NCBI GenBank assembly: GCA_944388385.1
Contig: CALXIO010000001.1
Span: 124,001 to 188,000, forward strand
Direction of reading: 5' to 3'
Source of the DNA: an uncultured Ruminiclostridium sp.
Lineage (GTDB): Bacteria; Bacillota; Clostridia; Oscillospirales; Ruminococcaceae
DNA length: 64,000 nt
Below are positions 1 through 64,000 of the stretch, piece after piece. Below the pieces are notes generated by a model. The model saw nothing but the letters and a program-made list of their open reading frames with translations, ran no database searches and was not told the origin of the DNA. The first letter of the stretch is position 1. Every line of letters starts with the position of its first letter. The position numbers and the translations under genes are program-made.

Positions 1-377
1 TGGCCCGTGAAATAAATACCCGTGCGGCAAAATGCGGCAGGGTAATGGATATTCTGCTGGAGATAAACATAGGGCAGGAGGAAAGCAAAAGCGGACTTTT
101 GGCCGGGGGGTTTATCGAAACAGCAAAAATCATTTCCGAAATGGAAAACATACGCATACGGGGACTTATGTGTATACCCCCTGTGGGGTCAGATGAAAGC
201 TACTTTGCCAAAATGCAGGAGCTTTATGAAAACGGCAGGGCGAATTATTCCTTTTTAAAGGATATGGACACCTTGTCTATGGGGATGTCGGGAGACTATG
301 AGTCGGCTATAAAATACGGCTCCACCATTATCCGTATAGGCAGCGGCCTTTTCGGATACAGGAATTATTCTATTTAA
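1..377 (+). CDS. yggS: YggS/PLPBP family PLP homeostasis protein, 3' part
   Basis: This is the C-terminal part of a pyridoxal-phosphate-binding protein of the YggS/YlmE/PROSC family, which buffers cellular PLP and has no known catalytic activity. The frame is open from base 3, so the gene begins outside the window. The visible part has the family landmarks: a VNIG-like strand (INIGQEESKSG), a GLMCIPP segment, LSMGMSGDYESAI, and the terminal RIGSGLFG phosphate-binding stretch. In Firmicutes this gene sits directly before sepF, as it does here with a 22-bp gap. The methionine at 45 is internal and is not the start. The identification is firm. Confidence 0.93.
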   Translation, partial: AREINTRAAKCGRVMDILLEINIGQEESKSGLLAGGFIETAKIISEMENIRIRGLMCIPPVGSDESYFAKMQELYENGRANYSFLKDMDTLSMGMSGDYESAIKYGSTIIRIGSGLFGYRNYSI

Positions 378-399
378 CTAAACTACGGAGGACTAAAAG

Positions 400-855
400 A
401 TGAGTGCATTTGAAGGACTTAAGAACAAGGTAAGCAGCTGGCGTGGTGCAGATGAGGAAGATTTTGAGAGCGTTCAGAGCGATAACTATGAACAGCCCAT
501 GGTATCAAGATCCCAGTCTTCTGATTCCAGCAGTAAGGTTTTCACCTGCAGTGCAAGTACAATGCTTCACATTGTTGTAAAGAAGCCCAAGAAGTACACA
601 GATGCTTCTGAGATAATCGACCTTTACAGAACAAAGAAGTCTGTAATTATTATGCTTAAGGACACAAACAAGGATACAGCTTATCGTATCATTGACTTTA
701 TCGGCGGCGCTAGCTATATGTCTGACGGTAACTTTAAGAGAATAGGCGAATCCACCTTTGTACTTTCTCCCTACAATGTTGATATTTCCGGTGAGATTAT
801 CGACCAGGTAGGCGACGAAATTTCAAGAGAAGATATTTACGACAGCCTTGGATAA
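400..855 (+). CDS. sepF: Cell division protein SepF
   Basis: SepF is a cytoplasmic membrane-associated protein that bundles FtsZ filaments and tethers the Z-ring in Gram-positive bacteria. The 151-residue length is typical. There is a short amphipathic N-terminus (MSAFEGLKNKVSSW), a polar linker to about residue 55, and the SepF core at about 58-140 with the DASEIIDLYRTKKSVII and RIIDFIGGASY segments. A Shine-Dalgarno sequence, GGAGG, precedes the ATG. It lies between yggS and ylmH in the conserved division cluster and overlaps the ylmH start by 8 bp, so co-translation is likely. Confidence 0.95.
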   Translation: MSAFEGLKNKVSSWRGADEEDFESVQSDNYEQPMVSRSQSSDSSSKVFTCSASTMLHIVVKKPKKYTDASEIIDLYRTKKSVIIMLKDTNKDTAYRIIDFIGGASYMSDGNFKRIGESTFVLSPYNVDISGEIIDQVGDEISREDIYDSLG

Positions 856-1615
856 TCAATCTGAAAACAAGCTTTCCGCCAAAATAATGTCAGCGGCGGC
901 GGATTGTTACAGCCGCAGCAGACCCTATTTCACACGATTTTTAACTCCTGCCGAGCAGGCACAGATTAAAAAACTGTGTCTGCCGTCAGGTGTTTTTGGT
1001 GTGTTTTACGGCGGAGATAAAAATACCGAGCCGGACAGGTGCTGTTTTGGTATTATACCGAATGATTTCGGGCTTGACGAAAACACAGCCACCGGGCTTT
1101 TTGAAATTAAAACAGTATGCTTTAAGTACAGGTTATGTGATGAGCTGTCCCACAGGGATATATTAGGCTCACTTATGGCGCTTGGAATAGAGCGTGATAC
1201 AATAGGGGATATATATGTAATGAAGGGCATGGCGGTAGTATATGCCGCCGAAAAGATGGCGGACTATATAGCCGGCAATATAACTAAAATCGGAAAGGTT
1301 GGAGTAACGGCTGTTACAGATGCTGATTTTACCCTGCCGAAAAGACAGTATGAGGAGATATTTTCCTCGGTTGCGTCATTAAGGCTTGACAATGTGGTAA
1401 AGAGTGTGGCAGGCTGTTCAAGGGGGAATGCGGTTGAAAGGCTTATTCGTCCGGGGCTTGTTACTCTTAATTCTATAACATCTGACGATCCTTCAAAAAC
1501 GGTAAATGAGGGGGATGTCATAAGCGTGAGAGGAAAGGGGAAATTTCTGCTTTATCACATAGGAGATACAGGCAGGAAGGGAAATATTCATATCACGATT
1601 AAAAAATACATTTAA
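848..1615 (+). CDS. ylmH: YlmH family S4-domain RNA-binding protein
   Basis: This is a 255-residue protein of the YlmH family, encoded next to sepF and divIVA in Gram-positive genomes. The S4 RNA-binding domain is C-terminal, about residues 180-250, with VASLRLDNVVKSVAGCSR, AVERLIRPGLVTLN and GDVISVRGKGKFLL. The N-terminal part carries the family's FYGGDKNTEPDR-type segment. Family knowledge links it to stalled-ribosome or tRNA handling and to normal septum placement. The start is a TTG that overlaps the end of sepF by 8 bp; no ATG lies near the family N-terminus. Confidence 0.9.
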   Translation: MDNQSENKLSAKIMSAAADCYSRSRPYFTRFLTPAEQAQIKKLCLPSGVFGVFYGGDKNTEPDRCCFGIIPNDFGLDENTATGLFEIKTVCFKYRLCDELSHRDILGSLMALGIERDTIGDIYVMKGMAVVYAAEKMADYIAGNITKIGKVGVTAVTDADFTLPKRQYEEIFSSVASLRLDNVVKSVAGCSRGNAVERLIRPGLVTLNSITSDDPSKTVNEGDVISVRGKGKFLLYHIGDTGRKGNIHITIKKYI

Positions 1616-1634
1616 TACATAGGAGGGTTTTACC

Positions 1635-2837
1635 GTGAACGCAAAGGAAATAGTTTCAAAAACCTTTGAAAAGGCTAAAAAGGGCGGTTATGTAGTTGAG
1701 GATGTTGACGAATTTTTAAGAGATGTATCTGTAAGCTACAAGCAGCTTGAAAATGAAAACAAGGAGCTGGAGGAGAAGCTTGGCATCCTTGCTGACAAGA
1801 TCAAGGAATACAAAAGCGACGAGGATGCACTTCGTGATGCTTTACTTGTTGCCCAGAAGAATGCTATCAAGATAGTGACTGAAGCTAAGCAGCAGGCTGA
1901 GGAAATATTGAACAATGCCAATGAAGAGGCAACAAATACAATAAACGATGCCAATGCTAAGGCAGAAAAGACTATAAATGATGCTGATGCACTTTCTGCC
2001 AAGCATGCAGAAACCTCACAGCAGAAGCTTGATGAAGCCACAGCAAAGGCAAAGCAGATTATTGCAGATGCACAGGCACATTCAGATAAGATGATAAAGG
2101 ATGCTACTGACGAAAGCGAGCGTATCCATAAGGAAATGATACAGCGCACCGAAAGAGAGCAGATTGTCCTTGACAGAGTTCATAAGGAATCAAATGACTA
2201 TATCACAAAGCTCATTACAGTATACAATGCACAGATTGAATATATCAAGAAAATTCCTGTACAGACTGAAAATGAGTTTATCATTGATACAGCAAAGAAG
2301 GTAGCTGAAAGAAAGCCCGAGGAAAGCGCATTTTATAAGGCTCCCGTTGAGAAAAAGCCTGAGCCTGCGCCTGCACCTGCTCCCGAGCCCGAGTCCGAGG
2401 CAGTAGAAGAGGCAGCAGAAGAAGTAGCTGAAGTAACAGAGGAAGCAGTTACAGAAGCTGATATAGAAGAAGTAACTGACGAAACTGTTGCAGAAGCAGT
2501 TGCTGAGGCTGTTGCAGAAGCAGTTACAGAAGAAGCAAATGAAGAAGATGTTGCCGAAGAAGAAAAGGAAGCTGCTCCTGCGGTGGCTAAGGTTTCCGGC
2601 GCTACCCTTACAGCAGAGGAGGGCATGGAGCTTTACAAGAAAATAGAGGCTGCTGCCGCAGAAAAGGAAAACAAGGCTCATGCCGTATCCGCAGAGGAGG
2701 ATGTTCCTTCATATGTGGATGATGAGGAGCCTGCTTATGCAACAAGTCCTCTTGATGCCACTGCACCCTTTAAGGCAATAAAGCACAGCCCCACCGGTTC
2801 AAAGCTTTTCTCCCTTGGAGAGGACAAAAAGAACTAA
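1635..2837 (+). CDS. divIVA: DivIVA family cell division / polarity protein with long acidic tail
   Basis: DivIVA proteins bind negatively curved membrane at septa and poles and recruit division or wall-growth factors. The N-terminal lipid-binding domain is at about residues 1-50 (FEKAKKGGYVVEDVDEFL). Next comes a coiled coil at about 35-195 with an Ala/Asp/Lys heptad-like pattern (repeated INDA, EATAKAKQII). From about residue 225 to 330 the chain is a low-complexity Pro/Ala/Glu/Val tail with repeated EAVAEAV units. At 400 residues it is much longer than the roughly 165 residues of B. subtilis DivIVA, mostly because of this tail. The start is GTG with AGGAGGG 8 bp upstream. The low-complexity tract gives false antisense open frames. 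Confidence 0.92.
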   Translation: MNAKEIVSKTFEKAKKGGYVVEDVDEFLRDVSVSYKQLENENKELEEKLGILADKIKEYKSDEDALRDALLVAQKNAIKIVTEAKQQAEEILNNANEEATNTINDANAKAEKTINDADALSAKHAETSQQKLDEATAKAKQIIADAQAHSDKMIKDATDESERIHKEMIQRTEREQIVLDRVHKESNDYITKLITVYNAQIEYIKKIPVQTENEFIIDTAKKVAERKPEESAFYKAPVEKKPEPAPAPAPEPESEAVEEAAEEVAEVTEEAVTEADIEEVTDETVAEAVAEAVAEAVTEEANEEDVAEEEKEAAPAVAKVSGATLTAEEGMELYKKIEAAAAEKENKAHAVSAEEDVPSYVDDEEPAYATSPLDATAPFKAIKHSPTGSKLFSLGEDKKN

Positions 2838-2875
2838 AGAGATAAAACAGGATAACAATCTGAAAGGATATAAAC

Positions 2876-3400
2876 ATGGTATATATAGCACTTGCGGTAG
2901 CCGCAGGTCTTATAGGTCTTGATCAGCTTACAAAGTTTCTCATAGACAGCAATATGAGGGTACATGAATCCTTTCCGGTAATAGCAATAGGAGATCAGCA
3001 TATACTGAATATCACCTATGAGCAGAACACCGGGGCGGCATTCAGTATTCTTGAGGGCAAGCAGTTTTTACTTATAATAGCCACCACCCTCATTATTGCC
3101 GCTGTGCTGTGGGCTTTACTTTCAAAGAGGGTAAAGAAAACCCCCTATATATGGGCTATGTCCCTTATAGTTGCAGGAGGCATAGGAAATCTTATTGACC
3201 GTATAGCAAGGGGCTTTGTGGTTGACTTTATAGATGTAAAGATTATAAATTTCGCCGTATTTAATGTGGCGGATATATGTGCCGTTGTGGGCGCAATAGC
3301 ATTTCTCTTGTTTGTCATTGTGGATGAGATAAAGGAAAGCAAGGCAAAAAAAGAGAATGAAGTCTCCGCTGAGGAGGAAATGACAATTACCGATAAATAA
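2876..3400 (+). CDS. lspA: Lipoprotein signal peptidase II
   Basis: LspA is an integral membrane aspartic protease that removes the signal peptide of prolipoproteins after lipidation. The 174-residue protein shows four hydrophobic segments, at about 3-20, 62-82, 92-107 and 128-150. It also has the family motifs NTGAAFSIL (51-59), GGIGNLIDR (101-109), VVDFID (115-120) and FNVADI (129-134). By alignment to the family, the catalytic aspartates should be D117 and D133. A charged tail of about 24 residues (KAKKENEVSAEEE) is extra. The gene lies between divIVA and rluD, as in many Clostridia. Confidence 0.96.
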   Translation: MVYIALAVAAGLIGLDQLTKFLIDSNMRVHESFPVIAIGDQHILNITYEQNTGAAFSILEGKQFLLIIATTLIIAAVLWALLSKRVKKTPYIWAMSLIVAGGIGNLIDRIARGFVVDFIDVKIINFAVFNVADICAVVGAIAFLLFVIVDEIKESKAKKENEVSAEEEMTITDK

Positions 3401-3424
3401 AAGATACCGCAGGGGGTGTTTATC

Positions 3425-4333
3425 ATGCTTTACGAGTATATTTGCAATGCCGAGGGCTTGCGGATAGACAAGTTTTTAGCCGACACCGACTGCGGTCTTT
3501 CGCGTAATGGGGTAGTTTCTGCCATAGAAAAGGGAGAATGCCTTGTAAATGACAAGCCTTGTAAGAAGAGCACAAGGCTTAAAGAGGGGGACAAAGTCAC
3601 AGTCATAGTAAATGACCCGGTGGAAATTGATATTCTCCCTCAGAATATCCCTCTTGATATAGTTTATGAGGATGAGGATTTACTGGTGGTAAATAAGCCT
3701 AAGGGAATGGTGGTACATCCTGCCCCGGGGCATTATGATAATACCCTTGTAAATGCCCTTATGTATCATTGTAAGGACAGCTTGTCCGGGATAAACGGGG
3801 TACTTCGCCCGGGAATAGTTCACAGAATAGACAGGGATACCTCAGGACTTCTTATTGTGGCTAAGAATGACAATACCCATAGGGTATTGGCAGAGCAGAT
3901 ACAGGTACATAGCTTTACAAGGGAATATATGGCGGTTGTAAACGGTGTAATAAAGGAAAACGGAGTTGTTAATGCCCCCATAGGCAGACACAAAACCGAC
4001 AGAAAGAAAATGTGCGTTACCGACCTTAATTCAAAGGAGGCGGTGACCCATTATTATGTGGAGCAAGGCTATAAGGCGAATACTCTTTTAAGGCTCAGAC
4101 TTGAAACCGGAAGAACCCACCAGATAAGGGTACATATGGCATATATAGGCCATCCGGTAACGGGGGATGAGGTTTACGGAAACGGCAGTCCCAAGTGGCT
4201 TATGGGACAATGCCTTCATGCAAAGAAAATAGGCTTTATACACCCAAACGGGCAGTATATGGAGTTTGACAGCAGTTTGCCGGACTATTTCCAAAGGCTT
4301 TTAAAGAGTATAGAAAATCAAAGGACAGACTGA
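3425..4333 (+). CDS. rluD: RluD family 23S rRNA pseudouridine synthase
   Basis: This enzyme converts uridine to pseudouridine in structured RNA, most likely 23S rRNA. An S4 RNA-binding domain covers about residues 10-70. The catalytic RluA-type domain follows, with VVNKPKGMVVHP (88-99), HRIDRDTSGL with catalytic Asp136, and the RTHQIRVHMAYIGHP segment near the C-terminus. I chose the ATG at 3425, which has an AGGGGG Shine-Dalgarno 8 bp upstream. An in-frame GTG at 3416 lies inside that Shine-Dalgarno. B. subtilis YlyB is the equivalent gene next to lspA. The exact target uridine cannot be read from sequence. Confidence 0.93.
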   Translation: MLYEYICNAEGLRIDKFLADTDCGLSRNGVVSAIEKGECLVNDKPCKKSTRLKEGDKVTVIVNDPVEIDILPQNIPLDIVYEDEDLLVVNKPKGMVVHPAPGHYDNTLVNALMYHCKDSLSGINGVLRPGIVHRIDRDTSGLLIVAKNDNTHRVLAEQIQVHSFTREYMAVVNGVIKENGVVNAPIGRHKTDRKKMCVTDLNSKEAVTHYYVEQGYKANTLLRLRLETGRTHQIRVHMAYIGHPVTGDEVYGNGSPKWLMGQCLHAKKIGFIHPNGQYMEFDSSLPDYFQRLLKSIENQRTD

Positions 4334-4334
4334 A

Positions 4335-5138
4335 ATGGATTTTAAAAATGTGATAATAATGAGTGACCTTGACGGCACTCTTTTAAATGATAAAAAGGAA
4401 ATATCCAAAAGGGATATGGACTCAATAAACCGTTTTTGCGATAACGGAGGACTTTTCACCATAGCCACCGGCAGAGGATATTCCATGGCAAAGCCGGTAG
4501 CGGAAAAGCTGGGTCTTCGTATGCCGGCGGTAATTTTCAACGGTGCGGCGGTATATGACTTTAAGACTGAGGAATTTTTATGGCAGAGTGAGGTTACAAA
4601 AAGGGCAAGGGAATATGTGAAGAATGTAATAGAGCATTTCCCGGATATTGGTATAGAGGTACTGCATAAGCATTCGGTATATGTTCCGGCACTTAATGAA
4701 ATTGAGCAGGAGCATATGGATATGGAAAATGTAAAGGGTGCATTATGCAGTCTTGATGATATACCGGAAGGGGGCTGGCTTAAGGTACTTTTTGCATATC
4801 CTGCGGAAAAAATGAATGAGTTGAGGCAATATGTAGATAAATATTGCTCAGAGGGAACAAACCCGGTGCTTTCCGCCCCCATATTCTATGAGCTTTTGCC
4901 GAAAGGGGTAAGCAAGGCCTACGGCTATAAAAAGCTGCTGGAGGTAACAGATAACACCCACCGATTTACTGTGGCGGCAGGGGATTATCCGAACGATGCG
5001 GAAATGGTTGCCACGGCGGATTTAGGCATAGCTGTATCAAATGCCCATGATGAAGTAAAGAAGGCGGCAAAGCTGATAATCGGCTCAAACAATGAGGATC
5101 CTATGACACATATAATAGAGTACATAGAGAGATTGTAA
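4335..5138 (+). CDS. Cof-type HAD-superfamily hydrolase
   Basis: This is a 267-residue soluble phosphatase of the Cof subfamily (HAD, type IIB cap). The nucleophile motif is DLDGT at residues 11-15, followed by a FTIATGRGYSMAKP motif II region, a C-terminal Lys in GVSKAYGYKKLL, and the motif IV region AAGDYPNDAEMVATADLGIAVSNA. Family members dephosphorylate sugar phosphates, PLP or FMN; the substrate cannot be assigned here. The gene starts 1 bp after the rluD stop, so it is probably the last gene of the preceding operon. Confidence 0.88.
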   Translation: MDFKNVIIMSDLDGTLLNDKKEISKRDMDSINRFCDNGGLFTIATGRGYSMAKPVAEKLGLRMPAVIFNGAAVYDFKTEEFLWQSEVTKRAREYVKNVIEHFPDIGIEVLHKHSVYVPALNEIEQEHMDMENVKGALCSLDDIPEGGWLKVLFAYPAEKMNELRQYVDKYCSEGTNPVLSAPIFYELLPKGVSKAYGYKKLLEVTDNTHRFTVAAGDYPNDAEMVATADLGIAVSNAHDEVKKAAKLIIGSNNEDPMTHIIEYIERL

Positions 5139-5165
5139 TTTTTATAAGAAAATCTTATTAAAGCC

Positions 5166-5194
5166 TTGACTTTACAAGGCACAAAGGATATAAT
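5166..5194 (+). promoter_or_regulatory. Sigma-A promoter of the transketolase operon
   Basis: TTGACT (5166-5171) and TATAAT (5189-5194) are separated by 17 bp, giving a leader of about 50 nt before the ATG at 5249. A small TTACC/GGTAA hairpin lies in that leader. Confidence 0.8.
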
Positions 5195-5248
5195 TATACA
5201 AGGAAAACGATTACCGCAAGGTAAATGATGTAAGGAAAGGAAAATAAA

Positions 5249-6091
5249 ATGGACGCAATGATTAAAAAGCAGCTTGAAGTAACTGCTACCAAGGTCAGAA
5301 TGGGAATAATCGAGGGCGTGTATAATGCTAAGTCCGGACATCCCGGCGGCTCACTCTCAATAGCCGATACTCTGACATATCTTTATTTTGCAAAGATGAA
5401 TGTAGATCCTGAAAATCCCCTGTGGGCAGAACGTGACAGACTTGTTTTATCCAAGGGTCACACAGCACCTGCACTTTATTCAGTGCTTGCAAACAGAGGC
5501 TTTTTCCCTGTGGAGGAGCTTAAGACATTGCGACACATAGGCTCAAGACTTCAGGGACATCCTGTATATAAGAAGGTACCCGGTGTTGATATGACCACCG
5601 GTTCATTAGGCCAGGGTATTTCCGCCGCCTGCGGTATGGCATTATCCGGCAAGATTTCTAATGACTCATATAAGGTATATGCTGTTTTAGGTGACGGCGA
5701 AATCCAGGAGGGTCAGGTATGGGAAGCATTTATGTTTGCGGCTCATTATCAGCTTGACAATCTTGTGGCAGTTATCGATAACAACGGCTTACAGATAGAC
5801 GGCAGGGTAAAGGATGTTATGTCACCCTACCCCATTGACGAAAAGCTCAAGGCATTCGGTTGGCACGTTATTTTAATGGACGGACATGATTTTGAAGCCA
5901 TTGAAAAGGCATTTGACGAGGCTGAAAAGATTTCCGGAAAGCCGGTTGCAATTATTCAGAAGAGCATAAAGGGTAAAGGCGTTTCCTTTATGGAGGACAA
6001 CGTATCATGGCACGGTGCAGCCCCCAACGAGGAGCAGTACAACACAGCTATGCAAGAGCTTAAGGCACATTTAGCCCAGCTTGAAAAGTAA
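5249..6091 (+). CDS. Transketolase, N-terminal (TPP-binding) subunit
   Basis: This is the first half of a two-gene transketolase, which transfers two-carbon ketol units in the non-oxidative pentose phosphate pathway. The 280-residue chain has the Pyr/PP-type ThDP domain signature GDGEIQEGQVWEAFMFAAHY and later VIDNNGLQIDG. It also has LVLSKGHTAPALY and GSLGQGISAACGMA, typical of the N-terminal subunit. The partner subunit starts 18 bp downstream. Split transketolases are common in Clostridia and archaea. It probably supplies erythrose-4-phosphate and pentoses in a lineage that may lack the oxidative branch (inference). Confidence 0.94.
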   Translation: MDAMIKKQLEVTATKVRMGIIEGVYNAKSGHPGGSLSIADTLTYLYFAKMNVDPENPLWAERDRLVLSKGHTAPALYSVLANRGFFPVEELKTLRHIGSRLQGHPVYKKVPGVDMTTGSLGQGISAACGMALSGKISNDSYKVYAVLGDGEIQEGQVWEAFMFAAHYQLDNLVAVIDNNGLQIDGRVKDVMSPYPIDEKLKAFGWHVILMDGHDFEAIEKAFDEAEKISGKPVAIIQKSIKGKGVSFMEDNVSWHGAAPNEEQYNTAMQELKAHLAQLEK

Positions 6092-6109
6092 GAGAAAGGA
6101 GTCCTTATA

Positions 6110-7045
6110 ATGGAAAAGAAAGCAACCCGTGAAAGCTACGGCGAGGCTCTTGTACAGCTTGCCGAAAAGAGAAGCGATTTAGTAGTTCTTGATGCGGACC
6201 TTGCGGCCGCAACAAAGACAGGTATATTTAAGAAGGCTTATCCCGACCGCTTTTTTGACTGCGGTATTGCAGAGGCAAATATGATGGGTGTAGCGGCAGG
6301 TATTGCCACAACAGGAAAGCTCGTATTTGCCAGCACCTTTGCTATGTTTGCGGCAGGAAGAGCCTATGAAATTATCCGTAACAGCATAGGTTACCCCCAC
6401 CTTAATGTAAAGATAGGCGCTACCCATGCAGGTATTTCTGTAGGTGAGGACGGCGCTACCCACCAGTGCAACGAGGATATTGCCCTTATGAGAACTATCC
6501 CCGGAATGACTGTTATCAATCCTGCTGATGATGTGGAGGCTAAGGCGGCTGTTATGGCTATGGCTGATTTTGAGGGTCCCACATATATGAGATTCGGCAG
6601 ACTTGCAGCCCCCATTTTTAATGACAAGGATACCTATAAGTTTGAGCTTGGCAAGGGTGTTACTCTCCGTGATGGCGATGATGTTACCATTGTAGCAACA
6701 GGACTTATGGTGGCTGAGGCACTTACAGCGGCTGATACCCTTCGCAGTGAGGGTGTAAATGCCCGTGTTATCAATATCCATACAATAAAGCCCATTGACA
6801 GGGATATTATAATCAAGGCGGCAAAGGAAACCGGCAGAATAGTTACCGTTGAGGAGCACAGTATTATAGGCGGCCTTGGAAGTGCTGTTTGTGATGTGGT
6901 TTGTGAGGCTTGCCCCGTTCCTGTTACAAAGATAGGTGTTATGGATACCTTCGGTCATTCAGGTCCTGCTCCTAAGTTACTTGAGGAATTCGGTCTTTGT
7001 GCTGAAAATATTATCAATGTTACAAAGAAGTTTATAGGAAAATAA
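6110..7045 (+). CDS. Transketolase, C-terminal subunit
   Basis: This is the second half of the split transketolase (311 residues). It carries the pyrimidine-binding domain (residues about 1-170; FFDCGIAEANMMGVAAGIA, THAGISVGEDGATHQ) and the C-terminal transketolase domain (about 185-305; VTIVATGLMVAEAL, TVEEHSIIGGLGSAV). The GIAEANM stretch contains the conserved Glu that activates ThDP. A Shine-Dalgarno AAAGGAG precedes the ATG. A strong terminator follows, so the operon ends here. Confidence 0.94.
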   Translation: MEKKATRESYGEALVQLAEKRSDLVVLDADLAAATKTGIFKKAYPDRFFDCGIAEANMMGVAAGIATTGKLVFASTFAMFAAGRAYEIIRNSIGYPHLNVKIGATHAGISVGEDGATHQCNEDIALMRTIPGMTVINPADDVEAKAAVMAMADFEGPTYMRFGRLAAPIFNDKDTYKFELGKGVTLRDGDDVTIVATGLMVAEALTAADTLRSEGVNARVINIHTIKPIDRDIIIKAAKETGRIVTVEEHSIIGGLGSAVCDVVCEACPVPVTKIGVMDTFGHSGPAPKLLEEFGLCAENIINVTKKFIGK

Positions 7046-7052
7046 TTTTTAT

Positions 7053-7078
7053 ACCACCGCTTTTGCGGTGGTTTTTTT
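7053..7078 (+). terminator. Rho-independent terminator after transketolase operon
   Basis: ACCACCGC (7053-7060) pairs with GCGGTGGT (7065-7072) around a TTTT loop and is followed by a T run. Confidence 0.9.
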
Positions 7079-7122
7079 GAACCCTTTTTGAAATTCTGCA
7101 TAGGCTGTAAAGGGGTGATATT

Positions 7123-7353
7123 ATGAAAACACTTCACAGCCTTAAAAAAGGAGAAGCCGGCAGAGTTTGTGAAATATGTGCAACAGGGGATATAAGACGC
7201 AGGCTTATGGATCTGGGAATAGTTAAGGGCACAAAAATCACCTGTGAGCTGTATTCACCCGGGGGAACGCTTCATGCCTACAGGGTACGGGGAGCGCTTA
7301 TAGCACTTCGCAATACAGAGGGAACTGCCATAAGAATAAAAAACTCGGTATAA
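7123..7353 (+). CDS. feoA: FeoA-domain protein
   Basis: This is a 76-residue SH3-like FeoA protein. FeoA proteins assist the FeoB ferrous iron permease, and the same fold occurs in DtxR-type regulators. The sequence shows the fold's features: LKKGEAGRVCEI, a central RRRLMDLGIVKGTKITC segment, then SPGGTLHAYRVRGALIALR. An AAGGGGTGA Shine-Dalgarno sits upstream of the ATG. No feoB is in the window, so this is a stand-alone copy. It is isolated between a terminator and the pyr leader. Confidence 0.85.
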   Translation: MKTLHSLKKGEAGRVCEICATGDIRRRLMDLGIVKGTKITCELYSPGGTLHAYRVRGALIALRNTEGTAIRIKNSV

Positions 7354-7386
7354 TTGCACAAATTTCAAAAAAATTTTACAAATGTA

Positions 7387-7415
7387 TAGACAAAATAAAA
7401 AAAATATAGTATAAT
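7387..7415 (+). promoter_or_regulatory. Promoter of the pyrimidine operon
   Basis: TAGACA (7387-7392), 17 bp, TATAAT (7410-7415). Transcription would start near 7422 and give a leader of about 125 nt before pyrC. Confidence 0.75.
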
Positions 7416-7444
7416 TAAATGACTATGGAAATATGAAAACCAAT

Positions 7445-7531
7445 GGAGGTATTTTGGCTGATATATTTTTCAGATGAAATAGCTCTTGCCATGATTTTTT
7501 CCTTGTCGCTGAAAAAATCATGGCTTTTTTT
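7445..7531 (+). promoter_or_regulatory. pyr leader: candidate attenuator with possible leader peptide
   Basis: The leader holds a strong Shine-Dalgarno-like GGAGGT (7445-7450) and a tiny frame from TTG 7454 to TGA 7477 (MADIFFR). The same frame could start at ATG 7433. A U-rich tract (7466-7470) and a terminator hairpin follow: 14-bp arms 7488-7501 and 7511-7524, 9-nt loop, then T7. A terminator placed between promoter and first gene is the usual arrangement for transcription attenuation. No PyrR-binding consensus was recognised. Confidence 0.6.
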
Positions 7532-7548
7532 AAGATGAGAGGTGCAAA

Positions 7549-8820
7549 ATGTCTATTTTACTTAAAAACGGCTATATAGTGGATTATGCCAACCGTACAG
7601 AGGGAATAAGGGATATTCTTATTGACAATGGCGTAATTGAAAAGGTGGCGGAAAATATCACCGATAAGGCAGACCGGGTGATTGACTGTACAGGCCTTAC
7701 TGTAATGCCGGGACTTTGCGATATGCACGTTCATTTAAGAGATCCGGGACAGACCCACAAGGAGGATATTTATACCGGCTGTGAAGCGGCGGCGGCAGGC
7801 GGTGTTACAGCGGTAGCCTGTATGCCTAATACCACCCCACCGGTGGACAACCCCGAAACGGTAAAATACATTCTTGAAAAGGCTAAGACAGCAAAGGCGA
7901 GAGTTTATCCCGTGGGATGTATTACAAAGGGACTCAAGGGCGAGGAGCTTTGCGACTATGAGGCTTTAAGAAAGGCAGGCTGTGTGGCGGTAAGCGATGA
8001 CGGCAGACCGGTAAAGTCCACCACCATGATGGCACAGGCCATGGTTAAGGCTCACTATGCGGGACTTAAGGTAATATCCCATTGTGAGGATTTAGAAGTA
8101 ATAGATGGCGGTATTATGAATAAGGGCAAGGTATCAAGGGAGCTTGGCGTAAAGGGTATGAGCAGGCTCAGTGAGGATACAATAACCGCAAGGGAAATAG
8201 CAATAGCACAGGCAAGCGAAATGCCTATTCATATAGCCCATGTTTCTACAAGGGGCAGTATAAATCTTATAAGAAGTGCGGCTCATGAGGGTGTTATGTG
8301 CACCTGCGAAACAGCACCCCATTATTTTACCCTGACTGATGAAAAGCTGAGAGGAAGGGATGCGGATTACAGAATGAATCCCCCTTTAAGAGAGGACAGC
8401 GATGTCAGTGCGGTATTAGCGGCAATAATTGATGGCACAGTTGACTGTATAGTTACCGACCATGCTCCCCATTCAAAGGAGGAAAAGGCGGATTTTGAAA
8501 AGGCTCCCAACGGAGTTGTGGGACTTGAAACCTCCCTTGCGGTAACACTTACAGAGCTTTATCATAAAAAATTCACAAGCCTTATGAATATAGTAAGGCT
8601 TATGTGTGTAAATCCCAGAAAAATACTTGGTATAGAGGGCGGTTCATTATCGGTGGGCGAAGTTGCGGATATAGCAATAGTTGACACCGAAAAGGTATGG
8701 ACAGTTGACCCTGAAAGGCTTCATTCAAAATCGAAAAACACCTGCTTTAAGGGTATGACCCTTAAGGGAAAGGTAAAATATACACTCCTTGGCGGAGAAA
8801 TTGTATTTACAGATGATTGA
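7549..8820 (+). CDS. pyrC: Dihydroorotase
   Basis: PyrC is a zinc amidohydrolase that cyclises carbamoyl-aspartate to dihydroorotate, the third step of UMP synthesis. The 423-residue length fits the class I (type II) enzymes of Gram-positives. Metal-binding and catalytic motifs are visible: DMHVHLRDPGQ (HxH), SHCEDLEV, IAHVSTRGS, CETAPHYFTLTD and VTDHAPHSKEEK. It is the first gene of the pyr operon, preceded by the attenuator-like leader. Aspartate transcarbamylase (pyrB) and pyrE are not in the window. The next gene, pyrF, starts 29 bp after the stop. Confidence 0.96.
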   Translation: MSILLKNGYIVDYANRTEGIRDILIDNGVIEKVAENITDKADRVIDCTGLTVMPGLCDMHVHLRDPGQTHKEDIYTGCEAAAAGGVTAVACMPNTTPPVDNPETVKYILEKAKTAKARVYPVGCITKGLKGEELCDYEALRKAGCVAVSDDGRPVKSTTMMAQAMVKAHYAGLKVISHCEDLEVIDGGIMNKGKVSRELGVKGMSRLSEDTITAREIAIAQASEMPIHIAHVSTRGSINLIRSAAHEGVMCTCETAPHYFTLTDEKLRGRDADYRMNPPLREDSDVSAVLAAIIDGTVDCIVTDHAPHSKEEKADFEKAPNGVVGLETSLAVTLTELYHKKFTSLMNIVRLMCVNPRKILGIEGGSLSVGEVADIAIVDTEKVWTVDPERLHSKSKNTCFKGMTLKGKVKYTLLGGEIVFTDD

Positions 8821-8849
8821 TATATAAAAGGAAAGGTAAGGTAAGAAAA

Positions 8850-9782
8850 ATGGCACTTGACAGACTTATTGAGGCTATTGTTCGCACACAAAATCCCACC
8901 GTTGCAGGTCTTGACCCTAAGCTTGACTATGTACCGGAATATATAAAGGAGAAGGCCTTTAACAAATACGGCGAAACCCTTAAGGGTGCGGCAAAGGCAA
9001 TACTTGAATACAACAAGGGACTTATTGATGCATTGTGCGAGATAGTTCCTGCCATAAAGCCCCAGGCGGCATATTATGAAATGTACGGTACAGCAGGTAT
9101 GAAAACCCTGTACAAGACACAGGAATATGCAAAGAGCAAGGGTATGATAGTTATTACCGACGGCAAGAGAAACGACATAGGTACCACAATGGAGGCCTAT
9201 GCGGCGGCTCACTTAGGCAAGGTTAAGATAGGAAGCGAAGAAATCGCTCCCTTCCCGGGTGATGCCCTTACAGTAAACGGCTATCTGGGCAGTGACGGTA
9301 TAAATCCCCTTATAAAGGTCTGCAAGGAAAATGACAAGGGCATATTCGTACTTGTAAAGACATCAAACCCCTCCAGCGGCGAATTACAGGATTTACTTAT
9401 TGACGGCAAGCCTGTATATGAGCACATGGGGGCTATGTGTGAAAAGTGGGGCGAGGAGTTACCCGGCAAGTACGGTTATTCAGGTGTAGGTGCGGTAGTA
9501 GGCGCTACCTATCCCGAGCAGATAGAAGCCCTTCGCAAGCTGTTGCCCCACACCTTCTTCCTTATCCCGGGCTACGGTGCACAGGGCGGCGGTGCTAAGG
9601 ATATTGCGGCGGCATTTGACGAAAACGGCCTTGGCGGTATAGTAAACAGCTCAAGAGGTATTATGTGCGCATATAAGAAGGAGGGCTGCGACGAGCATTT
9701 CTATGCTGAAGCGGCATTCAGAGAGGCTATGCGTATGAAAGAGGATATAATGGGTTATGTAAAGGAAATTCGCTTACCGTAA
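8850..9782 (+). CDS. pyrF: Orotidine 5'-phosphate decarboxylase (type 2)
   Basis: PyrF decarboxylates OMP to UMP, the last step of the pathway. The 310-residue length and the motif DGKRNDIG (104-111) with flanking TVAGLDPKLDY identify the longer type 2 enzyme. DGKRND holds the Lys/Asp catalytic set. I chose the ATG at 8850, which is preceded by purine-rich GGAAAGGTAAGG. A longer in-frame reading from 8817 would overlap the pyrC stop and adds residues foreign to the family. Confidence 0.95.
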   Translation: MALDRLIEAIVRTQNPTVAGLDPKLDYVPEYIKEKAFNKYGETLKGAAKAILEYNKGLIDALCEIVPAIKPQAAYYEMYGTAGMKTLYKTQEYAKSKGMIVITDGKRNDIGTTMEAYAAAHLGKVKIGSEEIAPFPGDALTVNGYLGSDGINPLIKVCKENDKGIFVLVKTSNPSSGELQDLLIDGKPVYEHMGAMCEKWGEELPGKYGYSGVGAVVGATYPEQIEALRKLLPHTFFLIPGYGAQGGGAKDIAAAFDENGLGGIVNSSRGIMCAYKKEGCDEHFYAEAAFREAMRMKEDIMGYVKEIRLP

Positions 9783-9812
9783 GGTAGGATAAAAGGAAAG
9801 GAATGAAAAAGG

Positions 9813-10922
9813 ATGACTTTAAATTCGGTAAATGCTCCAAAGGCATATCTTATTCTTGCCGACGGAACTGTATTTCAGGGCAAGAGCTTTGGCTGTACCG
9901 GTGAGGTTATCGGCGAGATAGTATTTACTACCGCCATGACAGGTTATGAGGAAACTCTCACCGACCCCAGCTACTGCGGTCAGATAGTAACTCAGACCTT
10001 CCCGCTTATAGGAAACTACGGCGTAAATGATGAGGACTATGAATCAAGGGGAAGTGTGGTAAGCGGATATATTGTCCGTGAATACTGTGAAATTCCCTCC
10101 AACTTCAGATGCGAGGGAGATATAGACAGCTTCCTTAAAAAGCACAATATCATAGGACTTTATGATATAGATACAAGAAAGCTAACAAGAATTATCCGTG
10201 AAACCGGTGTAATGAACGGTATGATAACCCCCACATTACCGGAAGGCTCAGAAATGGATAAGGTACTTGAAAAAATAAAGGCATATACAGTAGGGGAGGT
10301 TGTACCTAAGGTAACAGTTAAAGCCCCCGAGGAATATAAGTCAGAACAGGGCAAGTACCGTGTAGCCCTTATAGACTACGGCTACAAGCACAATATAAGA
10401 AGAGAGCTTGTAAAAAGAGGCTGTGATGTTACTGTATTCCCGGCTCAGGTATCAGCAGAGGAAATAAAGCAGTTTAATCCTGACGGCATTATGCTTTCAA
10501 ACGGCCCCGGAGACCCTCAGGACAATCCTGTATCAATAAATACTCTCCGTGAGCTTATAAAGGAACAGATACCCACCTTCGGAATTTGTCTCGGTCATCA
10601 GCTTTTAGCCCTTGCAAACGGCGCTACAACAATTAAGCTGAAGTACGGTCACAGAGGCGGAAATCAGCCTGTAACCGACCTTACCATAGACCGCACCTTT
10701 ATCACCTCACAAAATCACGGCTATGCGGTGGTAAGTGAAAGCGTACCGGAAAGTGCAGGTAAGGTAAGCCACATAAACGGCAACGACCACACCTGTGAGG
10801 GAGTTATGTATACAAATGCTCCGGCATTTACGGTACAGTTCCACCCGGAGGCCTGCGGCGGACCCCACGATACAGCTTATCTGTTCGATAAATTTATTAG
10901 TCTGATGGAGGAGAATAAGTAA
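9813..10922 (+). CDS. carA: Carbamoyl-phosphate synthase, small (glutaminase) subunit
   Basis: CarA hydrolyses glutamine and channels ammonia to CarB. The 369-residue protein has the N-terminal CPSase small domain (about 10-140, ending GLYDIDTRKLTRIIRETG) and a class I glutamine amidotransferase domain (about 180-365). The latter has SNGPGDP, the nucleophile elbow GICLGHQL with Cys259, and a C-terminal FHPEA His/Glu pair. The stop overlaps the carB start as TAATG. Its position inside the pyr cluster points to pyrimidine rather than arginine supply. Confidence 0.96.
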   Translation: MTLNSVNAPKAYLILADGTVFQGKSFGCTGEVIGEIVFTTAMTGYEETLTDPSYCGQIVTQTFPLIGNYGVNDEDYESRGSVVSGYIVREYCEIPSNFRCEGDIDSFLKKHNIIGLYDIDTRKLTRIIRETGVMNGMITPTLPEGSEMDKVLEKIKAYTVGEVVPKVTVKAPEEYKSEQGKYRVALIDYGYKHNIRRELVKRGCDVTVFPAQVSAEEIKQFNPDGIMLSNGPGDPQDNPVSINTLRELIKEQIPTFGICLGHQLLALANGATTIKLKYGHRGGNQPVTDLTIDRTFITSQNHGYAVVSESVPESAGKVSHINGNDHTCEGVMYTNAPAFTVQFHPEACGGPHDTAYLFDKFISLMEENK

Positions 10923-13900
10923 TGCCCTTAAGAAGTGATATAAAAAAGGTATTGGTTATCGGCTCAGGCCCTATCGTTATCGGACAGGCGGCTGAGTTTG
11001 ACTATGCAGGAACACAGGCCTGCCGTGCTTTAAAGCAGGAGGGTCTTGAGGTAGTGCTTATTAACTCAAACCCTGCTACTATCATGACCGACAAGCACAT
11101 GGCTGATAAAATATATATCGAGCCCCTTACCCTTGATGTAGTAAAGAAGATAATCGAAATAGAAAAGCCGGACAGCATTCTGTCTACCCTTGGGGGACAG
11201 ACAGGTCTGACACTTTCAATGCAGCTGGCTGAGGAGGGATTTCTTGATTCCCACAATGTAAAGCTGCTGGGTGCAAATCCCGAAACCATACATAAGGCAG
11301 AGGACAGACAGGCCTTCAAGGACACTATGGAGGCAATAGGCGAGCCCTGTATTCCTTCAAAGGTAGTAGAAACCGTTGAGGATGCTATGGAGTTTGCAAA
11401 GGTAATTGATTACCCTGTTATTGTCCGTCCTGCATTTACCTTAGGCGGTACCGGCGGCGGTATTGCATATAATGAGGCAGAGCTTCACGAAATTGCCACC
11501 AACGGCCTCAGGCTTTCACCCATTACCCAGGTACTTATTGAAAAATGTATCTCCGGCTGGAAGGAAATTGAGTTTGAGGTTATCCGTGATGCAAAGGGTA
11601 ATGTTATTACCGTCTGCTCAATGGAAAACTTTGACCCGGTAGGCGTACACACAGGCGACAGTATAGTTATTGCCCCTGCTGTAACCCTTGCGGATAAGGA
11701 ATATCAGATGCTTCGTACAGCGGCACTGAATATTATCCAGGCATTAAAGGTTGAGGGCGGCTGTAACTGTCAGTTTGCATTAAAGCCCGACAGCTTTGAA
11801 TATGCGGTAATTGAGGTAAACCCCAGAGTTTCCCGTTCATCAGCCCTTGCATCTAAGGCTACCGGTTATCCCATAGCCAAGGTTGCAACCCGTATAGCAA
11901 TAGGCTATTCCCTTGATGAAATTATAAACCAGGTAACAGGTAAGACCTATGCCTGCTTTGAGCCTGCCCTTGACTATGTGGTAGTAAAGTTCCCCAAGTG
12001 GCCCTTTGATAAGTTTGTATATGCAAAGAAAACCCTCGGCACTCAGATGAAGGCCACCGGTGAAGTAATGGCTATCGGTACCAGCTTTGAAGAGGCTATG
12101 ATGAAGGCGGTGCGTTCCATTGAGCTTGGTATGGACAATATGCGTAAAAAGACCTTTATCACAATGACCGATGATGAGGTAAGAGAAAAGCTCCATGATG
12201 TGGATGTTGACAGATCCTTCTGTGTATTTGAGGCTTTGAGAAGAGGCTTTGATGTAAAGGAAATATGCGACATTACCACCATTGACAAGTGGTTTGTAAG
12301 CAAGCTCAAGAACCTTGCTGACTTAGAGGCATGGCTTGAGGAGGGTGAGCTTACCCAGGAAAAATACGATGCGGCCAAGAAGTACAGCTATCTTGATAAG
12401 ACCATTGAAAGACTTTCCGGTCAGAAGCTGAGTGACAAGGGTATAAAGACTCGTCATGCGGTATATAAGATGGTTGATACCTGTGCGGCTGAGTTCTCCG
12501 CAGAAACACCCTACTTCTACAGCACCTATGATGAAGAAAACGAGGCTGCTGAATTTATCGAACAGCACCCCACAGATAAAAAGAAGGTAATAGTATTCGG
12601 CTCAGGTCCTATCCGTATCGGACAGGGTATCGAATTTGACTACTGCTCAGTACATTGTGTATGGGCACTTAAGGAAATGGGTTATGAGGCTATTATCTGC
12701 AACAACAACCCCGAAACAGTTTCCACCGACTTTGATACCGGTGACAGACTTTACTTTGACCCCCTTACCTTTGAGGATGTGGACTCCCTTATTGCAACAG
12801 AAAAGCCCTACGGCGTAGTTGTACAGTTCGGCGGCCAGACAGCTATCAAGCTAACAAAGCATCTCCAGGAAAGCGGTGTCAGAATTTTAGGTACATCCGC
12901 CCAGAGCATAGATGATGCAGAGGACAGAGAGAAGTTTGATGAGCTTTTGGAAAAGTGCGGTATTCCAAGACCCTCCGGTCATACCGTATTTACTACCGAG
13001 GAGGCACTAAAGGCGGCAAACGAGCTTGGCTATCCTGTGCTGCTTCGTCCCTCATACGTACTTGGCGGACAGAATATGATAATTGCCCATTGTGACAGCG
13101 ATGTTACCGAATATATGACAATCATAACCGCCACAGAGCTTGAAAATCCTGTGCTTATAGATAAATATCTTATGGGTACAGAGGTTGAGGTTGATGCTAT
13201 CTGCGACGGAACTGATTTCCTTATTCCCGGTATTATGGAGCATATCGAACGTGCCGGAGTGCACTCAGGCGACAGTATCTCTGTATACCCTGCACAGACA
13301 CTTTCCGAAAAGATAAAGCAGACAATAGTTACCTATACAGAGCGTCTTGCAAAGGCACTTAATGTAATAGGCCTTGTAAATATCCAGTATGTAGTATACG
13401 ATAATGAGGTATATGTAATTGAGGTAAATCCCCGTTCATCAAGAACTGTTCCCTATATCAGCAAGGTAACAGGTGTTCAGATGGTGGATATTGCCACAAA
13501 GATAATGCTTGGCGAATCCTTAAAGAGCCAGGGCTACGAAAGCGGAATTTACCCCGTAGGCGACTATGTTGCTGTAAAGGTACCCGTATTCAGCTTTGAA
13601 AAGCTCCACGATGTGGATACCCAGTTAGGCCCTGAAATGAAGTCAACAGGTGAGGCACTCGGTATTGCAAGAACCTTTGAGGAGGCACTTTACAAGGGAC
13701 TTATTGCCGCAGGCTTTAAGATGTACAAGTCCGGCGGTGTAATGTTCTCAGTAAAGAACGGTGACAAGCCGGAGATTATCCCCCTTGCGGAAAAGTTTGA
13801 AAAGCTTGGCTTTAAGCTGTATGCCACCAGCGGTACAGCATCCATGCTTAATAAGAATATGATCGCTACTAACTTTACCTATCGTATCCATGAGGGAATG

Positions 13901-14128
13901 GAGCCTAACGTTATCACCCTGCTTGAAAGCGGCGAGATAAACTATGTAATCTCCACCTCAGAAACCGGCAGAAAGCCTGCCCTTGACAGCGTTAAGATCC
14001 GCAGAAAGTCAGTTGAGCGTTCTATTGCCTGCCTTACATCGATAGATACTGCAAATGCTCTTGTAAAGTGTCTTGCTATGGATAAGTCGGTTGATGATCT
14101 TGAAATGGTTGACATTACAAAGATATGA
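10922..14128 (+). CDS. carB: Carbamoyl-phosphate synthase, large subunit
   Basis: CarB makes carbamoyl phosphate from bicarbonate, ammonia and two ATP. The 1068-residue length is normal. It has two homologous ATP-grasp halves (about 1-550 and 551-930), each opened by a SGPI[VR]IGQ motif: VIGSGPIVIGQAAEFDYAG and VFGSGPIRIGQGIEFDYC. Each half holds a VEVNPR or IEVNPR metal-binding segment. The C-terminal MGS-like allosteric domain begins near residue 940 (FKLYATSGTASMLNKN) and is the site where UMP or ornithine acts in relatives. The stop overlaps the next gene by 4 bp (ATGA). Confidence 0.97.
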   Translation: MPLRSDIKKVLVIGSGPIVIGQAAEFDYAGTQACRALKQEGLEVVLINSNPATIMTDKHMADKIYIEPLTLDVVKKIIEIEKPDSILSTLGGQTGLTLSMQLAEEGFLDSHNVKLLGANPETIHKAEDRQAFKDTMEAIGEPCIPSKVVETVEDAMEFAKVIDYPVIVRPAFTLGGTGGGIAYNEAELHEIATNGLRLSPITQVLIEKCISGWKEIEFEVIRDAKGNVITVCSMENFDPVGVHTGDSIVIAPAVTLADKEYQMLRTAALNIIQALKVEGGCNCQFALKPDSFEYAVIEVNPRVSRSSALASKATGYPIAKVATRIAIGYSLDEIINQVTGKTYACFEPALDYVVVKFPKWPFDKFVYAKKTLGTQMKATGEVMAIGTSFEEAMMKAVRSIELGMDNMRKKTFITMTDDEVREKLHDVDVDRSFCVFEALRRGFDVKEICDITTIDKWFVSKLKNLADLEAWLEEGELTQEKYDAAKKYSYLDKTIERLSGQKLSDKGIKTRHAVYKMVDTCAAEFSAETPYFYSTYDEENEAAEFIEQHPTDKKKVIVFGSGPIRIGQGIEFDYCSVHCVWALKEMGYEAIICNNNPETVSTDFDTGDRLYFDPLTFEDVDSLIATEKPYGVVVQFGGQTAIKLTKHLQESGVRILGTSAQSIDDAEDREKFDELLEKCGIPRPSGHTVFTTEEALKAANELGYPVLLRPSYVLGGQNMIIAHCDSDVTEYMTIITATELENPVLIDKYLMGTEVEVDAICDGTDFLIPGIMEHIERAGVHSGDSISVYPAQTLSEKIKQTIVTYTERLAKALNVIGLVNIQYVVYDNEVYVIEVNPRSSRTVPYISKVTGVQMVDIATKIMLGESLKSQGYESGIYPVGDYVAVKVPVFSFEKLHDVDTQLGPEMKSTGEALGIARTFEEALYKGLIAAGFKMYKSGGVMFSVKNGDKPEIIPLAEKFEKLGFKLYATSGTASMLNKNMIATNFTYRIHEGMEPNVITLLESGEINYVISTSETGRKPALDSVKIRRKSVERSIACLTSIDTANALVKCLAMDKSVDDLEMVDITKI

Positions 14129-14649
14129 GAATAGGCAGTCATAAGGTAAAGCTGAATTACGGGATATTAAAGGGAGTCATTGATGTGATAAGCCTTATAA
14201 TATTTGTCAGCATATGGCAGATAACAAGTGCTTTTTTAACACAGATGGTGATTTCCCCGGGTCCTGTACTTAATAATATATTCCCCGACGGAGTGGAAAG
14301 CTGGAGAGTTGCAGTGGGACTTATCCCCATGGCATTGGCGGTAATTGTGCTTGCGGTAAGCATAGTGTATATGTTTATTCCCCATAAGCTGCCGAAAAAA
14401 TATGAGATAACAAAGGAAAATGCCCAGCAGTATTATGATGTTATCATGATAGCAAATTCTGCCATAAGGATACTTTGTTTTCTTGCCATATGGGATTACG
14501 GCTATATAACCCACAGCAATCTTATGTTTGCGGGAATATCCTGGATAAGCGTCCAGGCCATTGTAGATGTATTTCTTTGCGTATGTGTTATTCATTTTGC
14601 AGGAAAATGGATAGAGAAGTTTGCAAGGAAAAAGGAAAAATCCGAATAA
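14125..14649 (+). CDS. Unrecognised multi-pass membrane protein inside the pyr operon
   Basis: I do not recognise this 174-residue protein. It has four hydrophobic segments at about 14-34, 60-86, 110-130 and 135-158, and a charged C-terminus (GKWIEKFARKKEKSE). A periplasmic-side loop SPGPVLNNIFPDGVESW and a polar loop HKLPKKYEITKENAQQYYD connect them. It overlaps carB by 4 bp (ATGA), so it is very likely co-translated, and a terminator-like hairpin follows before pyrK. The position suggests a role tied to pyrimidine supply, or simply chance membership of the operon; nothing in the sequence decides this. Confidence 0.75.
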   Translation: MRIGSHKVKLNYGILKGVIDVISLIIFVSIWQITSAFLTQMVISPGPVLNNIFPDGVESWRVAVGLIPMALAVIVLAVSIVYMFIPHKLPKKYEITKENAQQYYDVIMIANSAIRILCFLAIWDYGYITHSNLMFAGISWISVQAIVDVFLCVCVIHFAGKWIEKFARKKEKSE

Positions 14650-14670
14650 TGCGGCAGGATGCCGATTAAA

Positions 14671-14709
14671 AAGCTGTCGTAGGTAAATACTAACGACAGC
14701 TTATTTTTT
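14671..14709 (+). terminator. Terminator hairpin between the membrane protein and pyrK
   Basis: AAGCTGTCGT (14671-14680) pairs perfectly with ACGACAGCTT (14693-14702) over a 12-nt loop, then ATTTTTTA. It either ends the first part of the operon, with pyrK started separately, or sets a lower level of pyrKD. No good promoter is visible between it and pyrK. Confidence 0.8.
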
Positions 14710-14728
14710 AAAGGAAAGGAAGAAGGTA

Positions 14729-15502
14729 ATGAGCTTTTTTTGTAATTCATATCCTATAATCGAAAAAAAGGCCTTAGCAGGGGATATATATTCCTACACC
14801 CTTCTTTGCCCCGAGGTGGCAAATGAGGCTAAGACCGGCCAGTTTGTACAGGTAAAGGCAGAGGGGTATACATTAAGACGACCCATTTCAATATGCAGTA
14901 TAGATAAGGAAAAGGGCACCATAAGACTTGTATTTGAAATAAGAGGCAAGGGCACAGATAAAATATCACAGCTTAACAAGGGTGACCTTATGGATATAAT
15001 CGCCCCCTTAGGTAACGGCTTTAACTATTCCACCGAAAAGCAAGGCAGAGTAATTGTGGTAGGCGGCGGTATCGGTACACCTCCCATGCTTGATATAGCA
15101 AGGGATTACGGGGAGAGAGCAACGGCTATCTTAGGCTTTCGCAGCTTTGACAGGGTAATTCTTGATAAGGACTATGCAAAGGGCGGCGCTAAGACCATAG
15201 TATGCACGGATGACGGCTCAGTAGGTGTGGCAGGAACTATTGCAAAGCCCTTAGAGGAGGAGCTTTCAAAGGGGGATGTTGCCATGGTATTTGGCTGCGG
15301 TCCTACACCTATGTTAAAGGCTGTTGTGGAATGCTGTAAGGCGGCAGGAGTACCCTCCCAGGTATCTCTTGAACAAAGAATGGGCTGTGGTGTGGGTGCT
15401 TGTGTGGTATGTGCCTGCACAGTAATAAGAGGGGGCAGACAGTATGTACTTCGTGTATGTAAGGACGGCCCTGTATTTAAAGGTGAGGAGGTTGTATTAT
15501 GA
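14729..15502 (+). CDS. pyrK: Dihydroorotate dehydrogenase, electron-transfer subunit
   Basis: PyrK is the FAD and 2Fe-2S subunit that passes electrons from PyrD to NAD+. The 257-residue chain has a ferredoxin-reductase-like FAD domain (about 8-100; RRPISICSID), a nucleotide domain (VVGGGIGTPPML) and a C-terminal cysteine cluster QRMGCGVGACVVCAC plus RVCKDGPVF for the iron-sulfur centre. It overlaps pyrD by 4 bp. The Shine-Dalgarno AAGGAAAGGAAG precedes the ATG. It is a distant paralogue of nfnA encoded further on. Confidence 0.95.
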   Translation: MSFFCNSYPIIEKKALAGDIYSYTLLCPEVANEAKTGQFVQVKAEGYTLRRPISICSIDKEKGTIRLVFEIRGKGTDKISQLNKGDLMDIIAPLGNGFNYSTEKQGRVIVVGGGIGTPPMLDIARDYGERATAILGFRSFDRVILDKDYAKGGAKTIVCTDDGSVGVAGTIAKPLEEELSKGDVAMVFGCGPTPMLKAVVECCKAAGVPSQVSLEQRMGCGVGACVVCACTVIRGGRQYVLRVCKDGPVFKGEEVVL

Positions 15503-16407
15503 GTCTTGAGGTAACCTTATGCGGACAGAAATTTAAAAATCCCATTATAGCGGCAAGCGGTGCATACGGCTTCGGAGATGATTATACCGACCTTTATCCC
15601 GTGTCAGCCTTAGGCGGTGTATCCTGTAAGGGTACTACCTTAAAGCCCAAGGACGGAAATCCCACCCCCAGAATAGCAGAAACCCCCAGCGGTATATTAA
15701 ACTCAGTAGGCCTTCAAAATCCCGGCCTTGACAGATTTATAAGCTACTATCTCCCAAGACTTAAAAAGGAGGACACGGTGGTTATTGCAAATATTGCAGG
15801 TGCTACCGTGGATGATTACAGGGAAGTAGCCACAAGGCTTGACAGCACGGATGTTGATATGATTGAGCTTAATATTTCCTGTCCCAATGTAAAGCAGGGT
15901 GGCGCTACATGGGGTGTTACCTGTACAGGTGCGGCAACAGTTACAAAGGCGGTAAGAGAGGCTACCAAAAAGCCGGTTATAGTAAAGCTCACCCCCAATG
16001 TAACCGACATTACCGAAATTGCAAGGGCAGTTGAGGCTGAGGGCGCAGACTGTGTTTCCCTTATAAATACCCTTCTCGGCATGAGAATTGACATTCGTAC
16101 AAGACGCCCCATACTTAAAAATAACGTGGGGGGACTTTCCGGTCCTGCGGTATTCCCTGTGGCGGTAAGAATGGTATGGCAGGTAAGTAATGCGGTAAAG
16201 ATACCGGTTATCGGCATGGGCGGAATTGCCACAGCAGAGGATGCCATTGAAATGATGATGGCAGGAGCATCCGCAATTCAGATGGGAACAGCCATTTTCG
16301 GTGATCCCTATGCGCCTATAAAGGTAGCACAGGGAATGGAAAAATTCCTTAAGGATAACAATATCGGCAGTATAAACGACATAGTGGGCACAGTAAAGCC
16401 CTGGTAA
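15499..16407 (+). CDS. pyrD: Dihydroorotate dehydrogenase B, catalytic subunit
   Basis: PyrD oxidises dihydroorotate to orotate with FMN; in this class 1B form electrons go through PyrK to NAD+. The 302-residue TIM barrel has the N-terminal NPIIAASGAYGFG, the active-site loop NISCPNVKQGG whose Cys is the class 1 base, and the FMN-phosphate region GMGGIATAEDAIEMMMAGAS. ATGA overlap with pyrK couples their translation. This is the last gene of the pyrimidine cluster, before a bidirectional terminator. Confidence 0.96.
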   Translation: MSLEVTLCGQKFKNPIIAASGAYGFGDDYTDLYPVSALGGVSCKGTTLKPKDGNPTPRIAETPSGILNSVGLQNPGLDRFISYYLPRLKKEDTVVIANIAGATVDDYREVATRLDSTDVDMIELNISCPNVKQGGATWGVTCTGAATVTKAVREATKKPVIVKLTPNVTDITEIARAVEAEGADCVSLINTLLGMRIDIRTRRPILKNNVGGLSGPAVFPVAVRMVWQVSNAVKIPVIGMGGIATAEDAIEMMMAGASAIQMGTAIFGDPYAPIKVAQGMEKFLKDNNIGSINDIVGTVKPW

Positions 16408-16411
16408 ATAA

Positions 16412-16447
16412 ATACACCCCCTGAATTTCTTCAGGGGGCGTATTTTT
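16412..16447. terminator. Bidirectional terminator between pyrD and nfnB
   Basis: ATACACCCCCTGA (16412-16424) pairs with TCAGGGGGCGTAT (16431-16443) with one A-C mismatch and a 6-nt loop; T-rich on the plus side. It separates two convergent operons. Confidence 0.8.
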
Positions 16448-16461
16448 ATTATAGAAGGATA

Positions 16462-17853
16462 TTATGATTGCTTGCTTAAAAATTCGTCAATGCTCTTAGC
16501 CGCCTGCTTACCTGCACCCATGGCAAGAATAACAGTAGCCGCACCTGTAACAGCATCACCGCCGGCATAAACGCCCTCACGGGTAGTCTGCATGGTGTCC
16601 TCATTAACAATAAGGCAACCCTTTCTGTTTGTGTCAAGACCGGGAGTTGTGGAACGAATAAGGGGGTTAGGTGAAGTACCGATTGACATAATAACTGTAT
16701 CAACAGGTAACTCAAAGTTACTGCCCTCTTTTACAATAGGTCTGCGACGGCCGCTGTCATCAGGCTCGCCCAGTTCCATTTCAACACATTCAATAGCTTT
16801 AACTCTGCCCTGTTCGTCACCGATGATCTTAACGGGGTTGTTAAGGTTCTTGAAGATAATGCCCTCCTCCATGGCGTGGTGGATTTCTTCCTTACGGGCA
16901 GGCATTTCCTCCATACCTCTTCTGTATACTATGTACACATTTTCAGCACCAAGTCTTTTAGCACATCTTGCCGCATCCATAGCTACGTTACCGCCGCCTA
17001 CAACTGCAACAGACTTGCTTTCGATAATAGGTGTGTCGTAATCATCAAGGTAAGCCTTCATAAGGTTTGTTCTTGTAAGATACTCATTAGCGGAGTAAAC
17101 ACCAACAAGATCCTCACCGGGAATTCCCATAAATGAGGGAAGACCTGCACCTGAGCCGATAAAGATAGCCTTATAGCCCATTTCAAAAAGCTCATCTACT
17201 GATAATACACGGCCGATAACCATGTTTGTCTTTATCTCAACACCCATAGCCTCAAGGTTTTCAATTTCCTTCTTAACTATGGCCTTGGGAAGTCTGAATT
17301 CGGGGATACCGTAAACAAGTACGCCGCCTGCTGTATGGAAGGCTTCAAAGATAGTAACCTCATAGCCCTTCTTAGCAAGATCTCCTGCACAGGTAAGACC
17401 TGCAGGACCGCCGCCGATAACTGCTACCTTCTTGCCGTTGCTTTCGGGCTTTGAAGGCTTTTCTGTGCTGTGCTCATTGTGGTAGTCTGCACAGAAGCGC
17501 TCAAGACGGCCGATAGAAACACTCTCGCCCTTGATACCTCTTACGCACTTGCCCTCGCACTGATTTTCCTGGGGACATACTCTGCCGCATACAGCAGGAA
17601 GTCCGTTTGTGCTGGTGATGATTTCATAAGCCTCTTCAAACTTGCCCTCAGCTACCTTTGCAATAAACTCAGGAATTCTTACATTAACAGGACAGCCTGC
17701 AACACAGGGCTTATTTTTACAATTAAGGCAACGTGCCGCCTCTTCCATAGCCATTTCAGCTGTATAGCCGGTAGCTACCTCTAAAAAGTTCTTATTTCTG
17801 ACATTGGGGTCCTGCTGAGGCATGGGCACCTTGGTCATAGACATATTAGGCAT
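16462..17853 (-). CDS. nfnB: NfnB-type NADPH oxidoreductase subunit (GltA-like)
   Basis: This is the large subunit of the NADH-dependent reduced ferredoxin:NADP+ oxidoreductase, a flavin-based electron-bifurcating enzyme. It resembles glutamate synthase small subunit, and annotation pipelines often call it gltA. The 463-residue protein has an N-terminal twin 4Fe-4S region (CLNCKNKPCVAGCP, CGRVCPQENQCEGKC), then an FAD motif VIGGGPAGLTCAG and an NADPH motif VVGGGNVAMDAARCAKR, ending GAATVILAMGAGKQAA. I used the ATG at 17853 with GAAAGGA upstream; an in-frame start at 17904 would add residues foreign to the family. Assignment to Nfn rather than glutamate synthase rests on the adjacent nfnA. Confidence 0.9.
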   Translation of the reverse strand: MPNMSMTKVPMPQQDPNVRNKNFLEVATGYTAEMAMEEAARCLNCKNKPCVAGCPVNVRIPEFIAKVAEGKFEEAYEIITSTNGLPAVCGRVCPQENQCEGKCVRGIKGESVSIGRLERFCADYHNEHSTEKPSKPESNGKKVAVIGGGPAGLTCAGDLAKKGYEVTIFEAFHTAGGVLVYGIPEFRLPKAIVKKEIENLEAMGVEIKTNMVIGRVLSVDELFEMGYKAIFIGSGAGLPSFMGIPGEDLVGVYSANEYLTRTNLMKAYLDDYDTPIIESKSVAVVGGGNVAMDAARCAKRLGAENVYIVYRRGMEEMPARKEEIHHAMEEGIIFKNLNNPVKIIGDEQGRVKAIECVEMELGEPDDSGRRRPIVKEGSNFELPVDTVIMSIGTSPNPLIRSTTPGLDTNRKGCLIVNEDTMQTTREGVYAGGDAVTGAATVILAMGAGKQAAKSIDEFLSKQS

Positions 17854-17879
17854 TTTATTTTCATCCTTTCGGTATATTA

Positions 17880-18713
17880 TTAAAGACCCTGATAAAGTCT
17901 GCAATGGGACTTATCATGTGATTCCTTTTCCTTATATGTGGAGTTACGCTTCATAAGCTCATCAAAGTTTACAAGATGACCGTCAAAGTCAGGACCGTCA
18001 ACACAGGCAAACTTAATTTCTCCGCCTACAGATACACGACAACCGCCGCACATACCTGTACCGTCTATCATAATGGGATTTAAGGATACAAGTGTCTTTA
18101 TACCGTAGGGTCTTGTAACCTCGCATACAAACTTCATCATAGGAACAGGGCCGATAGCCACAACAAGATCATACTTGTTTCCTGCATCAATAAGTGACTG
18201 GAGCTTGTTTGTTACAAAGCCCTTTTCACCGTATGTGCCGTCATCTGTGGTAATATAGAGGTTTGTGCTTGCGGCCTTGAATTCATCCTCAAGAATAACA
18301 ATATCCTTACTTCTGAAGCCGGCAATAACATCAACCTCAGCGCCTGAATTAAACATCTGCTTTGCTGAAGGGTATGCAATGGCACAACCAACACCGCCGC
18401 CGATAACACAGACCTTCTTTGCACCCTCAAAGTCTGTAGCCTTGCCTAAAGGTCCTACAAAGTCAAGAAGTGCATCACCCTCTTTAAGCTGGGATAAAAG
18501 CATTGTAGTCTGTCCTACTATCTGGAAGATGATAGTTACTGTTCCCTTTTCTCTGTCATAGTCTGCAATAGTCAGAGGGATTCTCTCTCCGTGCTCATCT
18601 ACACGAAGAATTATGAACTGACCGGCAAGAGCCTTTTTTGCAATAAACGGAGCATGAATTTCCATTAAAACAACATTTTCATTGAGCTGGCGTCTTTTAA
18701 GAATTTTGTACAT
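17880..18713 (-). CDS. nfnA: NfnA-type ferredoxin-NADP+ reductase subunit alpha
   Basis: This is the small subunit of the Nfn complex (also described as sulfide dehydrogenase subunit beta or SudB). It carries an FAD and a 2Fe-2S cluster and handles NADH. The 277-residue sequence shows the FAD domain (GQFIILRVDEHGERIPLTI), the nucleotide motif VIGGGVGCAIAYP and the C-terminal cysteine set GTGMCGGCRVSV plus FACVDGPDF. A short tail (about 30 residues, CRLYQGL at the end) extends beyond the usual end. It is first in a two-gene minus-strand operon, 26 bp before the nfnB start. Role: balancing NADH, NADPH and ferredoxin in fermentation. Confidence 0.9.
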   Translation of the reverse strand: MYKILKRRQLNENVVLMEIHAPFIAKKALAGQFIILRVDEHGERIPLTIADYDREKGTVTIIFQIVGQTTMLLSQLKEGDALLDFVGPLGKATDFEGAKKVCVIGGGVGCAIAYPSAKQMFNSGAEVDVIAGFRSKDIVILEDEFKAASTNLYITTDDGTYGEKGFVTNKLQSLIDAGNKYDLVVAIGPVPMMKFVCEVTRPYGIKTLVSLNPIMIDGTGMCGGCRVSVGGEIKFACVDGPDFDGHLVNFDELMKRNSTYKEKESHDKSHCRLYQGL

Positions 18714-18775
18714 ACCGGTAACCCTTTCCTTTCTTTTATGGTATGTGCGGTATATCCCGCCTACTTTCCTATAGT

Positions 18776-18804
18776 ATTATAACAGATTTAAAAATATAAA
18801 TCAA
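18776..18804 (-). promoter_or_regulatory. Promoter of nfnAB
   Basis: On the minus strand TTGATT (18804-18799) and TATAAT (18781-18776) are spaced by 17 bp, about 63 bp before the nfnA start. Confidence 0.8.
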
Positions 18805-18854
18805 GTATTAAACAAGCTAAACCGATATTTTTTTATTGAATAAGGCATTTATTT

Positions 18855-18874
18855 TAGTAATGACACTATTACTA
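18855..18874. repeat. Inverted repeat in the nfnA to tRNA-Pro intergenic region
   Basis: TAGTAAT (18855-18861) and ATTACTA (18868-18874) form a perfect 7-bp inverted repeat around GACACT. It lies upstream of both divergent promoters and could be a protein-binding site; nothing else is seen in this AT-rich spacer. Confidence 0.4.
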
Positions 18875-18927
18875 TTTATATATCCCCCGGAAGAAAAATT
18901 TTTATGAAAAATTTTTTTCAAAAACTA

Positions 18928-18956
18928 TTGACAAATTGCTTTCTATCATGTATAAT
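18928..18956 (+). promoter_or_regulatory. Consensus promoter of tRNA-Pro
   Basis: TTGACA (18928-18933), 17 bp, TATAAT (18951-18956): a perfect consensus 12 bp before the tRNA. Confidence 0.9.
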
Positions 18957-18968
18957 ATGTATCGTTAT

Positions 18969-19045
18969 CTGGGTGTGGCGCAGATTGGTAGCGCGCTACC
19001 TTGGGGTGGTAGAGGTCGCAGGTTCAAATCCTGTCACTCAGACCA
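18969..19045 (+). tRNA. tRNA-Pro (anticodon TGG)
   Basis: A 77-nt cloverleaf. Acceptor arms CTGGGTG/CACTCAG (one G-T pair), D-arm with GCGCAGATTGGTAGCGC, anticodon stem CTACC/GGTAG with loop TTGGGGT (anticodon TGG), T-arm with GGTTCAAATCC, and encoded CCA at 19043-19045. Confidence 0.96.
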
Positions 19046-19051
19046 AATATT

Positions 19052-19082
19052 AAAAAAGAGTCTCCGACGGAGACTCTTTTTT
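19052..19082 (+). terminator. Terminator after tRNA-Pro
   Basis: GAGTCTCC (19058-19065) pairs with GGAGACTC (19069-19076), flanked by an A run before and a T run after. Confidence 0.9.
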
Positions 19083-19087
19083 AATGC

Positions 19088-19275
19088 AAAGGGCTTCACC
19101 TTCGCCCTTTCGGGCTCGGTAAAGCCTCTTTGCTCTTCATTGTTTTGCTAACGCAAAACAATTTTCGCATTAAGTCCGCAATGTTTTCTTGTGAAAAGGA
19201 CTTTACCTTCGCCCTTTCGGGCTCGGTAAAGCCTCTTTGCTCTTCATTGTTTTGCTGATGCAAAACAATTTTCGC
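19088..19275. repeat. Direct repeat pair with nested hairpins after tRNA-Pro
   Basis: Two copies of an about 81-bp unit occur at 19088-19168 and 19195-19275 (period 107 bp). The inner 71 bp (19098-19168 and 19205-19275) differ at only two positions. Each copy holds two hairpins: a GCCC-TTTC-GGGC stem, nested in CTTTACC/GGTAAAG arms in the second copy, and CATTGTTTTGC paired with GCAAAACAAT. The two substitutions lie in the loop of the second hairpin. No coding potential is evident. Confidence 0.85.
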
Positions 19276-19280
19276 TTTTA

Positions 19281-19334
19281 ATATTTTACTACCTGTTTAT
19301 ATTTTACTACCTGTTTGTATTTTACTACTTGCCC
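19281..19334. repeat. Three tandem 18-bp repeats upstream of the acetyltransferase
   Basis: The unit ATATTTTACTACCTGTTT occurs at 19281-19298 and 19299-19316 exactly, and a third diverged copy follows at 19317-19334. The array ends 6 bp before the Shine-Dalgarno of the next gene, so it may be part of its leader or a binding-site array. Confidence 0.85.
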
Positions 19335-19349
19335 ATTTTTGGAGGATAT

Positions 19350-19793
19350 ATGGAAATAACAGTAAAGCATTTTTCAGAGCTTACCACAAAGGAGCTGTAT
19401 GAGATATTAAAGCTCCGCAGTGCAATATTTGTAGTGGAGCAGAATTGCCCCTACCTTGATATGGATGATGTGGACTATGACTGCTATCATGTGTGGCTGT
19501 CTGAAAATGATAAAATATTAGCCTACTGCCGTATTGCCGATAAGGGGCAGTTCCTTGAAAATGTATCCATCGGCAGAGTAATCACCGCCACCCACGGCAT
19601 GGGTCACGGTGCTGTTATCATGGAAAGAGCAGTTAAGGAAGCAATAAGAATTTATAACCCGGATGTTATAGAGCTGAAGGCACAAAGCTATGCAGAGGGC
19701 TTTTATAATAAATTCGGCTTTAAAAGTGCAGGGGAGGAATTTTTGGAAGACGGAATTCTCCACATACATATGTACCTTTATCTGAAAAAATAA
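19350..19793 (+). CDS. ElaA-family GNAT N-acetyltransferase
   Basis: This is a 147-residue GCN5-related acetyltransferase of the ElaA type. The sequence begins ITVKHFSELTTKELYEILKLR and has the ElaA-like FVVEQNCPYLDMDDVD segment, the acetyl-CoA region SIGRVITATHGMGHGA and the late ELKAQSYAEGFYNKFGF motif. The substrate is unknown for the family. I chose the ATG at 19350 with GGAGG at 19341-19345; an upstream TTG at 19329 lies in the tandem repeats. It seems monocistronic, between two tRNA units. Confidence 0.9.
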   Translation: MEITVKHFSELTTKELYEILKLRSAIFVVEQNCPYLDMDDVDYDCYHVWLSENDKILAYCRIADKGQFLENVSIGRVITATHGMGHGAVIMERAVKEAIRIYNPDVIELKAQSYAEGFYNKFGFKSAGEEFLEDGILHIHMYLYLKK

Positions 19794-19802
19794 AAATCCC
19801 CC

Positions 19803-19831
19803 TTGACAAATTAAACTCATTGTGCTAAAAT
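19803..19831 (+). promoter_or_regulatory. Promoter of tRNA-Arg(ACG)
   Basis: TTGACA (19803-19808), 17 bp, TAAAAT (19826-19831), directly after the acetyltransferase stop. Confidence 0.85.
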
Positions 19832-19850
19832 GTATTAGTAAATTTCATGT

Positions 19851-19927
19851 GCGCCAATAGCTCAGCTGGATAGAGTATCTGGCTACGAACCAGAGGGTCG
19901 GGGGTTCGAATCCCTCTTGGCGTGCCA
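19851..19927 (+). tRNA. tRNA-Arg (anticodon ACG)
   Basis: A 77-nt cloverleaf. Acceptor GCGCCAA/TTGGCGT with a terminal G-T pair, anticodon stem TCTGG/CCAGA with loop CTACGAA (ACG, whose A is normally converted to inosine), T-arm GGTTCGAATCC and encoded CCA. Confidence 0.96.
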
Positions 19928-19930
19928 TAT

Positions 19931-19959
19931 AAGACCGCTACTAAAGTAGCGGTCTTTTT
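19931..19959 (+). terminator. Terminator after tRNA-Arg(ACG)
   Basis: AAGACCGCTAC (19931-19941) and GTAGCGGTCTT (19946-19956) form an 11-bp stem with a TAAA loop and a T tract. Confidence 0.92.
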
Positions 19960-20042
19960 CATTGTTTGCTTCGCAAACAATGACTGTGTACTTAAACAAG
20001 TGCAGATTTATTATTGCTTCGCAAACAATGACTGTGTACTTA
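19960..20042. repeat. Hairpin and 29-bp direct repeat after tRNA-Arg
   Basis: CATTGTTTGC-TTC-GCAAACAATG-like hairpin sequence starts at 19960. A 29-bp stretch (19966-19994) beginning TTGCTTCGCAAACAATG is repeated exactly at 20014-20042, period 48 bp. The hairpin resembles the CATTGTTTTGC hairpin after tRNA-Pro. Confidence 0.8.
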
Positions 20043-20139
20043 GTCAAGTAATTGAAATACAGCGGTTTTCTATTTGATTTAAAATCTCTGTATTTTCTTA
20101 TTCTTTCTGCAAATAATAAGGCGGAAAGGAAGTGGAAAT

Positions 20140-20400
20140 ATGAAATCCAATAAAAACAAAAGAGCTGAGCTTTTGAAAAATCCCGTGCCGAAATCCCCGG
20201 AAGATAAATCCATGGCCGAGGATATTATCTTAAATGACTTTTGCAATCCGGCAAGCGACAATGACTTCACCGGACTTATACCCACATCCCCGGAAAATAA
20301 GGAACAGCAGGATAACTATAATAAAGTATACCCCACCCCAAAGCCGGTAAAACCGGAAAAGGACACCTACGGCGCCCCCGGTACCCATTCGGGAGTATAA
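20140..20400 (+). CDS. Small hypothetical hydrophilic protein
   Basis: I do not recognise this 86-residue protein. It has no signal peptide or membrane segment, is rich in Lys, Pro, Asp and Asn, and ends with a proline-rich stretch (YPTPKPVKPEKD) followed by GTHSGV. It looks largely disordered. A good GGAAAGGAAG Shine-Dalgarno 7 bp before the ATG and a terminator just after the stop support real translation. Confidence 0.65.
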   Translation: MKSNKNKRAELLKNPVPKSPEDKSMAEDIILNDFCNPASDNDFTGLIPTSPENKEQQDNYNKVYPTPKPVKPEKDTYGAPGTHSGV

Positions 20401-20405
20401 ATTTC

Positions 20406-20431
20406 ACCCCACTATAAGGTGGGGTTTTTTA
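20406..20431. terminator. Shared terminator
   Basis: ACCCCAC (20406-20412) pairs with GTGGGGT (20419-20425) and is followed by T6. It lies at the meeting point of the small plus-strand gene and the minus-strand DUF4830 gene, whose stop codon touches the stem. Confidence 0.8.
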
Positions 20432-20858
20432 TTAGCCCCGTCATAAATCCGGAAAGCCTGGTACTGCATATATCTCCCCCTATGATCTTACCCTTGCAGA
20501 CCATTATATCTGCCTGTATATCATCACAGTAGCCGCCATTTTCATCCGCATAATTTGTCACCTTAAAGCTATATACAGTACATTCCTGCCCTCTGTAGCC
20601 CCATAAATCATAGCCTGCCGACTTTTGAAGCTCATTGTAGTCATTATATATACTGCCAAATTCCACAGGAATAATTACCTCCCTTGTTAAGGGGAGATTT
20701 TCCCCTACGGTATATCCAAGTCCGGCTAAAAATCCCTTCAGATCCTCTGTGTTTTTTGCTTTATCGCCGTGAATTGATAAAGCGAAAATAATTATCCCGG
20801 TGATAAGCAGTACAATCACCCCGAAAATTGCATATTTAGTGGCTGTTTTTCCTTTCAT
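20412..20858 (-). CDS. DUF4830 membrane-anchored protein
   Basis: This is a 148-residue protein with one N-terminal membrane segment (about 8-29, YAIFGVIVLLITGIIIFALS), followed by an extracytoplasmic domain. That domain matches my recollection of DUF4830: NTEDLKGFLAGLGY, then YNELQKSAGYDLWGYRGQE, YSFKVTNYAD, and a closing MVCKGKIIGGDICSTRLSGFM. Function unknown; the family is common in Ruminococcaceae. A four-codon frame (ATG GCT CTA TGA) overlaps the start as ATGA and is itself closer to the AGAGAGGTG Shine-Dalgarno, so it may act as a translational lead-in. Confidence 0.75.
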   Translation of the reverse strand: MKGKTATKYAIFGVIVLLITGIIIFALSIHGDKAKNTEDLKGFLAGLGYTVGENLPLTREVIIPVEFGSIYNDYNELQKSAGYDLWGYRGQECTVYSFKVTNYADENGGYCDDIQADIMVCKGKIIGGDICSTRLSGFMTGLIKNPTL

Positions 20859-21229
20859 AGAGCCATTTTACACCTCTCTTGATTTTTTAGAAAATATATG
20901 ATAAAATATTGTGAAAAATGCGAATAAAAAAATTAACATTTAGTTTAAATATGATGTTTTTACAGAAAAATTAACAAAATTATTACAGTTTATTTAGCAT
21001 AACTCCCAAAAACCTTTGTTTTGGCGGTTAAAAAAATCCCTTTTAATCCTTATTTTTGTACATAATGCACACAAAAACAGGCTTTTGGGAAGGGCTTTTT
21101 GAACTGTTGGTGATTTTGCATAACACCGGGCTAAAATCTTTGGGTAATTAGTGACTACCAATTTTCAGTAGATTTTGTTAAAATAATAACTGTAAGAAAT
21201 TTTGATTATAAACAGGAGGTCAGACATAA
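20859..21229. other. AT-rich intergenic region before the sugar-ABC ATPase
   Basis: This 371-bp spacer holds no open frame or RNA I recognise. An 8-bp inverted repeat, TCCCAAAA (21004-21011) and TTTTGGGA (21083-21090), is the only structure seen. The promoter of the downstream gene must lie here, but no near-consensus pair stands out. AGGAGG precedes the ATG at 21230. Confidence 0.5.
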
Positions 21230-22372
21230 ATGGCTAGTTTATCATTAAAGGGTATCTACAAGCGTTACCCCGGCGGCGTTGTTGCCGTAAGTGACTTCAC
21301 CATGAACATCAAGGATAAGGAATTCATCATTCTCGTTGGTCCTTCAGGTTGCGGTAAGTCAACAACATTAAGAATGATTGCAGGTCTTGAGGAAATCTCC
21401 GAGGGTGAACTCTTCATCGGTGACAGACTTGTAAACGACGTAGCTCCTAAGGATCGTGATATTGCGATGGTATTCCAGAACTACGCTCTTTATCCTCACA
21501 TGACAGTATTTGAGAACATGGCATTCGGCTTAAAGCTGAGAAAGGTTCCCAAGGATGAGATCAAGAAGCTGGTTGAAGAAGCAGCTAAGATCCTTGATAT
21601 TGCACACCTCCTTGACAGAAAGCCCAAGGCTTTATCAGGTGGTCAGAGACAGCGTGTAGCTTTAGGTAGAGCTATCGTACGTGATCCTCAGGTATTCTTA
21701 CTTGACGAGCCTCTTTCAAACCTTGATGCTAAGCTTCGTGCACAGATGAGAACCGAGCTTTCAAAGCTCCACAAGAAGTTAGGTACAACATTCATTTACG
21801 TAACCCACGACCAGATCGAGGCTATGACAATGGGTGACAGAATCGTAGTTATGAAGGATGGTTACATCCAGCAGATCGATTCACCTATCAACCTTTACGA
21901 AAACCCCGTAAACAAGTTCGTTGCAGGCTTCATGGGCTCACCTCAGATGAACTTCATCGATGCAAAGCTCATTATGCTTAACGGCAAGTATACGGTAGAA
22001 TTCGGTTCAGAAGATACCAAGTCCTCAAGAGGCAGAAAGTTCTATGTTGAACTTCCCAGCTCAAAGACAGACGTAGAAGCTCTTAAGTACTACGTTGATA
22101 AGGAAGTTATCCTTGGTATCCGTCCTGAAAACATCCACGATGAAGAAGTATTCATTTCCAATGCTAAGACAGGTATCATTGAAGCAACTGTTGACGTAAC
22201 AGAAATGATGGGTGCTGAATCCTACCTCTACCTCACATGTGAAGGTATTCCTCTGACAGCAAGAGTATCTCCCAGATGTGCAGCTCGTCCTCAGGATGTT
22301 ATCAAGCTGGCTCTTGACAACAACAAGATCCACCTCTTCGATCCTAACGACGAACACTCAATCCTTCTTTAA
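21230..22372 (+). CDS. MsmX/UgpC-type sugar ABC transporter ATPase
   Basis: This is the ATP-binding subunit of carbohydrate ABC importers. The 380-residue protein has Walker [10 protein letters not shown] (38-46), a Q-loop [19 protein letters not shown], signature [14 protein letters not shown], Walker [14 protein letters not shown] and H-loop [16 protein letters not shown]-terminal TOBE/MalK-like regulatory domain begins near residue 240. No permease or binding protein is adjacent, so it is probably a shared ATPase serving several sugar transporters, as MsmX does in B. subtilis. Its codon choice looks like that of a highly expressed gene. Confidence 0.93.
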
Positions 22373-22382
22373 TAGGAATTTC

Positions 22383-22413
22383 ACAGCCGTCCTTCGGGGC
22401 GGCTGTTTTATTT
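22383..22413 (+). terminator. Terminator after the sugar ABC ATPase
   Basis: ACAGCCGTCC (22383-22392), loop TTCG, GGGCGGCTGT (22397-22406), then a T-rich tail. Confidence 0.9.
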
Positions 22414-22444
22414 TTGCGGCTGTTTTATTATGACAAAATCCGAC

Positions 22445-22473
22445 TTGCTTTATTTTAAAAAATGTGGTATACT
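22445..22473 (+). promoter_or_regulatory. Promoter of tRNA-Arg(CCG)
   Basis: TTGCTT (22445-22450), 17 bp, TATACT (22468-22473), 19 bp before the tRNA. Confidence 0.75.
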
Positions 22474-22492
22474 ATTCTGGTACTAAAAATAT

Positions 22493-22569
22493 GCGCCTGT
22501 AGCTCAGCCGGATAGAGCAATAGCCTCCGACGCTATGTGCCGTGCGTTCGAATCGCATCAGGCGTACCA
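22493..22569 (+). tRNA. tRNA-Arg (anticodon CCG)
   Basis: A 77-nt cloverleaf. Acceptor GCGCCTG/CAGGCGT with a terminal G-T pair, D-arm AGCTCAGCCGGATAGAGC, anticodon stem with loop CTCCGAC (CCG), T-arm CGTTCGAATCG and encoded CCA. A short CCCGGTTAAGCCGGG hairpin with T's follows as terminator. Confidence 0.95.
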
Positions 22570-22575
22570 AAAAAT

Positions 22576-22600
22576 TCCCGGTTAAGCCGGGATTTTTCAT
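22576..22600 (+). terminator. Terminator after tRNA-Arg(CCG)
   Basis: TCCCGG paired with CCGGGA around TTAAG, followed by TTTTT. Confidence 0.8.
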
Positions 22601-22638
22601 TTTCGGGTATAATAACAGCAGGACTAAAATTTATCGTA

Positions 22639-22667
22639 TTGACAATTATAGCTATTTATAGTATAAT
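22639..22667 (+). promoter_or_regulatory. Consensus promoter of the glycosyltransferase operon
   Basis: TTGACA (22639-22644), 17 bp, TATAAT (22662-22667). It leaves a leader of about 43 nt before the ATG at 22717 (AGGAGG Shine-Dalgarno). Confidence 0.9.
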
Positions 22668-22716
22668 TAGCATATATAGGTCTGCCTAAGGCGGGTTTAA
22701 TTACAGGAGGAAAAAT

Positions 22717-25017
22717 ATGAGCGAAATGTTATCATCACAAGCGAAAAATACCCCTAAATTATCAATAGTTGTACCATGCTGTAATGTGGAAAAGTATCTT
22801 GATCAGTGTCTTTCCAGCATAGTAAACCAGACACTTAAAGAAATAGAGATAATCTGCATAAATGACGGCTCTAAGGACGGAACATTAGGTATTATAAAAT
22901 CCTATGCCGCAAAGGATGACAGAATAGTTATCCTTGACAAGCCCAACAGCGGTTACGGAGATTCCATGAACAAGGGCTTTAATATGGCTAACGGCGAATA
23001 TATCGGTATAGTTGAAAGTGATGACTTCATTGAGCCTGATATGTTCAGAACTCTTTATGAAACCGCAAAGCAGTTTGATGCGGATGTGGTAAAGTCAAAC
23101 TTCTGGTTTTACTGGAGCAACCCTGAGAAAAATGAGCTTCACGAATATTTCAAGCGTAAGGAATGCGGAAAGGTAATCTGTCCCCGTGAATACGACGGAG
23201 GCTCACTTTTCGGAAGAAAGCCCTCCATATGGTCAGCGATCTATAAGAAATCCTTTATAAGGGAGAAGAATATAGGCTTTTTACCCACCCCCGGCGCATC
23301 CTTCCAGGATACCTCATTTACCTTTAAGGTATACTCAAGCGCAGAGAGAATGGTATGTCTTTATGACGCATTTTTACATTACAGACAGGATAATGAAAAT
23401 TCCTCTGTAAATAATGCGGACAAGAAGGCTTATTGCATTTGCGATGAATATAACGAGATAAAGAAGTATATCCTTGAACATGAGGATATGGCAGATGATC
23501 TGTATCCTATTTACGGTGCGGCATTTTATGACACCTGTATCTGGATGTATGAGCGTTTAAGCCCGGAAAAGAGAAGAACATATATATTTGAAATGTCACA
23601 GTGGTTTTCTGAGCTTTTGGATGAATGTGATATTGAAAGCCTTGATTTCGGTGAGGCATGGTGGAAATCAAGGGATATGCTTCGTATTGTGGATGATCCC
23701 CTTGAGTATCATGTATGGAGAAACACCGAGCGTTATAAACAGGGCGAAGATAAAATAAAGTATGATATTACCTCAATCCCCCTTAATAATTTAGCTGATG
23801 TATTAAAAAAGCAACAGGCTAAGGAGCATAAGCCCATGTTCTCCGTTATTATGCCTGTATATAACTGTGAAAAGTTTTTACAGTCTGCCTATGACAGCCT
23901 TGCTTTACAGACCATGGAAGATTTTGAGGTTATCTGTATAAATGACGGCTCAAAGGATCACTCCCTTTCTGTACTTGAAAAGCTGGCAAAGCAGGATGAA
24001 AGAATAGTTATTATAAACAAGCCCAACGAAGGCCCTGCAAAGGCAAGAAATGTAGGTATTGAAGCGGCTATAGGTCAGTATATCATTTTCCTTGATTCAG
24101 ATGACTATTATGATATACACACCTGTGAGAGATTAAGCGAGGAAATATCCTCAGCTAAGAAATTTGATGCAATAGTATTCGGCGGAAATATTTTCCCGGA
24201 GGTACCAAGAGCCTCAGACTGGCTTTATGATGTACTTACCACACCTAATGCCTATTATGAGAAGATAACCGAAAAGGATATGCTCACCGAAAAGTATTTC
24301 AAGGTATATAGCTGGAGAGTATGCTTTAACGCTGAATTTATAAAGAAAAACAAGCTCGGCTTTAACCCGGACTTCAAGTACGGCGAGGACGCCTTGTTTA
24401 TGTTTGATGCCCTTACAAAAATGGAGGGTGTACTTGTAATTTCCGATAAGCTGTATAATTACCGTCATTATAACCCCGATTCACTTATGAACGGTATGTA
24501 CAGACAGCCTGAAAAATACGCAAATGAACAGCTCAGAATATTAAGACAGCTTCTTACTGTGGCAAAGGAGGACGGAATAAAGCCCTCTGCTGAGCTTTTA
24601 CAGTATTCCTGTGATTTTATATTCAGTGCGGTGGATAACTGTCCTATGCCTGCTAAGCTGGAGATCATGCGTTCTCTTATAGCACTTCTGAAGGAATTTG
24701 AATTGTACGATTGTGTAGATGAAGCTACATCAAACTGCCGTGGATTTATAGAATACTGTAACAATGAGCTTGAAAACAGCCATACCTCTTATTCCTTATC
24801 AAGCAAATTCAAAACCTCAATGCTGAAGATAGTACCTCCCTCAAGATATGTATATTACGATAATACAACAAAATTGATAAATCAGATTGCGGCACAGCAA
24901 AGAAGCCTTGATGCCCTTCAAAGACAGGTGGCAGAGCTTAAAACCATGATAAAGAATATGAGCAACGGCACACCTGAAAAGAAAAAATACGGAAAGAATA
25001 AAAATAAGAAATTCTGA
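22717..25017 (+). CDS. Tandem-domain GT2 glycosyltransferase
   Basis: This is a 766-residue cytoplasmic protein with two family 2 (GT-A) glycosyltransferase domains. The first starts near residue 16 (LSIVVPCCNVEKYLDQCL, CINDGSKDGTL, IVESDDF as the DxD-type site). The second starts near 373 (FSVIMPVYNCEKFL, CINDGSKDHSL, FLDSDDYYD). A short predicted coiled coil (about 710-745, IAAQQRSLDALQRQVAELK) and a Lys-rich tail end the protein. GT2 enzymes transfer sugars from nucleotide donors during capsule, teichoic or exopolysaccharide synthesis; donor and acceptor are unknown. It is the paralogue of the first about 700 residues of the next gene, 38 bp downstream, so the pair arose by tandem duplication. 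Confidence 0.9.
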   Translation: MSEMLSSQAKNTPKLSIVVPCCNVEKYLDQCLSSIVNQTLKEIEIICINDGSKDGTLGIIKSYAAKDDRIVILDKPNSGYGDSMNKGFNMANGEYIGIVESDDFIEPDMFRTLYETAKQFDADVVKSNFWFYWSNPEKNELHEYFKRKECGKVICPREYDGGSLFGRKPSIWSAIYKKSFIREKNIGFLPTPGASFQDTSFTFKVYSSAERMVCLYDAFLHYRQDNENSSVNNADKKAYCICDEYNEIKKYILEHEDMADDLYPIYGAAFYDTCIWMYERLSPEKRRTYIFEMSQWFSELLDECDIESLDFGEAWWKSRDMLRIVDDPLEYHVWRNTERYKQGEDKIKYDITSIPLNNLADVLKKQQAKEHKPMFSVIMPVYNCEKFLQSAYDSLALQTMEDFEVICINDGSKDHSLSVLEKLAKQDERIVIINKPNEGPAKARNVGIEAAIGQYIIFLDSDDYYDIHTCERLSEEISSAKKFDAIVFGGNIFPEVPRASDWLYDVLTTPNAYYEKITEKDMLTEKYFKVYSWRVCFNAEFIKKNKLGFNPDFKYGEDALFMFDALTKMEGVLVISDKLYNYRHYNPDSLMNGMYRQPEKYANEQLRILRQLLTVAKEDGIKPSAELLQYSCDFIFSAVDNCPMPAKLEIMRSLIALLKEFELYDCVDEATSNCRGFIEYCNNELENSHTSYSLSSKFKTSMLKIVPPSRYVYYDNTTKLINQIAAQQRSLDALQRQVAELKTMIKNMSNGTPEKKKYGKNKNKKF

Positions 25018-25055
25018 TAAAAGCAAACGACATGGTATTTCCCCGGAGGTGCGGT

Positions 25056-28000
25056 ATGGACAATAAAGAAACAGCGATAAAGGTATCCATAGTAGTACCC
25101 TGCTGTAATGTGGAAAAATATCTGGATAAATGCCTTTCAAGTATCATAGACCAGACCCTTAACGAAATAGAAATAATCTGTATAAATGACGGCTCAACTG
25201 ACGGCACCCTTGATATAATAAGGTACTATGGCGCAAGGGATAGCAGAATAGTTGTCCTTGATAAGGAAAACAGCGGCTACGGGGATTCCATGAACAAGGG
25301 CTTTGCCATGGCAAAGGGCGAATATATCGGCATAGTTGAAAGTGATGACTTTATTGACCCGGATATGTTCAGAGCCCTTTACGAAACCGCCATAGAAAAT
25401 GATGCGGATGTGGTAAAGTCAAATTTCTTCTTCTACTGGGGAGAAAGCGATAAAAATGAGCTTCATGAATACTTCAGAAAAGAGGAATGCGGCAGGATTA
25501 TATGCCCCAGAGTTTATGACAACGGTTCTCTTTTCACAAGGAAGCCCTCTATCTGGTCTTCCATATATAAGGCGGATTTTATAAGGAAAAACAATATCGG
25601 ATTTTTACCCAGCCCGGGAGCATCCTACCAGGATACCGCCTTTATCTTTAAGGTATATTCCACCGCCAATGTAATGGTGGCTGTTTATGATGCCTATTTA
25701 CATTACAGACAGGATAATGCCGGCTCATCTGTAAACAATGCCCATAAGAAAATGCACTGTATAGCAGATGAATACGGGGAGATAAGAGAATTTCTGAACA
25801 AGGAAAATTGCGACAGGGAAGCTCTGTACCCCATATATGCCGCCGCATATTATGACGCTTGTATATGGATGTATGAGCTTTTAGCCCATAAATACCGCCG
25901 TGAATTTCTGTTTATTATGTCACGGCAGATGAAACAGCTTTTATCTGAAATAAATGTAAAGAGAATAGGCTTCGGCGGTTGCTGGTGGAAATTCAGGGAT
26001 ATAGTAAGAATTGCAAATGACCCTGTTGAATATCACATCTGGCGTGATGTGGAGCGTTATGAACAAATAGGAAATACCTTTGAATATAAGGATACCACAA
26101 CCCCGAATAACAATATAGAGCAGGTTATTGAAGCACAGAATAACAAGGCAGAAAAGCCCCTGTTTTCGGTTATTATACCTGTATATAACAATGAAAAATA
26201 TATAGCCGCCTGTCTTGACAGCCTTTTATTAAATGAATACAAAAACGCAGAGTTTATCTGTATAAATGACGGCTCAGAAGATCATTCCCTTAATATACTT
26301 GAATATTTTGCCGAGAATGATGACAGGGTAGTTATTATAAATCAGGATAATGCCGGTCAGTCTGCCGCAAAAAATGCAGGTATAAAAGCGGCACAGGGAA
26401 AATATATAATGTTCCTTGACGGGGACGATTATTACAATCCGGGTATATTTGAAAGACTGGAAAAGGAAATAAGCCGTAATGATGATGTTATAATATACGG
26501 CGGAAAGGTATCACCTCAGTCTGCTAACACCGGTTGGTATGAAAGAGTTCTTAAAACTGATGACAGGTATTATGAAAAGGTCAGCGACAAGGAGCTGTTC
26601 TCCATACCCTATCTGAGGGTTCATAGTGTAAGAAGCTGTTTAAAACGCAGCTTTGTTGAAGAAAAGGGACTTTTGTTTGACCCGGATGCAAAATACGGAG
26701 AAGATGCTATATTTATGATTCAGCTTCTTCTTTCCGCAACGGGCGTGTCGGTAATTTCCGATATTATGTATAATTATCGTGTAAATAATCCGGCTTCTCT
26801 TATGAACTCACTTTTTTCCGATAAAGGCAATTTTGCAATACAGCAACAGATAATACTTGAAAAAATTGTAGATATATTAAGACGGCTTGACATAAAGTCC
26901 TCTAAGGAATTTATTGAATTTGCCTGTGATTTTGTATTTGCAAGTATAGATAATGCCCCTGAGCCTGCAAGAACAGAAAGCATACTTAAGCTTGTTGATA
27001 CCTTAAGTAATTTTGGTTACGAAGCGTTTGTTGATGAACTTTCTGATAATTGCAGGGGATTTTGGGAATATTGCCTTTCTGTGGCAACAGAAAAGACTCC
27101 TGAGGAAAATAAGACTGCCGAAGAAAATTTCCCGGAGATACAGCAGTCTGCTGAAGAAAAGCCTGTAACAATACAAAAGAAGGACGAGGAAAAGAAAATT
27201 TCTTTAGAAAAGGAAACTAAAACAATGGATAAAAAGCATTATGATGTAGGTATAGTAGGCTGGTGGTTTGCCTCTAATTACGGCAGTGCCCTCACATACT
27301 ATGCCCTTGGTAAAATACTTGAGGAAAAGGGACTTAGCTCAGTTATGCTAAGCGTATCAAAGCTTAACCGCACCCCCTGGGAGCCTACTACCAAAAAGGC
27401 CAGAGACTTTATCTCAAAGTATTTCCCCACAACCCCCGAAATACCCTACGAGCGCAACACAGAATATAATGATTTATGCGATGCTTTCATGCTTGGCTCT
27501 GACCAGCTATGGACAAAGTGGGCTTGCGAATTTCTGGGATATACCTTCTTTCTGGATTTTGCAGAGCCTACAAAGAGAAAGATTGCCTATGCCACCTCCC
27601 TTGGCAAGGCGGGTATTGATATAGGGGAAAAGGATAAGAAGGCAATTCACTCTTTGCTTTCTACCTTTGATTATATTTCTGTTCGTGAGGAGTCCGGCAT
27701 ACAGGTATGCAAGGATGCCTTTAATATTGACGTTAAGCGTGACTTAGACCCGGTATTTTTGTGTGACAGAAAGCATTATGACGCCCTTGCGGACAGCTGT
27801 GAGGGGCTTGAGCCGGATGACAACTTTGTATTCAGCTATATTCTTGATGTAAACGAGGAAAAGCAAAAGGCGGTACAGTATGCGGCGGACAAGATAGGCG
27901 CAAGAGTAATTTCCGTTCTTGATATTAAGCTTGTTGACAGGCAAAAGGATAACTGGCACGTGGGTACTTTGAAGCCGGATTGCTCAATAGAGGAGTTTAT

Positions 28001-29957
28001 CTACTACATCAAGCATTGTAAGCTGATGGTAACCGACTCCCACCACGGTGCTTGCTTTGCTATGCTTTTCCACAGGAATTTTATCACCATAGCAAATGCC
28101 GGAAGAGGTCTTACCAGATTTACAAATCTGTTTAACATTTTCCGTCTTAATGACAAGCTGCTTGCAGAACCTGAGGAAATATACAAGAAGAAAAATATTT
28201 TCGATCCCATAAATTATGATAAATTTGAGGAGATACTTGCAAAGGAAAAGGCAAACAGCTTTGAAAGATTTAACAATGCTCTTACCTGTGATATTTCCTA
28301 TAAGGAAGATCTTTTTGTAAATGAGAACGATAAAAGGAAAAGAATAATGAATTCTGTTGCAGAAAGCTTTCCCGGATGTATAGTAGGACATCTTAGATAT
28401 GATCAATGTATGGGATGCGGTGCCTGTGTAAGTACCTGCCCGGTGGACGCTCTTTCATTAAAGCCGGATGGCTACGGTTATTACAGGGCTACCCTTGATA
28501 ACAGCAAGTGTATAAACTGCGGCAAATGCACAAAGGTCTGCCCTTCGTATAATATTTCTGAAAAAACCAACAGCGAAAACCCCGAGCTTTATGTATTTTC
28601 GGCAAAAAGCAACGATTTACTTGCAAAAAGCTCCAGCGGTGGTGTATTTTCACTCCTTGCACAGCAGATCCTTGACAAAAACGGTGTTGTAGTAGGTGCG
28701 GCATGGAGTGAGGACTATATGTCTGTAAGCCATATTATGGTGGATAATAAAAATGACTTAGAGAAGCTGAGAAAATCTAAGTATCTTCAGAGCTACATGG
28801 GAGATACCTTCAGAAAGGTAAAGGAAAAGCTGGATAAGGGCACTCCTGTATTATTCTCCGGCTGTTCATGTCAGGCGGCAGGGCTGAGATCCTACTTGGG
28901 ACGGGATTATGACAACCTTTATGTTGTGGATATTCTTTGTGCCAATGCTCCCTCACAGAAGTATTTCGAGGAATATATCAAGGACAGCTTCCCGGAGGGA
29001 ATAAAGAAATACGAATTTCGTGACAAGACAGCAAACTGGCAGGTAAGCTGTAATTGTGTTGCCGTTACCCGTAAAAACGGAAAGACAGAGCATTTCAACG
29101 GCGGAGGCCAGGATAAATATCAATGGATGTTCCATCCCCATATTATGTGCGCTCCCCATTGTGAAAACTGTAAATATCAGAGTATTCCCAGATACGGCGA
29201 TATTACCCTTGGGGACTTCTGGGGCATAGATAAAAAGATAAAGGAATATGATTTTACAAAGGGCGCATCTGCCGTTCTTTGCAACAATGAAAAGGGTAAG
29301 GCCTTATTTGAGGGTATTTCCGACAAGGATATAGGCTTCAAAAAGAAAACTCCCCTTGAATGGTTGGGCGGAAACGGTTATGCGGTTATGGGACATAACA
29401 GCGCATCCCCCTACAGAGATGCCTTTGCTGAGGCTATAAAGAAGGGCAAGAGCTTTACTGAGGCTACTGAGGATGCTATGAACAGCAGATATATAGATGC
29501 AAGAAATAAGTTTTACCAAACCTTATCTCCCTTGCAGTTTGATTCAAAGCAGCAGTTGTTTAATATTAATTATGAAGACTGGAGCCAGAGTATAGTTGAC
29601 GGCAGAATATTGCTTATTCCTAAGGATACTTTCCCTTTAGGGGGAAAATTTGCAAGTCTTCCCTTAAACAAGCGTCTTGAAAAGGGTAAACGCTACAGAA
29701 TATATCTGAGATTTAAGGTAAAAACCAACAGTAAGCTGGTAAACTTCCACTTAAAGCAGAGTAATACCTCATTTTTCAGGATAATACAAAGCTATACGGT
29801 AAGACCCATAGATAATCAGGAATGGGTAAATCTTTCCTTTGAATATGTACCTCAGTTTGATGTGTTTGATGAATTTATGATAGGTGCGGCGCAAACCAAC
29901 GGCAACGGAAAATTTATACTTTTTGACTCTATTTATATCACCGAGGTAGATGAATAA
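25056..29957 (+). CDS. Giant GT2-GT2-pyruvyltransferase-ferredoxin-FrhB fusion
   Basis: This is a 1633-residue cytoplasmic multi-enzyme. Domains in order: GT2 at about 9-230 (VSIVVPCCNVEKYL, VESDDF); GT2 at about 366-600 (FSVIIPVYNNEKYI, FLDGDDYY); a charged linker at about 690-724; a polysaccharide pyruvyl transferase (PS_pyruv_trans, as in CsaB) at about 727-1060 (VGIVGWWFASNYGSALTYY, LGSDQLW, DSHHGACFAM); two 4Fe-4S motifs at about 1118-1165 (CMGCGACVSTCP, CINCGKCTKVCP); an FrhB/FdhB-like domain at about 1190-1450 (SSSGGVFSLLAQQ, GCSCQAAGLRSYL, DITLGDFWGI); and a beta-rich tail at about 1490-1633 resembling a carbohydrate-binding jelly roll. The start is the ATG at 25056 with GGAGG upstream. 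Likely role: building and pyruvylating a surface glycan, with an unknown redox step. Confidence 0.85.
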   Translation: MDNKETAIKVSIVVPCCNVEKYLDKCLSSIIDQTLNEIEIICINDGSTDGTLDIIRYYGARDSRIVVLDKENSGYGDSMNKGFAMAKGEYIGIVESDDFIDPDMFRALYETAIENDADVVKSNFFFYWGESDKNELHEYFRKEECGRIICPRVYDNGSLFTRKPSIWSSIYKADFIRKNNIGFLPSPGASYQDTAFIFKVYSTANVMVAVYDAYLHYRQDNAGSSVNNAHKKMHCIADEYGEIREFLNKENCDREALYPIYAAAYYDACIWMYELLAHKYRREFLFIMSRQMKQLLSEINVKRIGFGGCWWKFRDIVRIANDPVEYHIWRDVERYEQIGNTFEYKDTTTPNNNIEQVIEAQNNKAEKPLFSVIIPVYNNEKYIAACLDSLLLNEYKNAEFICINDGSEDHSLNILEYFAENDDRVVIINQDNAGQSAAKNAGIKAAQGKYIMFLDGDDYYNPGIFERLEKEISRNDDVIIYGGKVSPQSANTGWYERVLKTDDRYYEKVSDKELFSIPYLRVHSVRSCLKRSFVEEKGLLFDPDAKYGEDAIFMIQLLLSATGVSVISDIMYNYRVNNPASLMNSLFSDKGNFAIQQQIILEKIVDILRRLDIKSSKEFIEFACDFVFASIDNAPEPARTESILKLVDTLSNFGYEAFVDELSDNCRGFWEYCLSVATEKTPEENKTAEENFPEIQQSAEEKPVTIQKKDEEKKISLEKETKTMDKKHYDVGIVGWWFASNYGSALTYYALGKILEEKGLSSVMLSVSKLNRTPWEPTTKKARDFISKYFPTTPEIPYERNTEYNDLCDAFMLGSDQLWTKWACEFLGYTFFLDFAEPTKRKIAYATSLGKAGIDIGEKDKKAIHSLLSTFDYISVREESGIQVCKDAFNIDVKRDLDPVFLCDRKHYDALADSCEGLEPDDNFVFSYILDVNEEKQKAVQYAADKIGARVISVLDIKLVDRQKDNWHVGTLKPDCSIEEFIYYIKHCKLMVTDSHHGACFAMLFHRNFITIANAGRGLTRFTNLFNIFRLNDKLLAEPEEIYKKKNIFDPINYDKFEEILAKEKANSFERFNNALTCDISYKEDLFVNENDKRKRIMNSVAESFPGCIVGHLRYDQCMGCGACVSTCPVDALSLKPDGYGYYRATLDNSKCINCGKCTKVCPSYNISEKTNSENPELYVFSAKSNDLLAKSSSGGVFSLLAQQILDKNGVVVGAAWSEDYMSVSHIMVDNKNDLEKLRKSKYLQSYMGDTFRKVKEKLDKGTPVLFSGCSCQAAGLRSYLGRDYDNLYVVDILCANAPSQKYFEEYIKDSFPEGIKKYEFRDKTANWQVSCNCVAVTRKNGKTEHFNGGGQDKYQWMFHPHIMCAPHCENCKYQSIPRYGDITLGDFWGIDKKIKEYDFTKGASAVLCNNEKGKALFEGISDKDIGFKKKTPLEWLGGNGYAVMGHNSASPYRDAFAEAIKKGKSFTEATEDAMNSRYIDARNKFYQTLSPLQFDSKQQLFNINYEDWSQSIVDGRILLIPKDTFPLGGKFASLPLNKRLEKGKRYRIYLRFKVKTNSKLVNFHLKQSNTSFFRIIQSYTVRPIDNQEWVNLSFEYVPQFDVFDEFMIGAAQTNGNGKFILFDSIYITEVDE

Positions 29958-29960
29958 AAA

Positions 29961-29992
29961 AATCCCCCTTTAAAAGGGGGATTATTTTTTAT
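29961..29992. terminator. Terminator after the glycosyltransferase operon
   Basis: AATCCCCCTT (29961-29970) and AAGGGGGATT (29974-29983), with an A run before and ATTTTTT after, so it can serve both strands. Confidence 0.9.
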
Positions 29993-29994
29993 AT

Positions 29995-30267
29995 TTATTC
30001 TAAATTGTCATCCTTATCGTCGCTCTTTTGGTTAAGTATAACAGCTACTGTAATGATAGCCGCCGCTACAACACCGCCGCCTATTGTAATTGTGAGAAGC
30101 TGGGGCATAGCGTCGCTTTCCTCTGTGGTATTCTGCATTACATTGTCCACAAGCTGCTGGGCTGAGCTGCCGTTTTCTGTGGGTGAAAGTGCCGCACAAG
30201 GTAAAGCCATAAGTGTAAGTGCTGCTATACTTGCCAATATTTTTGTAACTAAAGCTTTGATTTTCAT
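29995..30267 (-). CDS. Small exported single-pass membrane protein
   Basis: This is a 90-residue protein that I do not recognise. It has a signal peptide (MKIKALVTKILASIAALTLMALPCAA), about 35 polar extracytoplasmic residues, one membrane span (QLLTITIGGGVVAAAIITVAVIL) and an acidic cytoplasmic tail NQKSDDKDDNLE. The start is the ATG at 30267 behind GAGAGGGATGG; an in-frame extension to 30285 is unlikely. It has no LPXTG motif. It is monocistronic between a terminator and the asnB end, so neighbours do not suggest a role. Confidence 0.7.
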   Translation of the reverse strand: MKIKALVTKILASIAALTLMALPCAALSPTENGSSAQQLVDNVMQNTTEESDAMPQLLTITIGGGVVAAAIITVAVILNQKSDDKDDNLE

Positions 30268-30433
30268 AAATACCATCCCTCTCATAATTTTTTAAACAAT
30301 TTTCCTTAATTTTATTATACCAATAGGAAAATATTTGTCAATATGTTTTAAGAAAATGTTACCAAATTGTTACCAAATTGTTATCATTCTGTAATCTTTT
30401 GCTTAATTCTATGGGGTTTTGCACCCTGTTATG

Positions 30434-32275
30434 CTAACTTCTTTCAATGTGAATGTCATATCTTGTAAGCCATGCTTCAGTCTGGATAATGTAGGCGAAC
30501 ATCTGAGGTGCTGTCATCAGCTGACCGTACCAGTTTCCCTTGAAAAGGGAGGGGTCGTCACAAAGGGAAATCAGCTTTTTCCTGTCGATTATTTCGGTGA
30601 TACGGCAGTTTTCGTTCAGAAGAATTTCCCGGGTGCGCCTTATAACCTCATTTAAGTAGGTGGGATTGTGGGTTTTGGGGTAGGGGGATTTTTTCCGCCA
30701 AAGCACATCCTGGGGAAGTATTCCTGTCATGGCATGACGAACAAGCCCCTTTTCTCTATTCTCCCAAGCCTTATATTCCCAGGGGATATTATAGGCATAG
30801 GCGGCAATTCTGTGATCGCAGAAGGGAACTCTCACCTCAAGACCGCTTGCCATACTCATTCTGTCCTTGCGGTCAAGTAAGCATTGCATAAACCAATATA
30901 TATTAAGCATAAACATTTCCCTCATGCGCCGTTCCTTTTTGGTGTCGGTATCTGAATATTCCGTCATTTCAAGGGTGGCATTAGCACAGGCGGTAACATA
31001 TTCTGAGGGGTCTATGCCCTTAAGTAAGCCCTTATTTATAAGCTCTCCCCGTTCTGCGGCGGATTTAGCCCAGGGAAAGCCCGGCTTATTCATCATTTCC
31101 TCATCGTGATACCAGGGGTATCCTCCGAAAATCTCATCTGCACATTCTCCGCTTAATGCTACCGTGTGATGCTTTTTAATTTCCTTGCAGAAAAGATAAA
31201 GGGAGCTGTCCACATCCGCCATGCCGGGTAAATCCCTTGCATAAACCGAGGGAATAAGTGCGTCGGTCAATGCCGGGGTATCAAGCTCAGTATAGATATG
31301 CTGTGAGCCTATATGATGTACCATTCTTTCAATCCAGGGGGCATCCATATCCGGCTGGAATTTACTTGCGGTGAAGTTTTTGGCATTGTCCTTATAGTCT
31401 ATTGAGCAGGTGGTAAGCTGTTTGCCCTTTCTTTTATATTCTGCCGCCGCCACAGCACTTATAACGCTGCTGTCAAGTCCTCCCGATAAAAAGGTACATA
31501 AGGGAACATCACTTACAAGCTGTCTTTTAATAGCATCGGTAAGTAAATATGCGGTATGCTCTGCTGTTTCCTCAAAGCTCTCCTTATGGGGTGCGGCTCT
31601 TAATTTCCAGTATCTGCGCTTTTTAAGTCCGCCGGAAGAAAAATATCCGCACTCCCCGGGAATAAGCTCCCTTACCCCCTTAAATACCCCGTATCCCGGC
31701 CGTCTGCCGGGGCCTAAAAGCATAATATCCGCTATGCCCTCATTGTCAATTACCGGCTTTACATAGGGGTGGGAAAGCAGGGTTTTTATTTCCGAGCCGA
31801 AAATAATTCCCCCCTCATACTCATAGTAAAACAGGGGCTTTACCCCCATTCTGTCACGGGCTAAAAATAGCTGTCTTTCCCTTTCGCTCCATACAGCAAA
31901 GGCATAAATGCCGTTCAGCTTATCAAGGCAGGCCTCTCCCCAGGCAAGGTAGGAATTTAACAATACCTCCGTATCGCAGGAGGTGGAAAAGCTAAAGCCC
32001 ATTTTAATAAGCTCCCCTTTAAGCTCATCTGCATTGTATAATTCCCCGTTATAAACCATGGTGCATTTATCCCCGGCAAACTCCCTTGTTATAGGCTGTG
32101 TGCCCCTTGCCACATCGATTACCGCAAGCCGTCTGTGGGCAAGACCGCATATATCCGATAAGTATATCCCTTTGCTGTCAGGACCCCTCGGCACTATTGT
32201 CTGTGCCATTACATTAAGTATGCTCTCTGCCTTTGTAATGCCCTTATAATCTACCCATCCTGCAATTCCGCACAT
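30434..32275 (-). CDS. asnB: Asparagine synthase (glutamine-hydrolysing)
   Basis: AsnB converts aspartate to asparagine using glutamine and ATP. The 613-residue protein begins MCGIAGWV, where Cys2 is the glutaminase nucleophile after Met removal. The N-terminal amidotransferase domain (about 1-210; RRLAVIDVARGTQP, MVYNGELYNA) is followed by the synthase domain with the PP-loop SGGLDSSVISA and LSGECADEIFGGYPWY. I chose the ATG at 32275, preceded by GAAAGGAG, because catalysis needs Cys at position 2. AsnB-like proteins also amidate cell-wall or secondary-metabolite substrates; the standard role is the most likely. Confidence 0.92.
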   Translation of the reverse strand: MCGIAGWVDYKGITKAESILNVMAQTIVPRGPDSKGIYLSDICGLAHRRLAVIDVARGTQPITREFAGDKCTMVYNGELYNADELKGELIKMGFSFSTSCDTEVLLNSYLAWGEACLDKLNGIYAFAVWSERERQLFLARDRMGVKPLFYYEYEGGIIFGSEIKTLLSHPYVKPVIDNEGIADIMLLGPGRRPGYGVFKGVRELIPGECGYFSSGGLKKRRYWKLRAAPHKESFEETAEHTAYLLTDAIKRQLVSDVPLCTFLSGGLDSSVISAVAAAEYKRKGKQLTTCSIDYKDNAKNFTASKFQPDMDAPWIERMVHHIGSQHIYTELDTPALTDALIPSVYARDLPGMADVDSSLYLFCKEIKKHHTVALSGECADEIFGGYPWYHDEEMMNKPGFPWAKSAAERGELINKGLLKGIDPSEYVTACANATLEMTEYSDTDTKKERRMREMFMLNIYWFMQCLLDRKDRMSMASGLEVRVPFCDHRIAAYAYNIPWEYKAWENREKGLVRHAMTGILPQDVLWRKKSPYPKTHNPTYLNEVIRRTREILLNENCRITEIIDRKKLISLCDDPSLFKGNWYGQLMTAPQMFAYIIQTEAWLTRYDIHIERS

Positions 32276-32337
32276 AGTAATTCTCCTTTCGGTATATTCT
32301 GTATATTCTATGCTTGAAAATTTTTTTGGTGATGGTA

Positions 32338-32366
32338 TTGACAAATTAAAATCTATATGCTATGCT
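32338..32366 (+). promoter_or_regulatory. Promoter of the GntR/ABC operon
   Basis: TTGACA (32338-32343), 17 bp, TATGCT (32361-32366). Transcription would begin inside or just before the palindromic operator. Confidence 0.8.
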
Positions 32367-32368
32367 AT

Positions 32369-32395
32369 AACTGTACTAAGTATCTTAGTACAGTT
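32369..32395. promoter_or_regulatory. Perfect palindromic operator, probable YtrA-type GntR site
   Basis: Two perfect 12-bp arms, AACTGTACTAAG (32369-32380) and CTTAGTACAGTT (32384-32395), flank TAT. It directly follows the -10 element, where a bound repressor would block transcription. The GntR regulator encoded in the same operon is the obvious ligand (autoregulation, as in ytrA operons). Confidence 0.85.
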
Positions 32396-32407
32396 GTACA
32401 GCCCATA

Positions 32408-32604
32408 ACCACAGGCGCAAAATTAAACACACATCCAAAAAACGCACAAGCAAAATCAAAGCATTTTAACAGCACGATCAAAAATAACACTTCCAAGATA
32501 ACACATCCGTTTTTCCTTTCTCTCTGTAAAATCAAACATCACACTAAATTATCACTAATTTCCCCCTAGCATCAAAGAATTATTTTACCCTGTGCGCCTG
32601 TGGT
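32408..32604 (+). promoter_or_regulatory. C-rich, G-poor leader closed by a 12-bp inverted repeat
   Basis: ACCACAGGCGCA (32408-32419) and TGCGCCTGTGGT (32593-32604) are perfect complements 173 bp apart. The enclosed DNA is very poor in G and rich in A and C on the coding strand and has no open frame. The second arm ends about 12 bp before the AAAGGAGG Shine-Dalgarno of the first permease gene. It could be a structured leader, a Rho-loading region, or the remains of a small insertion with terminal inverted repeats. Confidence 0.6.
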
Positions 32605-32628
32605 AATATGGCTTTAAAGGAGGTTAAT

Positions 32629-34452
32629 ATGTCTGAAATCAAAAGAAAATCCTATCTTTTCCCTTATATAAGGCACAAGCTGACAGACTGCCGGACTCTC
32701 TTTGTTGTCAGTATAGTATTTAACGCACTTTTATATCTTGTATCCGGGGTGGGGCTTAATGTGACTATTCCCGAATACTGTAAGGTGTTTGATCCTGAGG
32801 CATTAAGCCCTGTGTTTGAAAACAGCGGCATAATTTCCTTTATGATTTTATTTTTCATAGTAGGTATGATATCCGCCGCTGTGCTTGTGATATGCGCTAT
32901 AATTTCCTCCACTGTAATAAGCAGTCATAACACAAACAAGGACAAAGGGGATATGTATTTAAGCCTTCCTATGACTATAGGACAAAGGTTTGCCGGAGAT
33001 ATTATTACCGGAGGAATTATAAATATTCTCCCTATGGTTTTATGCTGGGGAATACTTAATATATTCTCCCTTATCTATGACAGCCGTGTAGGTGAGATAA
33101 TAAACAGCATAAATTCCCATAAGGCATATCTTCAAAGCCTGCCCTATGCGCCCTTGCTGATATTTGCCATGCTTATTACCGTTGTTATATCCAGCTTTAT
33201 AACAGGTGTATTTATAAACAGCGCCGCCGGAAAATTTTCGGTGAGCATACTTTATACCTTTGTATTTATCGGTGCAATGTTTGTGTTTGTATCGGTAATA
33301 AGCTCCCTTGTATGTACCGGTATACCGGGTGTGGATCTTAATTCCGTCATACTCCCTGTGATACTTGCCTGCATACCCCCCTTTGGAATTTTATTCGGAA
33401 TTTTAGAAAACACCTACAGCGTCGTAGAGCAGCTTGCCGCCACACAGCAGGGCTATTATATCACCTTTGACAAGCTGCTTGCAGGCTTTACGGATATTAC
33501 ATTTTTTATTCAGATAGGTATAGTTATCCTGCTTTTGGTCCTTGCCTTTTTTATCACCAAAAAAAGAAAGGCAGAAAACACCGGCAGGGGATTTTCAAAT
33601 TACACTATCCACTATATGGTTGACGCTATTGTGGTAAGCTGTATCATAATGGCAGGCTATCTTGTGGCATTTACTTCAGAGGCTGCTGCGGAGATTATGC
33701 TGATGTGTGTGCTGATAGCCTTATTTATAGCGGCGGTAACCCATTTCTTTATGGAATTGGTTGCCCACAGAAGCTTTAAAAGGTGGTATTTCTGGATAGT
33801 GAGATTTATATCGGTGGTGATAGTGGCAGGAATTATTTCTGTAGTGCTTGATAAAAACACCTTCGGACTTAAATATTACAGTCTTGACTATGCAGAAAAA
33901 ATGAATAATTTATCTGTCAGCGTGGATATCTATGACGAAAATCGTAATATTTTCGGCGTGTATATTGAGGATAACAATATAACCCATGAGGAAAGAAAAG
34001 CAACCGTTGACTATAACCGTTTCCTTATAGACAGCTCTGACAGGAATATATATAGTTACCAAAACAGCGGTTTTGCTAATCTTATGTATTCTGTTTCTGA
34101 CGGCAACCAACTGTCACAGTCATTCAAAATACCCTCATCAAATTTTTATCCCGAACAATACAAGGAATTTTACACCAGAACGATGGAATACTGCATGAAT
34201 ATCATGAACTCAGATGAATTTTACGGAAATCAGCTTGTTCTGATAGACAAAAACGAAGAACTTCTGGCGGTAACATCGGACAGGGATATAATAAATTCCT
34301 TTGTTGAAAAGCTTGAAAAGAGCTATGCATCAGATATATCCGGGGATTTTGAAGGATATGTCTATATAGTTGACGGGGAAAATAACTCCTGCCAGATAAA
34401 GCTTCCCTTGTATTCCTCCCACAGTGAACTATTGGGCAGTCTTAAAAGCTGA
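32629..34452 (+). CDS. ABC transporter permease-like membrane protein, ended by an in-frame TGA
   Basis: This is a 607-residue membrane protein, paralogous to the permease at the end of the operon (shared start SYLFPYIRHKL and SYFLPYIRHKL). About eight hydrophobic segments lie in residues 20-415, including DKGDMYLSLPMTIGQRFAGD between spans and VFINSAAGKFS, both repeated in the paralogue. An extracytoplasmic C-terminal region follows. The start is the ATG at 32629 with AAAGGAGG. The frame stops at TGA 34450-34452 but stays open beyond it to 34755, so the ancestral protein was about 708 residues. It belongs to the short YtrA-GntR/ABC exporters often linked to envelope stress. Confidence 0.8.
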   Translation: MSEIKRKSYLFPYIRHKLTDCRTLFVVSIVFNALLYLVSGVGLNVTIPEYCKVFDPEALSPVFENSGIISFMILFFIVGMISAAVLVICAIISSTVISSHNTNKDKGDMYLSLPMTIGQRFAGDIITGGIINILPMVLCWGILNIFSLIYDSRVGEIINSINSHKAYLQSLPYAPLLIFAMLITVVISSFITGVFINSAAGKFSVSILYTFVFIGAMFVFVSVISSLVCTGIPGVDLNSVILPVILACIPPFGILFGILENTYSVVEQLAATQQGYYITFDKLLAGFTDITFFIQIGIVILLLVLAFFITKKRKAENTGRGFSNYTIHYMVDAIVVSCIIMAGYLVAFTSEAAAEIMLMCVLIALFIAAVTHFFMELVAHRSFKRWYFWIVRFISVVIVAGIISVVLDKNTFGLKYYSLDYAEKMNNLSVSVDIYDENRNIFGVYIEDNNITHEERKATVDYNRFLIDSSDRNIYSYQNSGFANLMYSVSDGNQLSQSFKIPSSNFYPEQYKEFYTRTMEYCMNIMNSDEFYGNQLVLIDKNEELLAVTSDRDIINSFVEKLEKSYASDISGDFEGYVYIVDGENNSCQIKLPLYSSHSELLGSLKS

Positions 34453-34755
34453 GGTAAGGATTACAAAACCCTCTTTACCTTCGGGTGGTTTATGTATTAT
34501 GACGGAATGCCGGATGGATTGGAATATGATTTAGGTGAATTTGCAAACAGTCCCTACTTTGAGGAATTTTTAAAGCTGATACATTCACAGCAGCAACCCG
34601 GCGATAATGTTATTGTTTTTACTGTAATTATAGGCACAGACAGTCGCTTTAGTTTAAATTTTTATTTTGATCCTGATGATACCGAAAAAATTAACGAGCT
34701 GCTGTATGAGTTCAGTGAAGAAAATCTGACACAGACAAAAGGAGAAGAACATTGA
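34453..34755 (+). pseudogene. In-frame C-terminal continuation of the first permease
   Basis: This stretch is in the same frame as the permease gene before it and is separated from it only by the TGA at 34450-34452. It encodes about 100 residues (GKDYKTLFTFGWFMYYDGMPDG onward in two parts, ending TQTKGEEH). The downstream GntR gene starts in its stop codon (TTGA), which indicates that translation used to reach this point. An internal ATG at 34492 has no clear Shine-Dalgarno. It is either lost by a nonsense mutation, read through, or affected by a sequencing error. Confidence 0.6.
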
Positions 34756-35129
34756 CAGAATTTCAGTTTAAAAGCGGTGTACCTGTTTTTGATCAGATAA
34801 AGGCATATTTTGAACGGCTGATTATAAATAACATTTTAAAGCCGGAGGAAAAATTGCCTGCCGTAAGAGAAACAGCGAAACAATTTTCCATAAATCCAAC
34901 TACGGTACAAAAGGCATATCAGCAACTGGAGGCAGAGGGCTTTGTATATTCTCTGCCGGGCAAGGGCAGTTATGTGGCAAAGAGGGAAAATTACCTTGAC
35001 AATGTGCGTAAGGAGGCCATGGAAGAATTTAAAATACAGGTAAAAAAGGCTATGGACAAGGGCTTATCAAGGGATGAGCTGATTAAAATTATAGAAGAAT
35101 CGGAGGATATATCTGATGATAAAGTGTGA
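34752..35129 (+). CDS. YtrA-subfamily GntR repressor
   Basis: This is a 125-residue transcription regulator with an N-terminal winged helix (about 10-75; VFDQIKAYFERLI, LPAVRETAKQFSINPTTVQKAYQQLEAEGFV, GKGSYVA) and a short dimerising helical tail typical of YtrA. The start is TTG at 34752 with AAAGGAGAAG upstream. It overlaps the previous frame by 4 bp and the ATPase gene by 14 bp. It should repress this operon by binding the palindrome at 32369-32395. The inducer is unknown; wall-active compounds induce some relatives. Confidence 0.92.
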   Translation: MTEFQFKSGVPVFDQIKAYFERLIINNILKPEEKLPAVRETAKQFSINPTTVQKAYQQLEAEGFVYSLPGKGSYVAKRENYLDNVRKEAMEEFKIQVKKAMDKGLSRDELIKIIEESEDISDDKV

Positions 35130-36015
35130 GAATGTGACTAAAAAATTTGACAGCTTTACAGCTCTTGATAATTTTTCTCTTGAGATAGAAAAGGGCAGTG
35201 CCTACGGACTTATAGGCGCAAACGGTGCCGGAAAATCCACCCTGCTGAGAATTTTAGCCGGGGTATATGTCCAGGACAGCGGCCGTATAACCGTTGACGG
35301 CGAGCCGGTATATGAAAGGGTGGACACCAAGAAAAAGATATACTATGTAAGCGACGAAACCCAGCAGTATCACAATATGACACTTAAGGAAATGAAGAAT
35401 TTTGTGAAGCTGTTTTATGACAATTTCAATGAGGAATCCTTTAACCGCCTTGTGGGGGTGCTTAATTTACCCCTTAATAAAAAGCTTGCCGCCTTTTCTA
35501 AGGGTATGAGAAGGCAGGCGGCGGTGATATGTGCAATTTCAGCCGGTACTGAATATTTGCTTTTGGATGAGGTTTTTGACGGACTTGACCCCACCATGCG
35601 ACTTGTGGTAAGAAAAATGCTGGTGGATGCCATGGCGGATACCGGGCTTACTGTTGTAATGTCCTCCCATAACTTAGGGGAAATAGAGGGCTTTTGCGAC
35701 AGGGTAGGTCTTTTATTTAACGGAAGTTTGGTATTCAATCGTGAGATAGATACCTTAAAGGGAAGTGTTCACAAGGTACAGGCCGCCTTTGCAAGAGAGG
35801 TTACAAGGGATGACTTTAAGGATATTGAAATAATGAATATCAAAAAGCAGGGTAGTGTGTATAACATTATTGTAAAGGGCGATGAAGCCAAAATCAAGCA
35901 AAGGGCAGAGGAACTTGGAGCTATGCTTTGCGATATAGTTCCGTTAAGCCTTGAAGAGGTATTTATATATGAGCTGGAGGTGCTTGGTTATGACTTCGAC
36001 GGTATCGACAGGTAA
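35116..36015 (+). CDS. ABC transporter ATPase
   Basis: This is a 299-residue ATPase of the exporter-like (CcmA/YtrB) type. Walker A is GANGAGKSTLLRI (about 34-46), the signature is the diverged FSKGMRRQAAVICA, Walker B is YLLLDEVFDGLDP, and the H-loop is MSSHNLGEIEGFCDR. A C-terminal about 80-residue extension follows. It overlaps the GntR gene before it (14 bp) and the permease after it (26 bp), so the three are translationally coupled. It would energise one or both permease-like proteins of the operon. Confidence 0.92.
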   Translation: MIKCENVTKKFDSFTALDNFSLEIEKGSAYGLIGANGAGKSTLLRILAGVYVQDSGRITVDGEPVYERVDTKKKIYYVSDETQQYHNMTLKEMKNFVKLFYDNFNEESFNRLVGVLNLPLNKKLAAFSKGMRRQAAVICAISAGTEYLLLDEVFDGLDPTMRLVVRKMLVDAMADTGLTVVMSSHNLGEIEGFCDRVGLLFNGSLVFNREIDTLKGSVHKVQAAFAREVTRDDFKDIEIMNIKKQGSVYNIIVKGDEAKIKQRAEELGAMLCDIVPLSLEEVFIYELEVLGYDFDGIDR

Positions 36016-37978
36016 AAAAAGCTACTTTTTGCCCTATATCCGGCATAAGTTGATTTCCTCAAAAACCCTTATAATAGTTGTTTGTATCTTTAATATTATT
36101 GCCTTCGGCGCCCTTTGTCTTATGGATATAAGCTATGCTGTTTATAGGGCCTTTGACTTATATGACGCTTCCTTTATATTTATATCTGCTTGCGGTTTTT
36201 CTGCTACGGCAGGGGTAATTTCGGCTATGATAATGCTTGCCTGTGTTGCTGTTACTCCCACCGTTGTTTCAAGGTGCAATACAAACCGGGATAAGGCGGA
36301 TATGTATTTAAGCCTTCCCCTTACATCAAAGCAGAGGTTTTTCGGGGATCTTATTACGGGAATTGTCATAAACATAGCTCCTATGGTGATTTTGTATATT
36401 ATTTCCCAGGTGGTATTTTTAGCCGCACAGCCTCTTGTTGTTGCCGACTCAATTATTGTAGATGAGTTTACCTCTACTCTGTGGCTTATGCCTCTTGTGG
36501 TGCTTGCTGTAGGGGTAGTAACAGAGCTTGCTATCTATATTATAGCGGTGTTTGTAAATTCCGCCGCCGGAAAATTCTCCACCTCGGTTTTATACAGCTT
36601 TGTGGTGTGTATAGCAATAATGCTTTTTGCCTATGTATGCGGTTATGGATTTCTGACCGGAATAAAGGGTATAGATTTTGACTTTTCGATTATCTTTACC
36701 GTGATTACAAAGGTCCCCCCCTTCGGCATATTTTTTGAGGCGATTATATATTTGCTTGAAAGCATATCGGAGGAAAGGGTATATACAATATTTAAGGCAT
36801 TTTCTCCTGAGGCTGTTATAGTTTATGTTATTACAGGGGCGGCATTTTTAATATCCGCATACCTTATGACCAAAAAGCGAAAGGCGGAAAATATCGGCAA
36901 GAGCTTTGCGGTAGGGGGAGTATATTATTTTGTACTTCTTTTGACGGTATGCAGTGCTGAAATATTTACCTTTATACTTGCATCAATCAGCAGTTACTCA
37001 ACCGACTTTGTCATAATTATTGCAGTGGGACTGTTTATATCTGCCGTGATATTTTTCTTTATGGAATTACAAGCTCGCCGTGGCTTTGCGAAATTCTACG
37101 GCTGGATACTTCGCTTTGTGGGTATAACGGTATGCGCCGGAGCAATAGCCGGATTTTTGATTTACTGTCCTGTTTCCCTTGATACGGCATATATCCCAAA
37201 AAGCGACGAGACGGTTTATGTATCAATGCGGGTTGAGGGACTGCCGATAGTAAACGGAACTATTACCGCAAAAGATAAGGAGGATATGGAAAAGGTTATA
37301 GAATTACATCATCTTATTGCAAAATCCCCCGATACATCAGACGGAAATGAAATATCATTTTTTTATGAAACCAAGACAGGGTATAAGAGCTTTTCCTATA
37401 AGATTGACCGGCAGAGCAGTAAGGATATAACCCCGGACAGCATATCAGGAAAGACCGCTATGCTTATTTCGGATTTTTTAAGCAATGACAGTTTAATCAC
37501 TGTTGATATAACCGGTTTATTATTAAATGAAAATTCCCCTCAGTATGTAAAATCATACGAGCGCTCTGACCTTGAATATATATCCCGGGAATATAAGTCA
37601 TATATAGAAAAGGGCATTTCTGATAAGGCTGTAATAGGCTACTCTCTGATAACGGCAACAGATGAGAAAACAAATACAGATTTTAGCTGTTATCTTAGCT
37701 GTTGTCTGCCTTTATTTGAAGAAGCCTCAATTTTTGAGGATAAGGAGAAATTTGAAACCGGCCTGTATTGTTTTTGTATACGGTATGGAGATGAGTATTA
37801 TTATCCTGATAAGAAAATCATTTCCTCTGAGGAGTACAAAGCCGTACGCAATTCTGTTTTGAATATAGGGGACTGTAAGGTAGAATTACAGTGCATAACA
37901 GAACAGTACGGTGACACAATGTACTTCTGCTGCGATTCTTCTCAATATGAGAAGTTAAAGGAAATAGTAGCTGACTAA
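35990..37978 (+). CDS. ABC transporter permease-like membrane protein
   Basis: This is a 662-residue membrane protein and the intact paralogue of the first gene of the operon. It has about eight hydrophobic segments in residues 20-400, shared DKADMYLSLPLTSKQRFFGDL and VNSAAGKFS motifs, and a large C-terminal extracytoplasmic domain (about 410-662). I chose the ATG at 35990, which follows GGAGGTG and overlaps the ATPase gene by 26 bp; the longer in-frame reading from 35951 lies fully inside the ATPase gene. The substrate is unknown. This copy keeps the full C-terminal domain that the first copy lost. Confidence 0.85.
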   Translation: MTSTVSTGKKSYFLPYIRHKLISSKTLIIVVCIFNIIAFGALCLMDISYAVYRAFDLYDASFIFISACGFSATAGVISAMIMLACVAVTPTVVSRCNTNRDKADMYLSLPLTSKQRFFGDLITGIVINIAPMVILYIISQVVFLAAQPLVVADSIIVDEFTSTLWLMPLVVLAVGVVTELAIYIIAVFVNSAAGKFSTSVLYSFVVCIAIMLFAYVCGYGFLTGIKGIDFDFSIIFTVITKVPPFGIFFEAIIYLLESISEERVYTIFKAFSPEAVIVYVITGAAFLISAYLMTKKRKAENIGKSFAVGGVYYFVLLLTVCSAEIFTFILASISSYSTDFVIIIAVGLFISAVIFFFMELQARRGFAKFYGWILRFVGITVCAGAIAGFLIYCPVSLDTAYIPKSDETVYVSMRVEGLPIVNGTITAKDKEDMEKVIELHHLIAKSPDTSDGNEISFFYETKTGYKSFSYKIDRQSSKDITPDSISGKTAMLISDFLSNDSLITVDITGLLLNENSPQYVKSYERSDLEYISREYKSYIEKGISDKAVIGYSLITATDEKTNTDFSCYLSCCLPLFEEASIFEDKEKFETGLYCFCIRYGDEYYYPDKKIISSEEYKAVRNSVLNIGDCKVELQCITEQYGDTMYFCCDSSQYEKLKEIVAD

Positions 37979-37992
37979 TATCACCTTTTTTA

Positions 37993-38021
37993 TTGACAAA
38001 TGTTTTTATATGGTGTAAAAT
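37993..38021 (+). promoter_or_regulatory. Promoter of the P-type ATPase gene
   Basis: TTGACA (37993-37998), 17 bp, TAAAAT (38016-38021). Confidence 0.85.
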
Positions 38022-38034
38022 TATTACAGGGTAT

Positions 38035-38053
38035 GCCTATAATATTTATAGGC
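38035..38053 (+). promoter_or_regulatory. Hairpin or operator near the P-type ATPase start site
   Basis: GCCTATAA (38035-38042) and TTATAGGC (38046-38053) form a perfect inverted repeat around TAT, at about +7 of the predicted transcript. It could be an operator or a stabilising 5' hairpin; no T run follows, so it is not a terminator. Confidence 0.55.
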
Positions 38054-38087
38054 TATCCTGTAACATTTTTTCAGAAAGGATAACAAA

Positions 38088-40520
38088 ATGCCGTGGGAAT
38101 TTATAACGGATAAAGAAAAGGGTCTTACTAAGGCTCAGGTAGATGAACGAATAGAAAAAGGGCTTATAAACGGGGATTTCAATGTTCCCAGTAAGTCAAT
38201 AAAGCAGATATTCAAGGATAATTGTCTTACCTTCTTTAACTTCCTCAATGTGGTGCTGGCGGCTATGGTAATAGCCGTAGGCTCATTTAAAAACTGTCTG
38301 TTTTTAGGTGTTATCCTGTGTAATACTGCAATAGGTATTTTCCAGGAGATACGCTCAAAAAGGGCGGTGGATCGTCTTGCCCTTATTTCAGCACCTAACG
38401 CCACCGTACTTCGGGACGGCAAGGAGGAAACAATAGCGGTAAAGGATATAGTAAAGGACGACCTTATGGTGCTTAATGCAGGACGGCAGATATGTGCCGA
38501 CTGTGTGGTGGTAGAGGGCGAATGTGAGGTTAATGAAAGCCTTATCACGGGAGAGAGCGACCCTATTACCAAAAAGGTGGGCGATGAGGTGTTGTCCGGT
38601 TCTTTTGTTGTCTGCGGCGATATAAAAGCTCAGGTAACAAGGATAGGTGTTGATAATTACGCCAACAAGATAACCAGTGGCACTAAGTATATAAAGAAAA
38701 ATCAGTCGGAAATGCTGAAGTCTATAAATGTGGTATTAAAGGTTATAGGCGCCTGCATTGTTCCCATGATACTTATAATGTTCGGCAAGGAAATGCTTCT
38801 TGCCCACAGCGGTTTTACCGATGCGGTAATAAATACCGTATCCTCAATTATCGGTATGATCCCCGAGGGACTTGTGCTTCTTGCAAGTATGGTACTGGCA
38901 GTAAGCGTTATAAGGCTTGCGGCAAACAAAACATTAGCCCAGGATCTATACTGCGTTGAAACCTTAGCCAGGGTGGATGTACTTTGCCTTGATAAGACAG
39001 GTACAATCACCGAGGGCTGTATGGAGGTAAAGGATGTTATTCCCTTAGACGGAAGTGACATTGTTGATGCCATGCAGGCCATGATGAAGGCATTATCGGA
39101 TAAAAACCCCACCTATGATGCCATATATGATTTTTACGGAGATGACAGCGACTGGACAGAGGTGGGACATATACCCTTTTCCTCTGCTAAAAAGTGGAGT
39201 CTTGCATCCTTTGAGGGTCACGGTACCTATGTAATGGGTGCGGCGGAATTTATACTTGGGGATAGCATGAACGAGGGTCTTAAAACCCTTATTGAGGGTA
39301 ATTCGGAAGGGGGATACAGAATTATCCTTCTTGCCCACAGTGATAAATATGCGGACTTTGAAAATAAGGAGTTGCCTCCGGACTTAAAGCCGGTATGCTT
39401 ATTTAAGCTAAGCGACAAGATAAGAGCCGAAGCACCTGACACCCTTGAATACTTTGCAAAGCAGGGTGTGGATATAAGAATTATAAGCGGTGATAACCCA
39501 TATACAGTATCAGGTGTTGCTCAGCGTGCAGGCCTTGAGGACTATGACAGCTATGTGGATGCCTCCACCCTTACAACCGAGGAGGATATATATGAGGCGG
39601 CACAGAAATATAAGATATTCGGCAGAGTTACCCCCTATCAGAAGTTAGAGCTTGTAAAGGCACTTAAATCCCAGGGACATACGGTAGCCATGACCGGAGA
39701 CGGTGTAAATGACGTTCTTGCCTTAAAGGAAGCGGACTGCTCTATTGCCATGCAGTCGGGAAGTGATGCGGCAAGAAATGTATCTAATATAGTTTTGCTT
39801 GACAGCAACTTTGCCTCCATGCCTAAGATAGTGGATGAGGGCAGACGGTCTATAAACAATGTAGAGCGTTCAAGTATACTGTTTTTAAATAAAACAGTAT
39901 ATTCCTTCCTTGCGGCTTTGCTGTTCTGCTTTGTACCCATGGGATACCCCTTACAGGCAATTCAGCTTACCCAGATAAATATTTTCACAAACGGCATACC
40001 CTCATTTTTACTTGCCATGGCGCCTAACTACAATCTTGTAAAGGGCAGCTTTATTGAAAATGTATTGCCTAAGTCTATATTGTACGGCTTGCTTTTAGCC
40101 TTTAATTTCATCGGAATTGTGCTTATAAGATATATAAGCGCCTGGACAGGCTTTATACCCTTTGAAACCTTTGACACATCAATAGAAACCTTCTCGATAA
40201 TAGCCATAGGCTTTGCGGCATTTGTGGTATTGTTCAGAGTTTGCTTCCCCTTAAAGCCCTGGAAAATAGGACTGTTTATACTTATGGTGGGTGGCTTTGT
40301 ACTGGATTTATTTGTACTGAGAAATGTTTTACTTGACCTAAAGCCCCTTAGCCTTGAAATGTGCCTTATGCTGGCATTACTTATGGCATTCAGCGTGGTA
40401 TATGCAATATTTGCAGGATTGTTTGAGGAAAAGGCAGAAAAAATTCTGTTAAAGCTGCAAAGGAAATTGAGAACCTTTGTGGAAAAGACATTACCGGATA
40501 AGCCGGAAAGGAGCAAATAA
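38088..40520 (+). CDS. P-type cation ATPase, CtpE-like
   Basis: This is an 810-residue P-type ATPase. The actuator domain holds [12 protein letters not shown], the phosphorylation site is LDKTGT with Asp302, the hinge is [22 protein letters not shown], and the nucleotide domain contains the KWSLASFEG region. There are about ten membrane segments. TM4 carries [10 protein letters not shown], a PEGL motif seen in the CtpE/Exp7-like group, some of which move calcium, rather than the CPC motif of heavy-metal pumps. No heavy-metal-binding N-terminal domain is present. The ion is inferred, not shown. The gene is followed 2 bp later by rnhA. Confidence 0.88.
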
Positions 40521-40522
40521 CC

Positions 40523-40966
40523 TTGAAGCAGGTTTTTATATTCAGCGACGGGGCTTGCAGCGGCAACCCCGGACCCGGGGGCTGGGGTGCTATTCTTCGC
40601 TGGAACGGAATTGAAAAGGAATTATCCGGCGGAGAAAAACAGACCACCAACAACCGAATGGAGCTTACCGGGGTAATAGAGGCATTATCTGCCCTTAAAT
40701 ACCCCTGTGAGGTTACCATTACCACCGACAGTAAATATGTGGTGGACAGCGTTACTAAGGGGTGGGTATATTCCTGGAAAAAAAGAGGCTGGAAAAAGGC
40801 GGATAAAACCCCGGCACTTAATGTGGATCTATGGGAAAAGCTGCTTTTACTTTTAGATACCCACAAGGTGACCTTTAACTGGATAAAGGGTCACGCAGGA
40901 CATCCGGAAAATGAACGCTGTGACAGGCTTGCTGTAAAAATGAGGGATTATTACAGTGCTATATAG
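40523..40966 (+). CDS. rnhA: Ribonuclease HI
   Basis: RNase HI cuts the RNA strand of RNA-DNA hybrids. The 147-residue protein shows the acidic catalytic set in order: [37 protein letters not shown] and the late [11 protein letters not shown], plus the basic handle [12 protein letters not shown]. The start is TTG at 40523, with GGAAAGGAGC about 10 bp upstream. It shares an operon with the P-type ATPase, 2 bp away, probably by chance. Confidence 0.96.
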
Positions 40967-40975
40967 AGGTGTGAT

Positions 40976-41365
40976 ATGAAAAAAGAAATAGTTCAGTATA
41001 TGGAGGATATACAAAAGGCGGCAGGAAATAAAAATACCGACCGCAAGAAGCTGGCCGAGGGTATGCTTACCCGTATTCAGTTTTATCAGCATGAAAGACT
41101 TATTCATCTTATAGTTACCATGAGCTTTGGGGTGTTTTTTCTTATTTCTCTGATATTATGTTTTAACAATACCGCATTTTTAGCTCTTGCGATATTACTG
41201 CTGGCACTTCTTATACCTTATATAGGACATTATTACTACCTTGAAAATTCTGTACAGAAATTATATACCATATATTATACTATTTCCGAAAATGATATTG
41301 AGTGCAGCACAGGGCCTGATAAGGATAAGCAAATTCCACAGAATAGAACTAAAAATAGAAAATAA
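40976..41365 (+). CDS. Hypothetical two-span membrane protein
   Basis: I do not recognise this 129-residue protein. A cytoplasmic helical N-terminus (about 1-38, rich in Lys) is followed by two closely spaced membrane segments (about 41-60 and 64-82) and a polar C-terminus that ends in a basic stretch KNRTKNRK. It has AGAGGTG before the ATG and lies 9 bp after rnhA, so it is in the same operon. Confidence 0.7.
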   Translation: MKKEIVQYMEDIQKAAGNKNTDRKKLAEGMLTRIQFYQHERLIHLIVTMSFGVFFLISLILCFNNTAFLALAILLLALLIPYIGHYYYLENSVQKLYTIYYTISENDIECSTGPDKDKQIPQNRTKNRK

Positions 41366-41420
41366 TTAGTATATTCCTACAAATTTACAGGTTAATTATG
41401 GATTTTTGGCATATACTAAT
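41365..41420. repeat. Inverted repeat upstream of pgsA
   Basis: ATTAGTATAT (41365-41374) and ATATACTAAT (41411-41420) are perfect complements with 36 bp between them. The second arm is directly followed by GTATAAT, a likely -10 element, so the repeat may be an operator or hairpin controlling pgsA. Confidence 0.5.
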
Positions 41421-41471
41421 GTATAATAAATCATAAATGGTTTACTTAATTAGCAGAAAGGATGGTACTGA

Positions 41472-42074
41472 TTGAATAAAAAAGAAGTATTTTCTATTCC
41501 TAATATACTCAGTTTTTTCCGTCTGCTGTTAATACCTGTTTTTGCCTGGGTTTATCTCACGGCAGAAGCAAAAGGGGAATTATATTTTGCCGCCATAGTG
41601 GTGGTTATATCCGGAATTACGGACTTTCTTGACGGCCTTATAGCCAGAAAATTCAATATGATAACTGAACTGGGCAAATTTCTTGACCCGCTTGCAGATA
41701 AGCTGACTCAGGGTACTTTGTTTTTATGCCTTGCACTTCGTTATCCCCTTATGTGGGTATTACTGCTTATGTGGATGATAAAAGACGGATTTATGGGAAT
41801 AATGGGACTTATTCTTCTTAAAAAGCGTCATACAAAGTTAGACGGCGCTAAATGGTACGGCAAGGTTTGTTCCGCAATAATCTATGTGGCGGTGCTTTTG
41901 ATACTGTTCTTCCCGGATGTATTTTCACCGAATTCCCTTAATGCGGTGGTGATGATACTTTTATGTGCGGGGGCTCTTGCTCTGTCCGGTATTCTTTACG
42001 GTATCGTTCTTGTGAATATGTGGATAACAAGCACAAAAGAGCAGAAGGCCAAGCAACAGGAAAAGGCAGAATAA
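41472..42074 (+). CDS. pgsA: CDP-alcohol phosphatidyltransferase, PgsA-like
   Basis: This membrane enzyme probably makes phosphatidylglycerol phosphate from CDP-diacylglycerol and glycerol-3-phosphate. The 200-residue protein begins with the family opening SIPNILSFFRLLLIPVF and carries the full active-site pattern DG-x2-AR-x8-G-x3-D-x3-D in DFLDGLIARKFNMITEL and GKFLDPLADK. Four to five further hydrophobic segments follow. The start is TTG at 41472, behind AAAGGATGG. Related enzymes use other alcohols, but length and opening fit PgsA. Confidence 0.88.
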   Translation: MNKKEVFSIPNILSFFRLLLIPVFAWVYLTAEAKGELYFAAIVVVISGITDFLDGLIARKFNMITELGKFLDPLADKLTQGTLFLCLALRYPLMWVLLLMWMIKDGFMGIMGLILLKKRHTKLDGAKWYGKVCSAIIYVAVLLILFFPDVFSPNSLNAVVMILLCAGALALSGILYGIVLVNMWITSTKEQKAKQQEKAE

Positions 42075-42134
42075 ATATACCATCGGCATATTGTCGGCGG
42101 TTACTTTATTAAGAAAAGAGGTGCAGACCATAGA

Positions 42135-43049
42135 GTGTCTGAAAAAAGAACCGAATATCAGCAAAGACGACGAAATCGCATAATAGCTGATTTTATGATA
42201 TACGGCGGTATTGCCATACTTGTGGGTATCTGCATTTTTGTCAGTGCGGTTATCTTTTTGGGACAAAGCGGAGATGCCATAACCGACCTTGTATTAGATA
42301 CAGAAAAGCTGTCCTTGAGAATGGGACATACCTACACCCTGGAGGTTTCCACAAAGCCGGAGGGCAACAGCTACGCTATGCAGTTTACCTCCTCAAACAG
42401 CGAGGTGGCTCAGGTTACAAACGAGGGTGTTATTACAGCTAAAAATGAGGGCAATACCATTATTACCGTTTCAAGCGGAAATATAAAGAAAACCTGCGCT
42501 GTAAGTGTGGTAAGGGACAGGCTTGACAGCCTTGTTGTGGAAAGGGATGTTATTCAGATAGGCGGCGGCAAGGAAATAAGTATGCCTGCCATAATGACAC
42601 CCATTGATGCAAAGGAAAAGGAAATAGAGTACAGCTCAGAGGATGAAAGTATTGCTGTAGTGGACAAGGACGGCACTATAAAGGGAGTGGCTGAGGGACA
42701 GACGGTAATATATGTAAGGGATCTTATAACCGGGCTTTCCGACAGCGTTACTATTATAGTTACCAGTACCGAACTACCGGACAGTATGAATTTCAAGGAG
42801 GAAAAGGTAACCCTTGAGTTAGGGGAGATATATAAGTCTGAGCTTGTGTTTGTACCGGAAAATATAACCTCCACATCGGCTATATACTATACCACCGATA
42901 TAGAGGTAGCTTCTGTTACCAATGAGGGAATTATTACCGCAAAGGGACAGGGCAAATGTCAGATAGAGGCATATTACACCAACGATAACAGCTTAGTGGC
43001 AATTATGGAGGTGGAGGTAATAGATTCCTTCCCTATAATTACACCTTAA
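42135..43049 (+). CDS. Membrane-anchored protein with bacterial Ig-like (Big_2) repeats
   Basis: This is a 304-residue protein with a basic N-terminus (QQRRRNRI), one membrane anchor (about 17-40, DFMIYGGIAILVGICIFVSAVIF), then three Ig-like Big_2 domains at about 50-120, 130-210 and 218-300. Each carries the typical pattern of a consensus EVAQVTNEGVITAKNEG-type strand pair (also SIAVVDKDGTIKGVAEGQ and EVASVTNEGIITAKGQG). Such domains form stalks or adhesion modules outside the membrane. The start is GTG at 42135 behind AGAGGTG. It follows pgsA by 60 bp and precedes a terminator. Confidence 0.85.
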   Translation: MSEKRTEYQQRRRNRIIADFMIYGGIAILVGICIFVSAVIFLGQSGDAITDLVLDTEKLSLRMGHTYTLEVSTKPEGNSYAMQFTSSNSEVAQVTNEGVITAKNEGNTIITVSSGNIKKTCAVSVVRDRLDSLVVERDVIQIGGGKEISMPAIMTPIDAKEKEIEYSSEDESIAVVDKDGTIKGVAEGQTVIYVRDLITGLSDSVTIIVTSTELPDSMNFKEEKVTLELGEIYKSELVFVPENITSTSAIYYTTDIEVASVTNEGIITAKGQGKCQIEAYYTNDNSLVAIMEVEVIDSFPIITP

Positions 43050-43062
43050 ATTAAAAAAGGAT

Positions 43063-43098
43063 AAAAAAATAACCCCCGATACATATCGGGGGTTTTGA
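43063..43098. terminator. Bidirectional terminator
   Basis: AACCCCCGAT (43071-43080), loop ACAT, ATCGGGGGTT (43085-43094), with A7 before and TT after; between two convergent genes. Confidence 0.9.
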
Positions 43099-43105
43099 TT
43101 AGCTT

Positions 43106-43762
43106 TTACTTTTCGTCGCCGAAATAAAGGTGAACCTTGTTTATAAGGGGTAAGTCCTTAGCCTTACCATTAAAGCAGTTCAGAGCGCCAAGTACCAGTA
43201 AGAAGCCGGGAATAGCCATAATTACGATATGGAATAACCAACTTAATATTGTACCTACTACAACACCTGCGCCTACAAGCTCCCAGCTTATTGTCACAAA
43301 TATTGTGTAGATGAGGGAGTGTACACCCCAGGCAATAAAGCCGTCGATGATACAAACAATAAGAACTGCGAAGAACATAAGAATAGCTCTTGTAAGGTGA
43401 TACATTACAAAGGGTGAATCCTTAGCCTTAAGACAGGGAGCAACAAGACAGCCTGCTGTGATTATAAGACCTAAAAAGCCCTGATTAAACCAGTTTAAGA
43501 ATATGAAAAGGAAGGGGCCTAAGTAGGCTAAGAATGCAATTACCTTATTTGCATTTATGTCCGCAGGGAGCATTGTAGCTGTGCTGTCCTTTGTATCCAT
43601 AAGCTTTTGGAAAAATGAAGGATCGTTGTTTGCTTTTACATAGGGTGCTGCTGCGGGAATAGAAGCTGTTGCTGTTACTGCAGGCTCCATGGCGTTACCG
43701 CATTTAGCACAGAATTTTGTACCAGGCTGATTTTCAGCACCGCATTTGTTACAAAATGGCAT
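43106..43762 (-). CDS. Zinc-ribbon multi-pass membrane protein
   Basis: This is a 218-residue protein with an N-terminal zinc ribbon (CNKCGAENQPGTKFCAKCG), a linker of about 50 residues, then three or four membrane segments from about residue 70 on (VIAFLAYLGPFLFIFLN, AILMFFAVLIVCIIDGFIAW, VVGTILSWLFHIVIMAIPGFLLVLGAL). The membrane part resembles DUF4870-like proteins, whose role is unknown. The start is the ATG at 43762 with CAGGAGGAAA upstream; an in-frame extension to 43804 lacks a Shine-Dalgarno. Confidence 0.8.
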   Translation of the reverse strand: MPFCNKCGAENQPGTKFCAKCGNAMEPAVTATASIPAAAPYVKANNDPSFFQKLMDTKDSTATMLPADINANKVIAFLAYLGPFLFIFLNWFNQGFLGLIITAGCLVAPCLKAKDSPFVMYHLTRAILMFFAVLIVCIIDGFIAWGVHSLIYTIFVTISWELVGAGVVVGTILSWLFHIVIMAIPGFLLVLGALNCFNGKAKDLPLINKVHLYFGDEK

Positions 43763-43867
43763 AAAAATTTCCTCCTGAAATATGATATGTGCAAAATTAC
43801 ACATTGCCTATATTATACACTATTTACCGTGGGCTGTCAATAGACAAAACCACACAGAAAGGACCTT

Positions 43868-44821
43868 ATGAAAGAGTTTATTTTTACCATGGATAACAAA
43901 AAATATCATACCCTTAACTATCACAACAAGACAGTTTACGGAAAAAGGGTGTTCAAGGCCTCCATTGACGCAGGCTTTGACTGTCCTAACCGTGACGGCT
44001 CAGTATCCAATGGGGGCTGTATTTTCTGCAGGGAAAAAAGTGCCTACTTTACAAAGGGATACAGCAGTGATGATATTAAAAACAATATCATTATGCAAAT
44101 AGAAAAGGAAAAAAGCCGTATTTTTGAAAAATACCCCGACAGCGGAATAATAGCCTATTTTCAGGCAGGAACCAATACCTACGGGGATATAGATAAATTA
44201 AAAACCGCCTATTATGCCGCCCTTTCCTGTGGGGTGGATGGTATCTCAATAGCCACAAGGGCAGATTGCCTTGGGGATAAGGTTATGGAATTATTAGCCG
44301 AAATAAATAATAAAACTAAGCTTACTGTGGAATTAGGACTCCAGACGGTAAATGACAATACCGCTGTTATAATAAACAGAGGCTACCCCTTTTCGGTATT
44401 TTTAAAGGGCTATGAAAGACTGCAGGAAAATAACATACGCACCTGTGTTCATATAATAAACGGCCTTCCCGGGGAGGGGTATGAAGATATGATAAATACC
44501 GCAAAAACAGTAGGAAAACTATCACCGGGAGGCATAAAAATACATCTTCTTCATGTAAACAAGGACACACCCCTTTGCGAAATGTATAACAGAGGGGAAT
44601 ATACTCCCCTTACAAAGGAGGAGTATATAGATATAGTTGTAAAACAGCTTGAATATATTCCCCCGGAAACGGTTATAGAAAGAATAACCGGGGACGGGGA
44701 TAAAAGATACCTTATAGCCCCGTTATGGAGCAGGGATAAAATTTCAGTTTTAGGTGGAACAGATAAAAGACAAAGTGAGCTTAAAAGCTTTCAGGGAAAG
44801 GCTTTAGAGGAAAATGAGTGA
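43868..44821 (+). CDS. YhcC/YtqA-type radical SAM protein
   Basis: This is a 317-residue radical SAM enzyme of the TIGR01212 group (E. coli YhcC, B. subtilis YtqA). The cluster-binding cysteines lie in the unusual spacing DCPNRDGSVSNGGCIFC. Other landmarks are YFQAGTNTYG, GISIATRADCL, ELGLQTVND and HIINGLPGEGYEDM. Members are tRNA- or metabolism-related; some form part of the queuosine- or thiouridine-related set, but the reaction is unproven here. The start is the ATG at 43868 behind AGAAAGGA. The nspC promoter follows, so it is probably monocistronic. Confidence 0.9.
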   Translation: MKEFIFTMDNKKYHTLNYHNKTVYGKRVFKASIDAGFDCPNRDGSVSNGGCIFCREKSAYFTKGYSSDDIKNNIIMQIEKEKSRIFEKYPDSGIIAYFQAGTNTYGDIDKLKTAYYAALSCGVDGISIATRADCLGDKVMELLAEINNKTKLTVELGLQTVNDNTAVIINRGYPFSVFLKGYERLQENNIRTCVHIINGLPGEGYEDMINTAKTVGKLSPGGIKIHLLHVNKDTPLCEMYNRGEYTPLTKEEYIDIVVKQLEYIPPETVIERITGDGDKRYLIAPLWSRDKISVLGGTDKRQSELKSFQGKALEENE

Positions 44822-44876
44822 TCCTGTTTAAAATTTGATAATAGCAATATTATTACTGGATTTTTTGTGATTTATA

Positions 44877-44885
44877 TGCTATAAT
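44877..44885 (+). promoter_or_regulatory. Extended -10 promoter of nspC
   Basis: TGC-TATAAT: TG at 44877-44878 and TATAAT at 44880-44885; the -35 region (TGGATT, 17 bp upstream) is poor, as is usual for extended -10 promoters. Confidence 0.65.
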
Positions 44886-44914
44886 TATATTAAATATACG
44901 AAAGGGAGGCCAGT

Positions 44915-46084
44915 ATGAATACCCCGCTTTTTGATATAACCAAGGTTAATACTCCCTGCTATGTAATTGAGCAGGACTACATAAGAAAAAACTGCGAGAT
45001 TTTAAAGCAGGTATGCGATAATACCGGCTGTAGAATACTCCTTGCCCAGAAGGCATTTTCCGCCTATTCCACCTATCCCCTTATAAGCCAGTATTTAAAC
45101 GGCACCACCGCCAGCGGACTGCATGAGGCTATCTTGGGACATGATAAGTTCGGAGGGGAAACCCATGTATTTTCTCCTGCATATACCGAGGAGGACATAA
45201 AGGAGCTTATCCGTTATGCGGATCACTTTGTATTTAATTCCATAAGACAGTTTAACAAATTCAAGGAATACATGGTGGGCAAGGCTGTGCTGATAAGGGT
45301 AAATCCCAGATTTTCCACCCAGGAGGGCCATGAGATATATGACCCCTGCGCCCCCTTATCAAGGCTTGGCAGTACAATTTCATCCTTTGAAAAGGATGTA
45401 AGGGAATTCGGGCTTGACGGAATTGACGGTATTCATTTCCATACCCTGTGCGAGCAAAATTCCGACGATCTTTATAAAACCGCCATGGAGGTGGAAAGAC
45501 AGTTCGGAAAGTATCTGAAATACTTCAGCGAGATAAATTTCGGAGGAGGCCACCATATCACAAGGGATGACTATGATATACCTCTTCTTGAAAAGACCAT
45601 AAACCACTTTAAGGATAAGTACGGGCTTACTGTTTATCTTGAGCCCGGGGAGGCGGTAGCTCTTAATGCCGGCTTTGCGGTAACTACTGTTCTTGATATT
45701 ATTGAGGGCAGTATAAATAATGAGCAGGATATAGCAATTATGGATATTTCCGCCGCTTGTCATATGCCGGACGTACTGGAAATGCCCTACAGACCGGTTA
45801 TACTTGACAGCCGATTTAATAAGGCCGGGGAAAAGGGAGAGTACAGATATCATTACCGCCTTGGCTCAAATACCTGTCTTGCAGGGGATATAACAGGGGA
45901 TTATTCCTTTAAGGAGCCCTTAAAGCCCGGGGACAGGCTTGTACTTTGTGACATGGCCATTTATTCCATGGTAAAGAACAATACCTTTAACGGCATGAAA
46001 TTGCCGGATATATATCTTAATCAGAAGGGCAGGACAGAAAGAATAAAAACCTTTGGCTATGAGGATTTTCTTTCCAGACTGTAA
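44915..46084 (+). CDS. nspC: Carboxynorspermidine/carboxyspermidine decarboxylase
   Basis: NspC is a PLP enzyme of the alanine-racemase fold that decarboxylates carboxynorspermidine or carboxyspermidine to norspermidine or spermidine. The 389-residue protein has the PLP-lysine region ILLAQKAFSAYSTYPL, FGGGHHIT, EPGEAVALNAGFAVTTV and the family-typical SRLG and GSNTCLAGD segments. The usual partner, carboxynorspermidine dehydrogenase, is not adjacent and must lie elsewhere if the pathway works. AAAGGGAGG precedes the ATG. It could make spermidine in this gut anaerobe (inference). Confidence 0.92.
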   Translation: MNTPLFDITKVNTPCYVIEQDYIRKNCEILKQVCDNTGCRILLAQKAFSAYSTYPLISQYLNGTTASGLHEAILGHDKFGGETHVFSPAYTEEDIKELIRYADHFVFNSIRQFNKFKEYMVGKAVLIRVNPRFSTQEGHEIYDPCAPLSRLGSTISSFEKDVREFGLDGIDGIHFHTLCEQNSDDLYKTAMEVERQFGKYLKYFSEINFGGGHHITRDDYDIPLLEKTINHFKDKYGLTVYLEPGEAVALNAGFAVTTVLDIIEGSINNEQDIAIMDISAACHMPDVLEMPYRPVILDSRFNKAGEKGEYRYHYRLGSNTCLAGDITGDYSFKEPLKPGDRLVLCDMAIYSMVKNNTFNGMKLPDIYLNQKGRTERIKTFGYEDFLSRL

Positions 46085-46169
46085 TAGGAGATTACAAAGC
46101 CCGAAATAAAATATATTATCGGTTTTGACTGTGAAAACAAACGAAAGAATTCCGAAAGAGGTGCAGACT

Positions 46170-48088
46170 TTGGCAACACAGAGAAAAAGAATAGCAGTTC
46201 TTACATCAGAAGCAGAATCTGCCTATCAGGAAAAGCTTATCGCCGGTATTACAAAAAAGCCTTTGAGCTTGATTATGATGTGCTTGTATTTTCCATGCTT
46301 TGCAAGGAAAAGCACGGAGAAGAATGGCATATAGGCGAGAAAAATATATTCAATCTTCTTAATCTTGATATGGTGGAGGGGGTTATTATGGCCTCTGATA
46401 TGCTGATACAGGATCAGCTACACCTTGAATTACTGGACAGAATAAAAAAGGCAAAGCCCACGCTTCCCATAGTATCGGTGGATATTGATCTTCCCGGTAC
46501 TGCTTACATAGGTACAGATGATGTACAGTCGGTATATTCCCTTGTATCTCACCTTATAGTGGAACATGGCCTTACTGATATTGCCTTTATGACAGGCGTT
46601 GAGGGTCACCCCCATGCAAAGGCCAGACTGGAGGGCTATTATCTTGCCATGAAGGATCATAATCTCCCAATAGGAGAAAACCGTGTATTTTACGGGGATT
46701 TCTGGTACAACATGGGAGATACGGTGGTACAAAAGATTATAGACGGCGGCAATATGCCCCAGGCTATAGCCTGTGCCAGCGATACAATGGCGGTAAGCGT
46801 ATGTGAGGCATTAAAGGCAAGGGGAATAAGAGTACCTGATGATGTGGCGGTAACAGGCTATGACAGTATAATAGCCGGACTTAACTATGTGCCCTCCATA
46901 ACCTCAGCCAATCGTCCCTCGGATATTACCGGCATGAGAGCAGTTTTAAGGCTTGACAGCATGATTAAGGGGGAGCCCTTTATGGATTTTCCGGGAAGGG
47001 CGGCGGTAAGCGTAGCTAAGAGCTGTGGCTGTAGAATGAGTGCCGCCGAAAGAATGAGGGTAGAAAAGGAAGCTTGGCGTGACAGCGACCATCACGGGGA
47101 TTTTGATTCATCCCATAACTTTATGATGGAAGACCTGCTTAGAGAAAATAACTTTGAGAATTACTTATGGCAGGTGGGCTGGTACGGTTATCAGATAGGG
47201 GCTATTGATAATTCCACCATTGTACTTTGTGAGGACTGGAACGATCCGGAAAAAATGGGCATAGAAAAGGATTATATCACCACCGGCTACGGGGACAGGG
47301 TGTGCGCCGTGCTTACAAGATACGACGGAAATTCCTATGTACAGCTGGATAACTGGTTTGATACCTCCCTTATGCTCCCCCGTATATATGAGCCCAGGGA
47401 CTATGCCACCGCATATATATTCACCCCGCTTCACTTTAAGGACAGATGCTTTGGATATTCGGTGCTTAGCTACGGCGGTGTGCCAAGATCCTACGATACT
47501 ACCTTCAGAAAGTGGATAAAGAATGTAAACAGCTCCCTTGAATCCCTGCGCCGTCAGATAAAGCTTCAGTATATGTATAAACGCATGGAGCAGATGGCTG
47601 TTACAGATATGCTGACAGGACTTTATAACCGTAACGGCTTTAATCTCTATTCAGCAGAGGAATTTAAAAAGGCTCAGGAAAATGGCGAGGTATTTACCAT
47701 TGTAGTGGGGGATATGAATAATCTTAAGCCCATAAATGACACTTACGGTCATGTGGAGGGAGATTTTGCCATAACATCAATGGGCGAAGCCTTTAAGGCA
47801 GGGGCTCACAGTGATGTGGACTGCTTCAGGGTAGGCGGCGATGAATTTATCGCCATTATGAAAAACGGAAACAGCCAAAGGACAGAGGAATATTGCAGGG
47901 GTATCACAGAATATCTTGACAGGGTTAATAAAACCGCCGGCAAGGAATATGAAATCAGCGTCAGCCTCGGTGTATACTGTAAGGTTCCCGGAAAGGACGA
48001 AACCCTTCAAAGTGCCATTATTTCCGCTGATGAGCTTATGTTTGAAAGAAAGCAGGAATATAAGTCCACCTACAATATAAAAAGATAA
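46170..48088 (+). CDS. LacI-type sensor/GGDEF diguanylate cyclase, joined by a -1 shift
   Basis: A LacI/periplasmic-binding-like ligand domain (about residues 5-290: RKRIAVLTSEAES, then DYDVLVFSMLCKEKHGEEW, AFMTGVEGHPHAKARLEGY) is followed by a linker and a C-terminal GGDEF domain (DMNNLKPINDTYGHVEGD, RVGGDEF). The reading frame changes near 46258: the first frame (TTG 46170 with AGAGGTG 6 bp upstream) ends at 46334, while the rest is open only in the -1 frame. The switch fits exactly at ACA AAA AAG, an A AAA AAG heptamer in the phase used by dnaX. GGDEF is intact, so the protein could make c-di-GMP. The RxxD inhibitory site is absent. No membrane or DNA-binding segment is present, so sensing would be cytoplasmic. 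Confidence 0.8.
46253..46259 (+). promoter_or_regulatory. A AAA AAG slippery heptamer at the frame switch
   Basis: AAAAAAG at 46253-46259 is read ACA-AAA-AAG in the first frame. A -1 slip gives GCC TTT GAG CTT GAT, which continues the conserved ligand-binding domain without loss. One missing A in the run would give the same picture. No convincing downstream pseudoknot was found, only a weak TGCTTT/AAAGCA stem about 40 nt on. Confidence 0.6.
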
Positions 48089-48091
48089 AAT

Positions 48092-48116
48092 AAGCCGGAC
48101 ATAGGTCCGGCTTTAA
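48092..48116 (+). terminator. Terminator after the GGDEF gene
   Basis: AAGCCGGAC (48092-48100), loop ATAG, GTCCGGCTT (48105-48113), then TAATATT; only a short T run. Confidence 0.75.
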
Positions 48117-48130
48117 TATTGCAAAAAAAT

Positions 48131-48155
48131 AAAGGCGGAGAAAAACTCCGCCTTT
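48131..48155. terminator. Terminator of rubrerythrin
   Basis: AAAGGCGGAG (48131-48140) pairs with CTCCGCCTTT (48146-48155); A-rich on the left, which is the T tract for the minus strand gene. Confidence 0.85.
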
Positions 48156-48165
48156 TATGTATTTA

Positions 48166-48717
48166 TTACTTGAAGTATCTGTTAAGAAGACCTTCAAATG
48201 CCTTGCCGTGTCGTGCTTCATCCTTAGCCATTTCGTGAACTGTGTCATGGATAGCATCAAGATTGAGCTGCTTAGCTCTCTTGGCAAGATCAAGCTTACC
48301 CTGTGTAGCACCGTGTTCAGCGGCAACTCTCTTTTCAAGGTTTTCCTTTGTGGATGCGCTTACTACTTCGCCTAAAAGCTCAGCAAACTTAGCTGCGTGC
48401 TCAGCCTCTTCCCAAGCAGCCTTTTCATAGTAAAGACCTACCTCAGGATAGCCCTCTCTGTGAGCAGCTCTTGCCATAGCAAGATACATACCAACCTCTG
48501 TGCATTCGCCTTCAAAGTTAGCCTTTAAGCCTGCGATGATCTCCTCATCCTCAACAGCCTTAGCTACACCGATCTTGTGCTCATCTGCAAATACTAACTT
48601 ACCTGTTTCAGCAAGCTCTGTAAACTTCTCACCGGGAACCTTGCACTGGGGGCAAAATTCGGGAGGAGTGTCTCCTTCGTGTACATAACCGCAAACAGGA
48701 CATACCCATTTCTTCAT
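48166..48717 (-). CDS. Reverse rubrerythrin
   Basis: Reverse rubrerythrins reduce hydrogen peroxide and oxygen in anaerobes, taking electrons from NADH via other proteins. The 183-residue protein has the rubredoxin-like iron site at the N-terminus ([20 protein letters not shown]), the reverse of classical rubrerythrin, followed by the diiron four-helix bundle ([54 protein letters not shown]). All diiron Glu and His positions of the family appear present. It is transcribed alone from a strong promoter with a Fur-family-like box between promoter and gene. Confidence 0.93.
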
Positions 48718-48753
48718 AATAAATCTTTCCTTTCTTTTTATAGAATATAAAAT

Positions 48754-48768
48754 CAGTAATAATTACTG
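48754..48768. promoter_or_regulatory. Fur-family-like (PerR-type) operator before rubrerythrin
   Basis: CAGTAAT-A-ATTACTG is a perfect 7-1-7 inverted repeat with the TAAT-N-ATTA core shared by Fur, PerR and Zur boxes. It lies at about +7 to +21 of the predicted rubrerythrin transcript, a repressing position. PerR control of reverse rubrerythrin is known in Clostridium acetobutylicum; here it is inferred. Confidence 0.65.
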
Positions 48769-48781
48769 TTTCATTAAATAT

Positions 48782-48810
48782 ATTATACCGCATTACGGCC
48801 ATAAAGTCAA
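48782..48810 (-). promoter_or_regulatory. Promoter of rubrerythrin
   Basis: Minus strand TTGACT (48810-48805), 17 bp, TATAAT (48787-48782). Confidence 0.85.
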
Positions 48811-48842
48811 GTGTTTTTTGTGTATTTTATAAAAAATTTCTG

Positions 48843-49514
48843 TCAATTTTTATTATTTTCCCTTATAGCCCTTAAAATACCTATCACATCGGTAAGATTT
48901 TCTGCGACCTGATACACCCTTGAAAGATCATCCTCGGTGGGAGGGGTTAAGTCAGGCACCATAACAGTAACACAGCCGGCTGAAGAAGCGGCCTTTATAC
49001 CGTTGGGGCTGTCCTCCAATGCCATACAGCATTCAGGGGGGAGATTTAATTTTTCACAGGCATAAAGATAAATATCCGGACAGGGCTTGCCGTTTTCCAG
49101 CATATTGCCGCAGATTATGGATTCAAACTTATCAAAAATACCTATTTCCTTTAAATACTGACTTGCCCTTGTGTAGTCTGTGGCGGTGGCAACTGCTGTA
49201 TGGTAGCCCTTTTCCTTAAGATAAAGAAGAAGCTCATCCACGCCCTTTTTCTTTTCAAGGGGGTGGGTGGAGAGAAATTCCTGCATTTTCTTCATTCTGA
49301 GATCCCTTACCGCCTTGTAGTCACAAGCCTCTCCGAACCATTCTTTAAGCTGAGGGGCGGCAAACTTCCTTGAAAAGGAGCGTAAAGCAAGGGCATGGTG
49401 TCTTTCCATTGGGAAGCCCATTTCATTGGCCGCCTCACACCAGTATTTAACAAGTAGCTTTTCGGTATCGGTAATAAGCCCGTCCATATCAAAAATAACT
49501 GCTTTAATATCCAT
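48843..49514 (-). CDS. HAD-superfamily phosphatase, beta-phosphoglucomutase-like
   Basis: This is a 223-residue HAD hydrolase with an alpha-helical cap. The nucleophile motif is FDMDGLITDTE at about 8-18 (Asp8 and Asp10 in the DxD pair), motif II is TATD, motif III is the Lys in NGKPCPDIYLYACEKL and motif IV is ALEDSPNGIKAASSAG. The group includes beta-phosphoglucomutase and sugar-phosphate phosphatases; the substrate is not predictable. It begins 9 bp after the pcrA stop, so both are in one minus-strand operon. Confidence 0.87.
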   Translation of the reverse strand: MDIKAVIFDMDGLITDTEKLLVKYWCEAANEMGFPMERHHALALRSFSRKFAAPQLKEWFGEACDYKAVRDLRMKKMQEFLSTHPLEKKKGVDELLLYLKEKGYHTAVATATDYTRASQYLKEIGIFDKFESIICGNMLENGKPCPDIYLYACEKLNLPPECCMALEDSPNGIKAASSAGCVTVMVPDLTPPTEDDLSRVYQVAENLTDVIGILRAIRENNKN

Positions 49515-49523
49515 ATTTTCTCC

Positions 49524-51887
49524 TTATATATGCTTTAGCTTTGAAAAGTTTGCGGCTATCTTCTTAGTTCCGTTTTGATCAAAGGCAACCTCCACAAACT
49601 GATCCTTGCCCATGGGGGTAACTTTAAGAATAGTACCCTCCTTGAATAAGGGGTGATATACCCTTTCTCCCACCGCAAAGGTAACATATTCTCCGGTATT
49701 CTGAGATGGTTTTGAAACAGGAGATGAGGCGGACTGAAGATACCCGGGTCTTGGCTTTGAGGGCTTATAGGAGGAGGGGCCAGGTTGCTGTGCTGTCTTA
49801 TCCTTATATTCCATATACTTAGGGGGAATTTCCGTCACAAACCGTGAAACCTTGTTTCTCTGGGTCATGCCGTATATCATACGCTGTTTAGCACAGGTGA
49901 TATATAAATTCTTTTTGGCACGGGTAACCGCCACATAGCAAAGTCGTCTTTCCTCTTCAAGCTGGAAGGGGTCGGTGGCTGAATGGTAGCCGGGGAAAAG
50001 ATTTTCCTCTGCCCCTGCTATAAATACAGTATCAAATTCAAGACCCTTAGCAGAGTGCATGGTCATAAGCACCACCTTATCCTCATCCGGGTCATAATTA
50101 TCCATATCCGATACAAGGGCTACTCTCTCTAAAAATTCAGACAGTCCGGCATCGGGATTTTCCTCGGCAAAGTGTATCATCATGGATTTAAGCTCGGCTA
50201 TGTTTTCAAGCCTTACCTCACCCTCAATGCCCTCCTTTTCAAGGGCAGTGCGGTAGTCAAACATATCCAGTATTTCATCAATAATGCCTCCGTCGGAAAT
50301 ATCCTCAGTCATGGATTCCAGCTCCTTAAAGCGGTTTGCAATATCCACAAGCACCTTGGATTTTTTATAAAGAGAGGGTAATTCCTCGCTTTCAAGCATT
50401 ACCTCCACAGGTGACATACCAAGGCCGTGGGCTACCCTTATTATTTCCTCCTGGGTGGCTGCACCTATGCCCCTTGTGGGCTCATTTACAATACGCAAAA
50501 ATCTCATTTCGTCGTAGTTGTTGTTTATAACACTTAAATAGCTTACTATATCCTTAACTTCCTTGCGCTCAAAGAACCTTACTCCGCCGATTATACAGTA
50601 GGGAATACCTGCCTTTGAAAGGGCAACTTCTATGTTTCTTGACTGGGCATTGTTGCGGTATAAAATAACATGGTGGGAAAACAGCTTGCCCTGTCTTTTA
50701 TTTTCGGAAATTTTGTCTACTATGTATTTGCCTTCCTCGTATTCATTTTCAAAGCGGTTAAGCTGAATTTTATCCCCCTCGCCAAGACTTGACCACAGGC
50801 TTTTCTCCTTGTGCTGGGTGTTGTGGGAGATAATGGCATTGGCGGCATTAAGTATTGTTTCGGTGGAACGGTAGTTTTGCTCCAGCTTTATTACCTTAGC
50901 TCCGAATTCCTCCTCAAAGGAAAGAATATTCTTTATAGTAGCCCCACGGAAGGCATAAATGCTCTGATCCTCATCGCCCACTACTCCAAGGTTTCCGTTT
51001 TTGCCTGCCAATAGTGAAATAAGCCTGTACTGGGCAATATTTGTATCCTGGTACTCATCCACCATAATATAATGAAATCTGTTCTGCCAGTGGGTAAGGC
51101 TTTCCTCACACTCTGAAAACAGCTTTACGGTAAGCATAATTATATCGTCAAAGTCAAGGGCATTAGAGGCCGCAAGCCTGCTTTGATATTCGGTGTAAAT
51201 CTGCTTTGCGGTGGTAAGAATAATATCATCATTTCCGTTTGTGCCCTTATCCGAAAAGCGTTGTGGGGTGATTAGCTTATCCTTTGCCCTTGATATAATA
51301 TTCTGAATGGTCTTTGCGGTAATGACCTTTTCGCTTATATTAAGCTCCTTCATTATATTTTTGATAAGCCTCTGGGTATCGTCAGTATCATATATGGTAA
51401 AGCTTTTTGTATACCCCATATTCAGCATCTCTATATCCTGTCTTAATATTCGAACGCAGGCAGAATGGAAGGTAAGCGCCCATATTCCCCCGGCATCAGC
51501 ACCCATTGACATAAGCCTTTCTTTAAGCTCCCCGGCGGCCTTGTTTGTAAAGGTTACCGCCAGTATCCGCCAGGGCTCAATTTTTTCTTCGGCAAAAATT
51601 TGAGACAGCCTTGCCGCCGCCATATCATCAGGGATTTTTCCCTCAAGATACGAAAGGGCAAACTCCTCATCCTCAGGGGTAATATCCCTTATATTATCCG
51701 AAAAATAGGCATTTCCGAAAAGCAGCATATTGGCAATTCGGTTACATATAACGGTGGTTTTTCCTGTACCTGCACCGGCAATAATAAGCACCGCACCCTT
51801 TATTGTAAAAACAGCCTGTCTTTGCATGGGATTCATACGGCTGAAGTATTTTTCAAGGACTTTATTTTTAAGTGTAAGATAATCCAT
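49524..51887 (-). CDS. pcrA: PcrA/UvrD-type DNA helicase
   Basis: PcrA is a 3'-5' superfamily 1 helicase for excision repair, replication restart and removal of blocked complexes. The 787-residue protein shows motif I AGAGTGKTT, motif Ia TFTNKAAGELKERL, motif II VDEYQDTN, motif III GDEDQSIYAFRGA, motif IV LEQNYRST, motif V MTMHSAKGLEFDTVF and motif VI VAVTRAKKNLYI. A linker of about 70 disordered residues and a C-terminal Tudor-like RNA-polymerase-binding domain (VGERVYHPLFKEGTILKV) follow. The start is the ATG at 51887 behind GGAAAGGA; the in-frame ATG at 51905 lacks a Shine-Dalgarno. Confidence 0.93.
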   Translation of the reverse strand: MDYLTLKNKVLEKYFSRMNPMQRQAVFTIKGAVLIIAGAGTGKTTVICNRIANMLLFGNAYFSDNIRDITPEDEEFALSYLEGKIPDDMAAARLSQIFAEEKIEPWRILAVTFTNKAAGELKERLMSMGADAGGIWALTFHSACVRILRQDIEMLNMGYTKSFTIYDTDDTQRLIKNIMKELNISEKVITAKTIQNIISRAKDKLITPQRFSDKGTNGNDDIILTTAKQIYTEYQSRLAASNALDFDDIIMLTVKLFSECEESLTHWQNRFHYIMVDEYQDTNIAQYRLISLLAGKNGNLGVVGDEDQSIYAFRGATIKNILSFEEEFGAKVIKLEQNYRSTETILNAANAIISHNTQHKEKSLWSSLGEGDKIQLNRFENEYEEGKYIVDKISENKRQGKLFSHHVILYRNNAQSRNIEVALSKAGIPYCIIGGVRFFERKEVKDIVSYLSVINNNYDEMRFLRIVNEPTRGIGAATQEEIIRVAHGLGMSPVEVMLESEELPSLYKKSKVLVDIANRFKELESMTEDISDGGIIDEILDMFDYRTALEKEGIEGEVRLENIAELKSMMIHFAEENPDAGLSEFLERVALVSDMDNYDPDEDKVVLMTMHSAKGLEFDTVFIAGAEENLFPGYHSATDPFQLEEERRLCYVAVTRAKKNLYITCAKQRMIYGMTQRNKVSRFVTEIPPKYMEYKDKTAQQPGPSSYKPSKPRPGYLQSASSPVSKPSQNTGEYVTFAVGERVYHPLFKEGTILKVTPMGKDQFVEVAFDQNGTKKIAANFSKLKHI

Positions 51888-51972
51888 TTTATATTTCCTT
51901 TCCATTGAAATGACATAATATAATTATACACTTTACCCGGAAAAATTTCAATATAAAAAGAAAATTCAGGGT

Positions 51973-52001
51973 AAAAAAATACCCCGGATAAACCGGGGTA
52001 T
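51973..52001 (-). terminator. Terminator of the SPFH gene
   Basis: ATACCCCGG (51979-51987) and CCGGGGTAT (51993-52001) around ATAAA; the A run at 51973-51979 is the T tract on the minus strand. Confidence 0.9.
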
Positions 52002-52006
52002 CAGCT

Positions 52007-52948
52007 TTAGTTATTATCGTTATTGTTCTGGGGAGGATTTGTGCTTGTTGTACCTCCTGAGGATGTGGCTGTTTCAAGGTTCACAAAGGGATTTACACCG
52101 TCTCCGATAAACTGTGGAAGCTGTCCGTTCCAGTTTTGAATCTTCAGATAGTCAATGTAGCTGGGGCTGTTTGCAAGCTGCCTTTGTACTACCTCAATGG
52201 CATATGCCTCTGCCTCAGCCTTTAACTTCTGGCTGTCAGCCTCAGCCTGTGCGGCAATAACCACCTGCTTTGCTTCCTCTTCCTTTTCCTTTGTCTTATT
52301 CTCCATCTTGAGAGCATCCTGCTCAGCTATTACCTTAGCCTGGATAGAAGCCTCAAAGGCATCCTCAAACTCAATATTTTCAATGGCAAAGGATACTACT
52401 ATAATACCGCTGGGCTTTAACATCTCTGTAAGGGAATCCTGGATTTTCTGCTGAACCGTTGAACGGGACTGAACTAATTCCTCAGCCTTAACCTTACCGA
52501 TTTCGTTTTTGGAAATCTTTGCTACGTTTTGAACAATGAGCTTGCTTTCCACATTGTCAACACCCACATTACGGATAATATCCGACATCATGGAGGTGTC
52601 ATAGCGGTAGTTGAGCTTCATCTTAAGCTCCTGTACTGTCTGGGTGTCGCTGGTGTAGGCTGTATCAATAACCTCATATACCTGCTCACGGGTGTCTACT
52701 TGTCTTATTTCCTCTGCAAAGGGAATACAGAAGTTAAGACCGGGGGTAAGATTATCCGCAGTCAGCTTACCGAAGGTGTACTTAACACCAATAAAGCCTT
52801 CATTTACTATTGAGAAGCAGTTGAATGTAACCAACGCAAGGAATATAACAATTATTACTATAATAACAATTTTTGTTACTGTCTTGTTTGCATTCTGATT
52901 GCTGTTGTTTGCACCTTTGGGGCTTGTGCTGAAACTCATATTTGCCAT
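52007..52948 (-). CDS. SPFH/prohibitin-domain membrane protein
   Basis: This is a 313-residue protein with a polar N-terminus, one membrane anchor (about 24-45, VTKIVIIVIIVIFLALVTF), an SPFH (band 7) domain (about 48-215; EGFIGVKYTFGKL, PGLNFCIPFAEEIRQVDTREQ), a coiled-coil region rich in Ala, Glu and Lys (about 215-265) and a Gly/Ser/Asn tail. The order matches prohibitin/HflK-type scaffolds that organise membrane proteases or microdomains. No partner such as a NfeD or FtsH gene is adjacent. It is monocistronic, with a terminator after it. Confidence 0.88.
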   Translation of the reverse strand: MANMSFSTSPKGANNSNQNANKTVTKIVIIVIIVIFLALVTFNCFSIVNEGFIGVKYTFGKLTADNLTPGLNFCIPFAEEIRQVDTREQVYEVIDTAYTSDTQTVQELKMKLNYRYDTSMMSDIIRNVGVDNVESKLIVQNVAKISKNEIGKVKAEELVQSRSTVQQKIQDSLTEMLKPSGIIVVSFAIENIEFEDAFEASIQAKVIAEQDALKMENKTKEKEEEAKQVVIAAQAEADSQKLKAEAEAYAIEVVQRQLANSPSYIDYLKIQNWNGQLPQFIGDGVNPFVNLETATSSGGTTSTNPPQNNNDNN

Positions 52949-53029
52949 TTTTTAATACCTTCCTTTTTCATTTTATAGTATTTTAACCTATGAATATTAA
53001 AATAATATTAAATTGCTGTTAAAATACCG

Positions 53030-56000
53030 TTAATTCTCTGAGATTGCCGAATATTTATCCTTAAGCTCTACGCCCTTATTTTCCTCCTCGGTGGGAAGAG
53101 TGTTTATCTGTCTGAATGCCTGGGAGAGCATAAGCTTTATTCTGTTTATCTGATTTACTTCGGATGCACCGGGGTCATAGTCAACCGCAATAATATTTGA
53201 CTGGGGATTGCGGCGGCGCAATTCACCGATTATGCCCTTGCCGGTAACGTGGTTAGGCAGACAAGCAAAGGGCTGCATACAGATAATGTTATTTACACCG
53301 CTGTGGATAAGCTCTATCATTTCCGCAGATAAGAACCAGCCCTCGCCGGCAATATTACCGGTGGAAACTATACCGTCAACCAGTCTTCTCATTTCGGAAA
53401 TCTTCATAAATGAGCCGAACTTTGTACCCTCTATTGCATCCTTGTAGGATTTTTCCATACGCTCAATAAAGCTGATTGCCACATTACTGAAATAGTGGCG
53501 CTTGCCGGACACGGTAAGTAATTCATGACGGGAATTAGCATGGTCGCAGATATAGTAGATAAAGCCCATAAGATCCGGAACTACCGCCTCAGCGCCCTCG
53601 GATTCCACAAGATCAACAGCAAAGTTATTTGCGGCAGGGTGGTATTTAACCAAAATCTCGCCTACTATACCTACCCTCGGCTTTACTATATCAAGGCAGG
53701 GAATAGAGTCAAAGTCCTTTACTATTGCTCTTACATTCTTATTGAACTTAACAATAGACAGGCTCTTTATATCCTCCCTTAATTTCTTATTCCACTTTTC
53801 ATACATGGCATTGGCGGCACCCTTTTGAGCCTCATAGGGTCTTACCCTGTAAAGGCAACGGCTGAGTACATCGCCGTAAATTACCGCCATAAATGCACGA
53901 AGGGCAAGGGGAAGGGTGAGCTTAAAGCCGGGCTGCTTTTCCATACCTACTACATTAAGGGAAATAAGGGGTATCTGATTAAGTCCTGCATCCTTCAGCG
54001 CCTTTTTAAGCATACCTACATAGTTTGTGGCACGACAAGCACCACCGGTCTGGGTAATAAGCACCGCCACCTTATCCTTGTCATACTTTCCGCTGTTTAT
54101 GGCATATAAAAGCTGACCTATTGTGATAATGGCAGGATAGCAAGCATCATTGTTTACATATTTAAGACCCTCGTCCACAACTTCCTTTGAGTAGTTTTTC
54201 TGTATCTCAATATTATATCCGCAGAAACGGAACGCCGCCTCTAATATCTCAAAGTGAATGGGTGACATCTGGGGAGCTATAATTGTATAATCCTTCTTCA
54301 TTTCCTTTGTGAACTTAGGCTGGGGCTTATATCCGCTGTACTTTACAACGGGACGGATACCGTTACGCTCTCTTTCCTCCATAACGGAGATAAGTGAACG
54401 AAGTCTTATTCTTGCGGCACCAAGGTTATTTACTTCATCTATTTTAAGTACGGTGTACATTCTGCCGTAGCCCTGGAGTATCTCCTGTACCTCATCGGTG
54501 GTGATAGCGTCAAGACCACAGCCGAAGCTGTTTAACTGCACCAGCTCAAGCTGGGGTGTCTGACCCACAAGGGTAGCCGCCGCATAAAGTCTTGTGTGGT
54601 ACATCCATTGGTCTACTACACGGATAGGACGAACTACATTACCAAGGTGTGCTATGCTGTCCTCGGTAAGCACCGCAAAGCCGTAGCTGTTTATCATCTC
54701 GGGAATACCGTGGTTTATTTCCGGGTCAACGTGGTAGGGTCTGCCTGCAAGAACAATACCCTTCTTGCCGGTTTCCTTCAGCATACGAAGAACATCCTCA
54801 CCCTTAGAACGCACATCATCCTTAAAGTGTCTGTCCTCTGCATACGCCGCCTTTAAGGCAATACCTATTTCCTCACCGCCTATACCAAGGGGCTCAAATT
54901 CCTCTATAAGTCTTTCAAGCATTCTGTCCTCATCGTAAATAGGCAGGAAGGGATTCATAAAGGTGATACCCTCCTCACGAAGCTCAGGAACTGAATTCTT
55001 GATAACCTCACTATAGGTAGCAACAACAGGGCAGTTGTAGTGGTTGTCACCGTGACCGCCGTTATCCATTTCGTAGGGAAGTGAGGGGTAGAATATAAAC
55101 TTTACACCCTCATCAAGTAAGGACATAATATGACCGTGGGACAGCTTAGCCGGATAGCATACCGATTCTGAGGGCATTGTTTCAATACCTCTGTCATAAA
55201 TTTCCCTTGAGGATTTGGGGGATAACTTTACGCTGTAGCCGAGCTTTGTAAAGAAGGTGAACCAGAAGGGGTAGTTTTCGTACATACCGAGAACTCTGGG
55301 AAGACCCACAACACCTCTTTTAGCCTCACTTTCAGGTAAGGGCTGATAGTCAAAAAGTCTTTTGTACTTATAGTCAAAGAGATTGGGAAGTCCCGAGCCC
55401 TTGCTTTGCATACCTGCACCACGCTCACAGCGGTTATTGGTAATATATCTTGTACCGTCATTGAAACGGCTTATGGTAAGCAGACAGTTATTTGAACATC
55501 TGCCGCATCTTGCGGTGGTTTTTGTAATTTCAAAATCATTCAGCTTATCCGCAGTAGCTAAGGTACTGCCCTTGCCGTCATCCCTTTCAAGAGCCACAAG
55601 AGCACTTCCGTAAGCACCCATAAGGCCTGCCTTATCCGGGCGCACTACCTCTCTGCCGCAGGTAAGCTCAAAGGCACGGAGTACCGAGTCATTAAGGAAG
55701 GTACCGCCCTGAACTATTATCTTTTCGCCCATGGCCTTGGGATCTCTTATCTTTATAACCTTGAAAAGGGCATTCTTTACAACAGAATAGGAAAGACCTG
55801 CGGAAATATCCGCTACGCTTGCCCCTTCCTTCTGAGCCTGCTTTACACGGCTGTTCATAAATACCGTACAGCGTGAGCCTAAGTCAACGGGGCTTTTTGA
55901 AGTAAGACCTATCTTTGCAAATTCCTCTGACTGCATACCAAGGGCATTGGCAAAGTTCTGTATAAATGAGCCACATCCGGAGGAACAAGCCTCATTTAAG

Positions 56001-57307
56001 AGAATGCTTTCAATTTCTCCGTCCTTTACCCTCATACACTTCATATCCTGACCGCCTATGTCAAGGATAAATTCAACACCGGGTAAAATACGCTGGGCGG
56101 CCTTGTAGTGAGCCATTGTTTCAATTTCGCCGAAATCCGCTTTAAGGGCGGCCTTGATAAGATGCTCGCCATAGCCTGTGGCGGTAGCCTTAGCTATGTA
56201 TGCACCCTCGGGAAGCTTTGAATATATATCCGTTAAAATGCCTATTACAGACTTTAAGGGGTCACCCATGTTATTGCCGTAGTGGGAGTATAAAATATCC
56301 CCCTCCTTGCTTATAAGTACCGCCTTTGTGGTGGTAGAGCCGGCATCCACACCTAAGTAGCAGGGACCCTTGTATTCGGATAAATCCTTTACCGGAATAA
56401 CCGCCTTTGAGTGACGGTCCTTAAATTCCTTTAATTCCTCCTCGTTATTGAAAAGGGGAGCAAGTCTTTCCACCTCGTGTACTTCAACGGTGGACAGCTT
56501 GGAAATATTTGCCTTTAATTCCTTTACGTTTACTTCCTCTCTGTTGTCCGCAAGGGAAGCACCCATGGCAACAAAAAGGTTAGCATCCGGAGGGAATACT
56601 ATATGCTCGTCATCCAGCTCAAGTGTTTCTATAAAGCGCTTACGAAGCTCAGACAGATAGTGGAGAGGGCCGCCTAAGAAGGCAACATGACCTCTTATGG
56701 GCTTACCGCAGGCAAGTCCGCTTATTGTCTGGTTTACCACCGACTGGAAGATAGAAGCGGCAACGTCGCTTTTCTTTGCGCCGTCGTTTAAAAGGGGCTG
56801 AATATCACTTTTTGCAAATACGCCGCAACGGGATGCTATGGGGTAAATTGTGGTATATTCCTTAGCAAGCTCGTTTAATCCTGTAATATCTGTATTTAAA
56901 AGGGAAGCCATCTGATCGATAAACGCACCTGTACCGCCTGCACAGGAGCCGTTCATTCTCTGCTCGATACCGCCGGTAAGGTAGGTGATTTTCGCATCCT
57001 CGCCTCCAAGCTCAATAGCCACATCAGTCTGGGGAATAAAGCTTTCAATAGCGGTAGTTCCGGCTGAAACCTCCTGCACAAAGGGAATACCAAGCCAGCC
57101 TGAAACAGAGATACCGCCGGAGCCGGTAACGGCGATAGTTACCTTTTCGTCATTTATGGTGTCAAGACAGCCACCAAGTACCTCAGCGATTGTTTTCTTT
57201 ATATCTGAGTAATGTCTTTGGTAGTTTTTGTATATGACATTTTTTGAATCGTCAAGAACGGCGATTTTAACCGTTGTTGAGCCAACATCAAGTCCTATAT
57301 GAAGCAT
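53030..57307 (-). CDS. 2-hydroxyacyl-CoA dehydratase activase-like fusion protein
   Basis: This is a 1425-residue protein of the large acyl-CoA dehydratase activase-related family. It contains two ASKHA ATPase (BadF/HgdC-like) domains, at about 1-260 ([20 protein letters not shown] near 122) and about 315-590 ([18 protein letters not shown] near 442). A cysteine motif [11 protein letters not shown] and a DUF2229 region (about 640-900) come next. A C-terminal HgdB-like part (about 1000-1425) closes with a Cys-rich [16 protein letters not shown]. Activases of this type pass an electron to dehydratases at the cost of ATP and bind a 4Fe-4S cluster. In the fused form the substrate is unknown. No hydroxyacyl-CoA dehydratase genes lie nearby. 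Confidence 0.88.
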
Positions 57308-57339
57308 AATTGCTTTTCTCCTTTTCCGTCATAGAAAAT

Positions 57340-57389
57340 GTGCACAATGCACTATTTTATATTATACTATAATAAAACAGGAATTTCAA
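57340..57389 (-). promoter_or_regulatory. Promoter and small palindrome of the activase-like gene
   Basis: Minus strand TTGAAA (57389-57384), 17 bp, TATAAT (57366-57361). GTGCA-CAA-TGCAC (57340-57352) is a 13-bp palindrome just downstream of the predicted start and may be an operator. Confidence 0.7.
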
Positions 57390-57557
57390 GAGGGAAAATA
57401 AAAAACAAGAATACTTTTCGTTTTTATTTTGAAAGCCTTTTAAAAGGGAATATTTGTATTAAAAATCATTGTGAAAATTTGGGTAAATTTGCCTTGTGGG
57501 AGTGTTTTGGTTTTGTTAAGGGTCGATGTGTTTTCTCTTTTCTGCACAGGTGCAGAG

Positions 57558-57780
57558 CATTAACCCCATCCCCCTTACCCCCTTCCCCTCGGGAAGGGGG
57601 GAGAAGATCGGGGCTAGCGCCCTGCGACCGTTTTAAGGGGGTAAACCCCCTTAAAACCCCCATTGTATTCTTATTGTGGGCGCAAACCCACAAAAAGCGT
57701 GCTGTCGCACGCTATACGGGGGTGGGGATAGCCGACCGCAGTCGAAAAAATAAAAGGGTACGCTACCCCCCACCCCACCA
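57558..57780. repeat. GC-rich composite repeat, copy 1
   Basis: This intergenic block differs sharply from its AT-rich surroundings. It holds a C-run/G-run hairpin (CCCCTTCCCC-TCGG-GAAGGGGGG type, 57577-57601), a 66-bp segment (57617-57682) found in inverted orientation at 63093-63157, a GCGTGC-TGTC-GCACGC hairpin (57697-57713) found at 63323, and TGGGGATAGCCGAC-type sequence (57723-57744) found at 63439. No plausible gene is inside; open frames across it are chance. Confidence 0.85.
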
Positions 57781-57811
57781 CCCAATACTTATACAAAATT
57801 TTCTCCACCGC

Positions 57812-57840
57812 TTGACATTTTCCCCTTTCTCATTTATAAT
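57812..57840 (+). promoter_or_regulatory. Consensus promoter of dapL
   Basis: TTGACA (57812-57817), 17 bp, TATAAT (57835-57840), about 64 bp before the ATG at 57904. Confidence 0.88.
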
Positions 57841-57903
57841 CATAATGTATAGTTGTGCGTGGCACGACAAATATTTCCATATGTGTACGAAAGGAAACAG
57901 AAA

Positions 57904-59112
57904 ATGGCAAAGATGAATCCGGGATTTCTTAATCTCAAAAAGAGCTATCTCTTTATAGAAATCGGCAGACGTGTAAAGGAATATATGACTGCACATCCCG
58001 ATAATAGGGTTATCCGTATGGGTATAGGCGACGTTACTCAGCCCTTAGCCCCTGTTGTAGTTGAGGCTATGAAGAAGGCGGCTGACGAAATGGGCGTTAA
58101 GGAAACCTTCAGAGGCTATGAGGACAGCGGTCTTGGTTATGACTTTTTAAGAGAGGCTATTGCAGGCTACTACAAGAGCTACGGTGTGGAATTACCCTTA
58201 GATGAAATTCTTGTAAGCGACGGCGCTAAGTCCGACTGCGGTAATATCGGTGATATTTTCAGCGCAGATAACAGCGTAATTGTTACCGACCCTGCATATC
58301 CTGTATATGTTGACTCCAATGTCATGGGAGGCAGAGAGGTACAGTATGTAAATTCCACCGAGGAAAACGGTTTTGCGGCTATGCCTGATGAAAATATGCA
58401 GGCAGGGGGACTTATTTACCTTTGCTCACCCAATAACCCCACAGGCTCAGTTTATACCAAGGAGCAGCTTAAGGTTTGGGTAGACTATGCAATTAAGACC
58501 AAGTCAATAATTATTTTTGATGCGGCTTATGAGGCATTTATTTCCGACCCTGACCTTCCCAGAAGTATTTTTGAGATAGAGGGCGCAAGAAAGTGTGCTG
58601 TTGAAATCTGCTCACTTTCAAAGACCGCAGGCTTTACAGGTACAAGATGCGGTTATACAATCGTTCCCAAGGAGCTTATGATAGAAGCTCCCGACGGCAC
58701 AGAGATGAGCGTTCATCAGCTTTGGACAAGAAGACAGGGAAGCAAGTTCAACGGTGTTTCCTATCCTGTACAGAGAGCCGCTGAAGCGGTATTTACTCCC
58801 GAGGGATTAAAGCAGACAAGAGAGACCATAGCCTACTATATGCAGAATGCAAAGGTTATGGCTGATACCTTTGATGAGCTTGGTATCAAGTACACCGGCG
58901 GCAAGAACTCCCCCTATATCTGGTTTAAGTGTCCCGACGGAATGGACAGCTGGACATTCTTTGATAAGCTCTTAAACGAGGCTGAAATTGTAGGTACTCC
59001 CGGTGAGGGCTTCGGCAAGAACGGTGACGGCTGGTTCAGGCTTACTGCTTTCGGTACTCACGAAAATACCACCGAGGCCATGGCAAGAATAAAGGCTCTT
59101 TTAAAGAAATAA
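57904..59112 (+). CDS. dapL: LL-diaminopimelate aminotransferase
   Basis: DapL converts tetrahydrodipicolinate directly to LL-diaminopimelate, a shortcut of the lysine and peptidoglycan route. The 402-residue class I aminotransferase starts MAKMNPGFLNLKKSYLF and has RMGIGDVTQPL, the YEDSGLGYDFLREAI segment, LCSPNNPTGSVYT and the PLP-lysine motif CSLSKTAGFTGTRCGY. I used the ATG at 57904, with GAAAGGAAAC upstream; a reading from 57853 is foreign to the family. It is followed 9 bp later by the ydcF-like gene. Length and motifs fit DapL of Clostridia. Confidence 0.95.
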   Translation: MAKMNPGFLNLKKSYLFIEIGRRVKEYMTAHPDNRVIRMGIGDVTQPLAPVVVEAMKKAADEMGVKETFRGYEDSGLGYDFLREAIAGYYKSYGVELPLDEILVSDGAKSDCGNIGDIFSADNSVIVTDPAYPVYVDSNVMGGREVQYVNSTEENGFAAMPDENMQAGGLIYLCSPNNPTGSVYTKEQLKVWVDYAIKTKSIIIFDAAYEAFISDPDLPRSIFEIEGARKCAVEICSLSKTAGFTGTRCGYTIVPKELMIEAPDGTEMSVHQLWTRRQGSKFNGVSYPVQRAAEAVFTPEGLKQTRETIAYYMQNAKVMADTFDELGIKYTGGKNSPYIWFKCPDGMDSWTFFDKLLNEAEIVGTPGEGFGKNGDGWFRLTAFGTHENTTEAMARIKALLKK

Positions 59113-59121
59113 GGAATAAAA

Positions 59122-59880
59122 ATGAAGAATAATACCATAAAAGTCATCTCAGCAATATTTATTCTCTCAGGCTTTGTAATCATCCTCCCCTTTGTAATAC
59201 CGCTTATTTCAAGAAGCGGTGTTACAGGGTCACTTTTAGGTATTGCCCTTGGGGGATATGCTATACTGCTTGGCGTATTTTTCCCCTATATAAGAAAAAG
59301 GGCAAAAAGGGCGGTTAAGATAATATATGATTGCCTTATGTATGCCTTTTTCCTGGTGATAGTGTATATTATAATTGCCTCGGGATTTATGCTTAATTCC
59401 ATGCTTGACAGTCCACCGGCAAATTGTCCGGATACGGTTATTGTCCTTGGCTGTCAGGTGAAAAACGGAAAGCCAAGTCTTATGCTTCAAAGAAGAATAG
59501 ATGCGGCTTATGAATACCTTATCCGTAATGAAGATGCCCTTTGTGTAGGCACAGGGGGAACAGGCGAGGGTGAGGAAAAAAGCGAGGGTCAGGTAATAGT
59601 TGAGAGTCTTATCCAAATGGGAATTGATAAGGACAGGCTTATTATCGAGGACAGAGCCACAAGCACAGAGGAGAATATAAGATACAGTATAGAAAAGGCT
59701 GATATAAAGGAACGTGCGGTGATAGTCACCGACGGCTTTCATCAGCTGAGAGCAGAAATCATAGCAGGTAAATACGGTATCGACACCTATTCGGTGCCTG
59801 CCGCTACACCCGGCTATCTTATAGCGCCTTATTGGCTAAGAGATTGCGGCGGTGTTGCCTTTACCCTTTTATTCGGGTAA
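59122..59880 (+). CDS. YdcF-like DUF218 membrane protein
   Basis: This is a 252-residue protein with three hydrophobic segments at the N-terminus (about 5-28, 33-53 and 70-92), followed by a DUF218 domain (about 105-245; TVIVLGCQVKNGKPS, LCVGTGGTGEGEEKSEGQV, ATSTEENI). Members of this family (SanA, YdcF, ElyC) act in envelope glycan or lipid-carrier metabolism, with unknown chemistry. The gene is in an operon with dapL, a peptidoglycan precursor gene, which fits a wall role. Confidence 0.87.
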   Translation: MKNNTIKVISAIFILSGFVIILPFVIPLISRSGVTGSLLGIALGGYAILLGVFFPYIRKRAKRAVKIIYDCLMYAFFLVIVYIIIASGFMLNSMLDSPPANCPDTVIVLGCQVKNGKPSLMLQRRIDAAYEYLIRNEDALCVGTGGTGEGEEKSEGQVIVESLIQMGIDKDRLIIEDRATSTEENIRYSIEKADIKERAVIVTDGFHQLRAEIIAGKYGIDTYSVPAATPGYLIAPYWLRDCGGVAFTLLFG

Positions 59881-59995
59881 GGGCGCCGCATATTTTTTTG
59901 ACCTTGGCGCTTTACAATTCAGTTACCAATGCTTTACCTGTCGTTTAGCTATTTTACGGCAGATTTACACAGGCTTCTGAAGAAAGGTATATTTT

Positions 59996-61771
59996 ATGGA
60001 CATTTTTGGTGTTTTAAGTCTTGTGGGCGGTCTTGCCATGTTCTTATTCGGTATGAACGCCATGGGACAAGGTCTTGAAAAGCTATCCGGAAGTAAGCTG
60101 GAAATTATTCTGGGAAAGCTTACCTCAAATCCGGTTAAATCTGTATTACTGGGTGCCCTTGTTACTGCGGTAATACAAAGCTCCTCTGCCACTACCGTAA
60201 TGGTGGTAGGCTTTGTAAACTCCGGTATTATGAAGCTAAAGCAGGCGGTGGGTGTTATTATGGGTGCCAATATCGGTACCACAATGACCTCCTGGCTGCT
60301 TACCCTTACAGGTATAGAGGGAGATAATTTCTTTATACAGATGTTAAAGCCCTCCTCCTTTACTCCCATTCTTGCCATTATCGGTGTATTTATGACCATG
60401 ATGACAAAGACAAACAGCAAGAAAAGGGATATAGGTACTATACTTGTGGGCTTTGCGGTGCTTATGTTCGGTATGGAGGCTATGAGTGATGCAGTAAAGC
60501 CTCTTGCTGATAATGAGGCATTCAGAAATATTCTTACAATGTTTACAAATCCCATACTTGGTGTACTGGCAGGCGCAATTCTTACAGCCATAATCCAGAG
60601 CTCCTCTGCATCTGTAGGTATTTTACAGGCGGTATGCTCCACCGGTGCGGTTTCATTCAGTGCGGCAGTTCCCATTATCATGGGTCAGAATATCGGTACC
60701 TGCGTTACCGCCCTGCTTTCATCGGTGGGCGCAAACAAAAACGCAAGGCGTGCCGCCCTTGTGCATCTTAACTTCAACATCATAGGCACAACGGTGTTTA
60801 TGCTGTTATTCTACGGAATAAATGCAATACAGCCCTTTCCGTTTTTCAATGAGGCGGCAAGCGAAACCCACATAGCAATAGTTCACAGCGTGTTTAATAT
60901 ATTTGCCACATTACTTTTGCTTCCTTTCTCAAATCAGCTTGTAAAGTTAGCTTGCTTTGCAATCCGTGACAAGAGGGAGGATGAGGCAAAGGAGGAACAG
61001 TTTGAGCTTCTTGATTCAAGATTTTTAAGTACCCCTGCGGTGGCGCTTGAACAATGTAAGGCGGTATCCGTTAAAATGGCGGAATGCTGCCGTGATACAA
61101 TGAAGCTGGCAATTTCCTTGCTCGGAAACTATAACGAGAAGGATGCGGAAATAATCGTTGATAACGAAAACAGGGTAGACGATTATGAGGACAAGCTGGG
61201 AAGCTATCTTTTACAGCTTGGCTCAAAGGATCTTACGGTAAATGACAGCCAGGCGGTAAATATGCTGCTTCATTGTATAAATGACTTTGAGCGAATTTCC
61301 GACCATGCGGTAAATATAATGGAATCCGCAAGGGAAATGAGCGAAAAGGGGCTTACCTTCTCTAAAAAGGCCATGGAGGAAATACATATCTTCAATGATG
61401 CTTTGACTGAGATACTTGACAAGGCCATGGTGGCATTTGAGCATAATGATGTGGAGCTTGCAAAGTCGGTTGAGCCTTTGGAGGAGGTTATTGACAATAT
61501 CCGTACAGAGATAAGAAACCGCCACATAAAGCGACTTCGCAAGGGCAAATGTACCATTGAAATGGGCTTTGTGTTCACAGACCTTATTACAAACTACGAA
61601 AGAGTGTCCGACCATTGTTCAAATATAGCTGTATGTATGATCCAGATCCATGACAACAGCTTTGATACACACGGTTATTTAAGCGATCTTAAAAAGGCCA
61701 ACAACAAGGAATTTTCCGAGAAATTCGCTGAATTCAGCCGTAAGTACGCTTTGCCGGAAAAGGAAAAATAA
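59996..61771 (+). CDS. Na+/phosphate symporter with PhoU domain
   Basis: This is a 591-residue NptA/YjbB-type transporter. The membrane half (about 1-320) contains the two inverted Na_Pi_cotrans repeats, each with a QSSSA motif: QSSSATTVMVVGFVNSG and QSSSASVGILQAVCSTG, plus GANIGTT and GQNIGT. The C-terminal half is a cytosolic PhoU-like helical domain (about 345-560; NDFERISDHAVNI, NYERVSDHCSNIA) that likely senses or gates phosphate. GAAAGGTAT precedes the ATG. It is monocistronic, ended by a clear terminator. Confidence 0.93.
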   Translation: MDIFGVLSLVGGLAMFLFGMNAMGQGLEKLSGSKLEIILGKLTSNPVKSVLLGALVTAVIQSSSATTVMVVGFVNSGIMKLKQAVGVIMGANIGTTMTSWLLTLTGIEGDNFFIQMLKPSSFTPILAIIGVFMTMMTKTNSKKRDIGTILVGFAVLMFGMEAMSDAVKPLADNEAFRNILTMFTNPILGVLAGAILTAIIQSSSASVGILQAVCSTGAVSFSAAVPIIMGQNIGTCVTALLSSVGANKNARRAALVHLNFNIIGTTVFMLLFYGINAIQPFPFFNEAASETHIAIVHSVFNIFATLLLLPFSNQLVKLACFAIRDKREDEAKEEQFELLDSRFLSTPAVALEQCKAVSVKMAECCRDTMKLAISLLGNYNEKDAEIIVDNENRVDDYEDKLGSYLLQLGSKDLTVNDSQAVNMLLHCINDFERISDHAVNIMESAREMSEKGLTFSKKAMEEIHIFNDALTEILDKAMVAFEHNDVELAKSVEPLEEVIDNIRTEIRNRHIKRLRKGKCTIEMGFVFTDLITNYERVSDHCSNIAVCMIQIHDNSFDTHGYLSDLKKANNKEFSEKFAEFSRKYALPEKEK

Positions 61772-61774
61772 TAT

Positions 61775-61801
61775 AAAAGGGAGCTTCGGCTCTCTTTTTT
61801 A
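61775..61801 (+). terminator. Terminator after the phosphate symporter
   Basis: AAAAGGGAGC (61775-61784), loop TTCG, GCTCTCTTTT (61789-61798) with one G-T pair, then T's. Confidence 0.9.
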
Positions 61802-61826
61802 TTTGTGAGCAAATTTTCTTCTACAC

Positions 61827-61855
61827 TTGAAAATCATACCAAAAAGGTTTATAAT
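61827..61855 (+). promoter_or_regulatory. Promoter of leuB
   Basis: TTGAAA (61827-61832), 17 bp, TATAAT (61850-61855). A small CCGC-TTTT-GCGG stem lies in the leader. Confidence 0.82.
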
Positions 61856-61918
61856 ATAAGGTGGAAATGAGCTTATCCGCTTTTGCGGCTAAATACGGAA
61901 ACAAAGGAGTTATAAATT

Positions 61919-63004
61919 ATGACAAAGAATATTGCAGTTATCAAGGGTGACGGCATAGGCCCGGAAATCGTAACTGAGGCTATGAAGGTGCTTGACAAGG
62001 TGGCACAGGTTTACGGACACACCTTCAATTACACCCAGCTTTTAATGGGCGGTTGCTCCATTGATGCAAACGGTGTACCCCTGACTGATGAAACTATTGA
62101 AGCCTGCAAGGCATCCGATGCGGTACTTATGGGATCGATCGGCGGAGATACCAACACCTCCCCCTGGTATAAGCTTCCTGCAAACCTTCGCCCCGAGGCA
62201 GGTCTTTTAGGAATAAGAAAGGCATTAGGACTTTTTGCTAATCTTCGTCCCTGTCTTTTATATCCTGAGCTGGCAGGCGCTTGCCCCTTAAAGGAAAGCA
62301 TCAGCGCAAAAGGCTTTGATATGCTTATTATGAGAGAGCTTACCGGCGGTCTTTATTTCGGCGAAAAGAAAACAGAAGAGGTCGACGGGGTTATGACCGC
62401 AACAGATACCCTTGTGTACAGCGAAAACGAAATAAGAAGAATTGCAATAAAGGCATTTGAGGTTGCCATGAAGAGAAACAAGAAGGTAACAAGTGTTGAT
62501 AAGGCAAACGTACTTGATTCCTCAAGACTTTGGAGAAAGGTAGTAAATGAGGTAGCAAAGGACTATCCCGAGGTAACGGTTGAGCATATGCTGGTAGACA
62601 ACAGCGCTATGCAGCTTGTAAAGGATCCTTCCCAGTTTGATGTAATGGTAACTGAAAATATGTTCGGTGATATTCTTTCGGATGAAGCCAGCATGATAAC
62701 CGGCTCAATAGGAATGCTTCCCTCAGCCAGCATGAACGAAACAAAGTTCGGCTTATATGAGCCCAGCGGCGGTTCTGCCCCTGATATAGCAGGACAGAAC
62801 AAGGCAAATCCCATAGCAACAATTCTTTCCGCATCAATGATGTTAAGATACAGCTTTGATATGCAGGCAGAGGCGGATGCTGTGGACAATGCAGTAAAGC
62901 AGATATTAAAGGACGGCTACCGCACAGGTGACATAATGAGCGAGGGCAAGACACTTCTTTCATGCAGTGAAATGGGCGACAAGATAGCTGAATATATAAA
63001 GTAA
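61919..63004 (+). CDS. leuB: 3-isopropylmalate dehydrogenase
   Basis: LeuB oxidises and decarboxylates 3-isopropylmalate in leucine synthesis. The 361-residue protein begins NIAVIKGDGIGPEIV and has LLGIRKALGLFANLRPC, the MRELTGGLYFGEK substrate loop, the TSVDKANVLDSSRLWRK catalytic Lys region and ENMFGDILSDEASM, with the NAD motif GSAPDIAGQNKANP. NAD rather than NADP use is the family norm. The gene stands alone, with its own promoter and terminator; leuA, leuC and leuD are not in the window. Confidence 0.96.
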   Translation: MTKNIAVIKGDGIGPEIVTEAMKVLDKVAQVYGHTFNYTQLLMGGCSIDANGVPLTDETIEACKASDAVLMGSIGGDTNTSPWYKLPANLRPEAGLLGIRKALGLFANLRPCLLYPELAGACPLKESISAKGFDMLIMRELTGGLYFGEKKTEEVDGVMTATDTLVYSENEIRRIAIKAFEVAMKRNKKVTSVDKANVLDSSRLWRKVVNEVAKDYPEVTVEHMLVDNSAMQLVKDPSQFDVMVTENMFGDILSDEASMITGSIGMLPSASMNETKFGLYEPSGGSAPDIAGQNKANPIATILSASMMLRYSFDMQAEADAVDNAVKQILKDGYRTGDIMSEGKTLLSCSEMGDKIAEYIK

Positions 63005-63014
63005 CAGAGTAAAT

Positions 63015-63043
63015 AAAAAAGGGCGGACATTCCGCCCTTTTTT
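63015..63043 (+). terminator. Terminator after leuB
   Basis: AAAAAAGGGCGGA (63015-63027), loop CAT, TCCGCCCTTTTTT (63031-63043). Confidence 0.93.
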
Positions 63044-63049
63044 GTTTTG

Positions 63050-63610
63050 GGAGGTGAGGGGAGGGGGGTTGACGAGGTTTTAAGGGGGCTACCGCCCACA
63101 ATAAGAATACAACGGGGGTTTTAAGGGGGTATACCCCCTTAAGCGGTCGCAGGGCGCCGCGTCGTCGCAAAGTCCGTTCATGCTCGGGGCGGTCGGCAGG
63201 CTCCCACCCCTCACTTCACTGCCTTGCTCCTCCTTTTCGGCAAAAAGGCACGCAAAAGTCGCCTGTTCGGTTGTAAACGCCCTCACGACGGCTTTGTTTT
63301 GCTACCACCTTTTTGCCGTGTTGCGTGCTGTCGCACGCTTATGCGGGGTGTGGGGCGAAGCCCCACAAAAGCGCACGAAGTGCGCAACTTCTTTTTCTCC
63401 CCCTCCCGGGGGGAGGGGGGTAAGGGGGGTAAGGGGGGTGGGGATAGCCGACAGCAGTCGTTAAGCTAATAGGGACTGACCGCCCCTTATGGTCGGCTGT
63501 AATTCCGCCCTCGCCCGAAATAATAAAAAGGTACGCATAACCCCTTAACAGGGGTATTAAGTGGCAAAGCCCCCTTAACAGGGTGTAGGGCGGTAGCCCC
63601 GTTTATCGTC
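63050..63610. repeat. GC-rich composite repeat region, copy 2
   Basis: A region of about 560 bp between leuB and serC has no credible gene. It includes the inverse of the 66-bp segment of copy 1 (63093-63157), the GCGTGC-TGTC-GCACGC hairpin (63323-63339), a G-rich block CCCTCCCGGGGGGAGGG type (63400-63437) and TGGGGATAGCCGACAGC at 63439. Near 63586-63600 a GGGCGGTAGCCCC module is the inverse of one at 63085. The composition is far above the local GC content. Confidence 0.85.
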
Positions 63611-63672
63611 AAAACAACTAAAAACTCCCAGCAAATTTTTACACCTAAAATCCCATAAAAATACAAAAACGA

Positions 63673-63701
63673 TTGACATTCTGTTAAAAAAATAGTATAA
63701 T
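63673..63701 (+). promoter_or_regulatory. Consensus promoter of serC
   Basis: TTGACA (63673-63678), 17 bp, TATAAT (63696-63701). The leader of about 75 nt has two small stems, CGGC-TTATAT-GCCG and ACGGT-AGA-ACCGT, before the GGAGG Shine-Dalgarno. Confidence 0.88.
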
Positions 63702-63783
63702 TAGAAAAGCGTGATGTTAAAACATTACAAAGTAAACGGCTTATATGCCGAATAACGGTAGAACCGTAAATGGAGGCTTTACA

Positions 63784-64000
63784 ATGAGAGTTTATAACTT
63801 CAGCGCAGGTCCTGCGGTACTTCCTGAGGAAGTACTTAAAGAAGCAGCAGAGGAAATGCTTGACTATAAGGGCACAGGAATGTCCGTTATGGAGATGTCC
63901 CACCGTTCAAAGGCATTTGACGGTATCATCAAGGAAGCTGAGAAGGATCTCAGAGAACTGATGAACATTCCCGATAACTACAAGGTACTTTTCTTACAGG
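63784..64000 (+). CDS. serC: Phosphoserine aminotransferase, 5' part
   Basis: SerC converts 3-phosphohydroxypyruvate and glutamate to phosphoserine in serine synthesis. Only the first 72 residues are visible, but the opening [17 protein letters not shown] and [11 protein letters not shown]-like [14 protein letters not shown] are diagnostic of this class V aminotransferase. The ATG at 63784 is preceded by GGAGG. The gene continues beyond the window. Confidence 0.95.

Follow-up and report, generated by a model that had tools for sequence, protein, structure and literature searches.

A glycosyltransferase-pyruvyltransferase-FrhB fusion protein of an uncultured Ruminiclostridium sp. and a probable reductive route to glycan lactyl ethers

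The DNA considered here (the window, 64,000 nucleotides from an uncultured Ruminiclostridium sp.) carries a two-gene operon whose first gene encodes a GT2-GT2 protein and whose second gene encodes a much larger fusion protein beginning with a paralogue of it. The fusion gene is one uninterrupted frame with no internal stop codon. The features of the operon are as follows:

22639-22667, + strand: predicted promoter of the sigma-70 type, TTGACA-17-TATAAT, 12 of 12 positions (consensus match only)
22717-25017, + strand: upstream GT2-GT2 gene, 766 residues (Pfam and pairwise comparison)
25045-25050, + strand: ribosome-binding site GGAGGT, a perfect match just upstream of the ATG at 25056
25056-29957, + strand: fusion gene, 1633 residues, with an alternative in-frame ATG at 25032
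25056-26090, + strand: first GT2 domain, residues ~1-345 (Pfam Glycos_transf_2)
26151-27155, + strand: second GT2 domain, residues ~366-700 (Pfam Glycos_transf_2)
27078-27236, + strand: charged E/K-rich linker, residues ~675-727, with an in-frame ATG at 27225 (sequence)
27276-28097, + strand: PS_pyruv_trans (PT) domain, residues 741-1014, GT-B-like fold, TDSHHG and NYGS (Pfam, fold match, motifs)
28380-28580, + strand: two ferredoxin-type 4Fe-4S clusters, residues ~1109-1175 (Fer4-type dicluster, Pfam and cysteines)
28596-29327, + strand: FrhB_FdhB N- and C-terminal domains, residues 1181-1424, with SSGG, DITLGDFWG and four core cysteines (Pfam, fold match)
29523-29954, + strand: predicted CBM-like C-terminal beta-sandwich, residues ~1490-1633 (AlphaFold2 model and Foldseek)
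29961-29983, + strand: terminator-like strong hairpin directly after the fusion stop codon (sequence)

All Pfam domain calls on the fusion lie above the curated family cut-offs. Glycos_transf_2 (PF00535) occurs twice (whole-protein E 7.8e-69), and SDD and DGDD motifs can be recognised by eye in the sequence. PS_pyruv_trans (PF04230) scores 105.6 bits against a cut-off of 25.3 (5.6e-30). The two FrhB_FdhB families (PF04422 and PF04432) match at residues 1181-1248 (N, 27.6 bits) and 1265-1424 (C, 61.2 bits, 1.4e-16), and this part contains DITLGDFWGI. The ligands of the ferredoxin-type clusters, C1118, C1121, C1124 and C1128 and C1152, C1155, C1158 and C1162, form two CxxCxxCxxxCP motifs. The E/K-rich linker connects the GT2-GT2 part with the PT-FrhB-tail part. 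No Pfam family matches the C-terminal ~145 residues. AlphaFold2, run on residues 728-1633 (mean pLDDT 86.1, pTM 0.57), folds them into an all-beta sandwich, for which Foldseek returns a carbohydrate-binding module (4mgs, E 4.7e-6, TMt 0.70). The tail is thus predicted to be CBM-like, with putative ligand binding, and the pTM of 0.57 leaves the relative placement of the domains open. The modelled PT domain has a GT-B fold with structural matches to GT4, TagF and UDP-GlcNAc 2-epimerase, and a PDB sequence search with this domain gave no match. Both the single 1633-residue GT2-GT2-PT-ferredoxin-FrhB chain and the beta-rich, jelly-roll-like tail proposed in the initial annotation are borne out by these data.

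Four of the ten GT2 matches in the genome fall within the operon, in which no flippase, polymerase, initiating transferase or nucleotide-sugar gene is found. The neighbours are housekeeping genes (pyrimidine, glutamate synthase-like, sugar-ABC and asparagine synthase genes). Because of these neighbours and the missing assembly genes, the region was rejected as a capsule locus, and the "mini capsule pathway" once suggested for it is not upheld. Between the operon and the asparagine synthase gene lies a gene for a 96-residue protein (29995-30285, - strand) with a signal-peptide-like start, a possible membrane segment and a 12/12 promoter-like site at 30341-30314. A 1425-residue protein with a CoA-dehydratase-activase (CoA_E_activ) domain is encoded further along the window (53030-57307, - strand).

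PT and FrhB_C each have exactly two matches in the genome, and these form two single-chain pairs in opposite orders. The second is an FrhB-PT protein of 752 residues (contig 17, L005:10423-12678), 34-38% identical to its counterpart in the fusion; its gene adjoins fucose isomerase, kinase, aldolase and reductase-like genes and is not in a glycan cluster. Among 119 genomes of the family, 25 of the 32 FrhB_C matches are fused to a PT or have one on the same strand within 5 kb, the chance expectation being ~0.0025 for each, and the earlier remark that the two are often neighbours holds. The other seven have no PT nearby, and for several of these a PT lies on another contig. A second sample, 80 loci of named genomes, was chosen by similarity to the PT/FrhB pair and is therefore enriched for it; its single chains comprise 36 FrhB-PT, 14 PT-FrhB and 8 PT-FrhB-tail proteins, besides multi-copy chains. 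Fusion in both orders is classical evidence for two domains acting together. This Rosetta-stone pairing in sequence data makes it most likely that the redox domain serves the pyruvyltransferase. In E. coli plasmid clusters, a nitroreductase takes the place of FrhB beside the PT; the constant of the pairing thus appears to be a redox partner, not the FrhB fold. One E. coli plasmid, pBDSF8-3_3 (L136:4739-12661), carries an FrhB-PT pair in tandem with a nitroreductase-PT pair that is truncated, flanked by transposases and a Wzc fragment, that is, glycan genes on a small mobile plasmid. The FrhB-PT DNA of a Klebsiella aerogenes plasmid, used as a query, found no match in E. coli.

The FrhB part has four core cysteines (C1272, C1295, C1369 and C1372 in the fusion) that are invariant in 161 of 161 FrhB domains and suggest a third 4Fe-4S cluster. 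Foldseek matches of the AlphaFold2 model include FrhB, F420-dependent sulfite reductase and 7-hydroxymethyl chlorophyll a reductase (HCAR, 5dqr). HCAR strips a hydroxyl oxygen from a chlorophyll precursor independently of F420 and is a precedent for reductive C-O chemistry. F420 was rejected as the electron donor since no F420 synthase (CofH) scores above the cut-off in this 99.98% complete genome; E. coli, a bearer of the same PT/FrhB pair, is not known to make F420 either. Ferredoxin would be the likeliest electron source. An NfnAB-like gene pair (a glutamate synthase beta-type and an FAD/NAD-binding subunit) is present in the window (16462-18713, - strand); as a possible source of ferredoxin for the fusion it is suggestive only.

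The PT domain differs from the known ketal enzymes at its presumed active site. Ketal pyruvyltransferases have NxGD, an Arg and a His in common, and R337-L338-H339 of Pvg1p touch phosphoenolpyruvate (PEP) in a published model (PMC10629545, PMC6801904). WcaK has NRGD and GTRLH. In the fusion, S744 stands at the Asp position of NxGD (NYGS), and S995/H997 in TDSHHG give SxH for RxH, while the PEP-site residues H997 and R877 of the ketal enzymes are retained. The initial annotation had named a lack of conserved catalytic residues as grounds for doubt; half of this is seen, the His and one Arg being kept and the NxGD Asp and the RxH Arg replaced. The same pattern runs through 108 FrhB-fused PTs. 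None has the NxGD Asp (S, A, G or N is found instead) or RxH (SxH in 102, TxH in 3), and the other Arg (R877) and the His (H997) are retained in 107 and 105, respectively; the positions of H997, R877 and Asp816 are nearly invariant. The variant recurs in the PT of E. coli O124, in the Klebsiella plasmid PT and in a nitroreductase-linked PT. Searched with a profile built from window-type PTs, the O124 PT scores 8e-82 and the nitroreductase-linked PT 3e-85, with the Klebsiella plasmid PT in the same range; the profile does not match WcaK at E<10, and it picked up no PT in the stretch of S. meliloti pSymB chosen to supply a known ketal PT. From the variant residues and this profile separation, the reductase-linked PTs constitute a subfamily of their own, and their residues would be consistent with attachment via one oxygen, not two. 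Since SxH is also present in 7 of 12 PTs with no FrhB inside the retrieved locus, the motif alone is no proof of a reductase partner; such PTs may have other partners, or a partner beyond the retrieved stretch.

We consider it likely, as judged from sequence comparisons, that the PT and FrhB domains together carry out a reductive pyruvylation that yields an O-(1-carboxyethyl), or lactyl, ether within a glycan-assembling chain. Such an ether results when a sugar-bound pyruvyl unit takes up two electrons. For the fusion we infer the following chemistry, electron donor, flavin, sugar and role of the tail. The PT domain would move the three-carbon unit of PEP onto one sugar hydroxyl to give an enolpyruvyl ether, or a transient ketal or oxocarbenium. 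The FrhB domain, as a flavin enzyme wired via the 4Fe-4S clusters, would then reduce this unit to ether-linked lactic acid, probably with ferredoxin rather than F420 as the electron source. All four GT2 domains in the operon would make or lengthen the acceptor, and the CBM-like tail might keep hold of the growing glycan. The initial annotation had let FrhB reduce a "ketal-linked" intermediate; its action on the PT product is retained, but the likely end product is a lactyl ether rather than a pyruvate ketal, and the loss of pyruvate from surface glycans, then put forward as a check, is probably the wrong change to look for. Literature searches on FrhB with pyruvyl and polysaccharide and on genes of lactyl-ether biosynthesis returned no paper, nor any biochemistry on a PT-FrhB pair.

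The lactyl-ether hypothesis was in hand before the O-antigen cluster of E. coli O124/O164 was looked at. In five genomes this cluster reads galF-wzx-FrhB-PT-GT2-GT32-wzy-GT2-glf-GT2-gnd, and it holds no gene besides FrhB-PT that is likely to install a lactyl ether. We take the O124/O164 antigen to be the counterpart of that of Shigella dysenteriae type 3, carrying 4-O-[(R)-1-carboxyethyl]-D-glucose; E. coli O58 is a further lactyl serotype. O124 and O164 have one common cluster sequence (PMC4732683), O124 is listed with those enteroinvasive E. coli (EIEC) antigens that have an identical Shigella counterpart (PMC5723341), and a S. dysenteriae O-antigen is reported to contain 4-O-[(R)-1-carboxyethyl]-D-glucose (PMC10609480). 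The O124 FrhB retains the matching core cysteines. It is a distant relative of the FrhB in the window, with different N-terminal clusters, which leaves room for a different substrate or product in Clostridia.

Klebsiella capsules offer a second comparison of genotype and structure. According to PMC4616057, a PT gene occurs in only four of 46 types that have no pyruvylation, namely K8, K22, K37 and K66. In a table of 79 K-antigens, O-lactyl groups are listed only for K22 and K37 (GlcA-Olac) and K66 (Glc-Olac), and K8 has a pyruvyl sugar (PMC6856556); we read "O-lactose" in the running text of that paper as O-lactyl. By our own arithmetic on the published tables, three given types would all be among four of 46 by chance with a probability of 2.6e-4. 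The title of the K22 structure paper, as cited in PMC3857182, names 4-O-[(S)-1-carboxyethyl]-D-glucuronic acid. PMC4616057 also counts exactly two genes for a nitroreductase and one for a "coenzyme F420 hydrogenase" in 79 Klebsiella clusters. An assignment of the two nitroreductases to K22 and K37, whose cps regions are indistinguishable, and of the single FrhB to K66 would fit. This agreement between genes and structures holds for the relatives (O124/O164 and K22/K37/K66), not for the organism of the window.

These comparisons bear on the alternative that the PT domain forms an ordinary 4,6- or 3,4-pyruvate ketal and that FrhB acts on that glycan in a redox step of its own, such as the reduction of a keto-sugar. 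PS_pyruv_trans is named for ketal enzymes, the Pfam match is strong and the PEP site retains His997 and Arg877. However, the NxGD Asp and the RxH Arg are gone throughout the linked PTs; the pair is present in O124/O164, whose Shigella counterpart contains lactyl glucose; K22, K37 and K66 have a PT gene and no ketal; and a keto-sugar gene that regularly accompanies the PT/FrhB pair was not seen. We regard this alternative as improbable.

It is slightly less probable still that a misassembly or a frameshift artefact has created the 1633-residue chain by joining a GT2-GT2 gene to a PT-FrhB-tail gene. Such a reading would affect nothing but the GT2 joint, and the lactyl-ether explanation could still hold for the rest. 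PT-FrhB-tail does exist as a free-standing gene of about 875-1065 residues in the same genus (L097, 875; L125, 1019; L126, 900; L127, 890), where the tail is also C-terminal to stand-alone FrhB proteins (L099, L100 and L128); neither the GT2-GT2/PT joint nor the exact five-part order was seen in the other genomes examined, and an in-frame ATG lies at the joint. Yet the joint contains no stop codon or change of frame, its charged linker resembles an interdomain linker, and GT2 is fused to the pair elsewhere in two other arrangements, GT2-FrhB-PT (1449 residues) and FrhB-PT-GT2 (1399 residues). The PT-FrhB joint is hard to ascribe to an artefact, given the dozens of single chains of both orders in other genomes. 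The upstream GT2-GT2 protein is 56% identical to the N-terminal part of the fusion over 668 residues, and the fusion therefore resembles a GT2-GT2 duplicate coupled via the charged linker to a PT-FrhB-tail gene. Finally, that the PT is a glycosyltransferase-like enzyme with another donor, and FrhB an electron relay or an enzyme that reduces the acceptor sugar or its nucleotide, agrees with the GT-B fold, its matches and the divergent PEP-site residues, but is quite unlikely, as it gives no account of why FrhB-PT or PT plus nitroreductase tracks lactyl ethers in enterobacterial glycans and the positions of His997, Arg877 and Asp816 are still nearly invariant.

The proposed formation of a lactyl ether can be set beside several known systems. 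The ketal PTs (WcaK, CsaB, WbbZ and Pvg1p; PF04230) share with the fusion the Pfam family, a GT-B-like fold, the His and one Arg, whereas fusion-type PTs have SxH for RxH, no NxGD Asp and usually a redox partner, with WcaK outside their profile. The E. coli O124/O164 system resembles the fusion in its FrhB beside a PT of the same profile, SxH and the FrhB core cysteines; it differs in having separate genes in a full Wzx/Wzy cluster, with no glycosyltransferase fusion and no tail, and one recognisable N-terminal cluster in FrhB instead of two. HCAR and the FrhB/FpoF family have the FrhB fold with FAD and 4Fe-4S, but act on other substrates and are not associated with a pyruvyltransferase. The same net chemistry as that proposed here is known from MurA/MurB, which attaches the three-carbon unit of PEP and then reduces it to the O-lactyl ether of muramic acid, although with unrelated folds, on UDP-GlcNAc and in peptidoglycan synthesis. 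On balance, we lean towards the view that PS_pyruv_trans comprises two chemically distinct classes, and that the widespread SxH class, typically with a flavin reductase of the FrhB or nitroreductase type as its partner, provides a MurA/MurB-independent route to O-lactyl ethers in gut Clostridia and other phyla, here fused with glycosyltransferases in an assembly-line protein.

Lactyl ethers are present in many bacterial surface glycans, both O-antigens and capsules. If the proposal is true, it would give a joint function to two abundant, vaguely named families, which go by "polysaccharide pyruvyl transferase" and by "coenzyme F420 hydrogenase beta subunit", the latter name being in use in organisms without F420. 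Many glycan clusters labelled as pyruvylated could then be relabelled as lactylated, with a change in the predicted glycan structure. The two substituents can be distinguished by mass, at +72 Da for a lactyl ether vs. +70 Da for a ketal.

Some further arrangements of these domains were observed. In the same genus, a 926-residue protein (L099:196-2973) has a PT fused to the N-terminal domain of a TPP enzyme and is encoded two genes before an FrhB-tail gene; the unit added by this protein could be a different 2-keto acid. A chain of 1992 residues, also of this genus (L101:10192-16167), continues from PT-FrhB into a hexapeptide region and two short-chain dehydrogenases. Chains of ~1780 residues (L144:6003-11363 and L198:6036-11363) repeat PT and FrhB as PT-FrhB-PT-FrhB-PT and similar orders.
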